Assembly: GCF_026004115.1 (NCBI RefSeq)
Contig: NZ_BPIM01000001.1
Location: forward strand, 2,398,501-2,462,500
Direction of reading: 5' to 3'
Source of the DNA: Meiothermus sp.
Lineage (GTDB): Bacteria; Deinococcota; Deinococci; Deinococcales; Thermaceae
Length of the DNA: 64,000 bases
How positions within the stretch are numbered: position 1 is the stretch's first letter; every line of letters begins with the position of its first letter. This document shows positions 1 to 64,000 of this stretch, in pieces. The notes under the pieces are model-generated. The model saw only the letters and a list, made by a program, of their open reading frames with translations, was not told the origin of the DNA and searched no databases. The translations under genes were made by a program, and so were the position numbers.

Positions 1-542
1 ATCAGAACTGCAACGTGAGTGGGGTCATCTTTGAAAAGCCGAGTCCGACGGGCCAGGGCCATGTGGTGTTCGAGTCGTTTCTTGTACTCCAGGCCCGACG
101 CAGTGAGCCCATAATGGGTGGCCCTGAACAGCCCCAGCACCTTTTTTGTTTGGGGCTCGAGCAACCCCTGTGCCAGCAGACCGGGCAGAATGATTCTTTG
201 CTTGAACCTTTCGTAGTTTTGACCGTGTTCTTTTTGTAGCTCCTTGAGCACATGCCCTAGCTCTGGGCTGTGCCGACTGGCACTGCGAAGATCACCTAGC
301 AAGCCATCCAAGACCCGGTTGTTTGGACGTTCGCCGCTACTTATGTGCAGGAAGGGGTGGGGCACCTCCTTCCCCAGCCATCCACGCCTCAAGCGCTTTT
401 CCAGACGTACCAGCCCCAAGGCTAGTAGTTCCTTGAGCCCCACCTTAAGGGCCTCCTTTGCTTCCACGCTGGGGTTTAGCAACACCAGCAGTTCGGTCGC
501 ACTTAGGTTTTGTCTGATCACCTCATTCGTTGGCTGTACCAT
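1..542 (-). CDS. Hypothetical protein, C-terminus beyond window edge
   Basis: Open frame of about 180 codons read leftward from ATG at 540-542; no stop occurs before base 1, so the 3' end lies outside the window. The start is supported by AAGGA four bases upstream. The visible chain begins MVQPTNEVIRQNLSATELL and is rich in Leu, Lys and Glu, with two stretches (about residues 15-50 and 120-150) that read like helical or winged-helix modules. No transmembrane segment, signal peptide or catalytic motif is visible. I do not recognise the family. It is convergent with nothing and lies downstream of the clpC terminator on the same strand. Confidence 0.6.
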   Translation of the reverse strand, partial: MVQPTNEVIRQNLSATELLVLLNPSVEAKEALKVGLKELLALGLVRLEKRLRRGWLGKEVPHPFLHISSGERPNNRVLDGLLGDLRSASRHSPELGHVLKELQKEHGQNYERFKQRIILPGLLAQGLLEPQTKKVLGLFRATHYGLTASGLEYKKRLEHHMALARRTRLFKDDPTHVAVL

Positions 543-704
543 ACATTCCTTCAGGGACTTGACCGAAAAAAAACGGTGTGCGTTTGCTCCGCATCGAAAT
601 CAGGTTGGGTTGAGCCGAGGGTTGATTTCGCTGGATTTGCTTCATTCAATTACCTAAATTCAATATGGCCGAGGAATGTCAGGGTTCGGTCACTTAGAAC
701 CATC

Positions 705-730
705 AAAAAACCCCCCTGAACGCAGGGAGG
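705..730 (-). terminator. Rho-independent terminator of clpC
   Basis: On the minus strand an 8-bp stem (723-730 with 711-718, one G-T wobble) with a 4-nt loop is followed by six T (705-710). It lies 18 bases beyond the clpC stop codon. Confidence 0.8.
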
Positions 731-748
731 CTTTTGGGCTGGCTTTGA

Positions 749-2959
749 TCAGGCCAGACCCAGGCTCAACTCTTCTTCCTCGAAGGCGATGTCGCCGTCC
801 TTGAGGGTCACAAATAGGATGCGGCCAGGGCGCGAGAGAAGCTCGAGCGAGAGCGGGTCTTCGATTTTTTCTCGAATCAGGTTGCGCAAGATGCGGGTGC
901 TGCCCTGCTTGGGGGCTTGCCCAACCAACCAGGCAGCCACAGATGGGTCGAAGCGGACAAGCTTTTCGCGCGACTCGAGCTCTTTGGCGATGTCCTCGAG
1001 CATAATTTGCGCGACCTGCACCAGCTCAGCCTCGCTCAGGTTGCGGAAGCGGATGACCTCGTCGAGGCGATCGAGGAACTCGGGCGTAAAGATGGCCTTG
1101 AGCGGGCTCTCGGTGTCCACCTCACGGTTGGTGAAGCCAATGGCCGGCCCCACGTTGAAGCCGGTGTTGGAGGTCATGATCAGAATCACCCGGCGGAAGT
1201 CCACGGTGCGACCTAGACCGTCGGTGAGGCGGCCCTCGTCGAGCACCTGCAAGAAGGTGTTGTAGATGTCCGGGTGGGCTTTTTCAATTTCGTCGAGCAG
1301 CACCACACTGAAAGGCTGGCGGCGCACGGCCTCGGTCAGGCGGCCCCCTTGCTCGTAGCCCACATAGCCCGGTGGGGCCCCAATCAGCTTGGAGATGGAG
1401 TGGGGTTCCTGGAACTCGCTCATATCAAAGCGGATCAGGGCCCGCTCGGAGCCGAACAGCACCTCGGCCAGGGCCTTGGCCAGGTGGGTCTTGCCCACCC
1501 CGGACGAGCCCACAAACAGGAAGCTGGCCGAGACACGGGTACGCCCGCCCAGCCCCACCCGGCTGCGCCGCAAGGCCGCGGCCAGGGCCTCGACGGCCTC
1601 TTTCTGGCCAATCACCCGCTTGTTGAGCTCCTCTTCCAGGCCAAAGAGCTTGCTGTCGTCCTTGTCGTCCACATAGACGCCACCCCAGGAGTCCACCACA
1701 CTCTCGATGTCCTCGCGGGCCACCAGGGGGGTGCCATCTTCGTCCATGGCTACCGGCAGACCCAGCGAGTCGTTGAGACGCACCCGGCTGGCGGCTTCGT
1801 CGATCAGGTCGATGGCTTTATCGGGGAAGTTGCGTCCCGGCAGGCTGCGTATACCAATCTTGACCGAGAGGCCCAGGATTTCGTCCGGGATCACCACCCC
1901 GTGGTGAGCCTCGTAGCGGGGACGCAGGCCCTTCAAAATCTCCAGGGTTTCCTCTGGGGAGGGTTCCAACACAATCACGGGCTGGAAGCGGCGCTCGAGG
2001 GCGGCGTCCTTTTCGATGTAACGGTGGTACTCGCCGGTGGTGGTCGCCCCAATGACCTGAATCTCGCCCCGGCTCAGGGGGGGCTTGAGGATGTTGGCGG
2101 CGTCCAGGGTGCCCTCGGCGCCACCGGCCCCAATCAGGGTGTGCAGCTCATCGATGAAAGCCACCACTTTAGCGTTCTTGAGCTCTTCGATAATCTGGCG
2201 CAGCCGTTCTTCGAACTCGCCGCGGTACTTGGTACCGGCTACCACCCCGGCCAGGTCGACCGAGACGATGCGGGCCCCGCGCAGCACCGGTGGCACCCGT
2301 CCTTCCACAATGGCCTGGGCCAGCCCTTCCACAATGGCGGTCTTGCCCACGCCGGGGTCGCCGACCAGCACGGGGTTGTTTTTGGTGCGGCGGGCCAGAA
2401 TCTGGATGACCCGGTTAATCTCTTCGGCCCGGCCAATCACTGGGTCGAGCTTGCCCTCGCGGGCTTCGCGGGTCAGGTCGCGGCCATACTCGTCGAGGAA
2501 GGGCGTGGCCACCGCTTTTTCTTTGGTCTGCTCGCCGGCTTGGGAGAGCACCCGCCAACGGATGGTATCCACATCCTTGGCGTAGTGGGTCATGATGCGG
2601 TAGGCGATGCCGTCGCCCTCGCGGATGATGCCCAGCAGAATGTGTTCGGTGCCGATTACCTGGCTGGACATGTTGCGGGCCTCGGCCCCGGCCAGCTCCA
2701 TGACCCGGCGGGCGCGCGGGGTAATGGCGGGGGGTTCGCCGGTGCGGCTGCCCTCGCCGCGGCCCACCAGCTCCTCGACCATACGGCGCATGGCCTCGAG
2801 GCTGGCCCCGTACTCCATCAGGATGCGCGCAGCCGTACCCCCTTCGCGCATCAGGCCCAGTAGCAGGTGCTCGGGCCCGATCATGCTATGGCCCAGCCGG
2901 CTCCCTTCCTCCCTGGCATAGTGAAAAACCAACCTGGCGCGGTCGTCGTACCTGTTCAA
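749..2959 (-). CDS. clpC: ClpC-type AAA+ ATPase of the Clp protease
   Basis: Cytoplasmic unfoldase that feeds substrates to ClpP. The 736-residue chain has an N-terminal Clp-N double repeat (about 1-145), AAA module 1 with Walker A GDPGVGKT and Walker B VVAFIDE, AAA module 2 with GSSGVGKT and [13 protein letters not shown], and a ClpP-docking loop containing IGF. Typical ClpC has about 810-850 residues; here the sequence passes from the end of AAA1 to [12 protein letters not shown] with only a short linker, so the coiled-coil middle domain is missing. Start: TTG at 2957-2959, preceded by AGGAGG eight bases upstream, gives [12 protein letters not shown] as in family members. An in-frame ATG at 3058 would add 33 residues unlike the family. 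Alone in its transcription unit, with its own promoter and terminator. Confidence 0.93.
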
Positions 2960-2989
2960 GCGCGAACCTCCTGGTATGTCGTACAAGTA

Positions 2990-3018
2990 TTCATAGCGCC
3001 GCTTTCTTCCTATCTCAA
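2990..3018 (-). promoter_or_regulatory. Predicted sigma-A promoter of clpC
   Basis: On the minus strand TTGAGA (3013-3018), a 17-bp spacer and TATGAA (2990-2995) lie just before the AGGAGG/TTG start of clpC, giving a leader of roughly 25 nt. No clear HAIR (CTTGAGT-N7-ACTCAAG) operator overlaps it. Confidence 0.45.
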
Positions 3019-3255
3019 TATTACAGTATGACGGGCTCTTTCTAGGTGTTTGCGCCACACGTTACGAAGCGTTGCCAGGTCTTTTGTCTAAAGCCTAAAG
3101 AAAAGATTAGCTCAGCTCTAAAAAATACGTCAGCGACATTTGTCCTGCAACAAACACAGCCCGCCGAGCGCTGTTCACGTTTTATCCCTGAGAAAAATGA
3201 TTATAGGGGCAAACCGTTTTTGTGATGCACGCAGGATTGAAAGCTTTTTCGAGCG

Positions 3256-3804
3256 CTACTCCAGACGGGAATAGACGTCCTCGAGCGCAATTTCCAGGTC
3301 TACGCAGGGCAGCTTTAGAGTACCGCTCTCGATTCTCTCGTAGAACCAGCCCCCCTCCACCCGACGGAACACCTCGGCCCGGATGGTGTCTTGCTCGAGC
3401 AAAACGTACATTTGCAGACTTGGAATGGTCTGGTAGTTGAGCCACTTTTCGCCCCGGTCAGTTTCGGCTGTGCGCTCGGAAAGCACTTCCACAACCAGGC
3501 AAGGTTTTTTGACCACACGCATGTCTTCTTCGGGTTGGCAATAGACCATGACGTCGGGGTAGTACAGTGCATTTCCGGCTTGGACAAGGGTATCGGCGAT
3601 TGCCACCAAACAGTTTGTTTGTTGAGCCTGGTTCTCAATCGAGCTACCCAACCGAACCGCAATCCGGTTATGGCGGCGAGTCCCACCGGCCATCAAAAAA
3701 ATTTGGCCCTGAACGTACTCGTGCTTAACATTCGAACCAGCCTCGAAGTGGAGGAACTCCTCAACTGTGAGGACGGTTTTTACCGGGGGCTCTTGCCGTG
3801 GCAT
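3256..3804 (-). CDS. Uma2 family (DUF820) putative endonuclease
   Basis: 182 residues with the Uma2/DUF820 layout: N-terminal LTVEEFLHFE, GHS-like helix RRHNRIAVRLGS, then YYPDVMVYC and CLVVEVLSE, which provide the Asp and Glu of a PD-(D/E)xK-like core, and a C-terminal LEIALEDVYSRLE. Family members are abundant in cyanobacteria and Deinococcus-Thermus; the cellular role is not established. The ATG start has no spaced Shine-Dalgarno, but TATTCT (3812-3817) lies 7 nt upstream, fitting a leaderless mRNA. It is divergent from glyS and separated from clpC by about 200 bases in which I see no gene. Confidence 0.85.
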   Translation of the reverse strand: MPRQEPPVKTVLTVEEFLHFEAGSNVKHEYVQGQIFLMAGGTRRHNRIAVRLGSSIENQAQQTNCLVAIADTLVQAGNALYYPDVMVYCQPEEDMRVVKKPCLVVEVLSERTAETDRGEKWLNYQTIPSLQMYVLLEQDTIRAEVFRRVEGGWFYERIESGTLKLPCVDLEIALEDVYSRLE

Positions 3805-3871
3805 TCCCTACAGAATAGCAAAATCCTTGATAGGAAAGGGCCTCTGTGTTAGCTTATACCTTGCGCCGAAC

Positions 3872-4064
3872 CGCAGGAGTAGCCCGGCGTTCCGCTACAG
3901 CGAGCCTGGGAGGGTGTGAGCCAGGCAGCCAAGAACCGGGTGAAGGGCAGCGGGTCATACACAAGCGCAGCTCAAAGGGCCTCGAGGGCACTCCCCTTGA
4001 GGAACTGGGGTGGAACCGCGGAAGCACCAACTTTCGTCCCCAGGCATGCGTGCCGGGGTTTTTT
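3872..4064 (+). promoter_or_regulatory. T-box riboswitch leader of glyS
   Basis: The T-box core TGGAACCGCG (4011-4020) lies about 100 nt before glyS. CTGGGG (4005-4010) can pair with CCCCAG (4038-4043) as an antiterminator around the T-box bulge. The same CCCC and following GGCA (4038-4046) can instead pair with TGCCGGGG (4051-4058), followed by TTTTTTATTT, as a rho-independent terminator. Upstream, 3881-3941 folds into a Stem I-like structure with an inner GCCTGG/CCAGGC arm (3904-3909 with 3921-3926). Uncharged tRNA-Gly should favour read-through. The specifier codon could not be placed with certainty; GGC at 3924-3926 is one candidate. Confidence 0.85.
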
Positions 4065-4115
4065 ATTTGTCGGCACGCAATGGTGAGGGTCGGTCGACCC
4101 AAGCGGAGGGAACAA

Positions 4116-5642
<1,527 letters not shown>

Positions 5643-5705
5643 GTAGGCCCTTCATCGGGCGCAAGGCTACAGTTGCTGGCGAGGCCAGCCCCTAGGCTTC
5701 AGAGC

Positions 5706-5972
5706 GTGTTGCGTCTGGCCATTTGTACCGGCTGCCACGCCCGGGAGGGCGAAAAGTATTTCGCAAGCTGGCTCGAGCTGCTACAATCCCACCTGGGCAT
5801 AGGCTACTTTGGCGGGGTGGGCAAAGGCCTCGAGGTAGAGTTTGTTTCCTGTCTGTCGCACTGTGGGCAAGGTTTTGCGGTGGCGGTAGGGGACGAGGTA
5901 CAGGTGCTGCAGAGCGCCGAGTATTTTGCGGCATTTCTGGAGCGTGTGGAGCGGGTGGCCTCGGTGGGCTAG
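5706..5972 (+). CDS. Thioredoxin-like [2Fe-2S] ferredoxin-type protein
   Basis: About 88 residues. The chain has ICTGC near the N-terminus, then EFVSCLSHCGQGFAVAVG and a terminal EYFAAFLERV helix. This is the spacing of the small thioredoxin-fold ferredoxins, in which four cysteines hold a [2Fe-2S] cluster. The GTG at 5706 (or TTG at 5709) is the likely start because the family begins only a few residues before the first CxxC; the open frame itself reaches back to 5673. No partner gene is adjacent. It could also be a DUF1636-like protein; the electron-carrier role is an inference. Confidence 0.6.
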   Translation: MLRLAICTGCHAREGEKYFASWLELLQSHLGIGYFGGVGKGLEVEFVSCLSHCGQGFAVAVGDEVQVLQSAEYFAAFLERVERVASVG

Positions 5973-6011
5973 GTCGCGCCCAATCTTGCGAGCAAGCACC
6001 CGCGCACGCCG

Positions 6012-6251
6012 GTGAACGGGGTGGTACTGGAGTCGTTTTCTACTACCTGGACGCCCTGGGGCTATCGGGTGTTGCCTGCGTACGAACTCGAGTACAACCT
6101 TAGCTGCCTGTTCAGGCTCCAGGGGTATTCCTTGGAGCTCTATGCGCTGGACTACGCCCGCAACCTCTGGCTCGAGGGCTACGCTCGTCTACGGGCGATG
6201 TTTTATGGCTTGCCCACTTTTGTGAGCAACCGGGATCTAACCCGCATATAG
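6012..6251 (+). CDS. Small hypothetical ORF, doubtful
   Basis: A 79-codon frame starting at GTG with no Shine-Dalgarno and no recognisable family. It is rich in aromatic residues (Tyr, Trp, Phe) and could be a remnant of a larger gene or chance. It ends three bases before the convergent cdd stop. Listed because the stretch 5973-6254 otherwise holds nothing. Confidence 0.25.
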   Translation: MNGVVLESFSTTWTPWGYRVLPAYELEYNLSCLFRLQGYSLELYALDYARNLWLEGYARLRAMFYGLPTFVSNRDLTRI

Positions 6252-6254
6252 AAG

Positions 6255-6689
6255 CTACCCTCTGTCCGGCCTATCCAGATACTGCTTCGAAAAGGCGTGG
6301 GGCAGAAGCTCTCCGAGAGTGGTATGTAACTCGGAGCCGTCGGCGCTGAGGCAGTGCACCGGGGTCTTGGGGTGGGCAAACTCGCTTAGTACCTGTCGAC
6401 ATCCGCCGCAAGGGGTTGCGGGCTGTTTGCCCCGGCTCAACACCCAAACCTCGGCAATCTCCTGCTCTCCCGCCGAGACCATTTGCAGGGTCGCCGACTG
6501 TTCGGCACAGCGCGAGAGGGGATAGGCGGCGTTTTCTACATTCACCCCGCCGTATAATCGGCCCGACCTGGACTTGATGACGGCCGCCACAGCAAAACCC
6601 GAGTAGGGCGAATAGGAGCGGGTCAGGAGCTGGTGCAGGAGTTCTAGAACCTTCTTGGGTGTTCTGGACACGCTTCCAGCATACCGCAC
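6255..6689 (-). CDS. cdd: Cytidine deaminase
   Basis: Deaminates cytidine and deoxycytidine in pyrimidine salvage. The 144-residue chain carries the zinc site of the homotetrameric family: NVENAAYPLSRCAEQSA, with Cys-Ala-Glu including the catalytic Glu, and PCGGCRQ, with two zinc cysteines. YSPYSGFAVAA is the usual substrate-binding N-terminal motif. The GTG at 6687-6689 is preceded by GGAGGA ten bases upstream, inside the end of the upstream gene, and the gap to that gene is only three bases, so the two are probably translationally coupled. It is the last gene of the phoH-ybeY-dgkA-CNNM-cdd strand run. Confidence 0.93.
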   Translation of the reverse strand: MRYAGSVSRTPKKVLELLHQLLTRSYSPYSGFAVAAVIKSRSGRLYGGVNVENAAYPLSRCAEQSATLQMVSAGEQEIAEVWVLSRGKQPATPCGGCRQVLSEFAHPKTPVHCLSADGSELHTTLGELLPHAFSKQYLDRPDRG

Positions 6690-6692
6690 GAT

Positions 6693-8069
6693 TCAGGCTT
6701 CCTCCGAAGTGACCGACTCGCTCAGGGTCTCGTCGTCGCTGGGCTGGGGGGTTTTCTTCTGGGCCCGCACCCGCTCGATGCCCCTGGGGTCCGCCGTTTC
6801 GACCACAAAGACAAAACTGCCGTACTCGAGCTTTTCCCCCACCTCGGGGATGCGCCCAAACTCGTTCATCAGAAAGCCCGAAAGGGTGTCGTACTCGCCT
6901 TCTGGCAGCTCGATCCCCAGCTTTTCCGAGGCGTCCTCCAGCGGAATGGAGGCATCCAGCATATAGACCCCTTCGGCCACCTCCTGCACCGGGGCGGCTT
7001 CTTCTTCATCGGATTCATCGTAGATCTCCCCGATGATTTCTTCGATGATGTCCTCGAGGGTAATCAGGCCGGCGGTGCCCTTGAACTCGTCCACCACAAT
7101 GGCCATGTGGGTTTTGCGGCGGCGCATCTCGCGCAGCAGCTCGCGCGCCCCCATGGTCTCGGGCACGAAGTAGGCCGGGTGGCAGATGCTGCTGACCTTG
7201 GTGCTGTCCATCACCGGGCCGCTGTACTCGAGCAAATCTTTGATGTAGGCCACCCCGATGATGTTGTCTATGGTTTCTTTGTAGACCGGAACCCGAGAAT
7301 AACGATGCTCGCGGGCCATACTCCAGAACTCGCGCAGTGTGGCATCGGCCGATATGGCCACCATGTCCACCCTGGGAACCATAATCGAGCGCACCGGGGT
7401 TTCTTCCAGATCCAGAATCTGGCTGATAATCTCGCCTTCGCTTTCGTCCAGCACGCCTTCCTTCGAAGAAGCTTCTACAATCAACTTCAGCTCTTCTGCG
7501 CTGCCTACCATGGAGTGCGAGGGGGCTTCCTTCAAGCCGAGGAGCCTCAGGAAGAAGTTGCCGCTGCGGCTAAACAGCCACACTAGAGGCGCGGTCAGGC
7601 GCTGAAAAACATTGAGCGGCAGGATGGTGAAGCCCGCAACCTGCTCGGTGCGCTGCAGGGCAATGCCCTTGGGAATAAGTTCGCCAAAGAGCACCGTAAT
7701 AAAAGTGATGAGGATGACCGAGATGGCAAAACTGATGGTGGTGAGCAGGCTGCTTTCTGCGGCGACAGAAGCTTCAGTCTGGCCAAATAGAAGAGCGATG
7801 CCTGTCACAATGAGCCGGGTCACGTAGGGTTCGCCAAACGCACCCAGAATCAGGTTGGTGGCGGTGATACCTAGCTGGGTGGTGGCGATGTAGGTATCGA
7901 GCTTGACCATGGCCTGCTTGAGCAGGTTGCCCTGCCAGGAGCCGCTTTCCGCCATTTGTTCGACCCGGCTGCGCCTGATTGCCACCAGAGAGAATTCGGC
8001 AGCCACAAAAAAAGCATTAATCAGGATGAGGAGGACAATAATTCCAAAACTGCCAGGGATACTTTCCAT
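6693..8069 (-). CDS. CNNM/CBS-domain membrane protein (TlyC/CorC-like)
   Basis: 458 residues. The N-terminal DUF21/CNNM membrane domain (about 1-190) has several hydrophobic spans starting at FGIIVLLILINAFFVAAEFS. Two CBS motifs follow: VPRVDMVAISADATLREF and HMAIVVDEFKGTAGLITLEDIIEEIIGEI. A CorC_HlyC domain closes the chain. The family is linked to Mg/Co homeostasis and, historically, to haemolysin; transport direction cannot be read from sequence. The very C-terminus overlaps the Shine-Dalgarno of cdd. No convincing ribosome site precedes the ATG at 8067-8069. Confidence 0.9.
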   Translation of the reverse strand: MESIPGSFGIIVLLILINAFFVAAEFSLVAIRRSRVEQMAESGSWQGNLLKQAMVKLDTYIATTQLGITATNLILGAFGEPYVTRLIVTGIALLFGQTEASVAAESSLLTTISFAISVILITFITVLFGELIPKGIALQRTEQVAGFTILPLNVFQRLTAPLVWLFSRSGNFFLRLLGLKEAPSHSMVGSAEELKLIVEASSKEGVLDESEGEIISQILDLEETPVRSIMVPRVDMVAISADATLREFWSMAREHRYSRVPVYKETIDNIIGVAYIKDLLEYSGPVMDSTKVSSICHPAYFVPETMGARELLREMRRRKTHMAIVVDEFKGTAGLITLEDIIEEIIGEIYDESDEEEAAPVQEVAEGVYMLDASIPLEDASEKLGIELPEGEYDTLSGFLMNEFGRIPEVGEKLEYGSFVFVVETADPRGIERVRAQKKTPQPSDDETLSESVTSEEA

Positions 8070-8173
8070 AAGGTTCGCGTTCGGCCATCCAAAAACTAAC
8101 TCGCCCCGGAGCGTTCCAGGGCAATGCCACCGCTACGTTTGGAAGGGGAGTCCATACGCTACTAGACGGAAGT

Positions 8174-8578
8174 TTACCACAGCCCCAGGCGGCTCACAAG
8201 CGGCGGCGCGAGGAGTAGAATCCCGATCAGGGCAGCAATTCCACTCACAATCAGTACGCTAGCGGCTGCAACATCCTTGGCGGCTTTGGCCAGGGGATGA
8301 TAGTTGGGTGAGACCAAGTCCACCACCGCCTCGAGGGCGGTGTTGAGCAATTCCAGGCCCAGCACCAGGGCAATCAGCAGCAACACCGGTACCAGGCTTA
8401 CCTGCAGCCACAGGGCCAGCCCTAGGGCTACGGCTCCAATGTAGACCTCGAGGCGGAAGTTGCGCTGGCTTTTCCAGGCCAGTTGAACCCCGGCCCAGGC
8501 ATAGGCAAAAGAGGCCCGCAGGCCCCGCAGGGGCAGGGGGTCGGAGCCGGGTTTGGGGGGAGGGGTCAGGGTGGGCAT
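8174..8578 (-). CDS. dgkA: Diacylglycerol/undecaprenol kinase family protein
   Basis: Small integral membrane kinase of 134 residues. The family signature E-LLNTALEAVVDL is present near residue 75-90, followed by HPLAKAAKDVAAASVL, which supplies the conserved Lys-Asp of the active site. Three hydrophobic segments are visible after an amphipathic N-terminal helix. Gram-positive-type members phosphorylate undecaprenol rather than diacylglycerol, so the lipid substrate is uncertain. It lies downstream of ybeY, as in many genomes where phoH, ybeY, dgkA and cdd are clustered. Confidence 0.9.
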   Translation of the reverse strand: MPTLTPPPKPGSDPLPLRGLRASFAYAWAGVQLAWKSQRNFRLEVYIGAVALGLALWLQVSLVPVLLLIALVLGLELLNTALEAVVDLVSPNYHPLAKAAKDVAAASVLIVSGIAALIGILLLAPPLVSRLGLW

Positions 8579-8671
8579 GGGGCTTGGGTGGGGTGGGCCT
8601 GGCCAACGGGTTGAGCATCCTGTGCTTGACCCAAGAGCTACGACCTACAGCAACACCAGCTTACCCGACCC

Positions 8672-9103
8672 TTAGAGCTCGAGGATGCGGGCTTGCACCT
8701 GCCGGAACCCCTCCCACTCCGCCTCGGAGGGGTGGTCGTGCCCGAGCAAATGCCACAAAGAATGGGCAGCCAGCACCTTGACCTCCTGGACAAGGCTATG
8801 GCCTTGTTCCGCAGCCTGACGACGGGCGGTATCCAGGCTGATCACAATATCGCCCAGATGGGGCGGTATGAAGGGATCACCGGGCTCGTAGGTCGGAAAC
8901 GACAGCACATCGGTGGGGGCGTCCTCGCCCCAGTGCTGCCGCTTGAGGGCCCTTATTTCTTGGTCATCGGTCAGAATGACCGTAAGGAACTTGTCGCCGT
9001 GGCCCAATTCGATCAGGAGGCTTCGCAAGGCCTTACGCACCGGTGGGCCCAGGCCCCGGGGTAGGGGGGTATGGGCGACCAAATTCACCTGTGCCATCCG
9101 CAA
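8672..9103 (-). CDS. ybeY: Endoribonuclease YbeY, rRNA maturation factor
   Basis: 143 residues. The metal-binding motif reads HSLWHLLGHDH, matching the family HGxLHLxGxDH except that the usual Gly after the first His is Ser. TDVLSFP and LGDIVIS, both family hallmarks, precede it. YbeY takes part in 16S rRNA 3'-end maturation and ribosome quality control. It starts three bases after the phoH stop, on the same strand, the usual phoH-ybeY pairing. Confidence 0.93.
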   Translation of the reverse strand: MRMAQVNLVAHTPLPRGLGPPVRKALRSLLIELGHGDKFLTVILTDDQEIRALKRQHWGEDAPTDVLSFPTYEPGDPFIPPHLGDIVISLDTARRQAAEQGHSLVQEVKVLAAHSLWHLLGHDHPSEAEWEGFRQVQARILEL

Positions 9104-9106
9104 AAC

Positions 9107-10096
9107 TCAACGCTCTGCGGAGCGTTCGCTTTCGTGCTCGTGGAACTCGTAGGCCTTGATGATGCGGGCGACCAACGGGTGCCGCACCACGTCGGATTCC
9201 AAAAAGCGCTGCTGGGCAATCCCCTGGATGCCCTTGAGAATCCGCATGGCCTCTACCAGGCCGCTTTTTTGGGCTTTGGGCAGGTCAATCTGGGTGATGT
9301 CGCCGGTGATGACCACCCGGCTGTTGAAGCCCATTCGGGTAAGGAACATCTTCATCTGCTCTGGGGTGGTGTTTTGCGCCTCGTCGAGAATGATGAAGGC
9401 GTCGTTTAAGGTGCGCCCGCGCATGAAAGCCAGCGGGGCTACCTCAATCACCCCCGACTGGATGTACTGATCAAAACGCTCGGCGTCAATCATGTCGAAG
9501 ATGGCGTCGTATAGCGGGCGTAAGTAGGGGTCAATTTTGGCCTGTAGGTCGCCGGGCAAAAAACCCAGACGCTCCCCGGCCTCTACGGCAGGGCGGGTCA
9601 GGATGATGCGCTTGATTTTCTTGGCTTTCAGGAAGGCCACGGCCATGGCGACAGCCAGGTAGGTTTTGCCGGTTCCGGCAGGGCCGATGCCAAAGGTGAT
9701 GTCGTGGGTGCTAATGGCCTCCACGTACTGCCGCTGCCCCGGCGTTTTGGGCTTGAGCCTTCCGGGTAGGGTGAGCTCGTTGCCAAGGGTAGGTGTGGCC
9801 GTCTCGACGGGTAGCGACTGCCCATTTTCGGCGACCAGAATGACCTGCTCGAGGGTTCCCGCATCTATATCGGCTCCCTGGCGAACCAGGGTGACCAGAT
9901 CCCGCATCACCCGCTCGGCCAGCCGCACCTCGTCGGGGTTGCCCGAAATTTGTACTTCCTGCCCGCGCACGACCAGCTGCGCCGGTAGGAGCTTGCGCAG
10001 GGTTTTAAGATTTTTGTCACCATGGCCGAGCAAGGCCAGGGCTTCTTGCGGTGAGCGTAGGGGGACTATCGTTTTAGTTTGCGTACTCTTCTCCAA
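9107..10096 (-). CDS. PhoH-like ATPase
   Basis: 329 residues. N-terminal KH-like segment (about 20-90, LRKLLPAQLVVRGQEVQISG), then the PhoH domain with Walker A GPAGTGKTYLAV and Walker B FIILDEAQN. PhoH2-type proteins are RNA-dependent ATPases; linkage to ybeY suggests an RNA-processing role. The start is TTG at 10094-10096, supported by AGGAG six bases upstream; it overlaps the preceding gene by 31 bases. Confidence 0.92.
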   Translation of the reverse strand: MEKSTQTKTIVPLRSPQEALALLGHGDKNLKTLRKLLPAQLVVRGQEVQISGNPDEVRLAERVMRDLVTLVRQGADIDAGTLEQVILVAENGQSLPVETATPTLGNELTLPGRLKPKTPGQRQYVEAISTHDITFGIGPAGTGKTYLAVAMAVAFLKAKKIKRIILTRPAVEAGERLGFLPGDLQAKIDPYLRPLYDAIFDMIDAERFDQYIQSGVIEVAPLAFMRGRTLNDAFIILDEAQNTTPEQMKMFLTRMGFNSRVVITGDITQIDLPKAQKSGLVEAMRILKGIQGIAQQRFLESDVVRHPLVARIIKAYEFHEHESERSAER

Positions 10097-10626
10097 TATT
10101 GGCTCCTGGGTTCAGCCAGCACCTGATGCCAAACCACACCGTTCAGAATAGCATGGGGGGTGGTCGAAAACGTCCACTGCGCTGTGGGTTCGGTCTTGGG
10201 TTTGGCGGCTGGCGGGGTTGACCTTGCTGGGGCCGGCCGAGCGGGCTCTTGGGCTGGACGAGACCCTGTGCGGGCCAGGCGCTCGCGCTCGATCTCCTCG
10301 AGGGTCTTGGGGCGCTGACCCGCCGGTGCTTTGGGCCTGGGTGGCTGGGAAGGCGGGCTGACCAGAGGCCTTGGGGTTGGGGCGCTGCTGGTTGGGGGGG
10401 GTGCGGGAGCCGCTCCGGGGGCGGGTGGACGTGCAGGTGTACTCGACTGGGGGGGCTGGGCCTGTCGAGGCTGCGCCGGTGGACGACGCTCTTCCCCTGG
10501 CAAGGGAATTTCATCGGGCTCAAAATCGGGTGGCATCTGCCGGCCCCGCCGCAGCAAGCCCTGCAAAGCGGGCAGCACGATAAAGAAAAATAAGAACAAC
10601 AGACCTAAGAGATCATCTAAACCCAT
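10066..10626 (-). CDS. Proline-rich single-span membrane protein, unknown
   Basis: 186 residues from ATG at 10624-10626, which has GGAGGG four bases upstream. An N-terminal hydrophobic segment (LLGLLFLFFFIVLPALQGLL, about residues 6-25) is followed by a long Pro/Ala/Arg-rich, probably disordered stretch (about 50-145) and a short basic, aromatic C-terminus ending in YWRRVRKLKR. No catalytic motif. The final 31 bases overlap the start of phoH, so the two are probably translationally coupled. Function unknown. Confidence 0.75.
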   Translation of the reverse strand: MGLDDLLGLLFLFFFIVLPALQGLLRRGRQMPPDFEPDEIPLPGEERRPPAQPRQAQPPQSSTPARPPAPGAAPAPPPTSSAPTPRPLVSPPSQPPRPKAPAGQRPKTLEEIERERLARTGSRPAQEPARPAPARSTPPAAKPKTEPTAQWTFSTTPHAILNGVVWHQVLAEPRSQYWRRVRKLKR

Positions 10627-10788
10627 GAGACCCTCCGGGCGGGGACGGGGGGGTAAAGGGGCAAGGGAAGAAGGGAGAGGGAGGGGGACGATTCCGCATA
10701 TGCTGAGTGTCCCCAACCCCCCTGTCCCCAGGTATGGAGCGCCGGGCTCCCTGGCTTTCCTCTGACCACCACATCCCCATCAGGCTAC

Positions 10789-11787
10789 CTAGCGCTGCGT
10801 ACCAGTCGGCCCGCCCTCGGGGGCGTTGCCGCCGCTGGCCTTGCTGATGGATTCGCGCATATCGGTGTCGGCCTCGATGTTTTTTAGCTGATAGTAGTCC
10901 ATCACGCCCATGCGGCCGCTGCGGAGTGCTTCGGCCAGGGCCATGGGCACGGCGGCCTGGGCCTCGACCAGCTTGGCCCGCATGGCCTCGACTAGAGCGG
11001 TGTTTTCTTGTTCGACCGCGACAGCCATGGCCCGGCGCTCTTCGGCCTTGGCCTGGGCGATTTTCTTGTCGGCTTCGGCCTGGTCGGTGCGAAGTTGGGC
11101 CCCGATGTTTTTACCCACGTCCACTTCGGCAATGTCTACCGAGAGAATCTCAAAAGCCGTGCCGGCATCCAGACCCTTGGCCAGTACGGTTTTGGAGATG
11201 CGGTCGGGCTGCTCGAGCACCTGCTTGTGGTCTTCCGACTGACCGATGGAAGCCACAATACCTTCGCCGACCCGGGCCACGATGGTTTCTTCCCCCGCAC
11301 CACCCACCAGGCGGTCAATATTGGCCCGAACCGTGATGCGGGCAGTGGCCAGCAGCTGGATGCCGTCCTTGGCCATGCCGGCCACCATGGGGCTGGTAAT
11401 GACCTTGGGGTTAACCGAGAGCCGCACCGCGTCCAGTACATCGCGGCCGGCCAGGTCAATGGCTGCAGCGCGGTCGAAGTTGAGCTTGATGCCGGCCTTA
11501 TCGGCGGCGATGAGGGCGTCTACAACGCGGTCTACGTTGCCGCCGGCCAGATACTGGGCCTCGAGCTTGGCGGTTTCCACCGGTATGCCCGCTTTGAAGG
11601 CCTTGATCATCGGGTTGACGATCTTGGCGGGGGGAATTCTTCGGAAGCGCATCCCCACCAGAGCGGTGAGTGGCACGTTGACCCCCGAGAACAGCGCCGT
11701 AATCCACAGCGGTACGGGAACCAGATAAAAAAACATGAAGACCGCTAGCAAAGCCAAACCTGCGATGATCAAAGCTCCAAACTCCAT
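10789..11787 (-). CDS. floA: Flotillin-like protein FloA (UPF0365)
   Basis: 332 residues: one N-terminal membrane hairpin or span (about 5-30), a PHB/SPFH-like domain, then a heptad-rich Ala/Glu region (about 230-290, [21 protein letters not shown]). The family scaffolds membrane microdomains at the inner face of the cytoplasmic membrane. ATG at 11785-11787 has AGGAGG five bases upstream. nfeD lies directly upstream on the same strand, the nfeD-floA pairing typical of yqeZ-yqfA in Bacillus. Confidence 0.94.
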
Positions 11788-11906
11788 GTAGTCCTCCTGA
11801 TTAGTCTTCTCAACAGTAAAACCTTATCAACTCAGGTTACACCACCGTACAGACGACATGACGAACAAAGGCTCCTACTCTCTCTAAGAACGTGCATACG
11901 CGATGC

Positions 11907-13181
11907 CTAGCCGTCTACCTTGCGTACTACTACCCTGGGGCCCTCAACCTGAACGACCCGGATGGTCTGGCCCCGGTCTATAAACTCGCCCAGGGTGACC
12001 ACATCTACACGGCGGTCACCAAACTGAGCAGTGCCAGCCGGGCGGAGGTCGGTGAGCGCGCTACCCACCGCGCCCAGCAGCGATTCCAGCTCGTTTTTGG
12101 GCGGGGCCACTTCTTCTACGGCGCTGCTGAGCACGAAAGGCCGGGCCACCCGACCACGGGGCAGATAGCGAAAGATCAGGAATAGCCCCACGGCTAGCCC
12201 AATAATCGCAAATGATCCCACCTGCAAAGCCTCATCCCCAAAGGTGAAGTATATTGAAGCACCAATCAGTCCGAGTCCTACCAGGCCGGGAATGCCAAAG
12301 CCGGGGGTCACAAAAAGCTCAAATACCACCAGCAACAGGCCGCCAAACAGCAGGATGATGGTGAGTGCGCTGGAAAGGCCGGCCAGGTAGCCCCCCAGGA
12401 AGAACAGGCCCAGCGAGGTCAGGCCGACGATGGCGGGGATGAAGGTGCCGGGGGTGAAGAACTCTAGAATGAGCCCCAATACCCCTACCGCGAGCAGGAT
12501 GGCGGCGATGGTGGGGTCGGTGAGAAAGCGGGCTACCCGCACCTGCGGGCCAGGCTGTACTTCCTGGGTATCGGTATTGAACCCGGCTTTCTCGAGGGCG
12601 GCCCGCAGGCTGGCGACCTCGGCGTCGGCTACCTTCAGTTCCACTGCTTTTCGGGCCGAGAGGGTCAGGGGTTCGCCCTTGGTCGTAATACCGCGCACCT
12701 CTACCTCGGGGTCAACCATGGCCTCGGCGATGTTGGCGGGGCGGTTGCGGGCTTCGGCCACCGCCCGGAACTTGCCCTTCAGGGCCGAGATCACCTTGCG
12801 GTCGGCCGCGGTGGCGTTGCCCACCACCGGGGTGACCGTGATGGGCAGGGCCGCGCCGATGTTAGAACCGGGCAGCATCATGATTTGCTGAGCCGCCAGG
12901 GAGATCAGCGCACCCGCAGAGAAAGCGTTTTCGATCACCGCCAGGGTGGGTACGGTGGAGGCCAGGATGCGGTCGGTGATACGGATTGCAGCATCCACCC
13001 GTCCGCCGGGGGTGTTGACCCGGAACACCACCCCACTGGCCCCTTCGCGCTCGGCTTGCTCGAGGGATTGTTCTATGAATGTGGCCAGCGGCCCGTCTAT
13101 CGTCCCTTCGATGGGGATGATGTACGTTTTGGCCTGGGCCAAGGAGGCAACCAACAGGAAAGCGAAAAGTAGGTTTCTCAC
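11907..13181 (-). CDS. NfeD family membrane-bound ClpP-class protease
   Basis: 424 residues from GTG at 13179-13181. Signal peptide (RNLLFAFLLVASLAQA), then a ClpP/SDH-like serine protease domain (about 20-230) with VNTPGG and the nucleophile Ser near residue 88 in NAFSAGALIS. Four or five membrane spans (about 235-350) and a C-terminal OB-fold NfeD domain follow. The open frame runs on to 13427 into aroE, but the signal peptide and a TAAGAT box (13189-13194) seven bases before the GTG fix this start, apparently leaderless. Likely operon with floA. Confidence 0.88.
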   Translation of the reverse strand: MRNLLFAFLLVASLAQAKTYIIPIEGTIDGPLATFIEQSLEQAEREGASGVVFRVNTPGGRVDAAIRITDRILASTVPTLAVIENAFSAGALISLAAQQIMMLPGSNIGAALPITVTPVVGNATAADRKVISALKGKFRAVAEARNRPANIAEAMVDPEVEVRGITTKGEPLTLSARKAVELKVADAEVASLRAALEKAGFNTDTQEVQPGPQVRVARFLTDPTIAAILLAVGVLGLILEFFTPGTFIPAIVGLTSLGLFFLGGYLAGLSSALTIILLFGGLLLVVFELFVTPGFGIPGLVGLGLIGASIYFTFGDEALQVGSFAIIGLAVGLFLIFRYLPRGRVARPFVLSSAVEEVAPPKNELESLLGAVGSALTDLRPAGTAQFGDRRVDVVTLGEFIDRGQTIRVVQVEGPRVVVRKVDG

Positions 13182-13277
13182 CAACGTTATCTTAGCAAGC
13201 CAGGCCTGGGGGAGTGTAATGTGCGGGGGGGTGGGCCTGAGCTGAAGGTCGGGGCTAAGTTGAACGACGCCTTGCTT

Positions 13278-13306
13278 TTGGCAAACGGCTATAAGGAGCG
13301 TAAAAT
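13278..13306 (+). promoter_or_regulatory. Promoter of aroE, leaderless type
   Basis: TTGGCA (13278-13283), a 17-bp spacer and TAAAAT (13301-13306) are followed six bases later by the GTG of aroE, so transcription should begin at or within a few bases of the start codon. The divergent nfeD -10 (13189-13194) lies about 85 bases away. Confidence 0.7.
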
Positions 13307-13312
13307 CCAGTT

Positions 13313-14128
13313 GTGAAACTCGGATTGATTGGCTTTCCGGTCGAGCATTCGCTTTCACCCTGCATGCAAGAGGCGGCCCTGAAAGCGGCAGGGCTGGAAG
13401 GTTCCTATCGGGCCCTCGAGACCCCACCGCCGTTTTTGCGGGCCCGTCTGCTGGAAATCAGGCGAGACTACACAGGGGTCAATGTTACCATTCCCCACAA
13501 AGAAAGCGTGCTGCCCCATCTGGACGAGCTAAGCCCGGAAGCCAGAGCCATCGGTGCGGTCAACACCATAGTGCGCGACCAACACCGGCTGATCGGCTAC
13601 AACACCGACGCCCCGGGGTTTATTTCGGGTCTAGACGAGGCGGGTATCTCCTACCGCAACAAAAAAGCCCTGCTGCTGGGGGCGGGGGGGGCTGCTCGAG
13701 CCATAGCCTACGCTCTCAAGGAAGAAGGGGCCCACGTAGCCGTTTATAACCGCACCCAGGGGCGGGCCCAGGCCCTGTGTGATGCCCTGGGCTTGCACGT
13801 GGTCTCCGAGCCTTTGCTGGAGGCGGCGGTACGAAGCTGTGATTTACTCATCAACACCACCAGCGTGGGTCTGCAAGACCCCCTGAGTTCGCCCCTGCCC
13901 GAGGGCCTGTTGCCGCGTGAAGGGGCCGTGGTAGACATCATTTACAATCCACCGCTGACCCGCTTGATGCAGGAGGCGCAGAAAGCCGGCTTGCCCACCC
14001 TGGGGGGATTGCCGATGCTGGTTTGGCAAGGGGCGCTGGCCTTTGAACTCTGGACGGGGGTCAAGGCAGATGTTCAGGTCATGTACGAGGCGGCGCGGGC
14101 GCGTCTGGGCGAAGCCTTGCAGCCATGA
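13313..14128 (+). CDS. aroE: Shikimate dehydrogenase
   Basis: NADP-dependent reduction of 3-dehydroshikimate in the shikimate pathway. 271 residues. Substrate domain with HSLSPCMQEAA (shikimate-binding Ser-x-Ser region), NVTIPHKE (catalytic Lys) and NTDAPGF (catalytic Asp). Rossmann domain with GAGGAARAIAYAL and NRTQGRA for NADP. The GTG start has a strong promoter six bases upstream; AAGGAG at 13293-13298 is too far for a ribosome site. The stop overlaps the next ATG by four bases (ATGA). Confidence 0.95.
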   Translation: MKLGLIGFPVEHSLSPCMQEAALKAAGLEGSYRALETPPPFLRARLLEIRRDYTGVNVTIPHKESVLPHLDELSPEARAIGAVNTIVRDQHRLIGYNTDAPGFISGLDEAGISYRNKKALLLGAGGAARAIAYALKEEGAHVAVYNRTQGRAQALCDALGLHVVSEPLLEAAVRSCDLLINTTSVGLQDPLSSPLPEGLLPREGAVVDIIYNPPLTRLMQEAQKAGLPTLGGLPMLVWQGALAFELWTGVKADVQVMYEAARARLGEALQP

Positions 14129-14736
14129 GTGGTGTGCATTCAAGACTCACCCTAAAGCGTCCGTGGAGCCACGAACTCGAGGTCAGGCACTCGCGCTTTG
14201 TGGCTCAGGCTGCCCCGGTCGCCAGCCCCGAGGAGGCCCTGGCGTATGTGCAGGCCGTGCGGAATCCGCAAGCTACCCACAACTGCTGGGCCTACAAGGT
14301 GGGGCCTGGGTATCGTTTTTCCGACGATGGCGAACCTTCCGGAACGGCAGGCCGCCCCATCCTGAGCGCCATCGAAGGACAGGGTCTGGATGGGGTTGTG
14401 GTGGTGGTAGCCCGCACCTTTGGGGGCATCAAGTTAGGGGCCGGAGGTTTGGTGCGGGCCTATGGGGGCGCGGCCTCCGAATGCCTGCGGCAAGCCCCCA
14501 AGCGGGTTGTTGTGCCCAGGGTGCGCTGCTCCCTGCAAGCCCCCTTCGAGTTCAGCAATACCCTGTTTCATCTGTTGGCAGGTCTTCACCGCGAAACCGA
14601 AGCCTACAACGAAGCAGGATTGTCCGTGGTCTTCGCGCTGGACGAAGGAGAGCTGCCCCTATTCCAGGAGCAGGTGCGTGACCAAACTCGAGGCCGGGCG
14701 CTTCTGCGCGTACTGGAGCGGCTCGAGGATGGCTAG
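14125..14736 (+). CDS. YigZ/IMPACT family protein
   Basis: 203 residues. The N-terminal UPF0029/IMPACT domain shows KVGPGYRFSDDGEPSGTAGRP and VVVVVARTFGGIKLGAGGLVRAY, the family signatures, and a C-terminal DUF1949-like half follows. Homologues are proposed to act around translation control; no enzymatic activity is firmly assigned. It overlaps aroE by four bases and ends four bases inside the convergent rnj gene (14733-14736). Confidence 0.92.
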   Translation: MSGVHSRLTLKRPWSHELEVRHSRFVAQAAPVASPEEALAYVQAVRNPQATHNCWAYKVGPGYRFSDDGEPSGTAGRPILSAIEGQGLDGVVVVVARTFGGIKLGAGGLVRAYGGAASECLRQAPKRVVVPRVRCSLQAPFEFSNTLFHLLAGLHRETEAYNEAGLSVVFALDEGELPLFQEQVRDQTRGRALLRVLERLEDG

Positions 14737-16463
14737 CCTTCAATCACGATGGGCAGAATAACCGGGTTACGCCCGGTGTTTTTGGCGATGAATTTCTTGA
14801 CCGGGTAGTAGATGTCGTCGCGGATTTCCTCGAGCCGCTTCTTCTCCCGCACCCCTCTATACAGCGAGTCCAGGGCCATCTTGCGGATCTCGCCCAGCAA
14901 ACGCTCGCCGGCCTTCACAAATCCCTTGGAAATGACCTCGACCAGCGGATCGCGGCTGACCAGCGCGGTGATGATGACCACCCCCTCGGCAGCCATGTGG
15001 TTGCGGTCCTCCAGGATTTCATCGGTGATGTCGCCCACGCCCAGCCCATCCACATAGAGCTGGCCATGGGGTACCTTACCGTCAAACTCGATGTTGTTGG
15101 CCGTGAGCTTAATCAGACGCCCGTTCTCGGGAATCAAGATTTTTTCGGGGGGCTGCGGAATGCTTTGGGCCAGCCACTTGAAATTGGTCTGGTGGCGGAT
15201 TTCGCCGTGCCAGGGCAGCAAGAACTTGGGCCTGGCCAGGTTGAGCACGGTCTTGATCTCTTCGTGGCTGGCGTGGCCCGAGGCATGCACGCGGTAACGC
15301 GGGGGGTAGAAGACATAAGCCCCCAGGGCGTAGAGCCTGTTAATGACGGTATTAACCGCTTCTTCGTTACCGGGGATAGGACTGCTGCTCAGGATAACCG
15401 TGTCGCCCTCCTTAATGCTCATCTTGCTGTGGGTGCCAGCAGCCAAGCGGGCGAGCACGGCTTCGGGTTGGCCTTGGGAGCCGGTGGTGATGACCAGCAC
15501 CTGCTCATCGGGCAGATCCTTGATTTCGTCCAGGGTGTAGAAGCGGTCTTTTTGCTTAAAGTAGCCGAGCTCGAGGGCAATCCGGGCATATTTGAGCATC
15601 GAGCGCCCTTCCACGGCAATCTTGCGCCCATACTTCTCGCCGGCTGTAACCACCGACTGAATTCGATGAATATGCGAAGCAAAGGTGGTTACGAAGATGC
15701 GCCCTTTAGCGGCCCCAATCACCTTATCCAGTTCCTCTGCTACCTCGGTTTCGGTGGGGGTGATGCCGGGGCGCTCGCCATTGGTGGAGTCGGCAATCAG
15801 GCATAGTACCCCTTCGGCGCCCGCCCGGGCGATTTTTTCCAGGTGGGAGGTCTTGCCATCGATGGGGCGTTCATCGAGCTTGAAGTCTCCCGTGTGCACG
15901 ATTTTGCCAATGGGGGTATGAATGACCATGCCGAAGTTGTCCGGAATGGAGTGGGTCATGCGGAATAAATCGAGCTGGAAGTAGCGCCCGATGGAGATGC
16001 GGTCGTCGGGGGAGACCTCCTTGAAGTTGTAGTCGCCCAAATTCAGTCCAAATTCCTCGAGCTTGCCCTTGACCAGCCCCAGGGTGAGCTTGGCCCCGTA
16101 CACCGGAACCCGCGGCAACTGAGGAAATAGATAGGGCAGGGCGCCAATGTGGTCTTCATGGCCGTGGGTAAGCACCCAGGCCCGAATCAGGTCTTTGTGC
16201 TGAACCAGATAGTCAATGCGCGGAATTACAATATCCACGCCTAACATCCGGGCGTCCGGAAAAGCCAGGCCCCCGTCAATGATGAACATCTCGTCTTCGT
16301 AGCGGATGGCAGTGATGTTTTTGCCGATTTCACCCGTACCGCCCAGAAAGACAATTTCGACGGCGCTATCGGGTTTGCCCAGGATGACCGGCCTCTTGGG
16401 CTTGGGCCTTTCTTGCCGCTTGCGCGGCCCCCTGGGACGGCTAAAAGGTGGGTTGCTGTTCAT
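14733..16463 (-). CDS. rnj: Ribonuclease J
   Basis: 5'-to-3' exo- and endoribonuclease of mRNA decay and rRNA maturation. 576 residues. Metallo-beta-lactamase core with GGTGEIGKN and THGHEDHIGALPYL (zinc ligands), beta-CASP part with DSTNGERPG, ITTGSQGQPEA and HASGHASHEEI, and a C-terminal domain. A basic N-terminal tail (about 1-28, RPRGPRKRQERPKPKRP) precedes the core. ATG at 16461-16463 has GGAG five bases upstream; the open frame upstream of it is not family-like. It follows pnp, so two exoribonucleases of opposite polarity share a strand run. Confidence 0.95.
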   Translation of the reverse strand: MNSNPPFSRPRGPRKRQERPKPKRPVILGKPDSAVEIVFLGGTGEIGKNITAIRYEDEMFIIDGGLAFPDARMLGVDIVIPRIDYLVQHKDLIRAWVLTHGHEDHIGALPYLFPQLPRVPVYGAKLTLGLVKGKLEEFGLNLGDYNFKEVSPDDRISIGRYFQLDLFRMTHSIPDNFGMVIHTPIGKIVHTGDFKLDERPIDGKTSHLEKIARAGAEGVLCLIADSTNGERPGITPTETEVAEELDKVIGAAKGRIFVTTFASHIHRIQSVVTAGEKYGRKIAVEGRSMLKYARIALELGYFKQKDRFYTLDEIKDLPDEQVLVITTGSQGQPEAVLARLAAGTHSKMSIKEGDTVILSSSPIPGNEEAVNTVINRLYALGAYVFYPPRYRVHASGHASHEEIKTVLNLARPKFLLPWHGEIRHQTNFKWLAQSIPQPPEKILIPENGRLIKLTANNIEFDGKVPHGQLYVDGLGVGDITDEILEDRNHMAAEGVVIITALVSRDPLVEVISKGFVKAGERLLGEIRKMALDSLYRGVREKKRLEEIRDDIYYPVKKFIAKNTGRNPVILPIVIEG

Positions 16464-16603
16464 GGTTGCTCCAACGGATACACTGCATGGGGATTTATCG
16501 CAGGCACTGGCTTGGTTCAAGCCTGCCCCCTGGACGTAAGCTGTCTGTGGCTTCTGGCATACCGGCGAGAACGCAGTAACCCGCAAACTTACAAATCGGA
16601 GGG

Positions 16604-18748
16604 TTAGCGTCTAACCGGAGGTTTGCGGGGGGCGACCAGGCCCTCGAGCTCCGGACGAATCAGATCCACCCGGCCCTGCTCGTCAATCTTGTTGACCTTG
16701 ACTTTGAGCTTGTCGCCTAACTTGAGTACGTCTTCGACTTTCTCCACCCGGCCCTGGGCGAGCTGGCTGATGTGGAGCAGCCCGTCCTTCCCTGGCAAAA
16801 TTTCGATGAAGGCGCCAAAGTTGGTGATGCGTGTGACAGTGCCCTCGTAGATTTCACCTACTTTGGCCTCGGCGGTCTGGCCCAGGATGCGGGCTTTGGC
16901 CTCCTCAGCAGCCGCTGCGTTGGTGCTGTAGAGCCGGATGGTACCGTCTTGCTCGATGTCGATCTCCACGCCCAGCTCTTCCAGCGCGCGTATATTCTTT
17001 CCACCGGGTCCGATGATGCCGCCAATCTTCTCCGGGTTGATTTTCAAAGTCAGTATGCGCGGCACCTGGGGTTTCATTTCGGCTCGGTGGGTAGGAACGG
17101 CTTGTTCCATCAGGCTCAGGATGTGAAGCCGGGCTTCACGAGCCTGATACAGCGCGGCCCGCATGATCTCGGGGGTGAGCCCTTTGATCTTGATGTCCAT
17201 TTGCAGGGCTGTCACGCCGTCGCGGGTACCGGTTACCTTGAAATCCATGTCGCCCAGCGCATCCTCGAGGCCCAGAATGTCGGTCAGCACCACGGCCTGG
17301 TCGCCCTCCTTGATCAGGCCCATGGCCACACCGGCCACGTGCTTCCGGAGGGGTACACCGGCGTCCAGAAGGGCCAGGCAGCCCGCGCAGACCGTGGCCA
17401 TGCTGGATGAACCGTTGGACTCGAGTACATCCCCCACTACCCGGATGGTGTACGGGAACTCGTCCCTGGAAGGGAGCACCGCCCGCAGGCCGCGTTTGGC
17501 CAGGTTGCCGTGGCCTACTTCGCGGCGACTGACCCCACGCAGGCGCTTGACCTCGCCGGTTGAGTAAGGGGGAAAGTTGTAGTGCACCAGGAAGGGCTCC
17601 TCGGTCTCGATGCCCAGGTCGTCTACCAACTGGGCGTCCCGCCCGGTGCCCAGCGTGACCACGCCCAGCACCTGGGTCTCGCCCCGGCTGAAGATGGCCG
17701 AGCCATGGGGTTTGGGTAGCACGTTGCTCTCGATCCAGATGGGCCGCACCTGCTGGGGTGTGCGCCCGTCGGCCCGCTTGTTTTCCTGCAACACCAGTCG
17801 GCGTAGCTCCTGCTTAACTACCTCGTCGAAAGCCTCTGCTACCAGCTTGCGCCGCTCCAGATCCACCGAACCATCCTCCCGGCTGGGGACAAACTCATCC
17901 AGCAGAGCTTCGCTAAAGGCATCCAGAGCCGCCGAGCGTTCGCCTTTAGAAGCGGTTTGCAAAACGTTGGAAAGCCCCTTCTCGAGGGCCCGCTGGTAGA
18001 GGGCAGCCTGGGTTTCGGCGTCCAGCTTGGCTGGAGGTACGTGGGCAAACTTCTCCTTGCCCAGTTCGGCCCGCATCTGTTCCTGCAACTCCAGGATGGG
18101 CTGCATGGCCCGGTGGGCAAACTCGAGGGCCTGCACCAGCTGGTCCTCCGAGACCTCCTGGGCGCCGGCTTCCACCATGATGATGGCATCCCTGGAGCCT
18201 GCTACCACTAGATCGAGCTGGCTGTTTTCCTGAATAACAGGGTTCAGTACCAGCCGCCCATCCTGTAAGCCCACCCGTACGGCTGCAATGGGTCCGTCCC
18301 AGGGAATATCCGAAAGTATTAGGGCCGCGCTGGCCGCAATGGGTCCCAGGATGTCGGGGGTGTTTTCCTGGTCGGCTGAGAGCACCGTCAAAAGAACCTG
18401 CACCTCATGCCGAAAGCCTTTGGGAAAGAGAGGCCGAATGGGGCGGTCGGTCAACCGCGCCGAGAGAATGGCTTTTTCGCCAGGTCGTCCTTCACGGCGC
18501 ATAAAGCTACCGGGGATGCGCCCAACTGCGTAGTGCCTTTCTTCAAACTCCACCGTTAAGGGCAGAAAATCGGCCTGGATGGGGGTATCTGAGGCCTGGG
18601 CTGTGGCCATTACCACGGTCTCGCCATAGCTGATCCAGACAGAGCCGGCCACATGCTTGGCATATTTTCCGGTTTCAATCGTCAGGGTGCGACCCCCCAC
18701 GTCCACGCTGTAGCGCTTACCTTGGGGTATTGGGTTGTCCTCGTTCAT
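16604..18748 (-). CDS. pnp: Polynucleotide phosphorylase
   Basis: 3'-to-5' phosphorolytic exoribonuclease, trimeric. 714 residues: two RNase PH-like domains (about 10-230 and 325-555) joined by a helical domain, then KH ([17 protein letters not shown]) and S1 ([22 protein letters not shown]). ATG at 18746-18748 has AGGAG six bases upstream. rpsO lies upstream on the same strand, the classical rpsO-pnp order. The intervening leader carries hairpins that could serve autoregulation. Confidence 0.96.
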
Positions 18749-18804
18749 ATTAGCTCCTGATGGCCCAGTTATAGCGCTGGGTACGCTTTAGGACAGATTC
18801 AAAA

Positions 18805-18829
18805 CGCTCCCGTATTTGAAGGGGGAGCG
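18805..18829 (-). promoter_or_regulatory. Hairpin in the pnp leader
   Basis: On the minus strand CGCTCCC (18823-18829) pairs with GGGAGCG (18805-18811) across an 11-nt loop, followed by TTTT. It lies about 55 bases before the pnp ATG. It may be a weak terminator or, by analogy with pnp leaders elsewhere, a cleavage and autoregulation site; the second reading is inference. Confidence 0.45.
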
Positions 18830-18994
18830 ATGCATAAAGCGTTCGCTAGGGGCGTAGAGTAGGCCGTAGAGTAGGCAAGGTTCGGTTGGATACATACTCA
18901 AGATGATGTGGCCCGTGCGCAATTACTAAAACCAGGGGGGCCCAGGCTTCAAGTTATCGGCGGAGCCAATCCCCGGCCCCGCCTACCGAGTCAA

Positions 18995-19007
18995 ATGTAT
19001 TGTACAT
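18995..19007. repeat. Short inverted repeat ATGTA-TTG-TACAT
   Basis: Perfect 5-bp arms (18995-18999 and 19003-19007) between the rpsO terminator hairpin and pnp. Possible operator; a related TGTACATG occurs before the HspR-like gene at 52414-52421. Weak evidence. Confidence 0.25.
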
Positions 19008-19017
19008 GATAGATAAT

Positions 19018-19043
19018 GTCCGGGGTTGCCCCCGGACTTTTTT
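19018..19043. terminator. Hairpin at the end of rpsO
   Basis: GTCCGGGG (19018-19025) pairs perfectly with CCCCGGAC (19030-19037). The T tract (19038-19043) is on the plus side, so as a rho-independent terminator it would suit plus-strand transcripts. On the minus strand it directly follows the rpsO stop codon and may stabilise or end that mRNA. Confidence 0.5.
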
Positions 19044-19311
19044 ATTTGCGCAGCCCAAGCTTTTCGATCAGGGCCTTGTAGCGGGCCTTGTCCTTTTTTT
19101 CCAGATAGCTTAGCATCCGCTTGCGCTGCCCTACCAGGGTCAGCAAACCACGTTTGGCTGCAACGTCCTTGTTGTTGGCAGACAGATGCGAGGAGAGACG
19201 ATTGATGCGCTCGGTCAGCAGGGCCACTTGCACTTCGGTCGAGCCGGTGTCGCCGGCTTTGTGGGCGTGCTTCTCGATCACGCTAGCTTTATCTTCTTTG
19301 GTAAAGGGCAT
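19042..19311 (-). CDS. rpsO: Ribosomal protein S15
   Basis: 89 residues of the small-subunit protein that nucleates the 16S central domain. Family motifs: DTGSTEVQVALLTERINRLSSHL and GLLTLVGQRKRMLSYL. ATG preceded by AAGGAG six bases upstream. Confidence 0.97.
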   Translation of the reverse strand: MPFTKEDKASVIEKHAHKAGDTGSTEVQVALLTERINRLSSHLSANNKDVAAKRGLLTLVGQRKRMLSYLEKKDKARYKALIEKLGLRK

Positions 19312-19379
19312 TCAGGTCTCCTTGTCGGGTGAGCCTCAGTACGCTGACCGAGGCTTCCTCATGACCCGCGAGGGGCCAA

Positions 19380-20537
19380 CTAAGAAGTATAGCCGCGCTT
19401 GTGCGTGGGGTCAAGCAAAAACAGAATCATTGCCAGCAAGCTGAAAGCCGCACCCGTAAAAAAAGCCGTGCTGGCGTCAAAATGTTGCCACAAAAAGCCA
19501 AAAAGGGCGCTGGCTGGGAGCAGCAGCAGGCCCACCAGGGTGTGGTATAGCCCAATGGCGCTGGCTTTTTCTGTGGCCGGTATGATTTGTGCCAGATAGG
19601 CTCGGCTGCTGCCCTCGAAGGCAGCGCTGTAAAGCGCGTACAGCAAAAACAAGATGGTTCCGTGCCAGGCTAAAAAACTCAGTCCGAACCCCAGGTAGAC
19701 CACAGCGTAAGTGGCAAACCCCCACAGCACCAAACTGCGTGCACCCACCCGGTCTGCCAACGACCCCAGTGGATAGGCCATCAGGGCGTAGAGCAGGTTA
19801 TAAAAGGTGTAGACCAGGGTGGCCTGGGCTGCTCCTAGTCCCAGGTCGTTCAGGCGAAGTATCAGGAAAGCGTTGGAAGACAACCCGAGTGTAGCAACCC
19901 CCGTTACCAGCAAGAACCAGCGGTATTGAGGTGAAAACGCCGACAATCGAAAGGGAGGCAAGGGCCTAGCGAGGCCGCGCTTTTCCCGCAAAAAGAAGAG
20001 GATAACTAGGGTAGCCAGGACTGCAGGAATGGCCGAGACCCAGAACACTCCGCGAAAGTCTAGTAAGGGTAAAAGCAAGAAGGCCAGGAGTGGCCCAAGG
20101 GTAGCGCCCAGACTATCCATGGCCCGGTGGAGCCCATAGGCCCGCCCATAGCTATCCTGACTGGCTACCTCTGCAATCAGGGCGTCTCTGGGTGCAGTGC
20201 GAAGCCCCTTGCCTACCCGATCCAGAAAACGGTAAGTCAGAACCTGCCACGGGGCCATGGCCAGGGCCAGCACGGGCCTGAGTAATGCCGGAAAGCCATA
20301 GCCCAACAAAATTAGCGGTTTTCGAGCTGCCATCCGGTCGGAAATGCGCCCCCCGATAACTTTGAACAGGCTGGCCGTGGCCTCCGCGATGCCCTCTACC
20401 AGGCCCACCACCGTTGTAGAAGCTCCCAGCACTCCGGTCAGGAACAGCGGCAGGAGCGGATAGACCATCTCCGAGGCGATGTCGGTAAACAGGCTGACAG
20501 TGCCCAGAATATAAACTTCACGGGGCAGCTTTTTCAT
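19380..20537 (-). CDS. Major facilitator superfamily transporter
   Basis: 385 residues with about twelve hydrophobic spans. GVGKGLRTAPRDALIAEV is the MFS loop motif of a drug- or multi-substrate exporter subfamily (DHA1-like), and SDRMAARKPLILLGY is the loop 2-3 motif. ATG at 20535-20537 begins MKKLPREVYILG; TAGATT (20545-20550) lies seven bases upstream, so the mRNA may be leaderless. The frame remains open to 20633, but that part is not family-like. Substrate cannot be told. Confidence 0.85.
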   Translation of the reverse strand: MKKLPREVYILGTVSLFTDIASEMVYPLLPLFLTGVLGASTTVVGLVEGIAEATASLFKVIGGRISDRMAARKPLILLGYGFPALLRPVLALAMAPWQVLTYRFLDRVGKGLRTAPRDALIAEVASQDSYGRAYGLHRAMDSLGATLGPLLAFLLLPLLDFRGVFWVSAIPAVLATLVILFFLREKRGLARPLPPFRLSAFSPQYRWFLLVTGVATLGLSSNAFLILRLNDLGLGAAQATLVYTFYNLLYALMAYPLGSLADRVGARSLVLWGFATYAVVYLGFGLSFLAWHGTILFLLYALYSAAFEGSSRAYLAQIIPATEKASAIGLYHTLVGLLLLPASALFGFLWQHFDASTAFFTGAAFSLLAMILFLLDPTHKRGYTS

Positions 20538-20603
20538 GGCCTTCAATCTACTACTTGTTGTACACACGGGCTCATCTGCGAAGGGTCGGGATGCTTTCAG
20601 ATG

Positions 20604-20638
20604 AGAAACGCCCCTGGGCTTTGCCAGGGGCATTTCTC
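20604..20638. terminator. Terminator after cbaA
   Basis: Long hairpin: GAGAAA-GCCCCTGG pairs with CCAGGGGC-TTTCTC (20604-20617 with 20624-20638, one mismatch). It lies 12 bases beyond the cbaA stop on the minus strand and upstream of the MFS gene. Confidence 0.7.
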
Positions 20639-20649
20639 GAGGGGGGAAG

Positions 20650-22332
20650 TCACCAGAGCCGTTGCCCTGGAACCGGGTTCATATTGGTAAACATCTGGAA
20701 GAGCACCGGGCCGTAGGCCAGCACCACCAGCACAACGGCAATGCCAAACCAGAACCAGATCCGTTCGGTCAGCAGGGCCAGGCTGCTACCTTCCGGCTTG
20801 GAGATGACCTCTGAAAAAGGTACTTCAGACATTACCCGGTCGGGGTCGCGGCGGCTTTGCAAGGCTGTAGCGTAGATGACATAGAAGAACAGGATGGCCG
20901 CAATCAGCAGGATGACCCCCGACACGATGTTCAAGACCATCCAGGCCGAGCTTTCCCGGTAGGCCTCCATGGCGATGGGACTCCCGGCGATGTGAGAGCG
21001 ACGGGGTACGGCATACAAGAAGCCCATCCAGTGCAGGGCAAAGGTCATGATGAACATGCCCAGGAACCACAACCACTGTGAGGCCAGGGCCATGCCACGG
21101 GCCACCAGCGGTTTGCCCGTCAGGTGGGGAATTAGCCAGAAAGCCGTGCCCATGGCGGCCATGGTAACCAGGGTGCCCACCTGCAGGTGGAAGTGGCCGG
21201 GAATCCAAACCGTGTTGTGGATGTTCTGGTTGAGGTTGAAGCTGGCATTAACTATGCCGCCAGCACCCCCAGGAATGAAAGCCAGAAAACCCAGCAGGAA
21301 AGCCAGAACTGTGGGATTGTTCCACGGCAATGCGCCAATCCAACCCAGCAGGCCCTTACCCCCGTTGGCCCGACCGGCTACCTCGAGCGAAGCCGCGATG
21401 GTAAAGGCGGTGATGAGGCTGGGCACTGCCACCATCATGGTCAGGATGGTGTGGATCATCTTCCAGTAAGGAGCAATGCCGGGGTCGGCAAACTGGTGGT
21501 GGAAGCCCACCGGTACAGAAAAGAGCAAGAAGAGCAGGAACACCAGGCGCGAGAGGGGGTCGGAGACCAGCTTACCGCCCGCCAGTTTGGGCAGGGTGAC
21601 ATACGCCAGCGTATAAGCCGGCAGTAGCCAGAAGTACACTATAGGGTGACCGGTGTACCAGAACAGGGTACGCATAAGCAAGGGGTCTACCCCTGCCACC
21701 AGGCCCAGCGACCAGGCAATCAGAAAGAGCGCTTCCACCACCAGACCCAGGCTGGCCAGGAACCACATCAGCCAAAAGGTAACCGACATGTAGGTGGCCA
21801 GCGGGGTAATCTTGCCTGGGTTGGCTTTTTTCCAGCGCGACCACATCTCGAGAACCAGATAGATGCTCACGTAGCTGGAAAGTACGAAAAGGGCAGCGCC
21901 CACATAAAAAGCCCAGTGGGCTTTGAGGGGGGGATAAAAGGTGTAAAGCACGCTAGCAGCGTTGCCCAGCAACGGCAAAGCGGCAATAAGGAGGCCAATC
22001 AGCGCCATCCAGAACGAGACCCAGGCCAGGGTCATGTTGGGCCTGAGGCCCAGCTCTTTAGCCGGTAGGTAGACCATAATGGCCTGGCCAAATAGTTGCG
22101 TAAAAATAATGGCGTTTAGAACCCCATGGATGGTCAGACCCTGATAGTAACTCTGGAAGACCGGTTTGAGGAAAGGGTACAGATCCAGCCCACCATAGTT
22201 AAAAGCCTGCAGGGGGCCAAACAGGGTGCCGACCATCAGGGCGATAAAGCCCAACATTAGCATGAACAGGGTGTACTTCTTTTCGGGTGCCCCCGCGTAC
22301 ACATCTATTTTGGGAAAGGTTTTGACTGCCAT
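20650..22332 (-). CDS. cbaA: Cytochrome ba3 oxidase subunit I
   Basis: Haem-copper oxidase of the B family; reduces O2 to water and pumps protons at low oxygen. 560 residues, about thirteen spans. WYTGHPIVYFWLLP holds CuB ligand His229 and its cross-linked Tyr233; VGFHHQFADPG holds the two further CuB histidines; WIPGHFHLQVGT holds the haem a3 and low-spin haem ligands. Downstream gene of the cbaDBA operon, 12 bases after cbaB. Confidence 0.96.
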   Translation of the reverse strand: MAVKTFPKIDVYAGAPEKKYTLFMLMLGFIALMVGTLFGPLQAFNYGGLDLYPFLKPVFQSYYQGLTIHGVLNAIIFTQLFGQAIMVYLPAKELGLRPNMTLAWVSFWMALIGLLIAALPLLGNAASVLYTFYPPLKAHWAFYVGAALFVLSSYVSIYLVLEMWSRWKKANPGKITPLATYMSVTFWLMWFLASLGLVVEALFLIAWSLGLVAGVDPLLMRTLFWYTGHPIVYFWLLPAYTLAYVTLPKLAGGKLVSDPLSRLVFLLFLLFSVPVGFHHQFADPGIAPYWKMIHTILTMMVAVPSLITAFTIAASLEVAGRANGGKGLLGWIGALPWNNPTVLAFLLGFLAFIPGGAGGIVNASFNLNQNIHNTVWIPGHFHLQVGTLVTMAAMGTAFWLIPHLTGKPLVARGMALASQWLWFLGMFIMTFALHWMGFLYAVPRRSHIAGSPIAMEAYRESSAWMVLNIVSGVILLIAAILFFYVIYATALQSRRDPDRVMSEVPFSEVISKPEGSSLALLTERIWFWFGIAVVLVVLAYGPVLFQMFTNMNPVPGQRLW

Positions 22333-22344
22333 CCAAAGCTCCTT

Positions 22345-22827
22345 TTATGGCTCCACGACAATTTTGCTGACCATGTTGGCGTGACCGATGCCGCAGTACT
22401 CGTTGCAGATGAGATTGTATTCACCTGGTTTTTTGAAGGTATAGCTTACTTTGGCAACCTCGCCTGGAATAACCTGCACGTTGATGTTGGTATTTTCAAC
22501 CTTAAAACCATGCTGGACGTCGGGTGAGGTGATGTAAAAAGTTACTTTTTGGCCTGCTTTAAATTTCATCTCCATGGGCAAATAGCCAAAAGAGAAAGCC
22601 TGGACATAGGCTACATACTCATTGCCTACTTGCTCAACGCGTGGATTGGCGAAATCGCCTTCGGTGCGAACCTTGGTGGCATCGATGCGTGCTGCGCTCA
22701 CCGGGTTGGTGTTGCCCATGGTAAGCATCATGTAGCCGATCAGGATGATGAAAACGGTAATCATGGCCAGACCAAAAAGGATCCAGGCCCGCTCATATCG
22801 CTCAATGACGTGTTCATGCTGTTCCAT
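22345..22827 (-). CDS. cbaB: Cytochrome ba3 oxidase subunit II
   Basis: 160 residues: one N-terminal membrane helix (about 15-38) and a periplasmic cupredoxin domain with the binuclear CuA site CNEYCGIGHANM and an upstream His in SPDVQHGF. It receives electrons from cytochrome c552. Starts three bases after the cbaD stop. Confidence 0.96.
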   Translation of the reverse strand: MEQHEHVIERYERAWILFGLAMITVFIILIGYMMLTMGNTNPVSAARIDATKVRTEGDFANPRVEQVGNEYVAYVQAFSFGYLPMEMKFKAGQKVTFYITSPDVQHGFKVENTNINVQVIPGEVAKVSYTFKKPGEYNLICNEYCGIGHANMVSKIVVEP

Positions 22828-22830
22828 GGT

Positions 22831-22944
22831 CTAACCTCTCGCAAGGTGAGTAAAGAAGTGGAAAAACCAGAAGGCCAAGATAAAAACTGTAACTACGCCA
22901 ACAACAAACAAGGCGCCTATGGGTCTTTGCTCTTTTTCTTCCAT
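22831..22944 (-). CDS. cbaD: Cytochrome ba3 oxidase subunit IIa
   Basis: Only 37 residues: MEEKEQRPIGALF, then one hydrophobic helix and a short HLARG end. It matches the length (34 residues in T. thermophilus), the N-terminal MEE(K) and the helix of the third ba3 subunit, which replaces the second helix missing from subunit II. ATG at 22942-22944 has GGGGGAAG six bases upstream. A longer frame open to 23109 is a reading artefact into the upstream repeat. Confidence 0.85.
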   Translation of the reverse strand: MEEKEQRPIGALFVVGVVTVFILAFWFFHFFTHLARG

Positions 22945-23063
22945 AGCGTGCTTCCCCCTTTGGGGGAGTCTAAGAACATGGTTAGAGGACATGTGTCCTA
23001 GGGAAGAATGTCCCGGTTTATCGAGCGGATATAGGGTACAAGCACCGCTGGACATGCAGGGCA

Positions 23064-23232
23064 GGGTCGGTGCGTGAACCCCTGCAAACCTCAGCCAGAA
23101 GCGCTGCAAACGCTTGGCTTTGCAAAAAATCCTCGTGGGTAGGCGACCCGGCTGGGTGTTATGCCCCCACCTGGCCTCCCCCGTTGGGGGTTGGGGGAGG
23201 AAGGGGTGGTTTTACCTTATGCACCAGCCCTG
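23064..23232 (+). repeat. Dispersed intergenic repeat A, copy 1
   Basis: A 169-bp stretch that recurs inverted at 60081-60241. Shared blocks include GGTCGGTGCGTGAACCC, CAAACCTCAGCCAG, GGCTGGGTGTTATGCCCC, CCTCCCCCGTTGGGGG and TTATGCACCAGCCCTG. Its edges lie in imperfect direct repeats (GACATG-AGGG near 23051 and 23232). It separates the cbaDBA operon from tkt, directly beside the tkt -35 box. It codes for nothing recognisable. Confidence 0.8.
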
Positions 23233-23250
23233 ACATGAAGGGAAAGTCGG

Positions 23251-23280
23251 TTGGATGACAGTTGGAGAGCGCGTTATGAT
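23251..23280 (+). promoter_or_regulatory. Promoter of tkt, leaderless type
   Basis: TTGGAT (23251-23256), an 18-bp spacer, TATGAT (23275-23280), then eight bases to the ATG of tkt. No Shine-Dalgarno is present. Confidence 0.55.
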
Positions 23281-23288
23281 TGCGGGGT

Positions 23289-25250
23289 ATGAGTCAATCC
23301 CCCCCCAATCCCAAAGCCTCGATTGATGCCATTCGTATCCTGGCCCTCGACGCTGTTGAGCAAGCCAAGTCGGGCCACCCGGGGATGCCCATGGGCATGG
23401 CTCCGGCGGCTTATGTGCTCTGGACGGAGTTTCTGAAGCACAACCCTAAAGACCCCCACTGGCCCGCCAGAGACCGCTTCGTGCTCTCGGCAGGCCATGG
23501 CTCTATGCTGCTTTATGTGCTGTTGCACCTGAGCGGCTACGACCTGCCTCTAGAAGAACTCAAGCGCTTCCGCCAGTGGGACTCCAAAACACCTGGGCAT
23601 CCCGAGTATGGGCACACCCCCGGTGTGGAAGTGACCACCGGACCTTTAGGGCAGGGCATCAGCACGGCGGTGGGGGTGGCGATTGCCGAGCGCAAGCTGG
23701 TGGCCGAGTTCGGCGACATTGCCGAACACTTTACCTACGTGATTGCCTCGGATGGCGATCTGATGGAGGGGGTGAGCGGGGAGGCCTCCTCACTGGCCGG
23801 GCATCTGCGGCTAGGAAAGCTGATTGTGCTCTACGATGACAACGACATTTCAATTGATGGCCGCACCGAGCTGGCTTTTACCGAAGACCGCCTGAAGCGG
23901 TATGAAGCCTACGGCTGGCATGTGGTGCCGGGGGTAGAGGGGGAAGATCTGGGGGCCATTCGCGCTGCGCTGCGCGAAGCCCGGGCCGACCCCCGCCCAA
24001 GCCTGATCTCGGTGCGCTCGATTATCGGGTTCGGTTCGCCCCTGGCGGGCCACCACAAAGCCCACTCGGACGCTATGGGCCCAGAAAAAGTGGCCGCAAC
24101 CCGCCAGGCTTTGGGCTGGCCTCATGCGCCTTTTGAAATTCCCGAGGAGGTTTACGCCGACTACCGCCGTGCCCTGGAAAAGGGCGCGCAGGCCCAGACC
24201 GAGTGGGAAGCCAAACTGGAGGCCCTGGCCCAAGCGAACCCCGATAAAGCCGCAGAGTTCCGGCGCAGAATAGAGCGCCAGCTACCCCAGGGCTGGGAAG
24301 TGCACCTGCCCAGCTTTACCGCTGGAGAAAAACTGGCCACCCGCGCTGCTTCTGGCAAAGTCCTGGAAAAGCTGGTGCCGGTGCTACCGGAACTGATAGG
24401 TGGCTCTGCCGACCTGACCCCCTCCAACAACACCCGCACCCCGGACATGACCGACTTTAGCCGCGATAACCCCTCGGGGCGCTACCTGCGTTATGGGGTG
24501 CGTGAGCACGCTATGGGGGCCATTATGAATGGCATTGCCCTGAGCCGAGCTTTGCGTCCGTACGGGGGCACTTTCTTGGTGTTCTCGGACTATATGCGCC
24601 CGGCCATCCGGATGGCAGCGCTGATGGGAACTCCCACCATCTTTGTCTTCACCCACGACTCTATCGCCGTAGGGGAGGACGGTCCCACCCACCAGCCCAT
24701 CGAGCACGTGATGAGCCTCAGGGCCATGCCCAACCTGTGGGTGATCCGGCCCGCCGACGCCAACGAGACCGCCGTGGCCTGGAAGATGGCTTTAGAGCGA
24801 ACCGGGGGTCCCACCGCCCTGATCCTGACCCGCCAGGCCCTGCCGGTCTTGGACGGGGTGCGGCCCAAGGGAGTTGAGCGGGGTGGCTACATCATCTCCA
24901 ACGTGCCAGAGGCCAGGGCTGCCATTGTGGCTACGGGCTCGGAGGTCTCGCTGGCCCTCGAGGCCCAGAAGCTCCTGGCCGAAGGAGGAATTCCGGTGCG
25001 GGTGGTCTCGTTGCCGTGCTGGGAAGCCTTCGAGGCCCAGCCCGTGGCGTACAGGGAAGGGATTCTGCCCAGGAACCTGCCCACCCTGGCCCTAGAGGCC
25101 GGTACTACCTTGGGCTGGGAGCGCTACGCCCAGCGGGTAGTGGGTCTGGATCGGTTTGGAGCCAGTGCCCCTTTTGCTGATGTGTACAGTAAACTGGGTT
25201 TCACCAGGGAACGGGTGGCCGCCGAAGTTAGAGCCTTGCTGGGGGTCTAG
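23289..25250 (+). CDS. tkt: Transketolase
   Basis: Thiamine-diphosphate enzyme of the pentose phosphate pathway, moving two-carbon ketol units. 653 residues. Motifs: [28 protein letters not shown], the ThDP motif GDGxxxEGxxxEA as [18 protein letters not shown] with DDNDISIDG, and in the pyrimidine domain [19 protein letters not shown]. Start ATG 23289 (MSQSPP) is preferred over TTG 23280 because a TATGAT box sits eight bases before it. The next ATG directly abuts the TAG stop. Confidence 0.96.
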
Positions 25251-25442
25251 ATGATCCAAACTATTTTTGCCAACCTGCCCGCGTTGCTTTTTACCCTGGC
25301 CTTAGGGGCGGCCCTGCTGGGCTTGTTGATCTGGGCTTTGGCCCTGCAAGGAGCGGCCAGCAAGCGAACCGCGCTGTACTTCTGGGGCCTGGCCGTGGGA
25401 TTGGTGCTGATTGGTATTATTCGGGCGATTGCCGGGCCGTAG
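25251..25442 (+). CDS. Small two-helix membrane protein, unknown
   Basis: 63 residues with two hydrophobic segments (about 8-32 and 41-61) joined by a short basic loop (AASKRTA). ATG begins on the base after the tkt stop codon, suggesting coupled translation. No family recognised; position after tkt is the only context. Confidence 0.55.
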   Translation: MIQTIFANLPALLFTLALGAALLGLLIWALALQGAASKRTALYFWGLAVGLVLIGIIRAIAGP

Positions 25443-25558
25443 GGGTTCTTTCCACCACAACTCCTGGTTGGTGCGAGGGTCTCGTGGTGGCTAAGCGATG
25501 CGTTGAGTGGTTGTATGAGTCTCTGGACGTCACCGGGCGCAGTAGTAGACTGTGAGCC

Positions 25559-26476
25559 ATGCCCAAACATGTAGTAAGCATTTCCATCGGTTCCTCCAAG
25601 CGCAACTCCAGGGCCGAAATCCATGTGGAGAGCCTGGGTGAGACCTTTGTGCTCGAGCGCATCGGCACCGATGGGAGCTGGGAAAAGGCCATTGAACTGG
25701 TTAGGGAACTCGACGGCAAGGTGGATGCGTTTGGCCTGGGAGGAGCCGACCTGTATGTATACGCCGGCAGCCGCCGCTACACCTTCCGCGATGCCCAGCG
25801 CATGGCCGATGCGGCCCGCAAAACCCCCATGCTGGACGGCTCGGGGCTCAAACACACCCTCGAGCGCAATGCGGTAAGGCTGCTCGAGCCCGAGATGGGC
25901 TGGAAGAGCAAGAAGGTGCTTATTCCCAGCGCGGTAGATCGCTTTGGGTTGGCCGAGGCGCTCGATGAGGCGGGGGCCAGGGCGCTATACGGCGACCTGA
26001 TTTTTGGGCTGGGGCTACCCATTCCTCTCTATCGGCTGTCGCTGCTGCAAAAAATTGCCTATATTCTGCTCCCCATCATCACCCAACTGCCCTTCCAGTG
26101 GCTGTACCCCACCGGCGAAAAACAGGAAAAGCAGGTGAAGGACTGGCGGCAGCGCTATTTTGAGTGGGCCGATGTGATTGCGGGCGACTGGCACTTCATG
26201 CGCCGCTTCATGCCCGAGCATATGCAGGGCAAGATTATCCTGACCAACACCACCACCCCCGACGACCTCGAGTTCATGCGAACCCGGGGCGTGGCCCGGC
26301 TGATCACCACCACCCCCCGCCTGGATGGCCGCAGCTTTGGCACCAACGTGATGGAGGCTTTTATTGTGGCGGTGGCGGGGAAGCATCCTTTGAGCGAGGC
26401 CGATTATCTGGATTATATCGCCAAGCTCAACCTGCAGCCCGAGATCACGGAATTACAGCCCAAAGCCCAAAGCTAA
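25559..26476 (+). CDS. Quinate 5-dehydrogenase-like protein
   Basis: 305 residues resembling proteins commonly annotated as quinate 5-dehydrogenase in Thermaceae and Firmicutes. Signature-like stretches: VVSISIGSSKRNSRAEIHVE at the N-terminus, GTDGSWEKAIELVRELDGKVDAFGLGG, and TTTPRLDGRSFGTNVMEAFIVAV near the C-terminus. I see no classical Rossmann GxGxxG, so the assigned reaction is doubtful and this may be an uncharacterised family. A helix-rich hydrophobic stretch (about 160-180) could be membrane-associated. TAGACT (25546-25551) lies seven bases before the ATG: leaderless type. Confidence 0.6.
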   Translation: MPKHVVSISIGSSKRNSRAEIHVESLGETFVLERIGTDGSWEKAIELVRELDGKVDAFGLGGADLYVYAGSRRYTFRDAQRMADAARKTPMLDGSGLKHTLERNAVRLLEPEMGWKSKKVLIPSAVDRFGLAEALDEAGARALYGDLIFGLGLPIPLYRLSLLQKIAYILLPIITQLPFQWLYPTGEKQEKQVKDWRQRYFEWADVIAGDWHFMRRFMPEHMQGKIILTNTTTPDDLEFMRTRGVARLITTTPRLDGRSFGTNVMEAFIVAVAGKHPLSEADYLDYIAKLNLQPEITELQPKAQS

Positions 26477-26512
26477 AGGTCGAAAGCAAGAAGGTCTGCG
26501 GGGGTGGGCCTG

Positions 26513-29500
26513 CTACTCCTGTCCGGCGGTGAGTTTTTGGATGTAGGCGGCAAAGCCTTTCTCGTCGCCTTTGGCCAGATAGGCGGCTTGTTTGGCCCAG
26601 GTGGAGAGGCTTGGGGCAAAGCGCAGATTGGCGGCGGCCAGGGCGGCGCTCAGGGTTTCTGGTTGGGCCTTGGCAAGCTGGGCAAAGGTGGTAATGCCTG
26701 CCGCTTGCAGGGCTGCCGACATTTTGGGCCCGATGCCTTTGATGCGGGTCAGGTCGTCAGGAGAGGGTTTGGCTGGGGAACTCCTGGCTTTGCTGACCGA
26801 TGAAGCCGGGCCTTTGGTTTTGGGCTTTTCGGCTTTGGCGGCCCTGGCTCTGAACGAACCTTTCGAGGTTTGCGTCTCCGGTGTAGCCGTTTTTGTAGGG
26901 GTATAAGAAGCACTTCTGGCGGAAGCCTTTCGAGGTTCTTTGGTTTTCGCGGCTGCAGAAGCTGCAGGCTTGCCAGAGGCTCGAGCTCTTGTGCGCTCCG
27001 TAGCCTCGCGAGGGGTAGCCCTGGCCTTGCGCGGGGTGGCTTTCCTGGGCGCAATTCGCGCCAGGTATTGATCGACCACATAACCAGACGACTCGGCGGC
27101 CTTGTCTAGTTTTGCGACCAGGGCCGCCCAGGCTTTGCGCTCCTTCTTGACCTGAGTGGGGGTCTCACCCTCGGAAGTGGCCAATGTCAAGGACATCTGG
27201 CTCAGCCCCTTGAGCCAGGCTTGATGGGCCTCTCGGTTGAAGTACACTGCGCCGTCGAAACGGTTGACCTTCAAAAAGCCCTGCACCTCTGGGTCTTGGA
27301 ACAGACCATCCATCTGCCGATTCAACAGCACTGGGTTTTGCGCCAGCTCGGGATGAGCCAAGAGTAGCCTGACCAGGCCCACCGCGCGCCGCGCATCTGC
27401 TTCGCCCAGGCCCAGCTCGGCCAGGGTTTGCTCCAGAACACGTCCGAGGCGCCACTCGTCGAGGTGGGCGCGGCTCTCTTCGGCCTTGCCCAGCCCGTGG
27501 GTGAAAACCCAGCCCAGCAGGGCACCGCTCACGATCAGGTCACTCCGCTCCACTACCTTTAGCGCCCCTTCCAGGCGACCCAGCACTTGCTGCACTGGCA
27601 ACAGGGCGGGTTTGCTGCTCAGATGCTGGTCAATGCCCCGGTACAGCGCCAGCAGCCTGCCTTGCACTTCTTCCTGCAGGGCCTCGTCCAGTGTGCTGTC
27701 GCCTTCCAACAGCTTGCGGAACAGGGTAGGGTTCACCAGCTCGCGGAAGGGCCGCAGGATGGGCTCGAGCCAGAGTTCCTGCCGGGCTTCGTCCAGGCTG
27801 GGGACGCCTTGCCCGCCCAGCATCTGGGCCAGCCGGGCGTAGGTGCCGTCCTGGTCGTAGACCTCGCGCCAGTCCAGAAACACCTTGCGCTGGTAGGGGC
27901 CGAGCTCGAGGTAGAGCCCCTCCTCGTGCAGTTCCTGGTTGTTGCGAATGAACTCGAGGCCCGTAACCCGGTCGCGGAAAATGCTGAAGGTGCGCCGGTC
28001 AAAGCTCAGTTGCAGCCCCTCCCCCAGGCCCACCTGTCGGGTTTCGCGCCCCTGAGGGGTCTTGAAAGGCTGACCCACCGAGCGCCGCACCCAGACCGAG
28101 ACATGGGTGTTTTTGTTGTGGTAGGCCACCAGCGCCCGTTCGCTACCGGCCCGGTTCGAGTAGACAAACACATCCTCGTTGACGGCCTCCCCAGCCAGCG
28201 CGTCATAGAGCACAAAGTTCTCCACTTCGGCAAATAGGTAGCGCTTCTTGAGCAGGGGAAAGATTTGCTGGTAGTGGTAATCCACCAGACCCTGGTCGGG
28301 GGTCTCGTCGTAGTAGGCCCGGCGATACTCCATTCCGTAGCGCTCGGTAAAGCCCTCCACCTGCCCGTGGCCGAGCATGGGCAAGCCCGGTAGGGTGGCG
28401 CATAGGGTCATGACTCCAAAATACTTATCGCCCTTGCCGAACTGTTCTACGGCGGTTTTTTCGTCGGGGTTGTTCAGGAAGTTCACAAAGCGCTTCAGGA
28501 TTTCCGGTTCGAACTCGAGGGTGTTTTTCATGATCTGCCGGTACTCGGCGTTTTTCTCGTCGCGCAGCATGTTCATGAAGGCCGAGTTGTAGACCCGGTG
28601 CATCCCCAGGGTACGCACGAAGTAGCCTTCCATCATCCAGAAGGCTTCGGCCAGAAGCAGGGTGTCGGGTGCCTCTTGGGCAACCCGATCCACCACCTCG
28701 CGCCAGAACTCCACCGGCATAGCGGCATCGAACTGCTCTTTGGTCATGGCGTGCTCGGCCCGACTCGGAATGGAGGCCCCCCAGGGCGAGCCGCCCGGCT
28801 CCGGCCACCACAGCCGCTGGATGTGGCGCTTGGCCAGGGTCATGGCGGCGTCGAAGCGGATGATGGGAAACTGCCGGGCCACGTGCAGTATGGTCTGGAT
28901 TACCGCCTCGCGCACCTCGGGGTTGAGGTAGTTGAGCTGGGCCGTGTCGTTCCAGGGCATGGCGGTGCCGTCGTTGCCGTGATAAATGTAATGAACCTCG
29001 CCTGTGTGCCTATCTACCCGCTTGAACACCACCGCCGCGTCGGATTTATCGTAGTAGTGGTCTTCCAGGAAGATGCTCACCCGCGCATCCTCCGATAAAT
29101 CCGGCCCATTAAAGGTGTAATTTGGGTAAGGGGGATAGGAGAGACTGATAAACCAGTTGGGGTGCTCTATAACCCAGCGCCCATCAATCCCCACATGGTT
29201 GGGCACCATGTCCGAGGCCAGGCGGATGCCGCGCCGGGTGGCTTTTTGTCGCAGTATCTCGACTGCTGCCTCGCCGCCCAGATCCTTTGCAATCACATAG
29301 TCGTAGAGCGAGTAGGCCGAGGCCACTGCGTCGGGGTTGCCCATCATCTGCTTGATGCGTTTGGAAGCCTTGCTGCGCTCCCACAGCCCAATCAGCCACA
29401 GCCCGGTCACGCCCCAGCTTTGCAGGAGCTCGAGCTCTTCCTCGGGAATCTGGTCGAGGGTGGCGATCTCGCGGCGGTATTTTTTAGAGAGCTGATCCAG

Positions 29501-30439
29501 CCAGACAAAGACGTTTTTGGCAATCAGCACGCAGCGGGGCATCCAGTCCAGGTCGGCGCTAAAGGCTTCGGGCTCAGGTTCTAGAGCTAGCCGCCGTATA
29601 TCCAGCAGCTCGCTTTCTCCACCCCCACCCCCCGGCTGGTCGAAGTGGATGGGCACCGCAAACGAGCGCCCCTCCTCGCGAACCACATCCAGGCCAACGA
29701 GCATCCGGTAGTAGAAGCGCCCCAGGCTGCCCGCAAAGCGCTTCAGTAAGAACTGAAGCTGGGCCTCGAGGGAGTCGGGGTGCTGCAGGGCCGGCAGCCG
29801 CAGGGTTTTGAACAGGGAGAGGCCGGTTTCGCCGAAGGGCGGTTGGCCCTCGAAGAAGGTTTCCAGGCTCTGGATGATGGACAGGTAGGCGGTGGTGCGC
29901 TCGAGGTTGCCGTCCTCGAATAACTCGCTAAAGGGGCTGAAGGCCGGGTTGGCATTGGCCATCCAGAGCATGAGCATCTCTTCCAGCAGAATCTCGCGGT
30001 TGGAGCGGCCCTCAGTGGTATCCAAAAGGTACTCTTCCAAGGTGATCTCGCCCCGGTAGACCCGGATGGGCGGAAACTCGGTAGCAAACGAGCGCAGGGC
30101 TTTTTCCAACTCGTCCGGGCCGACGCTCTTTTCCAACACAGAAAGGGCTTGCTGCAGCACACCTGGATGCTGCTCCAGATATTGCCGCACCACAAAGTGC
30201 AGCATCTCGTCAATCAGGCCCATGGCATTAATCTGGCTGGCGCTCACGGCCTGCTCCGGGTGGCGCACCAGGTCGCGCTTGGCGTTCATGGCCTCGGCAA
30301 AGCGCCGTGCGGCCTGGAAGCTGGCGAAGATTACGTTTCCACTCAGCGAAAACAGCGAGAGGTCGAACTGGTAATAATCCCGTGCACTTTTGGATACGTG
30401 AAACTCGAGAGCACCGCGGCCTGGCCGATTGCAGCTCAT
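26513..30439 (-). CDS. GH13-family protein fused to a basic linker and helix-hairpin-helix
   Basis: 1308 residues in one uninterrupted frame. About 1-290 is an all-helical domain of unknown type. A GH13 (alpha-amylase superfamily) barrel follows (about 300-760): DMVPNHVG, the nucleophile Asp530 in IIRFDAAM, acid/base Glu598 in LLLAEAFW, Asp659 in NFLNNPDEKT and GLPMLGHGQVEG. About 780-1125 is another helical region. About 1130-1227 is low complexity, Lys/Arg/Ala/Pro/Thr-rich, histone-H1-like. Residues 1228-1308 hold TRIKGIGPKMSAALQAAGIT, a helix-hairpin-helix of the kind found in DNA-binding or L21-extension domains. ATG has GGAGGG five to six bases upstream. Probably acts on alpha-glucans; the role of the basic tail is unknown. 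Confidence 0.85.
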   Translation of the reverse strand: MSCNRPGRGALEFHVSKSARDYYQFDLSLFSLSGNVIFASFQAARRFAEAMNAKRDLVRHPEQAVSASQINAMGLIDEMLHFVVRQYLEQHPGVLQQALSVLEKSVGPDELEKALRSFATEFPPIRVYRGEITLEEYLLDTTEGRSNREILLEEMLMLWMANANPAFSPFSELFEDGNLERTTAYLSIIQSLETFFEGQPPFGETGLSLFKTLRLPALQHPDSLEAQLQFLLKRFAGSLGRFYYRMLVGLDVVREEGRSFAVPIHFDQPGGGGGESELLDIRRLALEPEPEAFSADLDWMPRCVLIAKNVFVWLDQLSKKYRREIATLDQIPEEELELLQSWGVTGLWLIGLWERSKASKRIKQMMGNPDAVASAYSLYDYVIAKDLGGEAAVEILRQKATRRGIRLASDMVPNHVGIDGRWVIEHPNWFISLSYPPYPNYTFNGPDLSEDARVSIFLEDHYYDKSDAAVVFKRVDRHTGEVHYIYHGNDGTAMPWNDTAQLNYLNPEVREAVIQTILHVARQFPIIRFDAAMTLAKRHIQRLWWPEPGGSPWGASIPSRAEHAMTKEQFDAAMPVEFWREVVDRVAQEAPDTLLLAEAFWMMEGYFVRTLGMHRVYNSAFMNMLRDEKNAEYRQIMKNTLEFEPEILKRFVNFLNNPDEKTAVEQFGKGDKYFGVMTLCATLPGLPMLGHGQVEGFTERYGMEYRRAYYDETPDQGLVDYHYQQIFPLLKKRYLFAEVENFVLYDALAGEAVNEDVFVYSNRAGSERALVAYHNKNTHVSVWVRRSVGQPFKTPQGRETRQVGLGEGLQLSFDRRTFSIFRDRVTGLEFIRNNQELHEEGLYLELGPYQRKVFLDWREVYDQDGTYARLAQMLGGQGVPSLDEARQELWLEPILRPFRELVNPTLFRKLLEGDSTLDEALQEEVQGRLLALYRGIDQHLSSKPALLPVQQVLGRLEGALKVVERSDLIVSGALLGWVFTHGLGKAEESRAHLDEWRLGRVLEQTLAELGLGEADARRAVGLVRLLLAHPELAQNPVLLNRQMDGLFQDPEVQGFLKVNRFDGAVYFNREAHQAWLKGLSQMSLTLATSEGETPTQVKKERKAWAALVAKLDKAAESSGYVVDQYLARIAPRKATPRKARATPREATERTRARASGKPAASAAAKTKEPRKASARSASYTPTKTATPETQTSKGSFRARAAKAEKPKTKGPASSVSKARSSPAKPSPDDLTRIKGIGPKMSAALQAAGITTFAQLAKAQPETLSAALAAANLRFAPSLSTWAKQAAYLAKGDEKGFAAYIQKLTAGQE

Positions 30440-30592
30440 ACAATCCCTCCGCTCTGCTTCAAGTCTATCAGTCGGAGCGTCCTCTCGTAGAGACGCTCAT
30501 CAGAAAAAAGGCCGTGACCAGAAGCCTCAATTTGGCGAAGAGAAAGCGGTACAAGTTGCGAGATTAGTAGACCAAACAACGGTCATGGAGCT

Positions 30593-31834
30593 TTAATCCA
30601 CCCATTCCCCTCCTCGCATCAAGGGCTCGGCCAGGCCGCTTGGGGTAATGCCATCAACATCTACGTGCTCAGAGCCAATCATCCAGTCTATGTGAATCAG
30701 GCTATCGTTGGCCCCTGCGGCCCGTTTTTGTTCTGGGGTGAGGCCATGACCCCCCTCCAGGCATTCGTCGTAGCTGGCGCCCAGAGCAATGTGACTGGCC
30801 GCGTTTTCGTCGTAGAGGGCTTCGTAGAAAAGCAACCCAGTCTGGGAGATGGGCGAGCTATGGGGCACCAGGGCTACCTCGCCCAAACGCTGGGCACCCT
30901 CGTCGGTCTGGAGCAGGTGCTGCAAAATCTCCTGGCCCTTTTCGGCCTGGGCCTCCACTACCCGGCCCTGTGCAAAGCGAACCCGGATGCCCTCGAGCAA
31001 GTTGCCATGCAGGCTCAGGGGCTTGGTACTTTGCACCCATCCCTCCACCCGCTCGCGGTGGGGGGTGGTGAACACCTCTTCGGTTGGCATGTTGGGAATG
31101 CACCGCGCCCCGTTTTGGGCCTGTCCTGCTCCCCCAGCCCATACATGCCCTTCGGCCAGTCCCACATACAGGTCGGTGCCCGGCCCCCGGAAGTGCAAAG
31201 CGGCGTAGCGCCTGGCGTTGAGCTGCTGCACGCGGCGCTCGAGGTTGTCGGTATGCGCCTTCCAGGCTGCTATCGGATCGGCTTGATCCACCCGGCTCAC
31301 CTTGAAAATAGCCTCCCAAAGCTGTTGCATCTGCCGGGACGGGGGGGTGTTGGGGAAAACCAGTTGGGCCCAGCGCGGCGAGGCGGCGCCAATGATGCAC
31401 CAGTTGGTGGCAAAGCCGCTGATGCGTTCCGAGAAAGGCTTGCTGAACCGGGCGGCGGTTTGCGAGACCTGGCGAATCAGCTCGGGGTCTTGCCCGCGCA
31501 GGATTTCCGGGTCATCGGCCAGGATGCTCAGCCAGGCGTAGCCTTCGTCCAGGGCCTTGAGCCGCGCTTCAACCATGAAAGCTGCATACTCCTGGAAGGA
31601 ATCCCGCGGCGCATGGCGATACCGCGCCAGGTTGAGCTGCTCGTCGTAGAGCTGGGTTACCACCAGCCTCGAGCCCGCCTTGTAGGCCTCCTCTACCACC
31701 AGGCGGGTGAGCGGCAGCGCCTCGATGTTGGCGTTCACAAAAAGTTTCTGACCGGGTTGGAGTCCCACCCCTACCTTGACCGCAACTTCGGCGAAGCGCC
31801 GCAACTTTTCCTCAAAACTGGCAGACATGCCCAT
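30593..31834 (-). CDS. M29 family aminopeptidase (AmpT/AmpS)
   Basis: 413 residues, close to T. thermophilus aminopeptidase T (408). Expected metal ligands are visible: Glu in NMPTEEVFTTPHR, Glu in RLGEVALVPH, His in ENAASHIALG, and His/Asp in SLIHIDWMIGS. It removes N-terminal residues from peptides with a co-catalytic metal pair. The ATG at 31832-31834 has TAGGGT (31841-31846) six bases upstream and no Shine-Dalgarno; a second in-frame ATG two codons on is possible. Confidence 0.93.
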   Translation of the reverse strand: MGMSASFEEKLRRFAEVAVKVGVGLQPGQKLFVNANIEALPLTRLVVEEAYKAGSRLVVTQLYDEQLNLARYRHAPRDSFQEYAAFMVEARLKALDEGYAWLSILADDPEILRGQDPELIRQVSQTAARFSKPFSERISGFATNWCIIGAASPRWAQLVFPNTPPSRQMQQLWEAIFKVSRVDQADPIAAWKAHTDNLERRVQQLNARRYAALHFRGPGTDLYVGLAEGHVWAGGAGQAQNGARCIPNMPTEEVFTTPHRERVEGWVQSTKPLSLHGNLLEGIRVRFAQGRVVEAQAEKGQEILQHLLQTDEGAQRLGEVALVPHSSPISQTGLLFYEALYDENAASHIALGASYDECLEGGHGLTPEQKRAAGANDSLIHIDWMIGSEHVDVDGITPSGLAEPLMRGGEWVD

Positions 31835-31929
31835 CAGCCTACCCTACGGCCAGGTGATTTGGGTCGAAAATGCAGGATATGGCCAATAGCCAGATGGCCG
31901 CTCAAGGAAGTCTTCTCCTGGTAAAAAGC

Positions 31930-31967
31930 GTCATTGCGAGGAGCCGCATGCTTGCGGAGCAATCCCC
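31930..31967. repeat. REP-like palindromic repeat (CATTGCGAG type)
   Basis: GTCATTGCGAGGAGCCGCA followed by TGCTTGCGGAGCAATCCCC: arms CCGCA/TGCGG and ATTGC/GCAAT pair as a hairpin. The CATTGCGAGGAG...GCAATCC type of repeat is widespread in bacterial intergenic DNA. It lies 18 bases before MITE copy 1. Confidence 0.6.
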
Positions 31968-31984
31968 GACGATTTGATGGCCTA

Positions 31985-32143
31985 ATACCGGATTCAAAAA
32001 GACAGCTTACAAAACTAAAAACACCAGAGGCTGTCTTTTTGAATCCTAGAGCACACCCCTCCCTGTCGGTCGGCGAAGAAAGCGTCTCCCTTCGGTCGGG
32101 TTAGTTCGTCACCCTTCAGTGACGAACTAACCGAATCTGGTAT
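31985..32143 (+). mobile_element. MITE-like element, copy 1
   Basis: 159 bp with terminal inverted repeats ATACCGGATTC and GAATCTGGTAT. Module 1 is a perfect 16-bp hairpin (31990-32005 with 32031-32046, GGATTCAAAAAGACAG). Module 2 is GGTTAGTTCGTCA paired with TGACGAACTAACC (about 32098-32133). A linker with CCTAGAGCACACCCCTCC lies between. No coding capacity. Related copies at 43957, 48829 (inverted) and 61786 (partial). Confidence 0.85.
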
Positions 32144-32290
32144 AACTCCTACCAGGAGGCCTCAATTAAGCCCACTTGCAAGGGCGTAGACCTGAAAACA
32201 CCTTCCGTTTTTCAGACCTAGAAGGCTTCAGGTTGTCTAAGCATCAAACGAATTGGGCCGAACCCAAGGGCCCTCATGTAAACTAGCGCT

Positions 32291-32728
32291 ATGCCGGAAG
32301 TGGTGTCTGAACTTTTCATTCCCAAATCCCCCCAAGAGGTGTACGCCGCCGCGCGGGATCTCGCGGGCCTCAAGCCCTACCTCAAGGATGTGGAAACCCT
32401 GGAGGTGCTGGAAGACCACGGAAGCACCTCGCGCACCAGGTTTGTGGCGGTCGCTATGGGTAAAAAAGTCCACTGGATCGAGGACGAGCGCTGGTTTGAT
32501 GCCGAGCTGCGCAACGAATTCGACAGCAAGGAGGGCGACTTTGATGTCTACCGTGGTTCTTGGACCTTCTTGCCCGAGGGTGAGGGCACCCGGGCGGTGC
32601 TTAGGCTCGAGTACGAACTCAATATCCCCATCTTTGGTGGATTGCTGCAAAAGCTGGTCAAAAAACTCATGCAGGAAAACATCGACGATCTGTTGCGCGG
32701 CCTCAAGGAACGCTGCACCGCGGCTTGA
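32291..32728 (+). CDS. SRPBCC/START-like lipid-binding family protein
   Basis: 145 residues with the polyketide-cyclase/COQ10-like layout: SELFIPKSPQEVYAAARDLAGLKPYLKDVETLEVLE at the start, central strands (DERWFDAELRNEFDSK), and a long C-terminal helix (LLQKLVKKLMQENIDDLLRGLKERC) that would close a hydrophobic cavity. Ligand unknown. TAAACT (32279-32284) lies six bases before the ATG: leaderless type. Confidence 0.8.
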   Translation: MPEVVSELFIPKSPQEVYAAARDLAGLKPYLKDVETLEVLEDHGSTSRTRFVAVAMGKKVHWIEDERWFDAELRNEFDSKEGDFDVYRGSWTFLPEGEGTRAVLRLEYELNIPIFGGLLQKLVKKLMQENIDDLLRGLKERCTAA

Positions 32729-32730
32729 GG

Positions 32731-32739
32731 TGCTATACT
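32731..32739 (+). promoter_or_regulatory. Extended -10 promoter before cysS
   Basis: TGCTATACT, an extended -10 (TGnTATACT), overlaps the end region of the upstream gene. Transcription would start near 32746 and cross the terminator-like hairpin at 32782-32824 before cysS. Confidence 0.4.
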
Positions 32740-32781
32740 CTACCCATGATGTTTGTTCCGCGATGTTAAGTGTGTCAACCC

Positions 32782-32824
32782 GCCGGGGTTATGGTGCGCC
32801 TGGGGCCACCAACCCGGCTTTTTT
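32782..32824 (+). terminator. Terminator or attenuator upstream of cysS
   Basis: GCCGGGGTT (32782-32790) pairs with AACCCGGC (32811-32818), with an inner GGTG/CCAC arm, followed by six T. It ends the SRPBCC transcript and, because a promoter precedes it, could also attenuate cysS. No T-box core sequence is present here. Confidence 0.7.
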
Positions 32825-32891
32825 CATAGCTATTCCTTCACCACCGCCGGGCTAAAAATGCCCAAATCTACTCCAAGAATGGAGCACCTCA

Positions 32892-34337
<1,446 letters not shown>

Positions 34338-34892
34338 ATGCTTGCCTACCGCCTGGACGAAGACAGCGAATTGCGATTGCTGCAAGCTCACCATGCCGAG
34401 GCGCTTTATGCGCTGGCTGACCGTAACCGCACCTACCTGCGCCGGTGGCTGGCCTGGGTGGATAGTGCCCGCGATGTCTCGTTTATATCGAGTTTTATTC
34501 GCGGCCGACTGGAGGCGCTGGCCGCTGGCCAGGGCTACAGCCTCTCGATCTGGCATAAGGGTAGCGTAGCCGGAGTGGTGGGTCTGTACGACCTCGACCA
34601 GGCCGCCCGGAAGGCCGAGATCGGATACTGGCTGGGCCAGGAATTCGAGGGCCTGGGCCTGATGACCCGCAGCGTCCGAGCACTGCTCGACTACGCAATT
34701 GGTGAAGTCGGCCTGCGCCGGATTCAGGTCAAAGTACATGTGGACAACCTGCGTAGCCGGGCCATTCCGGAGCGGCTGGGCCTGCAACTAGAAGGTCTGC
34801 TGCGCAACGACGGTACACTGCACGGCAAGCCCTGCGACCACGCCCTCTACGCCATCACCGACGAGGAGTGGGCTATCCGAAGATCAAGCTGA
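34338..34892 (+). CDS. GNAT N-acetyltransferase, RimL-like, paralogue 1
   Basis: 184 residues with the RimJ/RimL fold: WHKGSVAGVVGLYDL, AEIGYWLGQEFEGLGLMTRSV (acetyl-CoA loop) and NLRSRAIPERLGLQLEG. Acceptor unknown: a protein N-terminus or a small amine. Begins on the base after the cysS stop, so probably co-translated. A diverged paralogue follows at 35056. Confidence 0.88.
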   Translation: MLAYRLDEDSELRLLQAHHAEALYALADRNRTYLRRWLAWVDSARDVSFISSFIRGRLEALAAGQGYSLSIWHKGSVAGVVGLYDLDQAARKAEIGYWLGQEFEGLGLMTRSVRALLDYAIGEVGLRRIQVKVHVDNLRSRAIPERLGLQLEGLLRNDGTLHGKPCDHALYAITDEEWAIRRSS

Positions 34893-35055
34893 TAGAGTCG
34901 ACTTCTTTGATTATGAGCGGCGCGGCGCTCCAGGATATGCTTTCGTACATGATAGGCCGCGCGATGCTTCGTTGGAAGAGGAAACCGTCCCATCAGAACT
35001 ACAAATTCCTACTCGGCAATGCGATTGAGAGAGTCGAGGTCTTATTCTTGTATCC

Positions 35056-35622
35056 ATGTTCAGCTATCTGCTCGACGAGCACAGCGAACTCCGCTTGCTG
35101 CTGCCACACTATGCCGAAGCATTGTTCGCTCTCACCGACGCCAATCGAAAGCATCTGCGGCGCTGGTTGCCGTGGGTAGATGACAATAGTACATTTGAAG
35201 ATACCAAAGCCTACATTCAGGGAGCCCTGGATGGCTTGGCCAGGGGCGAACAACTACCCCTCACGGTCTGGCATCGGGGAAAGCTGGCCGGAACGCTCAC
35301 CTTGTTTAACATAGTGCTCCCTCACCGTACGGCCGAGATTGGCTACTGGTTGGGCGCAGCTTTTGAGGGTAAAGGGCTAATGACTCGAGGAGTGGAAGCG
35401 CTGATAAATTATGCATTTTTTGAGATGGGCCTGGGCCGCCTGGAGATCAGGGCCCACACCAAGAACCTCAGGAGCCGGGCCATTCCCGAGCGGTTAGGAT
35501 TTATGCTCGAGGGCATTTTGCGCCAGGAAGTCTGGCTGCACGGCAAGCCGCAGGATATGGCTCTTTACGCCCTATTGAAGCAAGATTGGCCCAAACAAAA
35601 GCCCCGCAGCAAGCGGGGCTAA
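35056..35622 (+). CDS. GNAT N-acetyltransferase, RimL-like, paralogue 2
   Basis: 188 residues, clearly related to the gene upstream: shared AEIGYWLG-FEGxGLMTR-VxALxxYA and NLRSRAIPERLG blocks and similar first 35 residues (LLDEHSELRLLLPHYAEALFAL). TATTCT (35043-35048) sits seven bases before the ATG, so it has its own leaderless-type promoter rather than depending on cysS. Its last codons (PRSKRG) lie within a terminator stem used by the opposite strand. Confidence 0.88.
   Translation: MFSYLLDEHSELRLLLPHYAEALFALTDANRKHLRRWLPWVDDNSTFEDTKAYIQGALDGLARGEQLPLTVWHRGKLAGTLTLFNIVLPHRTAEIGYWLGAAFEGKGLMTRGVEALINYAFFEMGLGRLEIRAHTKNLRSRAIPERLGFMLEGILRQEVWLHGKPQDMALYALLKQDWPKQKPRSKRG
35593..35620 (-). 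terminator. Terminator of the zinc peptidase gene
   Basis: AGCCCCGC (35613-35620 on the minus strand) pairs perfectly with GCGGGGCT (35600-35607) around a 5-nt loop, followed by TTTTGTTT. It overlaps the last codons of the convergent acetyltransferase gene. Confidence 0.8.
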
Positions 35623-35640
35623 CCCTGTATGGGATCTGGT

Positions 35641-36315
35641 TCACTCGCGGTTGGACATCATGATGGCAACGTAGTGCAGGATGGTGGCCAGCGAGTTGGC
35701 CAGGGCGGCCACGTAGGTCATGGCGGCGGCGGTCAAGACGGCCCGGGCACCTCCCATCTCGCTGTTGTCCAAGAAATTCATCTTTTTGAGGATGTTCAAG
35801 GCCCGGTTGGAGGCATCGAACTCTACCGGCAGGGTCACGAGCTGGAATAAGGCGGCGGCGGCAAAGAGCCAGATACCAATGCTCATCAGGCCGGTGGCCC
35901 CCATGAACATCCCGGCAATGAAAATCCAGGGGCCAAACATACTGCCAATGTTGGCTACCGGCAGAATGCTGTGCCGAACCCGCAACCAGGCATAGCTCTT
36001 GGCATCCTGGATGGCATGTCCCACCTCGTGCGCCGCTACGGCGAGGGCGGCAGCCGAGGGAGAGTGAAAGTTGGGTTCAGAGAGGCGTACTGCCTTGGCG
36101 ATGGGGTCGTAGTGGTCGGTCAGAGCGCCCGGCACCATTTCTACCCGCACATTATGCAGCCCATAAGCATCGAGTATTGCGCGGGCCACTTGTTCCCCCG
36201 TCACCCCCCGGCTGTTGGCTACCCGGCTATAGCGGGCGTAGGTTCGCTGGAGCCAGAACTGTATAAACAGCGTTGCCACGAAAACCACAATCATCAGTAA
36301 GAACGCAATCGTCAT
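35641..36315 (-). CDS. Zinc metallopeptidase, YugP family
   Basis: 224 residues, PF04298-like. An N-terminal membrane helix (about 3-22), the zinc motif AAHEVGHAIQDA, and three more hydrophobic segments (about 118-165, 195-215). The third ligand is probably in LPVEFDASNRAL. Membrane-embedded neutral protease family of unknown substrate. ATG at 36313-36315 has AGGAGG about six bases upstream. The 250 bases upstream to spoVS hold nothing I recognise. Confidence 0.9.
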   Translation of the reverse strand: MTIAFLLMIVVFVATLFIQFWLQRTYARYSRVANSRGVTGEQVARAILDAYGLHNVRVEMVPGALTDHYDPIAKAVRLSEPNFHSPSAAALAVAAHEVGHAIQDAKSYAWLRVRHSILPVANIGSMFGPWIFIAGMFMGATGLMSIGIWLFAAAALFQLVTLPVEFDASNRALNILKKMNFLDNSEMGGARAVLTAAAMTYVAALANSLATILHYVAIMMSNRE

Positions 36316-36568
36316 TCTTCCCTCCTACACGTACAAGGTAGCAGACCCTGTGTGAGTGCTCTGAGTCCTGGGTTACTTGCCTGGACTGGGTGCAAAAGAT
36401 CACAATTGGAGCAGTTCATTTGGCGAGTAGCCGGGTTTTGATTCTGAGCAACCTTTAGACGCCTGGGGCCGACCTCAGGAAACCATATGGTAGCTGCCGA
36501 GCGATGCACAGGACAAGAGCAGATGTTTGTTCAAGATGCCTCTAGCGGACGTGGCGCAAACATACCAA

Positions 36569-36841
36569 CTAGGGTTGGAGGGGTTGGCTACGTACCGTGA
36601 AGCGAAGGGCGGTGCGCTCCTCGCTCTCGAGCTCGAGCTTTACGAAAGCCGGTTTCACAATCAAGTCCAGGTTGTCGGGGGCAATATATCCCCTGGCGAT
36701 TGCGATAGCCTTGACAGCCTGATTGACGGCCTCGGGGCCAATGGCTTGAACCTCGACCTCGCTCTGGGAGCGCAGCAGCGCAGCGATAGCACCTGCGACG
36801 GAGTTGGGACGTGACTTGCCGGATACTCGCAGCGTTTCCAC
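36569..36841 (-). CDS. spoVS: SpoVS family protein
   Basis: 90 residues: METLRVSGKSRPNSVAGAIA, then EVEVQAIGPEAVNQAVKAIAIARGYIAP, the Alba-like SpoVS fold. In Bacillus it affects sporulation, but in Thermaceae, which do not sporulate, it is a conserved small nucleic-acid-binding candidate. GTG at 36839-36841 has AGGAGG five bases upstream; codons before it are not family-like. Confidence 0.93.
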   Translation of the reverse strand: METLRVSGKSRPNSVAGAIAALLRSQSEVEVQAIGPEAVNQAVKAIAIARGYIAPDNLDLIVKPAFVKLELESEERTALRFTVRSQPLQP

Positions 36842-36872
36842 AATACCTCCTAGGCGTAACGCTCCCCCTTGC

Positions 36873-36902
36873 ATTGTAGGAGCAATCGTAAAGCAATGTC
36901 AA
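36873..36902 (-). promoter_or_regulatory. Promoter of spoVS
   Basis: On the minus strand a perfect TTGACA (36897-36902), an 18-bp spacer and TACAAT (36873-36878), giving a leader of about 25 nt with a strong ribosome site: probably highly expressed. Confidence 0.8.
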
Positions 36903-37027
36903 GAAAATACGTTCTTGGTGGGTTTTTATTGACCTGCCCTTATACCAACTGTATCACCAGAGATACAAAGTGGGGTATTTTTGTCCTGAACTACGAATAG
37001 CTGGATTCCTACACCACCTCCTTTATA

Positions 37028-37056
37028 TTGACGCAGGCCAGGGTGATTCGTATACT
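37028..37056 (+). promoter_or_regulatory. Promoter of gltB
   Basis: TTGACG (37028-37033), a 17-bp spacer and TATACT (37051-37056). Transcription should start near 37063. Confidence 0.75.
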
Positions 37057-37062
37057 GCTTCA

Positions 37063-37088
37063 AATCTTCGCAAACTTATGCGAAGATT
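37063..37088 (+). promoter_or_regulatory. Perfect inverted repeat at the gltB start site
   Basis: AATCTTCGCA (37063-37072) and TGCGAAGATT (37079-37088) form 10-bp arms with a 6-bp spacer exactly at the predicted transcription start. Could be an operator or a 5'-end hairpin on the mRNA. No T tract follows, so it is not a terminator. Confidence 0.6.
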
Positions 37089-37130
37089 CTTCCCCCACAT
37101 CCGTTTGGCTCAGTTCTGGAGGTCTGGTAG

Positions 37131-40100
37131 ATGAAATTTAGTGAGGCATATCCTGGTATACCAAATGGACGCGATGCTTGTGGCATCATTGCAATCGCCG
37201 AAAAGAGCGCACGCCCAAGCCATGCCAACGTGCAGCGTACCATCGAAAGCCTCTACAAGATGGCCCACCGGGCCGGTTTGATTCGGGGGGAAGGCGATGG
37301 CACCGGTATCCAGACCGATCTCCCGCGCGAACTTTGGGCGGGCTACCTGTACGAAGCAGGGCTCGATAGCAACCTGGCCCAGAACCCCCGTTTTTTCGTG
37401 GGCCACCTGTTCATACCCAAGAGCGAAAGCGCCCGGGTTCAGGAGCTATTCGATTTGTTCCGGGTGGAGGGCTCGAAACGGGGCATCAAGCTGCTTCTGG
37501 AGCGCAAAGGGGAGACCAACAGCAGTGTGCTAGGGCCGGTAGGCAAGCGCACCGAGCCACTCTTTTATCAGGTGGCCGGGCTTTCTACCGACGGCGACGG
37601 CCCCTTATGGGAACTGGGGTTGCTCCTGGAGCAGCGCTTTCCTGTGCATGTGGTCTCGCTCTCCACGGCCACCGTCGTTTACAAGGTGCGAGGCTCCGCC
37701 GAGATTCTGGGGCGCTACTTCCCGGAGCTCTCGCGGGCGGAGTACAAATCCACCATCACCCTGGGCCACAACCGCTACTCCACCAACACCATGTCAACCT
37801 TCGAGGCGGTACAGCCCTTTGGCTTGCTGGGTCACAACGGTGAAATCAACACCATCGAGCGCCTGCGCCGCGAAGGGCGGTTTCTGGGCATCCCGCTCAC
37901 CGGGGGCTCCGACTCGCAAGACCTGAACCGGATTCTGGAGGGGCTACTCTATCGATTTGGCCTTTCCTTGCCCGAGGCCATGGATGTGGCTTTTCCACCC
38001 ATTCTGGGCGAAATTAAGAACTACTCCCCTGCGTTGCAAGACCTGTACATGAACCTGCGCCAGCGCTTTGGGCCCCTGGCCCAGGGCCCGGCGGCCCTGG
38101 TCACGCGCCATCGCGAGGAGGCTGTTTTTGGTACCGATGCCATGGGGCTGCGTCCCTTGTGGTTTGTCGAGACCGACTCGGAGTATGTCTTCAGCTCGGA
38201 GCGGGGGGTTTTTACGGTAGAGGAGTTTGTTGCCGAGCCGCGTCCCTTTGCCCCAGGGGAAAAGATGTACCTGCGCCTGACGCCCGACGGAACACGGCTC
38301 TTCCCCTTTGACCGCCATCAGCGCCAGGTATTGGAGCGCATCCTGACCAAAACCCATAGCCTCGAGGGCTACAGAGCCCATCTGGCCGGGCCCCGCTATG
38401 GCTCGGTTCCTCCCATGGCCGGGGGTAGCGAGGCCCAGGTCGAAGATAGGCCTGCGCCGCCTTCGTTGAACCTCGAGCGGGCTTATGGCTGGGATCGCTG
38501 GGATGCAGGCTACCTCGAGGCCCTGGCTGAAAACGGCAACGAGCCCATTGGCTCGCTCGGCTACGATGGCCCTATTGCCGCTTTGAACCCCGAAAAACCC
38601 AACCTTTCGGAGTTCTTCAAGGAGACCGTAGCGGTCGTAACCAACCCCGCCATTGACCGCGAGCGCGAAATTGAACATTTCTCCACCCGCAGCATCCTGG
38701 GGCGTCGGCCTTTGCCCGATGGGCGGGGGGCAGGTCATGTTGAAGAGCTGGTCGTACCTGTGCTGCTGGAAGAGACCGCTCCCACGCTAGGCGCCATCGC
38801 GCAAGGCCAGGGAACCCTGACCTATGAAGAGGCCCTGCGCCGTTTCAAACATGCAGTATTGCCCATGCAGTTCTCGGTAGAAGAAGGCATTGCTGCAGGG
38901 CTCAAGCGACTTCAGGAAAGCGCGGTTGAAGCCGCCCGCAACGGGGCCGAACTCCTGGTGCTCTCCGACCGGGGTGCTTTCGAGGGGGGAATCTGGCTCG
39001 ACGTGTATCTGGCTTTGGCAGTAGTTGGCAAATCGCTGGAAGAGGCGCGGAATGAAGAAGGCATCTCGCTGCGCCGCTGTACCTCGCTTCTGGTCCACTC
39101 GGGTGGGGTACGAAACCTGCACGATGTGGCGGTCTGCCTGGGCCTGGGGGCCGATGCAGTTGCGCCCTGGCTGATGCAGCACAAGGCCCAGGCCGCCAAG
39201 GGCACGCTGGGCGTGCAGAACCTGCTCGAGGGCCTCAAGAAGGGCCTGGAGAAGGTCATCTCCACCATGGGCATCCACGAGGTGCGTGGCTATGGGCGCA
39301 TCTTCAGCGCCATCGGTCTCAAGCCCGAACTATCCGAGCTGTTTGGCATTCGCAACTTCCTGGGTTCCGAAAAGGCAGGCTATGGGTTGTTAGAGCTCGA
39401 GCGCACCCTCCTGGAGCGCCTCAACTTGCTCAACGCCGAAAAAGTCCTGCCGGCCAAAGACTTCCGCTTCAACCCCCGCATCTTCAAGGCGGCCATGGAA
39501 GTCTCTTCGGGCGAATCGCCCTACGAGCACTTTCAGGAGAAGGTGCGCGGGCTCGAGCACGAATCACCGGTAGCTGCCCGGCAGCTACTCGGTATTGAGT
39601 TTGCCAGCAAATCCGAAGTCAACCCCGAAGAAGTAGACCTCAGTGTGGGCGGTCACTCGCTACCCTTCGTTATCACCGCCATGAGCTTCGGTTCTCAAGG
39701 GGAGGCCAGCTTCCGGGCCTACATCGAGGCTGCCAAAAAGCTCAACATGGTGTGTATCAACGGCGAGGGCGGCGAAATCCCCGATATGCTGGGCAAGTAC
39801 ACCCACTGGCGTGGCCAGCAGGTGGCATCGGGTCGCTTTGGCGCCCATGCCTATATGCTCAACTCGGCGGGTTTCATTGAGATTAAGATCGGTCAGGGGG
39901 CTAAACCTGGAGAGGGCGGTCACCTCCCGGGCAAAAAGGTCACGGCCAAGGTAGCGGCGGCCCGCAACGCCGTGCCAGGGGTAGACCTTATTTCGCCTTC
40001 CAACAACCACGACCTCTACTCCATAGAAGACCTAGCCCAATTGATAGAAGAGCTCAAAACCATCAATCCCAAGGCCAAGGTCTCGGTCAAGGTGCCGGTT

Positions 40101-41627
40101 ATTCCTGGCATCGGCACCATTGCGGTGGGTATCGCTAAGGCTGGGGCCGATGTGATTGCGCTCTCGGGCTTTGAGGGAGGTACGGGGGCGGCCCGCTGGC
40201 ATGCGCTCAAATACGCCGGCCTTCCGGTGGAAATTGGGGTGCGCCGCGCTCACCGGGCACTGGTGCGAGCCGGGATGCGCGACAAGGTGGAGCTCTGGGC
40301 CGATGGCGGCCTCAAAACCGCTTACGACACCCTGCGGATGGTGTTGCTGGGGGCCGACCGTGTGGGCATGGCCACCATGGCCATGGTGGCGATTGGCTGC
40401 ACTATTTGCCGCCAGTGCCAGATGGACACCTGCCATGTGGGGATTGCCACCCAGATCGAGACCCTGGAGCAGGCCCAGGCCCACGGTCTGAAGCGTTTTG
40501 TGCCCCAGGAACAGACTCGAGCGGTAGATCAACTGGTACATTTCTTTGCTGCCAAGGGCAAAGAGTTGCGGCGTCTGGTGGCGGCTTTAGGTGCAGCAAG
40601 CTTGCGTGACCTGGTGGGCCGCAGCGATCTGCTTACACAGGAAGGACATCGCGAAGAAATTGACCTGAGCTACTTCTTCGAACCTGTTTCGGCTCCAGAG
40701 TGGCTGGGCGAACGCTCGGCCCACGTGCTGCGAAAGCCTTTGAATCAACTTACGCGCTCGATTACCGAGGTAGTCACCGATGCCTATGCCGAGGGAGGGC
40801 GCGAACTGCTCTTTCAGGAAGGGCCAGTCGGCTCCACTGACCGTGCCCTAGGGACCCACCTGGCCGGCGAGATTGCCCGCCGCCGTTTGTACGGCAAAGG
40901 GTGGGATGCCAGGGTTGAGCTGCGCTTTGATGCGGGGAGTGTGGCCGGGAATGGCATCGCTGCATTCAACGTAGAGGGGCTGGACATCGTGGTGGAAGGT
41001 GGGGCCCAGGACGGCATCGCCAAGAACGCCTATGGCGGCAAGGTAGCCATCCTCAAGGGGCGCAACCCTTTTGGCCAGTACGTAGATGGCTCGGTAGGCA
41101 AGTCTTTCGCGTACGGCGCAATTGGCGGCTTGCTTATTGTGGAGGGGCAGGCCGACAGCCGGTTCTGTATTCGCCTTTCAGGGGCCGATGTGGTGCTGGC
41201 GGGTGAGCCTGACCGGCCTGTGCAGGACGAACTGGGCAACATTGCAGCCCGTGCCCAGGCCAAAGGTTTTGCCTTTGAGTACATGACCCGTGGGCGGGCC
41301 GTGGTGCTGGGCGACCCTGGCCCCTGGATCTGCTCCGGCATGACCGGCGGGCGGGTTTACCTGCGCTTCTGGCCCGAGATGGGTCTCAACGAAGAGGCCA
41401 TGCACCGACGGCTGGCAAAAGGCGCAAAGGTGGCCATTCAGAAGCTCGATGAGCGCGGGATTGCCGATGTGCGTGAACTGATGAGTGCGTACCTCAACGC
41501 CCTGCGCGATGTCGAGCGTGAAGACAAGGCCGAGCGTTTGATGAAGCTGCTGGCCGACCCTGCGGCCCATTTCCGCATGGTGGTGCCTACCAACCAGCAG
41601 GTGGTGCAGGAAGTCAGTACCGAGTAA
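37131..41627 (+). CDS. gltB: Glutamate synthase, large subunit
   Basis: Makes glutamate from glutamine and 2-oxoglutarate. 1498 residues. A short propeptide ends at Ala16, so Cys17 (DACGIIAI) becomes the N-terminal nucleophile of the class II amidotransferase domain (about 17-420). A central domain, the FMN barrel (about 790-1180) with the [3Fe-4S] cysteines Cys1090, Cys1096 and Cys1101 (CTICRQCQMDTC), and a GXGXG beta-helix (about 1230-1470) follow. GGAGGT lies eight bases before the ATG. The small subunit gltD is not adjacent in this window, unlike many bacteria, so the electron donor is unknown from here. Confidence 0.96.
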   Translation: MKFSEAYPGIPNGRDACGIIAIAEKSARPSHANVQRTIESLYKMAHRAGLIRGEGDGTGIQTDLPRELWAGYLYEAGLDSNLAQNPRFFVGHLFIPKSESARVQELFDLFRVEGSKRGIKLLLERKGETNSSVLGPVGKRTEPLFYQVAGLSTDGDGPLWELGLLLEQRFPVHVVSLSTATVVYKVRGSAEILGRYFPELSRAEYKSTITLGHNRYSTNTMSTFEAVQPFGLLGHNGEINTIERLRREGRFLGIPLTGGSDSQDLNRILEGLLYRFGLSLPEAMDVAFPPILGEIKNYSPALQDLYMNLRQRFGPLAQGPAALVTRHREEAVFGTDAMGLRPLWFVETDSEYVFSSERGVFTVEEFVAEPRPFAPGEKMYLRLTPDGTRLFPFDRHQRQVLERILTKTHSLEGYRAHLAGPRYGSVPPMAGGSEAQVEDRPAPPSLNLERAYGWDRWDAGYLEALAENGNEPIGSLGYDGPIAALNPEKPNLSEFFKETVAVVTNPAIDREREIEHFSTRSILGRRPLPDGRGAGHVEELVVPVLLEETAPTLGAIAQGQGTLTYEEALRRFKHAVLPMQFSVEEGIAAGLKRLQESAVEAARNGAELLVLSDRGAFEGGIWLDVYLALAVVGKSLEEARNEEGISLRRCTSLLVHSGGVRNLHDVAVCLGLGADAVAPWLMQHKAQAAKGTLGVQNLLEGLKKGLEKVISTMGIHEVRGYGRIFSAIGLKPELSELFGIRNFLGSEKAGYGLLELERTLLERLNLLNAEKVLPAKDFRFNPRIFKAAMEVSSGESPYEHFQEKVRGLEHESPVAARQLLGIEFASKSEVNPEEVDLSVGGHSLPFVITAMSFGSQGEASFRAYIEAAKKLNMVCINGEGGEIPDMLGKYTHWRGQQVASGRFGAHAYMLNSAGFIEIKIGQGAKPGEGGHLPGKKVTAKVAAARNAVPGVDLISPSNNHDLYSIEDLAQLIEELKTINPKAKVSVKVPVIPGIGTIAVGIAKAGADVIALSGFEGGTGAARWHALKYAGLPVEIGVRRAHRALVRAGMRDKVELWADGGLKTAYDTLRMVLLGADRVGMATMAMVAIGCTICRQCQMDTCHVGIATQIETLEQAQAHGLKRFVPQEQTRAVDQLVHFFAAKGKELRRLVAALGAASLRDLVGRSDLLTQEGHREEIDLSYFFEPVSAPEWLGERSAHVLRKPLNQLTRSITEVVTDAYAEGGRELLFQEGPVGSTDRALGTHLAGEIARRRLYGKGWDARVELRFDAGSVAGNGIAAFNVEGLDIVVEGGAQDGIAKNAYGGKVAILKGRNPFGQYVDGSVGKSFAYGAIGGLLIVEGQADSRFCIRLSGADVVLAGEPDRPVQDELGNIAARAQAKGFAFEYMTRGRAVVLGDPGPWICSGMTGGRVYLRFWPEMGLNEEAMHRRLAKGAKVAIQKLDERGIADVRELMSAYLNALRDVEREDKAERLMKLLADPAAHFRMVVPTNQQVVQEVSTE

Positions 41628-41642
41628 GCCGCCGCATTGAGA

Positions 41643-41671
41643 GGGGTAGCTTTCATGCTGCCCCTTTTTTT
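41643..41671 (+). terminator. Terminator of gltB
   Basis: GGGGTAGC (41643-41650) pairs with GCTGCCCC (41657-41664, one G-T pair) around six bases, followed by seven T; 16 bases beyond the gltB stop. Confidence 0.9.
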
Positions 41672-41872
41672 GTTGAGGGTGGAGTGATTGCGTCTGGTGG
41701 TACCCTGAACAGAACGATGGTCGCCGGGATGGATAGCCATGTCTGTGAAGAGTGCGATCAATATAGCTCATCGGTTTGCTGGAATGTATACAAGACTCAT
41801 TTTGTATCCCGATTCAGTCTTTTCGTGCAGGTCTAAATTGGGTAGTTTCATGTCAAGGTACAATTGTCCCAA

Positions 41873-42430
41873 ATGGAAGCCAAGGTTTTGCTGGCTAAGC
41901 TGATAGATCGCACCGGGCTGCTCGAGCACCACGTGCATACGCTACGCAGGCTCGAGCCCTTGATGAGCCCCATGGCCTCAGAAATCGCCCTGGCTTTTTA
42001 CGACTACCTGGGGCGCGATGAGGAGATGCGGGCTATTTTGTGGGATGTCCCTGGGCGGGTTGAGCGCCTGTACCAGAGTTTTGCTGACTGGTACAGGGGC
42101 CTATTCTGTGGAAACTATGATGCCGAATACGCAGAGAAGCGTGCCCGGATTGGCCTGGTACATGCGGCTATTGGCGTCAAGCCCAGCTTTATCATGCCGG
42201 CTTTTGGCATTGTGCAAGAGCTTTCGCTCGAGCACCTGCGCAACACCCTGCGTTCACCCGAAATCTTTAGCGCAGTGGAAGCCTTTGAGAAGATCATGGC
42301 CATCGAGGCGGCCCTGATGCAGGATAGCTACATGCAGGCCATGGAGTACGGCTACCGCCTGGGGGTAGCTGCCGACCAGGAGAAAGCCCTGGTGGCGGGG
42401 GCCAGGGCCATGCTGGGAAAAACCAACTGA
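41873..42430 (+). CDS. Protoglobin-family protein, paralogue 1
   Basis: 185 residues, a stand-alone globin of the protoglobin/globin-coupled-sensor type. RIGLVHAAIGVKPSFIMPAF carries the probable proximal haem His; ALAFYDYLGRDEEM, FADWYRGLF and AFEKIMAIEAALMQDSY match its neighbour. No output domain. Probably binds O2, CO or NO. The ATG at 41873 aligns with the paralogue start and has TACAAT (41859-41864) eight bases upstream; a TTG at 41864 is less likely. An imperfectly placed inverted repeat, ATACAA-N8-TTGTAT (41788-41807), lies upstream. Confidence 0.85.
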   Translation: MEAKVLLAKLIDRTGLLEHHVHTLRRLEPLMSPMASEIALAFYDYLGRDEEMRAILWDVPGRVERLYQSFADWYRGLFCGNYDAEYAEKRARIGLVHAAIGVKPSFIMPAFGIVQELSLEHLRNTLRSPEIFSAVEAFEKIMAIEAALMQDSYMQAMEYGYRLGVAADQEKALVAGARAMLGKTN

Positions 42431-42573
42431 ACAGGTGAGAAAGGGTCAAGCCCCGAAGGTCATGGGCTGTATAAACGCGCTGTTTCTCATTCGATAACTG
42501 CTCACCATAGCCCGCTTTCGGCAACTGCCTGTTGGCTATGAGCTAAAGGTATCCCTGAAGTAGAATTCCAGCG

Positions 42574-43125
42574 ATGAAGGCCGAAGAGCTGCTGCGAACC
42601 CTGGTGCGCCGCACAGGGCTGACCGAGCAGCACGTACAAACCCTGCGGAGCCTCGAGCCCATTGCTGGTCCCCTGGCTCCCGAGGTGGCCCTGGCCTTTT
42701 ATGATTATCTGGGACGCGACCCCGAGATGCACGAAATCCTGTGGGGTGTACCAGGCCGGGTCGAACGGCTATATCGCTCGTTTGCAGTCTGGTATCGGGA
42801 GCTTTTTTCAGGTCAGTTCGACGATGGGTATGCTCGCCGCCGGATTCAGATCGGGTTGGTGCATGCGCGGGTTGGTGTGCGTCCGGGGCACTTCATTCCC
42901 GCTGTGGGCATCGTGCAGGAGCTGACCCTCGAGCACCTGCGCAATGCCCTGCGGGGGGCTGATATTTTGGCAGCCATCACGGCCTTTGAAAAAATCATGG
43001 CCATTGAAATCGCCCTCATGCAAGAAAGCTATTTCAGCGCTCTTTGGGAAGGTCTCAAGCTGACCCAAAACGAGCAGGAGGCGCTGCGCGAAGGGGCGCG
43101 GGTGCTGCTCGAGCAAGCGCACTGA
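42574..43125 (+). CDS. Protoglobin-family protein, paralogue 2
   Basis: 183 residues, co-linear with paralogue 1 over the whole length: RTGL-xxHVxTLRxLEP, ALAFYDYLGRDPEM, VPGRVERLYRSFAVWY, IQIGLVHARVGVRP with the probable proximal His, and AFEKIMAIEIALMQESY. Stand-alone haem sensor or carrier candidate. TAGAAT (42561-42566) is seven bases before the ATG, so it has its own leaderless-type promoter. The 140-bp gap to paralogue 1 holds no gene. Confidence 0.87.
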   Translation: MKAEELLRTLVRRTGLTEQHVQTLRSLEPIAGPLAPEVALAFYDYLGRDPEMHEILWGVPGRVERLYRSFAVWYRELFSGQFDDGYARRRIQIGLVHARVGVRPGHFIPAVGIVQELTLEHLRNALRGADILAAITAFEKIMAIEIALMQESYFSALWEGLKLTQNEQEALREGARVLLEQAH

Positions 43126-43177
43126 AAAAACTTTCCGGCAGGGTGCAGGAATTGCTTAGTTACCTTACTATTGGGGC

Positions 43178-43957
43178 GTGATTCAGGCCATTTTGTTCGA
43201 CTTAGACGAGACCCTCATCCTCGACCACCCCGTCTCCCTGCACGCCTTGCGGAGCTGTGCTTTTTATGCCGCCTCCTGGTACAGCCTGGATATTCCGCAC
43301 CTTGTTCAGACGGCAGAAACCATGGCGGTGCGCCTGTGGAAGTCGTCTCCAGTTTTTGAATATACCCAGCGTATTGGCCATAGTGCGGGGGAAGGGCTAT
43401 GGGCGCGCTATGAGGTGCAAACCCACCCCGCATTGAAAACCCTGCACGACTGGGTACAAGATTTTCGTGTAGCTGTCTGGCGCGAGTCGTTAGAAGCACA
43501 GAATATTCACGACGATGCACTGTGCGAGGTGCTGGCTCACCGTTACCTTTCCGAGCGGCGCTTGTACCCACGCTATCCCGAGATTGACCCACTGCTGCAG
43601 GCCCTTTCGGGCTACAAACTGGGCATCGTGACCAATGGGGTGCCCGATTTGCAGCGCGAGAAACTCGAGGGCTTCGGGCTGCTCGGCCGTTTTCAGGCGG
43701 TAGCGGTCTCGGGTGAGCTCGATATTGGTAAGCCCCAGCGCGGCATTTTCGACCATATCTGCACGGAACTGGGCGTGGAGCCTTCAGCCTGCGTGATGGT
43801 CGGCGACAACCCCGAGCGGGACATTGCAGGTGCGGCCAATGCTGGCATGAAATCGGTCTGGGTGGAGCGCGGCTTCAAGCCCAAAGACCCCCAGCACCCC
43901 GCCGACCTCGAGGTCTCGAACCTGCTCGAAATGCTGCCCTGGCTGGAGGCGCAATGA
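43178..43957 (+). CDS. HAD superfamily hydrolase
   Basis: 259 residues. Motif I FDLDETLI with nucleophile and acid Asp, motif II IVTNG, Lys in IGKPQRGIF, motif IV VMVGDNPERDIAGAANAGMKSVWV. The all-helical cap between I and II is of the haloacid-dehalogenase/phosphoglycolate-phosphatase type. Probably a small-molecule phosphatase; substrate unknown. GTG start with TACTAT (43166-43171) six bases upstream. The last base of its TGA is the first base of MITE copy 2. Confidence 0.9.
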   Translation: MIQAILFDLDETLILDHPVSLHALRSCAFYAASWYSLDIPHLVQTAETMAVRLWKSSPVFEYTQRIGHSAGEGLWARYEVQTHPALKTLHDWVQDFRVAVWRESLEAQNIHDDALCEVLAHRYLSERRLYPRYPEIDPLLQALSGYKLGIVTNGVPDLQREKLEGFGLLGRFQAVAVSGELDIGKPQRGIFDHICTELGVEPSACVMVGDNPERDIAGAANAGMKSVWVERGFKPKDPQHPADLEVSNLLEMLPWLEAQ

Positions 43958-44082
43958 TACCGGATGCAAAAAGACAGTTCAAAAAACCAAAAACCCATAG
44001 GTTGTCTTTTTGAATCCTAGAGCACTCCCTTCGGTTGGGTTAGTTCGGCGCCGAAGGGTGACGAACTAACCCAATCTGGTAT
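43957..44082 (+). mobile_element. MITE-like element, copy 2
   Basis: 126 bp, same orientation as copy 1. Ends ATACCGGATGC and CAATCTGGTAT. Module 1 has near-perfect arms (GGATGCAAAAAGACAG with TTGTCTTTTTGAATCC); module 2 is GGTTAGTTCG-CGAACTAACC. The linker is shorter than in copy 1. It sits exactly between the HAD stop codon and the next gene, whose ATG uses its last two bases. Confidence 0.85.
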
Positions 44083-44320
44083 GGCATATCCAGAAGCCCA
44101 TCGGCATTCCGCCCGCCACCGCGCGGAGGTTTTGCAGAGCGAGCTGTGTGGCTGCTTCTACTGCCTGCGTATTTTTACCCCCAGCGAAATCGAAGAATGG
44201 GTGGATGAAGGCCAGACTGCGCTATGCCCCTATTGCGGCATGGATGCTGTGCTGGGCTCGGCTTCGGGTGTACATCTGAGCGAAGATTTCCTGAGCCAGA
44301 TGCGGGAGCGCTATTTCTAA
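44081..44320 (+). CDS. Small zinc-ribbon cytoplasmic protein
   Basis: 79 residues: HRAEVLQSELCGCFYCLRIFTPSEIEEW, then TALCPYCGMDAVLGSASG and DFLSQMRERYF. Cys pairs CFYC and CPYC suggest one structural zinc. It belongs to a widespread uncharacterised family often annotated only as cytoplasmic protein. Its ATG (44081) begins on the last two bases of MITE copy 2 and has no Shine-Dalgarno, so expression may depend on the element or on upstream transcription. Confidence 0.8.
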   Translation: MAYPEAHRHSARHRAEVLQSELCGCFYCLRIFTPSEIEEWVDEGQTALCPYCGMDAVLGSASGVHLSEDFLSQMRERYF

Positions 44321-44356
44321 TAACCCTGACATCCCACCAATATGCTCGACAGACGC

Positions 44357-44938
44357 TTAGCGCAGTGCCTTCAAGGCCAGTTTAATGAGTTCCTGCGTAC
44401 CTGCTTCGGGGTTTTTCTGGGCAATTTCGGCTACCAAGCTCCGCACCTGGCTCTCGCGGAAACCCAGTGTGATCAGGGCCAGCTCGGCCTCCTCGGTATG
44501 GGCGGTGCGAACGATGGCTCCTCCTTCGCCCATCAGGTGGGCGGGTACCTTGCCGCGCAGCTCGAGGGCAATCCGCTCGGCCAGCTTCTTGCCGACCCCT
44601 TGGGCTGCCGTTAAGAGGCGCAGGTCGCCCTCGGCTAGGGCGCGGGCCAGCAGGGCCGGGGTTTGCGAGGAGAGCAGGTTGAGGGCCACTTTAGGCCCTA
44701 CCCCCGAGACCGAGAGCAGTAGTTCAAATAGCTCCAGGCTGCGTTCGTCGCTAAATCCAAAGAGCGAAAGGTCGTCCTCCCGTACCACCAGTTTGGTGTG
44801 CAGGATGGATTCCTGCCCTTCGTTGAGCTGGGCCAGCGTCGAGGCGGGACAACTGGCCTCCAAACCCACACCCCCTACCAGCAATACAGCGCTACTCTGG
44901 CTCTTTTTGAGTACCATTCCTTTGAGGTAGCGAATCAC
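44357..44938 (-). CDS. ruvA: Holliday junction DNA helicase subunit RuvA
   Basis: 193 residues. OB-fold domain (about 1-62), helix-hairpin-helix repeats (LLSVSGVGPKVALNLL and LLTAAQGVGKKLAERIALEL) and a C-terminal RuvB-binding helical domain (EEAELALITLGF). RuvA tetramers hold the four-way junction for RuvB. GTG at 44936-44938 has TAGACT (44945-44950) six bases upstream; that box overlaps the stop codon of the crotonase gene before it. ruvB and ruvC are not in the window. Confidence 0.94.
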   Translation of the reverse strand: MIRYLKGMVLKKSQSSAVLLVGGVGLEASCPASTLAQLNEGQESILHTKLVVREDDLSLFGFSDERSLELFELLLSVSGVGPKVALNLLSSQTPALLARALAEGDLRLLTAAQGVGKKLAERIALELRGKVPAHLMGEGGAIVRTAHTEEAELALITLGFRESQVRSLVAEIAQKNPEAGTQELIKLALKALR

Positions 44939-44947
44939 GCGGACAGT

Positions 44948-45718
44948 CTACCTTCCCCGGAAGCGGGCGGGACGTTTTTGGTAGAAAGCCTGCACACCCT
45001 CCTGGTGGTCTTCTGTGCGGCCCGCTACCTCTTGCAGTAAAGCCTCGTACTCGAGCATCTCCGACAGGGTGGCGCTGGCGCTGCGCCGCAGGGCCCGCTT
45101 GATCAGGCCGTAGGTTTTGCTGGGCCCCTGGGCCAGCTCGGCGGCCAGTTTGGCTACCTCGGCGGGGAAAGCCTCGGTGGGTACCACTCGGTTGACCAGG
45201 CCCAGGCTCAGGGCCTCTTCGGCCCCCAGGCGGGGCGAGAGGGCCTCGAGTTCAAAAGCCTTGGCATAGCCCACCATGCGCGGCAGGTGGTAGTTCATGC
45301 CGGCGTCGGGGATTAGCCCAATCTTGCTAAAACCGGTGGTCAGGATGGCATCGGCTGCCGCTACCCGCAGGTCGCAAGCCAGGGCCAGCGAGAGCCCGGC
45401 CCCCGCCGCCGCACCATGAATGGCGGCCATCACCGGCTTTTCCAGGCTGGCCATGCCCTCCACCACCGACTGGTAGTTGCGCAGGTGGGCCTTGTAGGAA
45501 ATGCGCTGGCCCTCGAATTCGCGTAAGTCCTGGCCCGAGCAAAAGCCGCGCCCTGCGCCCCGCAGCACCACCACGCGCACCTCGGGCGCGGGGGCTTCTT
45601 TGGCAAGCACCTGGCCCAGCTCCTTTAGCATCTCTGTGGTCAGGGCGTTGATGGCCTCGGGCCGGTTCAGGGTGAGGGTCAGGATGCCCTCCTGGAACTC
45701 CTTGAGTAAGACGCTCAT
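44948..45718 (-). CDS. Enoyl-CoA hydratase/isomerase, PaaG-like
   Basis: 256 residues of the crotonase fold. RGFCSGQDLREFEG is the oxyanion-hole region (the Gln-Asp wording is common in PaaG), AAIHGAAAGAGLSLALACDLRVA the second, and FSKIGLIPDAGMNYHLPRMVG replaces the usual second catalytic Glu region with Asp-Ala. This points to an isomerase rather than a hydratase, possibly phenylacetate catabolism. ATG at 45716-45718 has GGAGGC five bases upstream. Preceded by a second crotonase on the same strand. Confidence 0.85.
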   Translation of the reverse strand: MSVLLKEFQEGILTLTLNRPEAINALTTEMLKELGQVLAKEAPAPEVRVVVLRGAGRGFCSGQDLREFEGQRISYKAHLRNYQSVVEGMASLEKPVMAAIHGAAAGAGLSLALACDLRVAAADAILTTGFSKIGLIPDAGMNYHLPRMVGYAKAFELEALSPRLGAEEALSLGLVNRVVPTEAFPAEVAKLAAELAQGPSKTYGLIKRALRRSASATLSEMLEYEALLQEVAGRTEDHQEGVQAFYQKRPARFRGR

Positions 45719-45749
45719 GCTGCCTCCACAATGAATCTTGATGGGCCGG

Positions 45750-46520
45750 TTATTTACCTTTCCATACCGGCCTGCGCTTCTGCACAAAAGCTGTGGTGCC
45801 CTCGTGTTTGTCCTCGCTGCCGAAAGCAATCAGGAAGTTGCTGCGTTCGAGGCCCAGTCCGTTTTCCAGGCTCATGTCCTGTGCCCGGTTCACCGCATCC
45901 TTGGCCAGTCGGGCCGCCAGGGGGGCCCGCTCTGCAATGGCCTGGGCCAGCTCGAGGGTCTCTTCCAGGTACAGCTCCACCGGTACTACTTTGTTTACCA
46001 GACCATGTTGCAAGGCTTCCCAGGCCGAGAGCACCCTTCCGGCCAGAATCACTTCCATGGCCAGGTACTTGCCTACCTGGCGGGTGAGGCGCTGAGTACC
46101 CCCGCCACCCGGAATGATGCCCAGGTTGATCTCGGGCTGGGCAAACCGGGCGGTGTCGGAGGCCACAATCAGGTCGCAGAGCATGGCCAGTTCGCAGCCC
46201 CCGCCGTAGGCAAACCCCGAAACGGCTGCAATCAGGGGTTTGCGAACCTTGCGCAGGGTCTCGTACTGGTCTGCCCGGAGCCCCTGCATCAGCTCGGCCA
46301 GGCTGGTTTGCTGAAACTCGGCGATGTCGGCCCCGGCGGCAAAGGCCCGTTCGTTGCCGGTGATAACCATAGCGCCGATGGCCTCGTCCTGCTCGAAGGC
46401 CCCAACGGCCTGGGCCAGTTCGCGGAGGGTGGCGGTATTGAGGGCGTTGAGTTGCCTGGGTCGGTTGAGCTTCACCAAGCCTACGCGCCCGTGGGTTTCG
46501 ACCAGAATGTTCTCGTACAT
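45750..46520 (-). CDS. Enoyl-CoA hydratase
   Basis: 256 residues. Oxyanion hole in ERAFAAGADIAEF and GFAYGGGCELAM; both catalytic glutamates are present (GGGCELAMLCD and QPEINLGIIPGGGGTQRL), so a true hydratase acting on 2-enoyl-CoA in beta-oxidation or phenylacetate breakdown. Lies between the PaaG-like gene and the cupin gene, all on the minus strand with gaps of 15-31 bases: a probable operon. Confidence 0.92.
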   Translation of the reverse strand: MYENILVETHGRVGLVKLNRPRQLNALNTATLRELAQAVGAFEQDEAIGAMVITGNERAFAAGADIAEFQQTSLAELMQGLRADQYETLRKVRKPLIAAVSGFAYGGGCELAMLCDLIVASDTARFAQPEINLGIIPGGGGTQRLTRQVGKYLAMEVILAGRVLSAWEALQHGLVNKVVPVELYLEETLELAQAIAERAPLAARLAKDAVNRAQDMSLENGLGLERSNFLIAFGSEDKHEGTTAFVQKRRPVWKGK

Positions 46521-46535
46521 AAGGCACCTGTGGTT

Positions 46536-46868
46536 TTACTTGAGCCGCTCTGCCGGAAACCGCTCGTTCTCCCAGACGTCGATAAAGGCGGTACCTGCGG
46601 CCAGCCTGGCGCTGTGGGGCACGCCACCGGGAATATGATAATAATCGCCTTTGCGAAAGACCTTTCGCTCGCCGCCCATCACGAACTCCACCTCACCCTC
46701 CAGCACCACGCCCCACTGGCCGTCGTGGGCGTGCTCGGGGACAAAGGTTTCCTCCTGCACCTGGGCAAATCCCACCTGCCCCTTGTGCCCCGAGAGCACC
46801 GCCATGTCCATGCCGGGCCAGATTTCTACCTGCTTGAAGGCTTTGAACCACTCTGGAAAGACGCTCAT
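46536..46868 (-). CDS. Small cupin-domain protein
   Basis: 110 residues of a single cupin barrel: FVPEHAHDGQWGVVLEGEVEF (motif 1 with His-x-His and Glu) and YYHIPGGVPHSARL (motif 2 His). Binds a metal; activity unknown. ATG at 46866-46868 (MSVFPEWF); the frame open to 46940 is less likely. First gene of the apparent cupin-crotonase-crotonase unit. Confidence 0.83.
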   Translation of the reverse strand: MSVFPEWFKAFKQVEIWPGMDMAVLSGHKGQVGFAQVQEETFVPEHAHDGQWGVVLEGEVEFVMGGERKVFRKGDYYHIPGGVPHSARLAAGTAFIDVWENERFPAERLK

Positions 46869-46953
46869 ATTTTCGACCTCTGTATGTAGCTTATCGCCTG
46901 GGCCAAGCTCCCTACAACCGCCCGGTTTTGCTTTGGGCATCGGCTATCTGCTA

Positions 46954-46982
46954 TTGGCTATCGGGTGCAGGCATGTTAGCAT
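46954..46982 (+). promoter_or_regulatory. Promoter of aspartate kinase gene
   Basis: TTGGCT (46954-46959), 17-bp spacer, TAGCAT (46977-46982), then 12 bases to the ATG: a leader of only a few bases. No lysine riboswitch fits in this space. Confidence 0.6.
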
Positions 46983-46994
46983 TCTGAGCTAGTT

Positions 46995-48221
46995 ATGGCG
47001 CTGATTGTCCAGAAATACGGTGGAACAAGCGTGGGCGACCTCGAGCGCATCCATAAGGTTGCCCAGCGCATCCACCATTACCTCGAGAAAGGCCACCAGA
47101 TTGCGGTGGTGGTCTCGGCCATGGGCCGCATGACCGACGAGCTGATTGCCCTGGCCAAGCGGGTCAATAAACGCCCTCCCCAACGTGAACTCGATATGCT
47201 CACTACCATTGGCGAGCAGCAGTCGGTGGCGTTGCTCTCGATGCAACTCAACGCCATGGGCATACCCGCAAGGGGGTTTACCCAGCACCAGATCGGCATC
47301 ACCACCGATGGGCGCTTTGGCGATGCCCGCATTTTGCGGGTCGAGCCCACCCTGATCCAGCAAGCCCTGGGCAGGGGAGAAGTGGCGGTGGTGGCAGGCT
47401 TCATGGGCACCACCCCCGAGGGCGAGCTCACCACCTTAGGGCGGGGGGGCTCCGACACCACCGCGGTGGCGCTGGCGGCGGCCTTAGGGGCTCACGAGTG
47501 CGAAATCTTCACCGATACCGAAGGGGTTTATACCACCGACCCCCACGCCATTCCGGAGGCCCAGAAGCTCAACAAAATTGGCTACGACCAGATGCTGGAA
47601 ATGGCCGCCCTGGGGGCGCGGGTGCTGCACCCACGGTCGGTTTACTATGGCAAACGCTACGGAGTAAAAATCCATGTGCGCAGCAGCTTTTCCTATAACC
47701 CTGGCACCATTGTTACGGAGGATGGCATGGAACTCGATCGCCCAGTGACGGGGGTGGCCCTCGACGACGAAATTGCCCAGATTGGCCTGGTAGGGATTCC
47801 CGACCGGCCCGGCATTGCGGCCCAAGTTTTTGAAGCGTTGGCCCGCAAAGGTGTGGCCGTGGACATGATTATCCAGGGGGTTCCCGGTCACGAGGCCAGC
47901 CGTACCCAGATGGCCTTTACCGTCAACCAGGACTTTGCCGACGAGGCTATGGAGGCCCTCGAGCCCGTTCTGGCCGAAATTGGCGGAGAAGCTCAGTTGC
48001 GCCGTGATGTATGCAAAATTTCCATTGTGGGGGTAGCCCTGGCCTCCACCCCCGGCATTCCGGCCCGCATGTTCCAGGCACTTTCTAGTGTGGGGGCCAA
48101 CATCGACATGATCGCTACCAGTGAGGTACGGATATCCGCCATTATTCCCTTGCAATCTGCCGAGGCCGCCTTAAGGGCCGTGCACAGCGCTTTTGAGCTG
48201 GATAAGCCCATCGCGAGCTAG
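46995..48221 (+). CDS. lysC: Aspartate kinase, alpha subunit (full length)
   Basis: First step of the aspartate pathway (Lys, Met, Thr). 408 residues. Kinase domain (about 1-240): VQKYGGTSVGD, FMGTTPEGELTTLGRGGSDTTAVALA, FTDTEGVYTTDP. Two ACT domains follow (about 265-330 and 345-405) for allosteric control. Length equals the alpha subunit of Thermus (405). An internal in-frame start produces the beta subunit. Followed 65 bases later by a phosphoribosyltransferase gene. Confidence 0.95.
   Translation: MALIVQKYGGTSVGDLERIHKVAQRIHHYLEKGHQIAVVVSAMGRMTDELIALAKRVNKRPPQRELDMLTTIGEQQSVALLSMQLNAMGIPARGFTQHQIGITTDGRFGDARILRVEPTLIQQALGRGEVAVVAGFMGTTPEGELTTLGRGGSDTTAVALAAALGAHECEIFTDTEGVYTTDPHAIPEAQKLNKIGYDQMLEMAALGARVLHPRSVYYGKRYGVKIHVRSSFSYNPGTIVTEDGMELDRPVTGVALDDEIAQIGLVGIPDRPGIAAQVFEALARKGVAVDMIIQGVPGHEASRTQMAFTVNQDFADEAMEALEPVLAEIGGEAQLRRDVCKISIVGVALASTPGIPARMFQALSSVGANIDMIATSEVRISAIIPLQSAEAALRAVHSAFELDKPIAS
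47727..48221 (+). CDS. Aspartate kinase, beta subunit from internal start
   Basis: In-frame ATG at codon 245 of the kinase gene, preceded by GGAGG (47717-47721) with a five-base spacer, would give a 164-residue protein made of both ACT domains. In Thermus the beta subunit (161 residues) is produced from the same overlapping reading frame. The internal ribosome site seen here supports the same arrangement. Confidence 0.75.
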   Translation: MELDRPVTGVALDDEIAQIGLVGIPDRPGIAAQVFEALARKGVAVDMIIQGVPGHEASRTQMAFTVNQDFADEAMEALEPVLAEIGGEAQLRRDVCKISIVGVALASTPGIPARMFQALSSVGANIDMIATSEVRISAIIPLQSAEAALRAVHSAFELDKPIAS

Positions 48222-48286
48222 ACCGGACAGCGTGCCCCCCGAGTCCTCCAGACCCCCAAGAGCGCAAGATCGAGGCAAGGAGCCCT

Positions 48287-48802
48287 ATGAGCGAATCCCA
48301 AGGCTATTCGGGCAAACAGTACCTGAGTTGGCAGGACATCACCAACCTGGTTTCCAGGCTGCTGGGCCAGGTCAACCCCAACGACTTCGACTGCATTCTG
48401 GCTGTTACCCGGGGCGGCATGATTCCGGCCTGTTTGGTCTCCGAGGCCACCGACCAGCGCAACATCCTGACTGCGGCGGTGATGTTTTATACCGACGTGG
48501 GCGAGACCATCAAAGACCCCGTTTTTCTGCAGTTTCCCTCCGATAGCCTGCTCTACGGCAAGCGCATTCTGATTGTGGACGATGTTTGGGACTCGGGCAA
48601 AACCGCCGTAGCGGTGCGGGAGCGCATCAAGATGGCAGGCGGTCAGCCGCAGGTGGCGGTGCTGCACTACAAGCCCAGCAAAAGCCAGTTCCCCGGCGAC
48701 GCCCCCGACTACTACGCTGCCGAGACCGACGCCTGGATTGTGTACCCCTGGGATCCGGCCCAGGGCTGGACAACCTTAGGCCAGGGGGCCGGTCAAGCCT
48801 GA
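48287..48802 (+). CDS. Phosphoribosyltransferase (hypoxanthine/xanthine type)
   Basis: 171 residues. PRPP loop ILIVDDVWDSGKTAVAV and the N-terminal CILAVTRGGMIPA (hood/pyrophosphate loop) show a type I PRTase. The C-terminal PWDPAQGW is the base-binding end usual for purine PRTases of the XGPRT/HPRT kind. Purine base not determinable. AAGGAG lies six bases before the ATG. Confidence 0.87.
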   Translation: MSESQGYSGKQYLSWQDITNLVSRLLGQVNPNDFDCILAVTRGGMIPACLVSEATDQRNILTAAVMFYTDVGETIKDPVFLQFPSDSLLYGKRILIVDDVWDSGKTAVAVRERIKMAGGQPQVAVLHYKPSKSQFPGDAPDYYAAETDAWIVYPWDPAQGWTTLGQGAGQA

Positions 48803-48828
48803 TTGCCAGGGCACAGTTTCTACAACTT

Positions 48829-49102
48829 ATACCAGATTCGGTTAGTTCGTCACCAAAGGGTGACGAACTAACCCGACCGAAGTTATCCGCGTAGCGGAGG
48901 GCGATACCGCCCCTTGGAAGTTATCCGCGTAGCGGAGGGCGATACCGCCCCTTGGAAGGGAGACGCTTTCTTCGCCGACCGACAGTGAAGGGCCATCGGC
49001 CCCCGGCTAGCGCCGGTACTCAAGGGAGGGGTGTGCTCTAGGATTCAAAAAGACAGCCTCTGGTGTTTTTGGTTTTGTAAACTGTCTTTTTGAATCCGGT
49101 AT
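48829..49102 (-). mobile_element. MITE-like element, copy 3 (inverted, enlarged)
   Basis: 274 bp in reverse orientation to copies 1 and 2. Ends ATACCAGATTC and GAATCCGGTAT. Module 2 (GGTTAGTTCGTCA with TGACGAACTAACC) comes first, module 1 (GGATTCAAAAAGACAG with CTGTCTTTTTGAATCC) last. The linker contains two perfect 38-bp tandem copies (48879-48916, 48917-48954) of a CCGCGTAGCGG-containing unit, then sequence like the linker of copy 1. Confidence 0.85.
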
Positions 49103-49121
49103 TATCGCGCCCTTCACAGAT

Positions 49122-49229
49122 GTTGCCGCCCGCGAAAACGAGAATGCGTCTGCGCCCAGACGCATGTTACGCACCCAAGCGTGGGCCGGGCCCGGCCCAC
49201 GCTTGGGTTTCGAGTTTCCGGGCGGCAAC
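49122..49229. other. Structured three-way-junction element
   Basis: An outer 11-bp stem (GTTGCCGCCCG 49122-49132 with CGGGCGGCAAC 49219-49229) encloses two hairpins: ATGCGTCTG-CGCC-CAGACGCAT (49144-49165) and a perfect 36-nt palindrome (49173-49208, arms ACCCAAGCGTGGGCCGGG). It lies between MITE copy 3 and the end of mdh. No long T tract follows on either strand; a broken one (CTGTTTTGTC) follows on the plus strand. Could be an mRNA 3'-end structure of mdh, a small RNA or another mobile or recombination element. Confidence 0.6.
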
Positions 49230-49298
49230 TGTTTTGTCTGGGGCAGAAGATTCTTGATTCTCGGGAGGCTCATTCTATGTGAAGAGCGCTCTAAAGCC

Positions 49299-50288
49299 CT
49301 ATTTAATCAGCCCGAGCTGTAACACCGCATCCCGCTCTTCGGCCAGTTCCCTGGCGGTGGCGTCCATCTTGCTGCGGCTAAATTCGTTGATGTCCAGCCC
49401 TTGAACAATCTCAAAGTCACCGTTCCTGCAGACGCAGGGGTAGCTGTACACCAGCCCCTCGGGGATACCATACGAGCCGTCGGAGGGGATGGCCATGCTC
49501 ACCCAGTCGCCTTGCGGGGTACCCAGGGCCCAGTCGCGCATGTGATCAATGGCCGCACTGGCTGCCGACGCCGCCGAGGAAGCGCCACGGGCTTCGATAA
49601 TCTCCGCCCCACGCTTGGCTACCTTGGGAATGTAGACATTGGCGTACCAGTCGTGATCGCCCACCAGCTCATAGGCGCTTTTGCCCCCTACTTCGCAGTG
49701 GTACAGGTCGGGGTACTGCGTGACCGAGTGGTTGCCCCAGATGGTCATTTTTTTGATTTCGCTGACCGGCACCTTGAGTCGGGCCGCCAGTTGGGAGATG
49801 GCCCGGTTGTGGTCGAGGCGGGTCATGGCGTGAATCTGGCGGGGGGAGAGGTTGGGAGCGTTTTTGTAGGTAATCAGGGCGTTGGTGTTGGCGGGGTTGC
49901 CTACTACCAGCACCTTGACATGCTTGCGGGCGTTGTCGGAGAGGGCGCGGCCCTGGGCGGTGAAGATGGCCCCATTGGCCTGGAGCAAGTCGGCCCGCTC
50001 CATACCCTGCTTGCGCGGCATGGCCCCGACCAGCAGGGCATAGTCGGCATCCCCAAAGGCCACGTTGGGGTCGTCGGTGGGTACGACCCCAGCCAGGGTG
50101 GGGAAGGCGCAATCTTCCAACTCCATAATCACCCCATTGAGGGCTTTGAGGGCTGGGGTAATTTCTAGAAGTTGCAAGATAACCGGCTGGTCTTTGCCCA
50201 GCATTTCACCGGAAGCAATACGGAACAGCAAACTATAGCCAATCTGACCGGCAGCACCGGTCACCGCCACACGCACAGGGGATTTCAT
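49299..50288 (-). CDS. mdh: Malate dehydrogenase
   Basis: Interconverts malate and oxaloacetate with NAD in the TCA cycle. 329 residues (Thermus 327). [17 protein letters not shown] binds [28 protein letters not shown] and [11 protein letters not shown] carry the catalytic Asp and His. ATG at 50286-50288 with AAGGAG eight bases upstream. Divergent from the malic enzyme gene, so two malate-consuming enzymes share a control region. Confidence 0.96.
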
Positions 50289-50537
50289 CCTAGAAACTCC
50301 TTTCGTTGGGCTTCTGCCCATTTCTACCGTTCACGATAATAACGCGCTGAAAGCCGAATGTCGAAGGACAAAGGTCGGGGGTAGTTACACCAATGCGCTG
50401 TGGGTAGTTCCATCGAGGGGCGGCAATTTCTAAAAGGCTCGCCGTCTGGGTGTATGAGCAGGAAGCCGCATGGTGCAAGACCGCTTGCGAGCATTTGCTC
50501 TAGACCTAAAATACCCTCTGGGCGTAACATTGCCCCT

Positions 50538-52271
50538 ATGACAGTAAGCCGCTATTACGACGTAAAGCGCGACGAGCGGGGCAAGCGTTACCTGGAGCCT
50601 TTCATTGAAGGTTCACTGCTGTTGGGGCTGCCCCTTCTGAACAAAGGAACTGCTTTTACCCACGAGGAGCGCAAAGCCCTCAAACTCGAGGGGCTGTTGC
50701 CGCCGCATGTGACCAGCCTCGAGGAGCAAAAAGAGCGTAACTACCGCCGCTATCGCCTGATTGAAAACGATCTGGAAAAGCACATCTTCCTGCGCAACCT
50801 GCAAGATCGCAATGAGGTGCTGTTTTTTGCCCTTTTTGCCGACCACATGAGTGAGATGCTTCCCATTCTCTACACCCCCACGGTCGGAGAGGCGGTCAAG
50901 CAGTTTTCCCACATCTATCGGTACCCCCGCGGTTTTGCTGCTTCCACCGACAACATCCACGATATTGACCAGGCCCTCGCCAACGTGCCCCTCAACGATG
51001 TGCGCCTGGCTGTAGCGACCGATTCCTCGGCCATTTTGGGCATCGGCGACCAGGGCTTTGGGGGTATGGCCATCTCTATCGGCAAGCTGGCCATCTATAC
51101 GGCCGCCGGTGGGCTGGGCCCCGACAAGGCCCTTCCCATCGAACTCGACGTAGGCACTAACCGCGCCGACCTAATCAACGACCCCCTGTACCTGGGGGTG
51201 CGCCACCGCAGGCTTTCGGGCGAAGAGTACTATGCCTTTATGGATCGCTTTGTGGAAGCCTTCTGTAGGCGTTACCCCAATGCGGTCATGCAGTGGGAAG
51301 ACTTTGGCAAGGATACGGCTTTTGCTGTACTCGAGCGCTACCGCAAGGTGCTTCCCTCCTTCAACGACGACATCCAGGGCACCGGGGCGGTTACCCTGGC
51401 CGGGGTCTTGTCGGCTTGCCGCATCAAGGGCGAACAACTTTCCGACCAGCGCATTCTGGTGTATGGGGCGGGAGCAGGAGGGGTGGGTGTGGCCCAGGCC
51501 ATGCTCGACGGTCTGATGCGCGAAGGCTTGAGCGAGGCACAAGCCCTGGACCGCATATTTGTCCTGGACTCCAAAGGTTTGCTGCTGAGCAACCGCAGTA
51601 TGGAAGCCTACAAACAAAAGTTCGCCAAAGACCCCGCCCTCATTCAGAACTGGCGGGTCGAGGGCGATGCACCCAACCTGTACGAGACCATACTCAATGC
51701 CCAAATCACCGTTCTTCTGGGTCTTTCGGGTCAGCCGGGTTCGTTTTCCGAGCCTATCGTGCAGGCGGTGCGGGCGCACACCGACCGCCCCATCATCTTC
51801 CCGTTGTCCAACCCCACCAGCTCGTCGGAGGCCATTCCGGAAGACATCCTTCGCTGGACGAACGGCAAGGCCCTGGTGGCAGCCGGGAGCCCCTTTGAAC
51901 CGGTGGAACTGGATGGACAGGTCTATCCCATTGGGCAGGGCAACAATGCCTTTGTATTTCCGGGGTTGGGTTTTGGTACGGTGCTTTCCAAGGCCCGGGA
52001 AGTCTCCGATGCTATGGTGCTAGAAGCCGCCTACACCCTTTACGACTACACCAGCAAGCATCACCCTGAGCGCATCTATCCCCCCACCTCGGAACTGCGT
52101 GAGGTGAGCCAGTTTGTGGCCTCGAGGGTGATTCGCCAGGCTATGAAGGAGGGCCTGGCCCGTGAAGAACGCCTGAAGGGGCTGGGTATGGAGGCCATTC
52201 AAGCCTATGTGGCCGAGCGCTTCTGGCAGCCCCGGTACTTGCCTTACAAACCCGCGGTGAGCAACCCATAG
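50538..52271 (+). CDS. NAD(P)-dependent malic enzyme
   Basis: Oxidative decarboxylation of malate to pyruvate. 577 residues, the long eukaryote/E. coli MaeA-like class. [41 protein letters not shown] and [16 protein letters not shown] are active-site blocks; [15 protein letters not shown] binds metal; [16 protein letters not shown] binds the nucleotide. ATG 50538 (MTVSRYYD) follows TAACAT (50525-50530) by seven bases; the longer frame from 50400 is not family-like. Confidence 0.94.
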
Positions 52272-52446
52272 CGCAAACCTTTTAGCCGCAAACGTCTATC
52301 ACCTAAGGCTGTTTCCGGCTTCACACAAAGCGACCGCCCCCAGCTTCGGTCAGCAAGCTATCTGGAGCTGGCCGGTTGGCCTATGCGCTAAACCTTGTAG
52401 ATTTTCGTATACTGTACATGTCAAGGGCTCTTAGCCCCTTATATAT

Positions 52447-53166
52447 ATGGACAAAAAAGACCGCCCGGTGTACATCATTTCGGTTGCTGCCGAACTGGTG
52501 GATATGCACCCCCAGACCCTGCGGCTGTACGAGCGTAAAGGCCTCATTCAGCCCAAGCGTTCGGGGGGCAAGACCCGTTTGTACTCCGAACGGGATGTCG
52601 AGAAACTCCGGGAAATCCGCCGACTGACCCAGGAACTCGGGGTCAACCTGGCGGGGGTGGAAGAGATCATGAAACTGCGCGAAGAGCTATGGACGCTCGA
52701 GCAGCGCTTTCGGGAGGAAGCCGAGCGCCTCAAGGTAGAACTCGGCGAGAAGCTCGAAGCCTTAAAGACCCCCCCAGCCCTGCCTGCCCCCGGCGAGGGC
52801 AAGAAAAAAATCAACGAGAAGGAGCGGCCGGTCTATATCATTTCGGTGGCCGCCGAGCTTGTGGGCATGCACCCCCAGACCCTGCGCCTGTATGAGCGGG
52901 AGGGTCTGGTTGCGCCCAGCCGTACCTCCGGCAAGACCCGCCTCTACTCTGAGCGGGATGTGGAAAAACTAAAGGAAATTCGCCGCCTTACGCAAGAATT
53001 GGGCGTTAACCTGGCCGGGGTAGAGGAGATCATTCGCCTGCGTGACGAGCTGGATATCCAGCAAAACCGCCTCGAGTCGGAAATTGCCCGCCTGCGCCTG
53101 GCCCTGTTGCGTGAGCTGAAGCCACAAAATAGCGAACAAAAGAAAACGAAAACCACGGCAAGCTAG
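52447..53166 (+). CDS. hspR: Tandem-duplicated HspR-like MerR-family regulator
   Basis: 239 residues containing two complete HspR-type MerR units: residues about 6-81 and 126-201. Each reads [24 protein letters not shown], then [31 protein letters not shown], the winged helix-turn-helix plus dimer helix of the heat-shock repressor HspR. The two units are about 86 percent identical over 76 residues, but the DNA differs at many synonymous positions. A Pro/Ala-rich and Lys-rich linker joins them; the end is basic. HspR normally acts as a dimer on HAIR operators; here one chain could act as a covalent dimer. ATG 52447 has no Shine-Dalgarno; TATACT (52408-52413) is the nearest -10. Confidence 0.88.
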
Positions 53167-53240
53167 CCCAAAACCCAAAGCCGAAGGCCGAAAGCATGGG
53201 CCATGTCTTTTTGGCATATCGCGTCATGGCAACTTTGGGC

Positions 53241-54743
53241 TCACCGTAGCTTCAGCGGAAGCCGGAGCGCATAGGCCAGCCCAATAAATACGACCAAACC
53301 CGCCAAACCCCCCAGGGCCAGCGGTAGGAGGTTATGCAAAAAAAAGGTCGGAATTCCAAACTGCATCGCTACTATGTAGGATACCCAGCCTGCGGGGGTG
53401 GCAGCCAGTACGGTTTTTCCCACCACCCGCCCTACCTCGGCAGGGGTTACCATTTGAAAAGCCTGCAAGCGCCGGGTGTAAATCGCCAGGCCCAGCCAGC
53501 CAGCAACTGCCGTGGCCAGGTTCAGCACAAACAGCCCCTGTTCGCGCAACAGCCAGTAGCCAAAGGTGTTCAGCAGCGCCACCATTACCGTCACGCTGAC
53601 CGCCTGGCCCACCTGCCCCACCGCGTAAAAGCCGCGAAGCAGCAGTTGATTCAAGCCCCAGGGCAGCAAGGCCAGGCCCAGTGCCATTACGGTCTGGGTG
53701 GTAAAGGCCCGGTTGGCGTCGGAGAAGTTTGCGGTGATGGCATAAAGCGTCCCCACCACCCAGGGGGCCAGCGCGACCATCATGGCGGCTGCGAAGGCCA
53801 GGGGTACCGCCAGCCGGGCCATCATGCGACGGAGCAACTCGCGGGCTGCCGTTAGGTCGCCGCCGCCCGCCAGTGCAGAGAGCCGGGGAAAGGCGGCCAT
53901 GGCGGGCGAGACGGCCAGCAAGCCCAGCGCAGTGGTAAAGATGAGTTCGCCGTTCTGGAAGCCCGTGACCGCCGCCGAGGGGTAGGCGGCCAGAATGCCA
54001 AGCAAGACCAGGTTCAGAAACTGCCGTACGGAGGTGGTGAAGGCAAAAGGCCCGATGCGGGTGAGGGCTAAGCGGAAGGCCGGATGCCATTTGAACTCGA
54101 GCCCATACCCCCTTAGGGCGGGAAGCTGCACCAGGGCTTGCAGCGCGCCCCCCAGCGTGACCGAGAGGCCCAGCGCGACCACGCTGCCGGGAAAAAGCAG
54201 CATAAGCACGATAGAGCCCACATTGAAGGCAATGGGGCTAAAGCTGGTAATACCAAAGCGCTCACCCGACTGGAGCATCGAAGAAAAAAGCGAAGCCATC
54301 GAGATGGAAAGCAAAAAAGGCATCACCAGCCTTATCAGGAGCACCAGCTGCTCGAAAACAACCGGGTCGCGCAAGGGGCTGGCCTGGGCCAGGGAAAGCT
54401 CGGCCAGCCAAAGCAGGACACCCGCAATTTGGGGGGCAAAGAGTAGACCCAGGCCCAGAATGACCAAATTAATGCCCAGCAAAAAGGCCCCGAACCGCCG
54501 GGCGAACACCCGCGCCTCTTCAGCTGGCAGGCTGGTGAGTACCGGAATCAGGGCGTTCTGGATGGCCCCTTCGGCCAGCAGCTCGCGCAGCAAGTTGGGA
54601 ATGCGGTACGCCACCCAGAAGGCGTCCTTGAGGGTGTCGGACAGGGGCAGGTTGGTCAGGATGGTCTGGCGTACCTGGCCCAGAAGGCGACTGGACAGGG
54701 TACCGGCCATGACCAGGAGAGTGTTGCGAACGATGCGAGACAT
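53241..54743 (-). CDS. murJ: Lipid II flippase MurJ (MviN)
   Basis: 500 residues with about fourteen hydrophobic spans. The N-terminus (RNTLLVMAGTLSSRLLGQVRQTILTNL) and the conserved ELLAEGAIQNALIPVL stretch are typical of MurJ, with basic residues lining the central cavity. It flips lipid-linked peptidoglycan precursor across the inner membrane. No clear ribosome site before the ATG. Convergent with the HspR-like gene. Confidence 0.93.
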   Translation of the reverse strand: MSRIVRNTLLVMAGTLSSRLLGQVRQTILTNLPLSDTLKDAFWVAYRIPNLLRELLAEGAIQNALIPVLTSLPAEEARVFARRFGAFLLGINLVILGLGLLFAPQIAGVLLWLAELSLAQASPLRDPVVFEQLVLLIRLVMPFLLSISMASLFSSMLQSGERFGITSFSPIAFNVGSIVLMLLFPGSVVALGLSVTLGGALQALVQLPALRGYGLEFKWHPAFRLALTRIGPFAFTTSVRQFLNLVLLGILAAYPSAAVTGFQNGELIFTTALGLLAVSPAMAAFPRLSALAGGGDLTAARELLRRMMARLAVPLAFAAAMMVALAPWVVGTLYAITANFSDANRAFTTQTVMALGLALLPWGLNQLLLRGFYAVGQVGQAVSVTVMVALLNTFGYWLLREQGLFVLNLATAVAGWLGLAIYTRRLQAFQMVTPAEVGRVVGKTVLAATPAGWVSYIVAMQFGIPTFFLHNLLPLALGGLAGLVVFIGLAYALRLPLKLR

Positions 54744-54857
54744 AAGAAGGGCGGGGTTCGGCTAAGTCGAACGCTTGCGGGGTTCTGCACGGTCCAAGGC
54801 AGGCCAGAAAAAGGATACCCCGAAACATGGACCCCACTCCGCGCGACCCTTCAGGGG

Positions 54858-57579
54858 TTAATCCACCCAGCGCACCTTGCTGCCTGCAGGCGACTTCTCG
54901 ACCTGCAAGCGGGCGGGCAGGCGTTCGGCCAGGGCCTCTACATGGGTCACGATGCCGACCAGGCGGCCCTGGGTGGGCAGGGCTTCCAGTATCCCGGCGA
55001 CCTGTTCCAGCGTTTCGGCGTCCAAGGTGCCGAAGCCTTCATCCAGGAAAAGCGCCCCAATGCGGCCACGCGAAAGGTGCTCCGAGAGGGAAAGGGCCAG
55101 CGAGAGGCTGGCCATGAAGCTTTCGCCGCCCGAAAGGGTTCGCACGGGGCGAAGGGAGTCTGTCCAGCGGTCGAGCACCTTGTATTCGCCCTCCTCGAGG
55201 CGCAGGCTGTAGCGGTTTTGCGAGAGGGTCTGGATGAGTTCGGAGGCCCGGCCCAGCAGGCCGGACTGGTAGCGCTCGAGCAAGAAGTCCTGGAAGCGGT
55301 CGCCCTTGAGATCCTGGGCCAGTTGTTCCCAGAGATCGGTTTGTTTGTCCAGCTCAGCTTTTTCCTTCTGGGCCTGGCGTTTTCGGTCAAGTTGTTTTTG
55401 CAGCCGGTCCAGGTCGGACTTCTTGCCGCCCAGCCGTTCTCTGGTCTCGGCCAGCGAGGTTTTGAGGCCGGCTACGCGGTTTTTTTGTTCCGATACCTGG
55501 GCAGGCGTAACCGGCTCCTGACCACTCAGGGCTTGCTCGAGTACGCGCAACGCCCTATCAATTTCAACCCCTTCGTGCTCGTGATCCTTGAGCTTTTTTT
55601 GCAGCGCCTCCACCTCCGCAGGGCTCAGACGGGCCTTTTGCACCGCCTCCGGCCCCGCGAACCCTGCCTCTTTGAGCAGAACCTGCACGCCCCGTTGCTG
55701 TCTGTCCAGGTTGGCTTGTAGAACCCGCACAATTTCGGCTTGGCTCGAGACCTTACCCTTCAGTTCGCTTTGCCGGTTTTCCATTTCGGCCACCTTCTGG
55801 GCCAGGGCGCGAGCGGACTCGAGGGCTTGCCGAAGCGCCTCCACATAGACCGCAACCTCGCGGTTGTCCGTGATGGCACGAATTTCTTCGGCCAGCCCTG
55901 CCAAGCGCTGCGTGCGCTCCTCTTTGACCTGTTCGAGCGTACCCAGACCGGCCACCTGGGCCTGCAGGTCGGCGAGTTCGGTGGCGGCTTCTTGGGATTC
56001 GTTTTGCAGCGTTTGGAGCTGTTCTTGTAGTTTGGGTAGGCGTTGCTGCAGATCCTCGAGGCGCTTTTGTTTGGCCTTGAACTCGGCCCGCAAATCGGTA
56101 AGCGTGGCCTCAAGCTGGTCGACCTGGGCTTGAAGAGCCTGTAGGTTGGCTTGCGCTTTGGGAGGGGGTAGGGTCTTTACCGGGTGCCCGCAAAGCGGGC
56201 AGGGTTCACCCACCTGGAGATGGGCATGGTACTGAGCAATCCCCTGGTGCAGTTTTTCACGCTCGAGGGTCTGTTTGGCTTCCTCAAGCCTGGCTTTGTC
56301 CTTCTGGCCGGTTTCTTTGAGGGTCTGGATTTCCGCCTGCAGCGCCTCGATGGAAGCCTGTTCCTTTTGCAGCTCTTGGGTAGCATTTTGCAGGCGCTCT
56401 TGGGCCCGCGCTGCTTTGGTGTGGGCTTTGTTCTAGCTCACCAAATAAGCGCTCGGCATCGCGCAGGGCGTCCAGGCGTTCTTCCTCAAAGGGGAGTGGG
56501 CGTTCGTGGTAGAGACGTAAGCTGCCGCCATAGCGCTTCAGGCTGGCTTCCTTGGACTTGAGCAGGGGAATCTGATGCTGCTTTTGCTCGAGCGCCGCTA
56601 ACTCTTCGGGGCGGTACTGGGCGCGAAAGCGCTCGAGCTCGGCTTCGAGCGCCTCCAAGGCCGACTGGTCGCGCTTTAGAGCGTTCTCCTTTGGCCGAAG
56701 CTCGCTTCTGGGCAGCCTGGAGGGCTTCCAACTGCGGCCAGATGCGCTCGGCTTTTTCGGCCTGGGCAACCTTGGCGGCAATTTCGGCCATGCGCGCCTG
56801 CTCGCTTTTGCCAGGCGGCGTGTCGGCGGCGCAGGGCCTCGAGTTCGGCAAACTGCTTCTGGCGTTCTTCCAGGGTACGCAGGGTTTGTTCGGCGCTCTG
56901 GAGCTGGCTACCCAGGTCGCGCTCGCTCAGCTCGAGCCCCTCAATCTCCTCTCGCAGCGCCGAGACCCGCTCTTCCCTCGGCCTCCGCCAGCGCGTCGAG
57001 TTCGCCTTGCAGGTGAGCCCGTTGCTCGGCCAGGGTTTTGAGCCGGGCGGCTACACGCTCCCGCATGGCCTTGAGCAATTCCAGACCGTAGAGCTTGATC
57101 AGGGTCTCGCGGCGCTCCTTGGGTGAGCCGCGCAGAAACAGGTCGAACTGGCCCTGCGGCAGCAGGATGGCCCGGGTAAAGGTCTCGTAGTCCATGCCCA
57201 GAATTTCGCCAAGCTTGGCGTCGAGCTCCTTGACCTTTTCGGAGGCGGGGTGGGTTTTCCAATCGGTGGATTGCAGGTATTCCAGGCGGTTCTGGTTTTC
57301 TTTACCCACCACCCGCACCACGCGCCAGGTCTGCTCTCCTAGGGCAAACGTCAGCTCCACTTTGGCTGAATCGGCCTGAGGATGTTTCAAATCCTTCAGG
57401 CCCGTGGAGCCGATGCGTGGGGTGGCTTTGTACAGGGCATAGGTCATGGCATCAAGCAGGGTGCTCTTGCCCGAACCCGTAGGGCCGGTGATGGCAAACA
57501 GCCCCACATCATCGAAGCTGATTTCCTGTGGTTCGGCGTAGGCGCCAAAGCCTTCGATACGCAGTTTGAGCGGTCTCAT
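54858..57579 (-). pseudogene. sbcC: sbcC, frameshifted (Rad50-like ATPase)
   Basis: Partner of SbcD in double-strand-break end processing. N-terminal part (57579 to about 56976): KLRIEGFGAYAEPQEISF and Walker A GPTGSGKST. C-terminal part (56213 to 54858): zinc hook CPLCGHP, coiled coil, ABC signature TLSGGESFMASL and Walker B LFLDEGFGTLD. Between them the coding sequence is preserved but crosses four frames through four successive single-base insertions, near 56976 (CCC), 56807 (TTTT), 56689 (CC) and 56431. With those bases removed the product would be about 905 residues, a normal SbcC. Either a recent pseudogene or a locally poor sequence. Confidence 0.85.
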
Positions 57580-57611
57580 AAAAAGTTGGGGAAAAAGGTT
57601 CGGGGGGCAGG

Positions 57612-58766
57612 CTACTGATTGCTGGCGGCGTGTACCTCTTCGTAGATTTGCCTGAAAGCGTCCAGCAACTCGGGGCTGGCCTCGCTAGCGGTGGCCTCCT
57701 GACGGTACTGGGCATAAGCCTCCACCCAGTCCAGGTTTTCCACCGCGACCACGGCTGGGCCGGCTTCCTGCACATCGGGGGCGTGGAACTCGACCTCGAG
57801 CAAATCCGGTAGCTCTTTGAACATGCGTTCGCGCAGGGCTGGGTTGCCCTTGCCTTCAATCACCACCTTGCTGTAGCCAGGGAAGTCCCGTATTTCGTTC
57901 CAGCGCCGATCCAGCGAGTCCCGGCTGAACCGGAAGGTTTTGAGCGGCTTGCCCCAGCGTTCTTTCACCTCATGTACCCTGGGGCGTAGCCCTGGCTCAA
58001 CTTCCACAATCAGGGCACCGCGGGGGCTGTTCTCGCTCTCGCCAAAGTCGAGCTGGATGAGTGAGCCGGCATACCAGCTCTCGGGGGCCTCGCTTACCCG
58101 TTGCTGGCGGTGCAAATGCCCCAGCGCAACATAGCTCAGGTTCAGGGGAAAATGCGCTGCCGGAAGGGCGTAGCTGTTGGTGGTATAGAAAGTGAACTCA
58201 CCCCCGCCCAGCTTGGCGCCTTCTACGGTCAGGTGGGCCATGAACAGGTTGATACCTGCATCACAGCCTTGCGCGAGGTGGGCAATGACCTGGCGCATAC
58301 CCTCAGAATAGATGCCTTTCCACTGCGCGGTATCGCCGTTCAAAAGGTGGTGCGCCTTAACCAGCCGGCGCTCCGAGAGGAAGGGGAGCAGGGCTACCTT
58401 CGCCCCGTTGCTCCTGGCCACCCCCCCCTCCTCGACAAAGCGCATGTTGCCAAACACGGTCGCTCCGGTGAGCGAGAGCAGGGGCGAGAGGGCCTCGAGG
58501 CGTTCGCGGCTGTCGTGGTTACCGGCGATGACCAGCGCCGGCACCTTGAGCTCCCGCAACCCCATAAAAAACTCGAAGGCCGCCGCCTCGGCCTCGGTGG
58601 ACACCACGCTGCGGTCGAATAGATCGCCCGCTACCAGTACCAGGTCTATGCGCTCCGAGCGCACCAACCCCAGCAAACCCTGCAGGGCCTGTCGAATTTC
58701 GGGGGTTCGCTCCCGTCCTTTAAGCACCTTACCCAGGTGCCAGTCTGCTGTGTGCAGAATCCGCAT
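57612..58766 (-). CDS. sbcD: Nuclease SbcD (Mre11-like)
   Basis: 384 residues of the calcineurin-like nuclease: TADWHLG (Asp, His), AGDLFDR, AGNHDSRERL, AHLTVEG and LGHLHRQQ are the metal ligands in order, followed by a capping domain. Cuts hairpin and blocked DNA ends together with SbcC. ATG at 58764-58766 has TACAAT (58773-58778) six bases upstream. sbcC starts 32 bases after its stop on the same strand. Confidence 0.95.
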   Translation of the reverse strand: MRILHTADWHLGKVLKGRERTPEIRQALQGLLGLVRSERIDLVLVAGDLFDRSVVSTEAEAAAFEFFMGLRELKVPALVIAGNHDSRERLEALSPLLSLTGATVFGNMRFVEEGGVARSNGAKVALLPFLSERRLVKAHHLLNGDTAQWKGIYSEGMRQVIAHLAQGCDAGINLFMAHLTVEGAKLGGGEFTFYTTNSYALPAAHFPLNLSYVALGHLHRQQRVSEAPESWYAGSLIQLDFGESENSPRGALIVEVEPGLRPRVHEVKERWGKPLKTFRFSRDSLDRRWNEIRDFPGYSKVVIEGKGNPALRERMFKELPDLLEVEFHAPDVQEAGPAVVAVENLDWVEAYAQYRQEATASEASPELLDAFRQIYEEVHAASNQ

Positions 58767-58882
58767 GGGCTGATTGTACTTTTACAAGCCGGTTTTGGAC
58801 ATTAATTTTGACCGTTACAACACCCCACTCCCTGGCTAGCAGGCTAGCGCAAGCACGGACTGGGGTTCGTTGTGGTATTCAG

Positions 58883-59821
58883 TCAGGCTACAACCATCGG
58901 TTTTTCCGCAGGTTTTTGGGCCAGGGCAGCTTTGGTGCTCTCGATGGCCACCTCGATCATGTCGTCGGTGGGTTCGCGCACGGTGAGCATCTGGAACTTG
59001 AAGCCAATCCAGCGGAACAGCTGGGAGATGGGGTCCTGGTGGGCCGCCGAGTAGCGCAACACCTCAAACGAGACTGCCGCCACCACCGGAATCATCAGCA
59101 AACGCGGGATGATCCAGTACCAGGCCACCGTGAGGGGAGGGAAGAAGCTATAGACGAAGACCCCCACCACCGCCGTAAAGGCAATGAAGCTTGTGCCACA
59201 ACGGGGGTGGTAGGCGGGCTGGGCCCGCACATTTTCCACGGTGAGCTCGAGGCCCTTCTCGTGGGCAGCGATGGCCTTGTGCTCGGCCCCGTGGTACATG
59301 AAGAACCGCTGCATGTCTTTCATGCGGCCAATAAAAACCAGGTAGCCAATCAGGATGGCGGTCTCGAAAAGCCCAGCCACCACATAAAACAAAAAGCGAA
59401 ACCGCTCCTCGTCCACCAGCAACCCCGCCAGCCGGGCCGGCAGCCAGACAAAGAGCGCCAGGCCAATCACCAGCGAGACGGCCAGGGTGCCGTACATGGC
59501 CGCCCCAGAAATTTTTTCGTCTTCCTCGCCCGCAAGCTCGCCGCTGCGCGAGAGCGATTTGTAAGAGATGCTCATGGCGTCCCACAAAGCCACCACGCCC
59601 CGAATCAGGGGCAGGCGGGCCCAGGGGTATTTCTTGGTCAGGGCCTCCTCCTCGTGCCGCTCCACGTGAATCTGGCCGTTGGGCAGCCGCACCGCCAGGG
59701 CCCAGGCATCGGCGGCTTTCATCATGACCCCCTCGAGGGCCGCACTACCCCCTAAGGCTGCCTGACTCAGAAAAAACCCCAGTTTGCGAAAAAGATGTAT
59801 ACCTTTCACCCGTACCTTCAT
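58883..59821 (-). CDS. DUF1385 membrane protein (YqhQ-like)
   Basis: 312 residues: GGSAALEGVMMKAADAWALAVR, RGVVALWDAM, four hydrophobic segments (about 112-165, 210-260), and the metal-site-like MYHGAEHKAIAAHE with YHPRCGTSFI. Family proposed to be metal-dependent, function unknown. ATG at 59819-59821 has TAAGAT (59830-59835) eight bases upstream; GTG one codon earlier is an alternative. Confidence 0.9.
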   Translation of the reverse strand: MKVRVKGIHLFRKLGFFLSQAALGGSAALEGVMMKAADAWALAVRLPNGQIHVERHEEEALTKKYPWARLPLIRGVVALWDAMSISYKSLSRSGELAGEEDEKISGAAMYGTLAVSLVIGLALFVWLPARLAGLLVDEERFRFLFYVVAGLFETAILIGYLVFIGRMKDMQRFFMYHGAEHKAIAAHEKGLELTVENVRAQPAYHPRCGTSFIAFTAVVGVFVYSFFPPLTVAWYWIIPRLLMIPVVAAVSFEVLRYSAAHQDPISQLFRWIGFKFQMLTVREPTDDMIEVAIESTKAALAQKPAEKPMVVA

Positions 59822-59835
59822 CACCGTTCATCTTA

Positions 59836-60299
59836 GCCTAATTGGTGTGACCACACGACAGAGCGGCATGAGAAGGATCCTTCAAACCCCATAGAAACCG
59901 ACGATGGTCTGTGAATACCGCTCAAACCCGTCTTAAAAGCAGCTTAATCGTGTCTGCTTTGACCACGCGACCCAGCTCTCAGGGCAAGCGTAAAGTCAGT
60001 AAACCACAAGGCCTACTCCCCGCTCCCATCGAGGTAGAGGGAGCATAAGGCAACTTTGCAATTGCCCTACCCCGTACTGACAGGGCTGGTGCATAAAGTA
60101 AATCCACGCCTTCCTCCCCCAACGGGGGAGGCTAGGTGGGGGCATAACACCCAGCCATCTCGCCTTGCTACGAGCATTTTTGCAACCCCAGGCGTCTGAA
60201 GCACCCCTGGCTGAGGTTTGTGAGGGTTCACGCACCGACCCTACCCCGTACTGACCTGCTGGTCAGTTTGCCCCCGCGATATGTTATAGTTCGCACATT
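59836..60299. other. Intergenic stretch before pepA
   Basis: No gene is visible. It holds repeat A copy 2 with its flanking 17-bp direct repeats (60065-60081, 60239-60255) and the pepA -10 box TATAGT (60285-60290), nine bases before the pepA ATG. From 59836 to 60064 I see nothing recognisable. Confidence 0.6.
60081..60241 (-). repeat. Dispersed intergenic repeat A, copy 2
   Basis: 161 bp, the inverted counterpart of 23064-23232, with the same GGTCGGTGCGTGAACCC, GGCTGGGTGTTATGCCCC and TTATGCACCAGCCCTG blocks. A perfect 17-bp direct repeat, CCCTACCCCGTACTGAC, overlaps both edges (60065-60081 and 60239-60255), like a target duplication or a terminal repeat. Confidence 0.8.
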
Positions 60300-61784
60300 A
60301 TGGAACTTTCACTAAAGTCTGCACGGCGCTTCGTAGACGAGATTCCTGTATCGCTGGTAGTGGTGGGGGTATGGGGGGGTGAGCTGAGCGAGGAAGGGCA
60401 AAGGCTGGATGGCAAATTTCGCAAAGCCCTCACCAAGTTGATGGACGAACTCCATTTCAAGGGGGAGTTCGGCGAGACTTTGCTGGTTCCACTGGGCACA
60501 AGGCGCGCCGAAGAGAAAGGCCCTGGCTTTACCCTGCTGTTTGGTCTGGGCAAAAAACGCGGGGTCAGCCTGGAAACCGTCCGCAAGGCCGGCGCTAAGC
60601 TGGTGCAGGAAATTGCCCGACTGGGCTTCAAGGAGGCTGTTACCGAAACCTTTCTCTCGGAGAAATTAGGCAAAAAGGAAGCCAGCTATGCCCTGGCCGA
60701 AGGGGCTTTGCTGGGCGGCTATGCTTGGAACAAATACAAGACCAGCAGCCCTACCGGGAAGCGGAGTGAAAAACTACGCCTATGGCTGGCCCGCTCTTCG
60801 GGGCCGGCTGTGGACCGGGCGGAAGTTGTGGCCGAGGCGGTCAATTACGCCCGCGACCTGGTTAACGAGCCTCCCAACATCCTGACCCCGGCAGAACTGG
60901 CCAGTCGTGCCAGCCAAATGGCCCGGGAGCTGGGGCTCGAGGTGGAGATTTGGGATGAGCGCCAGATCCAGCAGGCCGGCATGGGGGCTTTTTACGGGGT
61001 GGCCCAGGGTTCGGTCAATCCGCCCCGGTTTATCCAGCTGACCTATAAGCCGCAAAACCCAGCAGAGCGCACGATTGCCCTGGTGGGTAAAGGACTGACC
61101 TTTGACACCGGCGGCTACTCCCTCAAGCCCTCGGAGAGCCAGATCACCATGAAGTGCGATATGGCCGGGGCAGCGGCAGTACTGGGGGCCATGCGGGCCA
61201 TTGCCAGGCTACAACCGTCGGTAGAAGTGAGGGCCTATGTGGCCGCCGCGGAGAACATGATCTCTGGTGCGGCCTACCGGGTCTCTGATGTGCTCAAGAG
61301 CCTTTCGGGCAAAACCATCGAAGTTCTCAACACCGATGCCGAAGGCCGCCTGACCCTGGCCGACGCTATCACCTATGCCGATCGGCAAGGGGCAGAGGCC
61401 ATCGTCGAACTATCTACCCTGACCGGCGCTTGCGTGATTGCCCTGGGCGAAAAGGTGGCGGGCTTGTTTTCCAACGATGCCCGCTGGGGGCGCGAGGTGC
61501 AGGAGGCCGCCGAGCGAGCGGGTGAAAAAGTCTGGCCGCTGCCCATGGAAGACGAATACCTCGAGGCCCTCAAGTCCGACACCGCCGACCTGAAAAACAC
61601 CCATGGGCGCAGCCGCTACGCCGGGGCCATCAATGCTGCATTGTTCCTGGGCCAGTTTACCGAAAAGCCCCTGGTGCACCTGGATATTGCCGGCCCAGCC
61701 TACAGCGAAAAAAGCCACCCACTGGGCCCGGCGGGGGGTACAGGCTTTGGGGTTCGCACCCTGGTTGAATTGCTGGGGGTGTAA
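60300..61784 (+). CDS. pepA: Leucyl aminopeptidase (M17)
   Basis: 494 residues. N-terminal macro-like domain (about 1-165), then the catalytic domain: VGKGLTFDTGGYSLKPS with Lys and Asp metal ligands, MKCDMAGAAAVLG, and NTDAEGRLTLADA with Asp, Glu and the catalytic Arg. Dizinc hexameric enzyme removing N-terminal residues. Leaderless-type TATAGT nine bases before the ATG. The TAA stop is immediately followed by a MITE remnant. Confidence 0.95.
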   Translation: MELSLKSARRFVDEIPVSLVVVGVWGGELSEEGQRLDGKFRKALTKLMDELHFKGEFGETLLVPLGTRRAEEKGPGFTLLFGLGKKRGVSLETVRKAGAKLVQEIARLGFKEAVTETFLSEKLGKKEASYALAEGALLGGYAWNKYKTSSPTGKRSEKLRLWLARSSGPAVDRAEVVAEAVNYARDLVNEPPNILTPAELASRASQMARELGLEVEIWDERQIQQAGMGAFYGVAQGSVNPPRFIQLTYKPQNPAERTIALVGKGLTFDTGGYSLKPSESQITMKCDMAGAAAVLGAMRAIARLQPSVEVRAYVAAAENMISGAAYRVSDVLKSLSGKTIEVLNTDAEGRLTLADAITYADRQGAEAIVELSTLTGACVIALGEKVAGLFSNDARWGREVQEAAERAGEKVWPLPMEDEYLEALKSDTADLKNTHGRSRYAGAINAALFLGQFTEKPLVHLDIAGPAYSEKSHPLGPAGGTGFGVRTLVELLGV

Positions 61785-61785
61785 C

Positions 61786-61858
61786 ACCGGATTCAAAAAA
61801 GACAGCTTACAAAACCAAAAACCCCATATGTTGTCTTTGTGAATCCTAGAGCACTCCT
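61786..61858 (+). mobile_element. MITE-like element, copy 4 (partial)
   Basis: Only module 1 and the start of the linker remain: ACCGGATTCAAAAAAGACAG with TTGTCTTTGTGAATCC, then TAGAGCACTCC. Extra A and mismatches weaken the hairpin, and module 2 and the right terminus are absent. A decayed copy right after the pepA stop. Confidence 0.75.
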
Positions 61859-62102
61859 CTTCCACCAACCAGAGCCTGTCTCCAGGCTTGGGTGGCCAAT
61901 CCGGGTCAGAAAGCTGGCTTTCCAGGTACCTGCCTCACTGTGGGGGGTTCAATGCCTGCGCAGTGTGCAATAAACCTGATCGTTCAAACCTCGATGCCGG
62001 TTAGGGACAGGTTTTGCGCGGTGTTTTTGTACTTGACCCGATGCGAGCTTGATAGGAAAAGAGGCTTCAAAGGAAACTATAGCGCCGGGTTTATCCTGCG
62101 TA
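61859..62102. other. Intergenic stretch, nothing recognised
   Basis: Between the MITE remnant and the Fur-family gene end. No ORF with family features, no clear promoter or terminator. Confidence 0.4.
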
Positions 62103-62543
62103 CTACTGGCATTCCGGGCAGACCCCGCGCAGCTCGAGGCGGGCTTCTTCCACAAACCAGCCATTTTTGGCTTCTATTGCTTTCTTGATGGGCTCGGGAT
62201 CGAACTCAGGTAGGTCTTTGACCAGCACATCTTCTATGTTGCCGCACTGGAGGCAGAAAAGATGATGATGTCGCTCGTCGAAGCCATCGTAGCGCGTATT
62301 GCCCTTCTGATCCTTGAACTCCCACAAAAGACCCGCGTCGCGCAGCACCTGGAGGTTCAGGTAGACCGTTGAGAGCCCGATGTTGTAGCCTTTCTTTTTC
62401 AGACCGTGGTATAGCTCTTCTGGCGTAGGGTGGGTGCTTTTGCGGTCGAGGTAGGCCAGTATCCGTTCCCTGGGCAAGGTATGGCGCAGTCCGACTGCCT
62501 TTAACCGCGACCTGTAGCTTTCCCGCTCTTTGGTCTTTGCCAT
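62103..62543 (-). CDS. Fur-family metal- or peroxide-responsive regulator
   Basis: 146 residues. Winged helix: RHTLPRERILAYLDR and LSTVYLNLQVLRDAGLL. Metal sensing region DERHHHLFCLQCGNIED and structural zinc cysteines in FCLQCG and GVCPECQ. Could be Fur, Zur or PerR; the His-rich DERHHH alone does not decide. ATG at 62541-62543 has GGGGGT four bases upstream. The ATG at 62565-62567 is too near the -10 to be used. Confidence 0.9.
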   Translation of the reverse strand: MAKTKERESYRSRLKAVGLRHTLPRERILAYLDRKSTHPTPEELYHGLKKKGYNIGLSTVYLNLQVLRDAGLLWEFKDQKGNTRYDGFDERHHHLFCLQCGNIEDVLVKDLPEFDPEPIKKAIEAKNGWFVEEARLELRGVCPECQ

Positions 62544-62568
62544 TATGACCCCCTGTACAACTTTCATT

Positions 62569-62616
62569 ACTATAAAACATTTTCAGAAAAAAATCTCTAT
62601 TGCGATGCCTATCGCA
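62569..62616 (-). promoter_or_regulatory. Promoter and inverted repeat upstream of Fur-family gene
   Basis: TATAGT (62569-62574) is a likely -10 on the minus strand. Upstream at 62601-62616 TGCGAT-GCCT-ATCGCA forms perfect 6-bp arms. It may be an operator for autoregulation, though it is not a classical Fur box. Confidence 0.4.
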
Positions 62617-62792
62617 TAATTCAGAGCCGTAAGACCAGTTTTGTAATCAATTCAATCCGGGATTATGGTGGCTGGCTGTCCAACCTTGCCTCAAAGCGGG
62701 TAATTACGGGTCGTGTACTGAAAATTTAGCCAGGTGTTACAGGTCAAATAACACCAGCACGCAACGGTGAAAGGTGATATAATGATAATATT

Positions 62793-63095
62793 GTGGAGAG
62801 GCCAATTCATCGCTTCTTGCATTTGATTTTTGCGCTTGGAACGCTGCATTTGTTGGTTTTGTTTGGTCTAGAAGTACAGCGTTACTTTCAAACCCGGCAC
62901 GACATTGCAGCTGCCCAAATTCGTTTGGAGGAGCTCGAGCAGCGCAACCAAAAACTAAGCGACGAGCTTCAGCTAGCTGCCGATGCCCGCTACCGTGAAG
63001 GGCTCGTGCGACAGATGGGCTATGTCCACAAGGATGAGCTGCTCTACTTGCGCGCGCAGCCCAAAGCGGCCCCAGCCCCCAACTCTTCTAACTGA
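62793..63095 (+). CDS. FtsB/DivIC-like septum formation protein
   Basis: 100 residues: a membrane helix (about 8-27), then a coiled coil (QRYFQTRHDIAAAQIRLEELEQRNQKL, leucine heptads) and a short tail MGYVHKDELLYLR. This is the FtsB/DivIC layout of the divisome. GTG start with TATAAT (62778-62783) nine bases upstream: leaderless type. Confidence 0.75.
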   Translation: MERPIHRFLHLIFALGTLHLLVLFGLEVQRYFQTRHDIAAAQIRLEELEQRNQKLSDELQLAADARYREGLVRQMGYVHKDELLYLRAQPKAAPAPNSSN

Positions 63096-63107
63096 GAAAG
63101 TCTACCC

Positions 63108-63245
63108 ATGTACCTGGTCAACGATTCCTTAACCTGTTGTGCCCTGATAGACAAGCAGTCAAACCAGGTCGTACCGCTCAGTCGAGGCCAGACGCCAAGC
63201 AATAAGCTATCCGCCGGAAGACAGAACCTTGAACGGGCTGGCTGA
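63108..63245 (+). CDS. Short ORF after ftsB-like gene, doubtful
   Basis: 45 codons, starting MYLVNDSLTCCALIDKQ, 12 bases after the stop of the upstream gene. No recognisable family, no good ribosome site. Could be a small protein or chance. Confidence 0.2.
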   Translation: MYLVNDSLTCCALIDKQSNQVVPLSRGQTPSNKLSAGRQNLERAG

Positions 63246-63291
63246 GTCAATTTCAATTTCTTTTTAGTTCGGCTTAGTATGAAGGCCGCAT

Positions 63292-63582
63292 ATGCTTGAA
63301 CGGCTGACGGAACAGTTTCTCGAGGACGAGGCGCTCACCGATGGGCTATCCGATGAGGATGCCAGCGAGCTGGTGGGCTGGCTGATTGGCATCGCAGAAG
63401 ATCTCGAGGCCGAGTCCAACGAGATGCCCGAGCAATATGTGGGTCAGCTTAAACGACTGGGACATGAGCTGGCCCGAATAGCCCGCCGCTACGGCGTTCC
63501 CATTGAAGAGTTAATCGATTTGATCGAAGTTGCCTGGGAAGAACCTGGTCAAGAACAATCCCCTAAACCCATGCAAGCCTGA
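63292..63582 (+). CDS. Conserved-looking acidic small protein, unknown
   Basis: 96 residues, strongly acidic and helical: LEDEALTDGLSDEDASELV, then GWLIGIAEDLEAESNEMPEQYV and ARIARRYGVPIEELIDLIEVAW. AAGG six bases before the ATG. No family recognised; no membrane segment. Soluble helical bundle is likely. Confidence 0.65.
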   Translation: MLERLTEQFLEDEALTDGLSDEDASELVGWLIGIAEDLEAESNEMPEQYVGQLKRLGHELARIARRYGVPIEELIDLIEVAWEEPGQEQSPKPMQA

Positions 63583-63681
63583 CCGGAGCCATAGACCCGG
63601 TTATCAAAACATTAAGGTTTCTTAATGTTGTTTGGTGCAAATGTAACGCGCTTGTAACGACGCAGGGTTTACTCTACGGGC

Positions 63682-63867
63682 ATGAGCAGAGAGCATGCAT
63701 TGATAACTGAATTTGGTGGCGCCCGGCCCTTCCGGGCTCGGCCCCACCCGATGAGTAGCATTCGTACCTCGGTTCGTAACTGGCTGCTACCCGCTCCCAT
63801 CGAGTTTAGCGGCTATGTCGCCATGCGTAACCAGGTGGGCCGCTTGCGCTCGAGGCATCTTGCCTGA
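63682..63867 (+). CDS. Small basic ORF with leaderless promoter and terminator
   Basis: 61 codons, starting MSREHALITEFGGARPF; Arg-rich and without a known family. TACTCT (63670-63675) is six bases before the ATG and a strong terminator follows 18 bases after the stop, so it is a transcribed unit by itself. The alternative is a small RNA. Confidence 0.5.
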   Translation: MSREHALITEFGGARPFRARPHPMSSIRTSVRNWLLPAPIEFSGYVAMRNQVGRLRSRHLA

Positions 63868-63885
63868 CGCCTTCGTCACGCTGGT

Positions 63886-63920
63886 AACTGCCCTGTGCCT
63901 CCCGGGGCAGTTATTTTTTT
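63886..63920 (+). terminator. Rho-independent terminator
   Basis: AACTGCCC (63886-63893) pairs with GGGCAGTT (63905-63912), followed by A and seven T. Confidence 0.85.
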
Positions 63921-63922
63921 GC

Positions 63923-64000
63923 CTACTGGTTTTGACCATTGGGGCTGGTGAAGTCGGCACCAATACGTACAGTCAGATCGGCATACAAAACGGCCTCCCC
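63923..64000 (-). CDS. C-terminus of probable LytR-CpsA-Psr protein
   Basis: The last 25 codons of a minus-strand gene whose start lies beyond base 64000. The visible end reads YADLTVRIGADFTSPNGQNQ; VxIGADF at the extreme C-terminus resembles the LytR_C domain of LCP cell-wall glycopolymer ligases. Very little sequence, so tentative. Confidence 0.4.
   Translation of the reverse strand, partial: GEAVLYADLTVRIGADFTSPNGQNQ

Follow-up and report, generated by a model that had tools for sequence, protein, structure and literature searches.

Why should an enzyme of the α-amylase superfamily (GH13) end in a strongly basic linker and a helix-hairpin-helix (HhH) module? Within the window, the whole 64,000-nucleotide stretch of DNA from the hot-spring bacterium Meiothermus sp. 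that was analysed, an intact open reading frame of 1,308 codons runs on the minus strand from 30439 to 26513, with an ATG start and no internal stop. The fusion of GH13 enzyme, basic linker and HhH that an earlier note had described is present in this one uninterrupted frame.

Architecture of the GH13 enzyme

The N-terminal part of the protein is an all-helical domain (residues 13–290; 29570–30403, minus strand, as are the other features of this gene), which is conserved across the family and has no Pfam match. It is followed by the catalytic barrel (residues 300–738; 28226–29542), identified by PF00128, an AlphaFold2 model and Foldseek, by a β-sandwich-like C domain assigned from the secondary structure of the model (residues 739–862; 27854–28225), and by a helical C-terminal domain (residues 866–1125; 27065–27844). 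The core model, computed from a 32-sequence alignment, has a pLDDT of 82.7. Beyond the core lie the basic linker (residues 1126–1227; 26759–27064) and the HhH module (residues 1228–1308; 26516–26758). No signal-peptide-like stretch is visible on reading the N-terminus, in agreement with the earlier note.

The PF00128 match (residues 334–699, E = 3e-10) is weak, yet over the cut-off, and all 32 diverse family members match the same model. The triad of Asp530 (predicted nucleophile, in RFDAAM; 28850–28852), Glu598 (predicted acid/base, in LLAEAFW; 28646–28648) and Asp659 (predicted transition-state stabiliser; 28463–28465), with roles assigned by motif, is invariant both in these 32 homologues and in 14 Meiothermus-genus sequences, and is thus intact, as first proposed. 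The usual region IV of GH13 enzymes reads N-H-D, whereas here it reads N-P-D, with N657, P658 and D659 all invariant among the 32 homologues; the N-T-P-D of GlgE is a similar arrangement.

Foldseek searches with the core model returned many GH13 structures at E values of about 1e-10 to 1e-12 and 12–16% identity, none clearly nearest, and the matches to the nearest solved sequences (3dhu and 4gkl) are confined to the surroundings of region I. The barrel and catalytic triad are held in common with neopullulanase/TVAII, TreS and GlgE, to which the Meiothermus enzyme adds the N-terminal all-helical domain of 290 residues and the C-terminal helical domain of 260 residues. None of the NCBIfam equivalogs (for example, MalA, TreS, TreY and cyclomaltodextrinase) provides a functional name, the best α-amylase model reaching 30.6 bits where the cut-off is 875, and the GlgB model TIGR01515 is not among the matches listed for the protein; a name taken from NCBIfam was dropped, as its scores fall far below cut-off. 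The protein is probably a retaining enzyme of α-glucan metabolism, in a clade for which no close characterised relative was found and on which the open-access literature yielded no published work.

Family distribution and glycogen gene neighbourhoods

A genome scan recovered at least 549 relatives, the best 80 of which were used in the analyses below. Those of the 80 that lie outside the genus are 43–65% identical in their best segment, with similarity spanning most of the core, and come mostly from metagenome-assembled genomes (MAGs) of Chloroflexota, Spirochaetes, Calditrichia, Acidobacteria, Bacteroidetes, Trueperaceae and other groups; no Thermus locus is among them. A short form of about 900 residues, found in Anaerolineae, lacks the C-terminal helical domain (L056, L057, L060, L063, L069, L074, L077 and L082), and seven of these eight short-form genes directly adjoin a divergent gene that belongs to a GAF/histidine-kinase cluster.

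Genes of glycogen and maltodextrin metabolism recur beside the family. Among the best 80 of at least 549 relatives, 21 spirochaete loci have a malQ-cluster (GH77) gene as the next one upstream, on the same strand and often overlapping or only a few bases away, with several 1-base overlaps as called by the ORF caller. A GH57/DUF3536 gene is immediately downstream and convergent in four Anaerolineales-type loci (L053, L058, L075 and L076). In a Thermoflexia MAG (L031), in which genes were named from sequence and the MalQ and GH57 clusters were identified by Pfam, the order is glgA-glgC-[GH13]-MNT/HEPN-like pair-GH57-malQ; the small nucleotidyltransferase/HEPN-like pair lies within this glycogen operon at 9439–10169. 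These neighbourhoods give good support to the earlier view of a glucan-active cytoplasmic enzyme, and the protein therefore probably acts in the cytoplasm in α-glucan or glycogen metabolism, its substrate being deduced from this context.

The genome that contains the window encodes GlgA and MalQ, but no GlgB was found among its eight PF00128 stretches, and it is one of 16 of the 18 Meiothermus-genus genomes that lack a GH57 branching enzyme. As GlgA is present and no branching enzyme is recognisable, the GH13 protein is a candidate for the branching step. Across genomes, a GlgB over the TIGR01515 cut-off occurs in 0 of 19 family-carrying genomes versus 4 of 14 controls, a difference that is a lead and not proof, given incomplete MAGs and a strict cut-off. 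A broader proposal is that the family is an α-glucan branching enzyme or transferase that replaces GlgB in Chloroflexota, Spirochaetes and Meiothermus, with tails that would tether nascent glycogen to the nucleoid for a PhaF-like segregation of granules. It can draw on the gene content of this genome and on the place of the L031 gene between glgC and GH57/malQ, and we regard it as quite unlikely.

Two other genes were recorded alongside these. The plus strand of the window encodes, at 25559–26476, a 305-residue protein that matches nothing in Pfam or NCBIfam; in most Meiothermus loci its gene and the GH13 gene converge. Two Anaerolineae/Chloroflexi MAGs (L051 and L066) have a homologue with 47% identity at a distance of about 2.7 kb from their GH13 gene, an arrangement that suggests co-transfer or a functional link. 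Elsewhere in the same genome (G000:C1:3187688–3188774, minus strand), a neopullulanase-like gene is split into frames of 393 and 156 residues and is likely frameshifted.

Conservation of the linker and HhH module

The core and the HhH module are kept together in all 18 Meiothermus-genus genomes searched. The earlier note had asked whether orthologues keep the tail, and had held that relatives ending before the linker, together with stops or frameshifts within it, would mark the fusion as a local accident; the fusion came through this check, is old, and an accidental local origin is ruled out by its presence throughout the genus. In M. hypogaeus (L024, 6001–9911) a frameshift near residue 345 breaks the orthologue into two ORFs, the result of either a draft error or recent pseudogene formation.

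The two parts of the C-terminus evolve differently. In eight pairs of sequences, the HhH has dN of 0.05–0.12 and dS of 0.17–0.49, dN being far smaller than dS each time, and is under purifying selection in the genus. The linker, of which 87% is K, R, A, P, S or T and which has a net charge of +22 here (the HhH has +3), has dN of about 0.04–0.64 and dS of 0.15–1.21, giving a dN/dS of about 0.4–1.1 in most pairs, close to relaxed. Its length ranges from 10 to 115 residues among orthologues and its net charge from +4 to +26, positive in 16 of the 16 sequences measured. In three Meiothermus-genus genomes (L016, L017 and L018) the linker is just 10–12 residues long and the HhH is retained, so that the module is independent of the linker.

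In a tree of 77 cores, from which tail columns were excluded, the HhH label needs one change, a single origin. Its bearers form a single branch of Meiothermus/Thermaceae and a Deinococcales MAG, adjoining two sequences, one from Chloroflexota and one from a bacterial MAG. Trueperaceae are placed elsewhere on the tree, which suggests that the history of the family includes lateral transfer.

Candidate partners of the C-terminus

The HhH assignment is based on matches to HHH_5 (E = 1e-6; 29.4 bits against a cut-off of 27) and DUF4332 at residues 1228–1272, within which an h-G-h-G hairpin with a conserved GIGP is found; additional helices with a W..QA.yL pattern follow. AlphaFold2 predicts a five-helix module (pLDDT 80). 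As no Foldseek match to this model reached E = 0.001, the ligand is not readable from the fold; the best, non-significant matches were N-terminal domains of RadA and the AR2 domain of NusA, and these weak matches to a predicted structure span both DNA-binding and protein-binding relatives. Profile searches returned the C-terminal modules of the reaction-centre O chain and a complex I subunit, followed by DNA polymerase IV. The long form of the module is also present on the phasin PhaH, NuoE, ribosomal protein L21 and the photosynthetic reaction-centre chain, in each case as a low-complexity linker followed by a DDLxxIxGIGP...W..QA module; the host proteins differ and none is a carbohydrate enzyme. 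NCBIfam tail matches to NuoE, PhaH and L21 lie far below cut-off and were rejected as orthology, since they reflect the shared low complexity and HhH.

The only other HhH copy detected in this genome belongs to a membrane-anchored coiled-coil protein of 790 residues (G000:C1:1806337–1808700; L002 and L104), with a hydrophobic N-terminus and two C-terminal HhH modules, the last of which shares 55% identity with the GH13 tail; its gene adjoins that of a repeat-domain protein. Divergent C-terminal HhH modules also occur on the GH57 branching enzymes of two congeners (L103:513–2468 in G002, and L106 in G008), which are the only two of the Meiothermus-genus genomes with such an enzyme. GH57 glycogen branching enzymes belong to a catalytic family unrelated to that of the GH13 protein. 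The solved TT1467 GH57 enzyme of T. thermophilus (520 residues) aligns up to residue 531 of 652 of the tailed enzyme, and therefore does not have the HhH tail. The branching enzyme of Thermococcus kodakarensis reportedly carries two C-terminal HhH motifs that are dispensable for activity. A search of the open-access literature found no GH13 or GH57 enzyme described with an HhH.

With the module on proteins that have no DNA role, on the coiled-coil protein and on GH57 enzymes, protein binding is at least as plausible as nucleic-acid binding for the HhH itself. The earlier note had offered a tether to DNA or RNA, or a protein-binding HhH, and its premise of a conserved fusion stands, whereas its nucleic-acid reading is weakened by the 10–12-residue linkers and by these hosts. 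A serious rival, therefore, is that the HhH is a docking domain that gathers α-glucan enzymes or anchors them to the membrane coiled-coil protein, with the linker as a flexible spacer. The constraint on the HhH beside the free length of the linker would fit such docking, as would the NusA AR2 domain listed by Foldseek, at a weak E value, in a complex with SuhB. However, a spacer role leaves unexplained the basic tails of distant members that have no HhH, and the linker charge is uniformly positive; we consider the docking explanation possible, but less likely than not.

The basic tails are recurrent across the family. Strongly basic C-termini rich in K, R, A, P, S and T were found in 18 of 81 family ORFs (drawn from the best 80 of at least 549 relatives) and in none of 447 proteins, each 200 residues or longer, encoded nearby on the same contigs (Fisher's exact test, 4e-16, a value that overstates independence because family members are related). 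Under a slightly different window rule with thresholds of +5 to +10, the counts were 16–26 of 81 and 0–2 of 447. Histone-H1-like tails occur in 22 of 69 members other than the HhH-bearing lineage, on both full-length (about 1,200 residues) and short (about 900 residues) forms, and the basic label needs 13 changes on the 77-core tree, 12 of them forced by supported branches. As 47 of the 77 members have no basic tail, the core works without one. The notion of a near-neutral, disordered tail that has no specific ligand and serves, for example, solubility or thermal stability is hard to reconcile with this enrichment, and with the universal presence and purifying selection of the HhH in the genus. 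We therefore judge that notion unlikely, although the dN of the linker is high for its dS, its length ranges from 10 to 115 residues, many relatives lack it, and slippage may readily produce tails rich in K, A and P. Targeting to nucleic acid proper, in which the enzyme would work at DNA or RNA, perhaps as a regulator, with glycogen chemistry secondary, is very improbable: the HhH and cationic tail look like nucleic-acid binders and the RadA domains head the non-significant fold matches, but the neighbours are glycogen and maltodextrin genes, not nucleic-acid genes, and most relatives have no such module.

The repeated evolution of basic tails suggests that inside the cell DNA or another partner holds the enzyme in place, and perhaps its glycogen with it. 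Our preferred reading, held tentatively and at somewhat short of even confidence, is a cytoplasmic retaining GH13 α-glucan enzyme whose C-terminus is a localisation module. The disordered cationic tail would bind by electrostatic attraction to a polyanion, for which nucleoid DNA is the likeliest candidate and polyphosphate or RNA are possible ones, and in the Meiothermus lineage the HhH would supplement or supplant this contact by recognising DNA or a protein partner specifically. With the glucan held by the catalytic part and a cell structure by the tail, the enzyme, and perhaps glycogen granules, would be positioned.

To our knowledge, the positioning and sharing of glycogen at bacterial cell division are poorly understood in comparison with PHA and polyphosphate granules, and a family of glucan enzymes in which PhaF-like tails have arisen again and again would be a direct candidate for this role. 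The clade is large and strongly conserved, has glycogen genes as neighbours in several phyla, and may fill a missing branching step.

The closest functional precedents are the histone-H1-like proteins PhaF and AlgP of Pseudomonas. The disordered KPAA-rich tail of PhaF binds DNA non-specifically and positions PHA granules (PMC3574117), and the KPAA tail of AlgP is required for the spacing of polyphosphate granules (PMC9239181). The term 'histone-like' given to the Meiothermus linker in the earlier note thus has a functional counterpart, although it describes composition only, and likewise the Lys/Ala/Pro-rich basic C-terminal tail is common to the three proteins by composition and charge, with no claim of homology. 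PhaF and AlgP are helical proteins without enzymatic activity, associated with PHA or polyphosphate, whereas here the tail is borne by a GH13 enzyme and, in Meiothermus, is followed by an HhH module.

Follow-up and report, generated by a model that had tools for sequence, protein, structure and literature searches.

A miniature inverted-repeat element inserted in a stop/start overlap of Meiothermus regenerates the downstream start codon

The window analysed here, a 64,000-nucleotide stretch of a Meiothermus sp. genome (contig NZ_BPIM01000001.1, positions 2,398,501 to 2,462,500), contains two neighbouring forward-strand genes with a mobile element at their junction. The first (43178-43957, from the open reading frame listing, with the GTG start as listed) encodes a HAD-family hydrolase, whose product matches Pfam Hydrolase (4.4e-27) and NCBIfam TIGR02253 (7.5e-39, yet under that model's cut-off). 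Upstream of it lie two adjacent, similar open reading frames (41864-42430 and 42574-43125), the second of which matches Pfam Protoglobin. The downstream gene (44081-44320, supported by its orthologues) encodes a zinc-ribbon-like CxxC...CxxC protein of 79 aa; its reading frame is intact and both CxxC motifs are present. This small CxxC protein has no Pfam match at E 0.1, a single weak PDB match (E 0.022) and an NCBIfam YnfU-like match far under the cut-off.

The element is a miniature inverted-repeat element (MITE) of 124 bp (TACCGGATGC...CAATCTGGTA; 43958-44081, + strand) that we assign to family A. Its left terminal inverted repeat (TACCGGAT; 43958-43965, + strand) is complementary, bar one G-T pair, to the right one (TACCAGAT; 44074-44081, - strand), and the + strand of the right repeat ends with the A that opens the ATG at 44081. 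Fold prediction gives two hairpins, at 43962-44017 (arms 43962-43976 and 44003-44017) and 44035-44074 (arms 44035-44052 and 44057-44074), and the predicted fold (z-score -4.4) has the terminal repeats paired at its base. The terminal motif ATACCRGAT occurs six times in the window against 0.32 expected, and is thus not there by chance. Two further family A copies in the window, at 31986-32142 (157 bp) and 48830-49101 (272 bp), both carry internal inserts, the latter including two units of GAAGTTATCCGCGTAGCGGAGGGCGATACCGCCCCTTG.

Family A is short, multicopy and without coding capacity. In a DNA search of the 3.35-Mb genome that contains the window, the best 40 of 203 candidates were scored, and an exact end-to-end pattern search found 50 copies (control 0). 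The same genome holds 274 ends preceded by TNA (144 + 130; control 0), and therefore about 137 elements, of which 60 were parsed with their flanks after removal of entries starting with TCTAGG, which are internal false matches. A perfect 3-bp target site duplication flanks 44 of these 60 copies, and the duplicated target is TNA in 43 and CTA in one. Because the flanking duplication is TNA across copies, the element itself has TACCRGAT ends and reads TACC...GGTA; the preliminary description had given its ends as ATACC...GGTAT, which wrongly includes one target base on each side, and had taken 43957 as the first base, which belongs to the TGA target. The left target copy here is the HAD stop codon (TGA, 43955-43957) and the right copy is TGG (44082-44084, TGA with A to G), one substitution off a perfect duplication. 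TGC forms the right flank of two other copies in this genome, 1423246 and 1849613, each at a genuine TGA stop; these TGG and TGC flanks may reflect later substitution, the only explanation that we can offer.

IS5-family elements of the IS1031 group use a TNA target, and the 3-bp TNA duplication is common to them and family A. Unlike those elements, family A could not be linked to a transposase: there are 18 PF01609 matches in the genome, and in the ten PF01609 stretches inspected no autonomous partner with family A terminal repeats was found. Paired family A ends were seen in two of the ten (L094 and L101), and these look like an insertion sequence nested inside a family A copy. Searches found no Rfam match within the window, no phages, and two plasmid records, one from Meiothermus and one from Allomeiothermus. 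One family A copy elsewhere in the genome (C1:1423246-1423369, L012) lies at the stop of a gene that we take, from its translation, to be patatin-like; a convergent frame, read in the same way as pyrD-like, enters that element, gains about 21 element-encoded residues and then stops.

The state of the locus before insertion can be read from relatives. Orthologues of the small CxxC protein were found in nine of 41 genomes, all nine within the 18 genomes of the genus, and three of these relatives have empty sites, reading GGAGGCGCAATGAC in G002 and G005 and GGAGGCCTTATGAC in G012. In all three the genes share a 4-nt ATGA stop/start overlap, with the Shine-Dalgarno (SD) motif GGAGG 4 nt before the ATG. 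Relative to this arrangement, 127 bp were gained through the insertion and none lost. Placing TACC...GGTA into the TGA with duplication of the target gives CAATGA-TACC...GGTA-TGA, in which the stop is kept and A plus TG rebuilds the start. The start codon has thus been regenerated rather than donated, and the placement is real and exact: as first proposed, the HAD stop, the MITE and the ATG at 44081 follow one another without a spare base. The proposal that the terminal repeat supplies the AT of this codon holds for the A alone, T and G being the duplicated target. A further suggestion, that the element had replaced the native 5' region, was not upheld; nothing native was replaced, since the orthologues in G002, G005 and G012 start at the homologous ATG and the native SD is still present at 43945-43949, within the 3' end of the HAD gene. 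Comparison of these orthologues for a clearly different, downstream start likewise left the start at 44081 standing. The native ATG (43954-43956) is now orphaned and opens a 19-codon reading frame (MIPDAKRQFKKPKTHRLSF), which the native SD now serves and which reads into the MITE and stops at 44011-44013; it lies 127 nt from the regenerated ATG, placing this frame out of frame with the small CxxC gene. The net effect is that the start was parted from its ribosome-binding site, not that a new 5' region was donated.

The same outcome recurs at this locus and elsewhere. In G016 this TGA is occupied by another element, family B (135 bp, TACGCATTTCGG...GGTA), whose insertion duplicated the TGA perfectly and likewise rebuilt the ATG. 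Family B is also a TNA-targeting repeat; 23 of 29 parsed entries have perfect duplications, all of them TNA, although two of the parsed entries, those of 175 bp, appear to be false. Because G012, the sister of G016, and G002 are empty, the family A and family B hits at the locus are independent. The arms of the two families differ, but both contain CTCCCTTCGGTCGG in the middle and follow a similar plan of two hairpins, which suggests a related origin; in G016 one family B copy directly adjoins a family A end (L217). G015, a metagenome-assembled genome (MAG), has two further family A insertions that rebuild a start. One precedes an intact 304-aa frame, which we read as an ABC-transporter permease, in the order ATGA, family A, TGAAACGACAG, and the orthologues without the element (in the window's own genome, G002 and G003) read ATGAAACGA. 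The other regenerates the start of a 242-aa frame where G005 has GTG (L082). L209 and L231 are further family B candidates; L144 and L129 were left uncounted, as they have later in-frame Met codons.

We also considered whether such sites are preferred. Enrichment at stop codons was rejected: seven of the 60 copies lie at a convincing stop against about 5.5 expected, on a baseline of 35 of 381 non-disruptive TNA sites in the window (9.2%, from rough gene calls). A preference for ATGA was rejected as well, with the 77 TGA-target copies in the 18 genus genomes preceded by A in 13, C in 27, T in 19 and G in 18; a count of ATGA overlaps from greedy gene calls returned 0, which is useless because the starts were untrimmed. 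When the 60 family A copies were set against 64 entries for family B (39 from G007 and 25 from G016, a partial set given that a first look gave 105 and 43 candidates, respectively), two sites coincided exactly, the small CxxC locus and the patatin-like stop (L012, with L197 in G007), against an expectation of about 0.19 if there are roughly 20,000 sites, a figure scaled up from the window. These two pairs, one of them the starting locus, are only suggestive of an insertion hot spot. The site catalogue contains false family B entries (at least L082, L183 and L186, with GGG or GGA / AGC flanks), and its duplication counts were not used, family A copies outside the window's own genome having been picked by a TGA pattern.

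What the insertion would mean for translation was approached through SD:anti-SD duplex energies, calculated with an anti-SD sequence that we assume for this organism. The orphaned left ATG and the starts in G002, G005 and G012 each give -9.3 kcal/mol, whereas the 20 nt before the regenerated ATG at 44081 give -2.1 kcal/mol, in agreement with the preliminary description, which saw no SD there. It also saw no leaderless -10 box before this ATG, and over 43100-44340 no sense-strand sigma-70-like promoter was found and the only site found reads the opposite way. The region from -15 to +12 around the ATG is mostly paired (mean unpaired probability 0.26), and the gap from the HAD stop exceeds 120 nt and is predicted to be structured. 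Overlapping ATGA pairs can be coupled by termination-reinitiation, and the empty site has the layout of one; in a study of E. coli and H. volcanii pairs, reinitiation was almost abolished at a gap of about 20 nt, and a 38-nt gap cut it by 80-90% or abolished it (PMC10666635). Weakened translation of the small CxxC gene is therefore likely, given the loss of SD energy (-2.1 versus -9.3) and the published effect of a gap of about 20 nt.

The distribution of this gene suggests that the genus can do without it. It has no match at E 1e-3 in nine of the 18 genus genomes, and is broken or partial in four of the nine that match (G003, G004, G013 and G015); the broken G013 gene has a third element about 20 nt inside it. 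In G016 the first CxxC motif has lost a cysteine (FYC to FYY). For the small CxxC gene, dN/dS was 0.028/0.080 between the window's own genome and G002 (9 nt differences, too few to reveal relaxed constraint on the own branch) and 0.027/0.062 between G012 and G016, against 0.010/0.076 and 0.014/0.194 for the HAD gene. The small CxxC protein evolves faster than the HAD protein, in pairs that each have one element-bearing member and few differences, so that an effect of the insertion is not isolated.

Taken together, these findings make it probable that a MITE with T...A ends and a 3-bp TNA target entered the TGA of an ATGA overlap, regenerating the start and leaving the SD behind. The ribosome-binding site remains upstream beside the orphaned native ATG, which reads into the element; the small CxxC gene would have lost its coupling to the HAD gene and be translated poorly, which the genus presumably tolerates because it can do without the gene. 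Several points count against this account: the right copy is TGG rather than TGA, which requires one later substitution to be assumed, the small CxxC frame is intact with both its motifs, the search for an autonomous partner found none, and the coupling study used other organisms (PMC10666635).

Alternatively, the element could provide a working start (leaderless, non-SD or from its own promoter), with the small CxxC gene expressed independently of the HAD gene. The frame is intact and the ATG kept, and the G015 permease-like gene, whose ATG follows the same element end, is intact too, so that such starts may work; the native upstream SDs of its orthologues are themselves weak (-4.4, -4.4 and -2.4), and a gene of this genus is therefore not necessarily silent for want of a strong SD. 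In Acinetobacter, the element MITEAba12 provides genes with start codons and gives rise to outward transcripts (PMC6382973). Yet the missing sense-strand promoter, the duplex energy and the paired initiation region described above all argue against a working start, and we regard it as unlikely.

Uncoupling is also to be preferred to two other readings. That the true start lies downstream, for example at the TTG at codon 18, leaving the ATG at 44081 irrelevant, is highly improbable: GGAGG does precede this TTG here and in G002 and G005, but the spacing is merely 2 nt, G012 has neither GGAGG nor TTG there, and codons 2-18 are gap-free in the alignment of all five full-length orthologues, and in a distant MAG homologue (L077) an ATG preceded by AGGAGG lies at a roughly equivalent position. 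It is hardly credible that the element RNA instead folds so as to bring the native GGAGG beside the regenerated AUG, with initiation crossing the element. The pairing of the terminal repeats at the base of the stable fold would leave SD and AUG flanking it, but the orphaned native ATG, at normal distance from GGAGG, would compete, and the stem takes in the A of the AUG.

Start codons supplied by MITEs have already been published. MITEAba12 is also a short non-autonomous element whose terminal repeat contributes the start codon of a neighbouring gene; in that report, the repeat codes for the initial four residues (MQQS), and the element has a 9-bp target (PMC6382973). In family A, unlike MITEAba12, one element base and the copy of a 3-bp target rebuild the native start, which is a variant of the published case. 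Our literature search found no paper on Meiothermus miniature inverted-repeat elements and none on an insertion sequence restoring a start codon through target duplication. Unlike ordinary ATGA coupled pairs, the pair described here is split by a mobile element with both frames kept.

Looking ahead, we tentatively propose that stop/start overlaps might offer TNA-targeting elements with T...A ends docking sites at which neither frame is broken. If so, insertion into the TGA of ATGA, GTGA or TTGA would keep the stop and always leave an ATG before the next gene, and such elements would repeatedly split coupled pairs with both frames intact, a general route for altering translation of the second gene. 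Two families of unlike sequence show the regenerated ATG at the same base. The rule would be an exact one, by which a mobile element enters an operon overlap, leaves both proteins undamaged and removes the ribosome-binding site. For annotation it carries a warning: the start codon would be called correctly with the usual upstream signals gone, and an intact-looking gene may be nearly silent.
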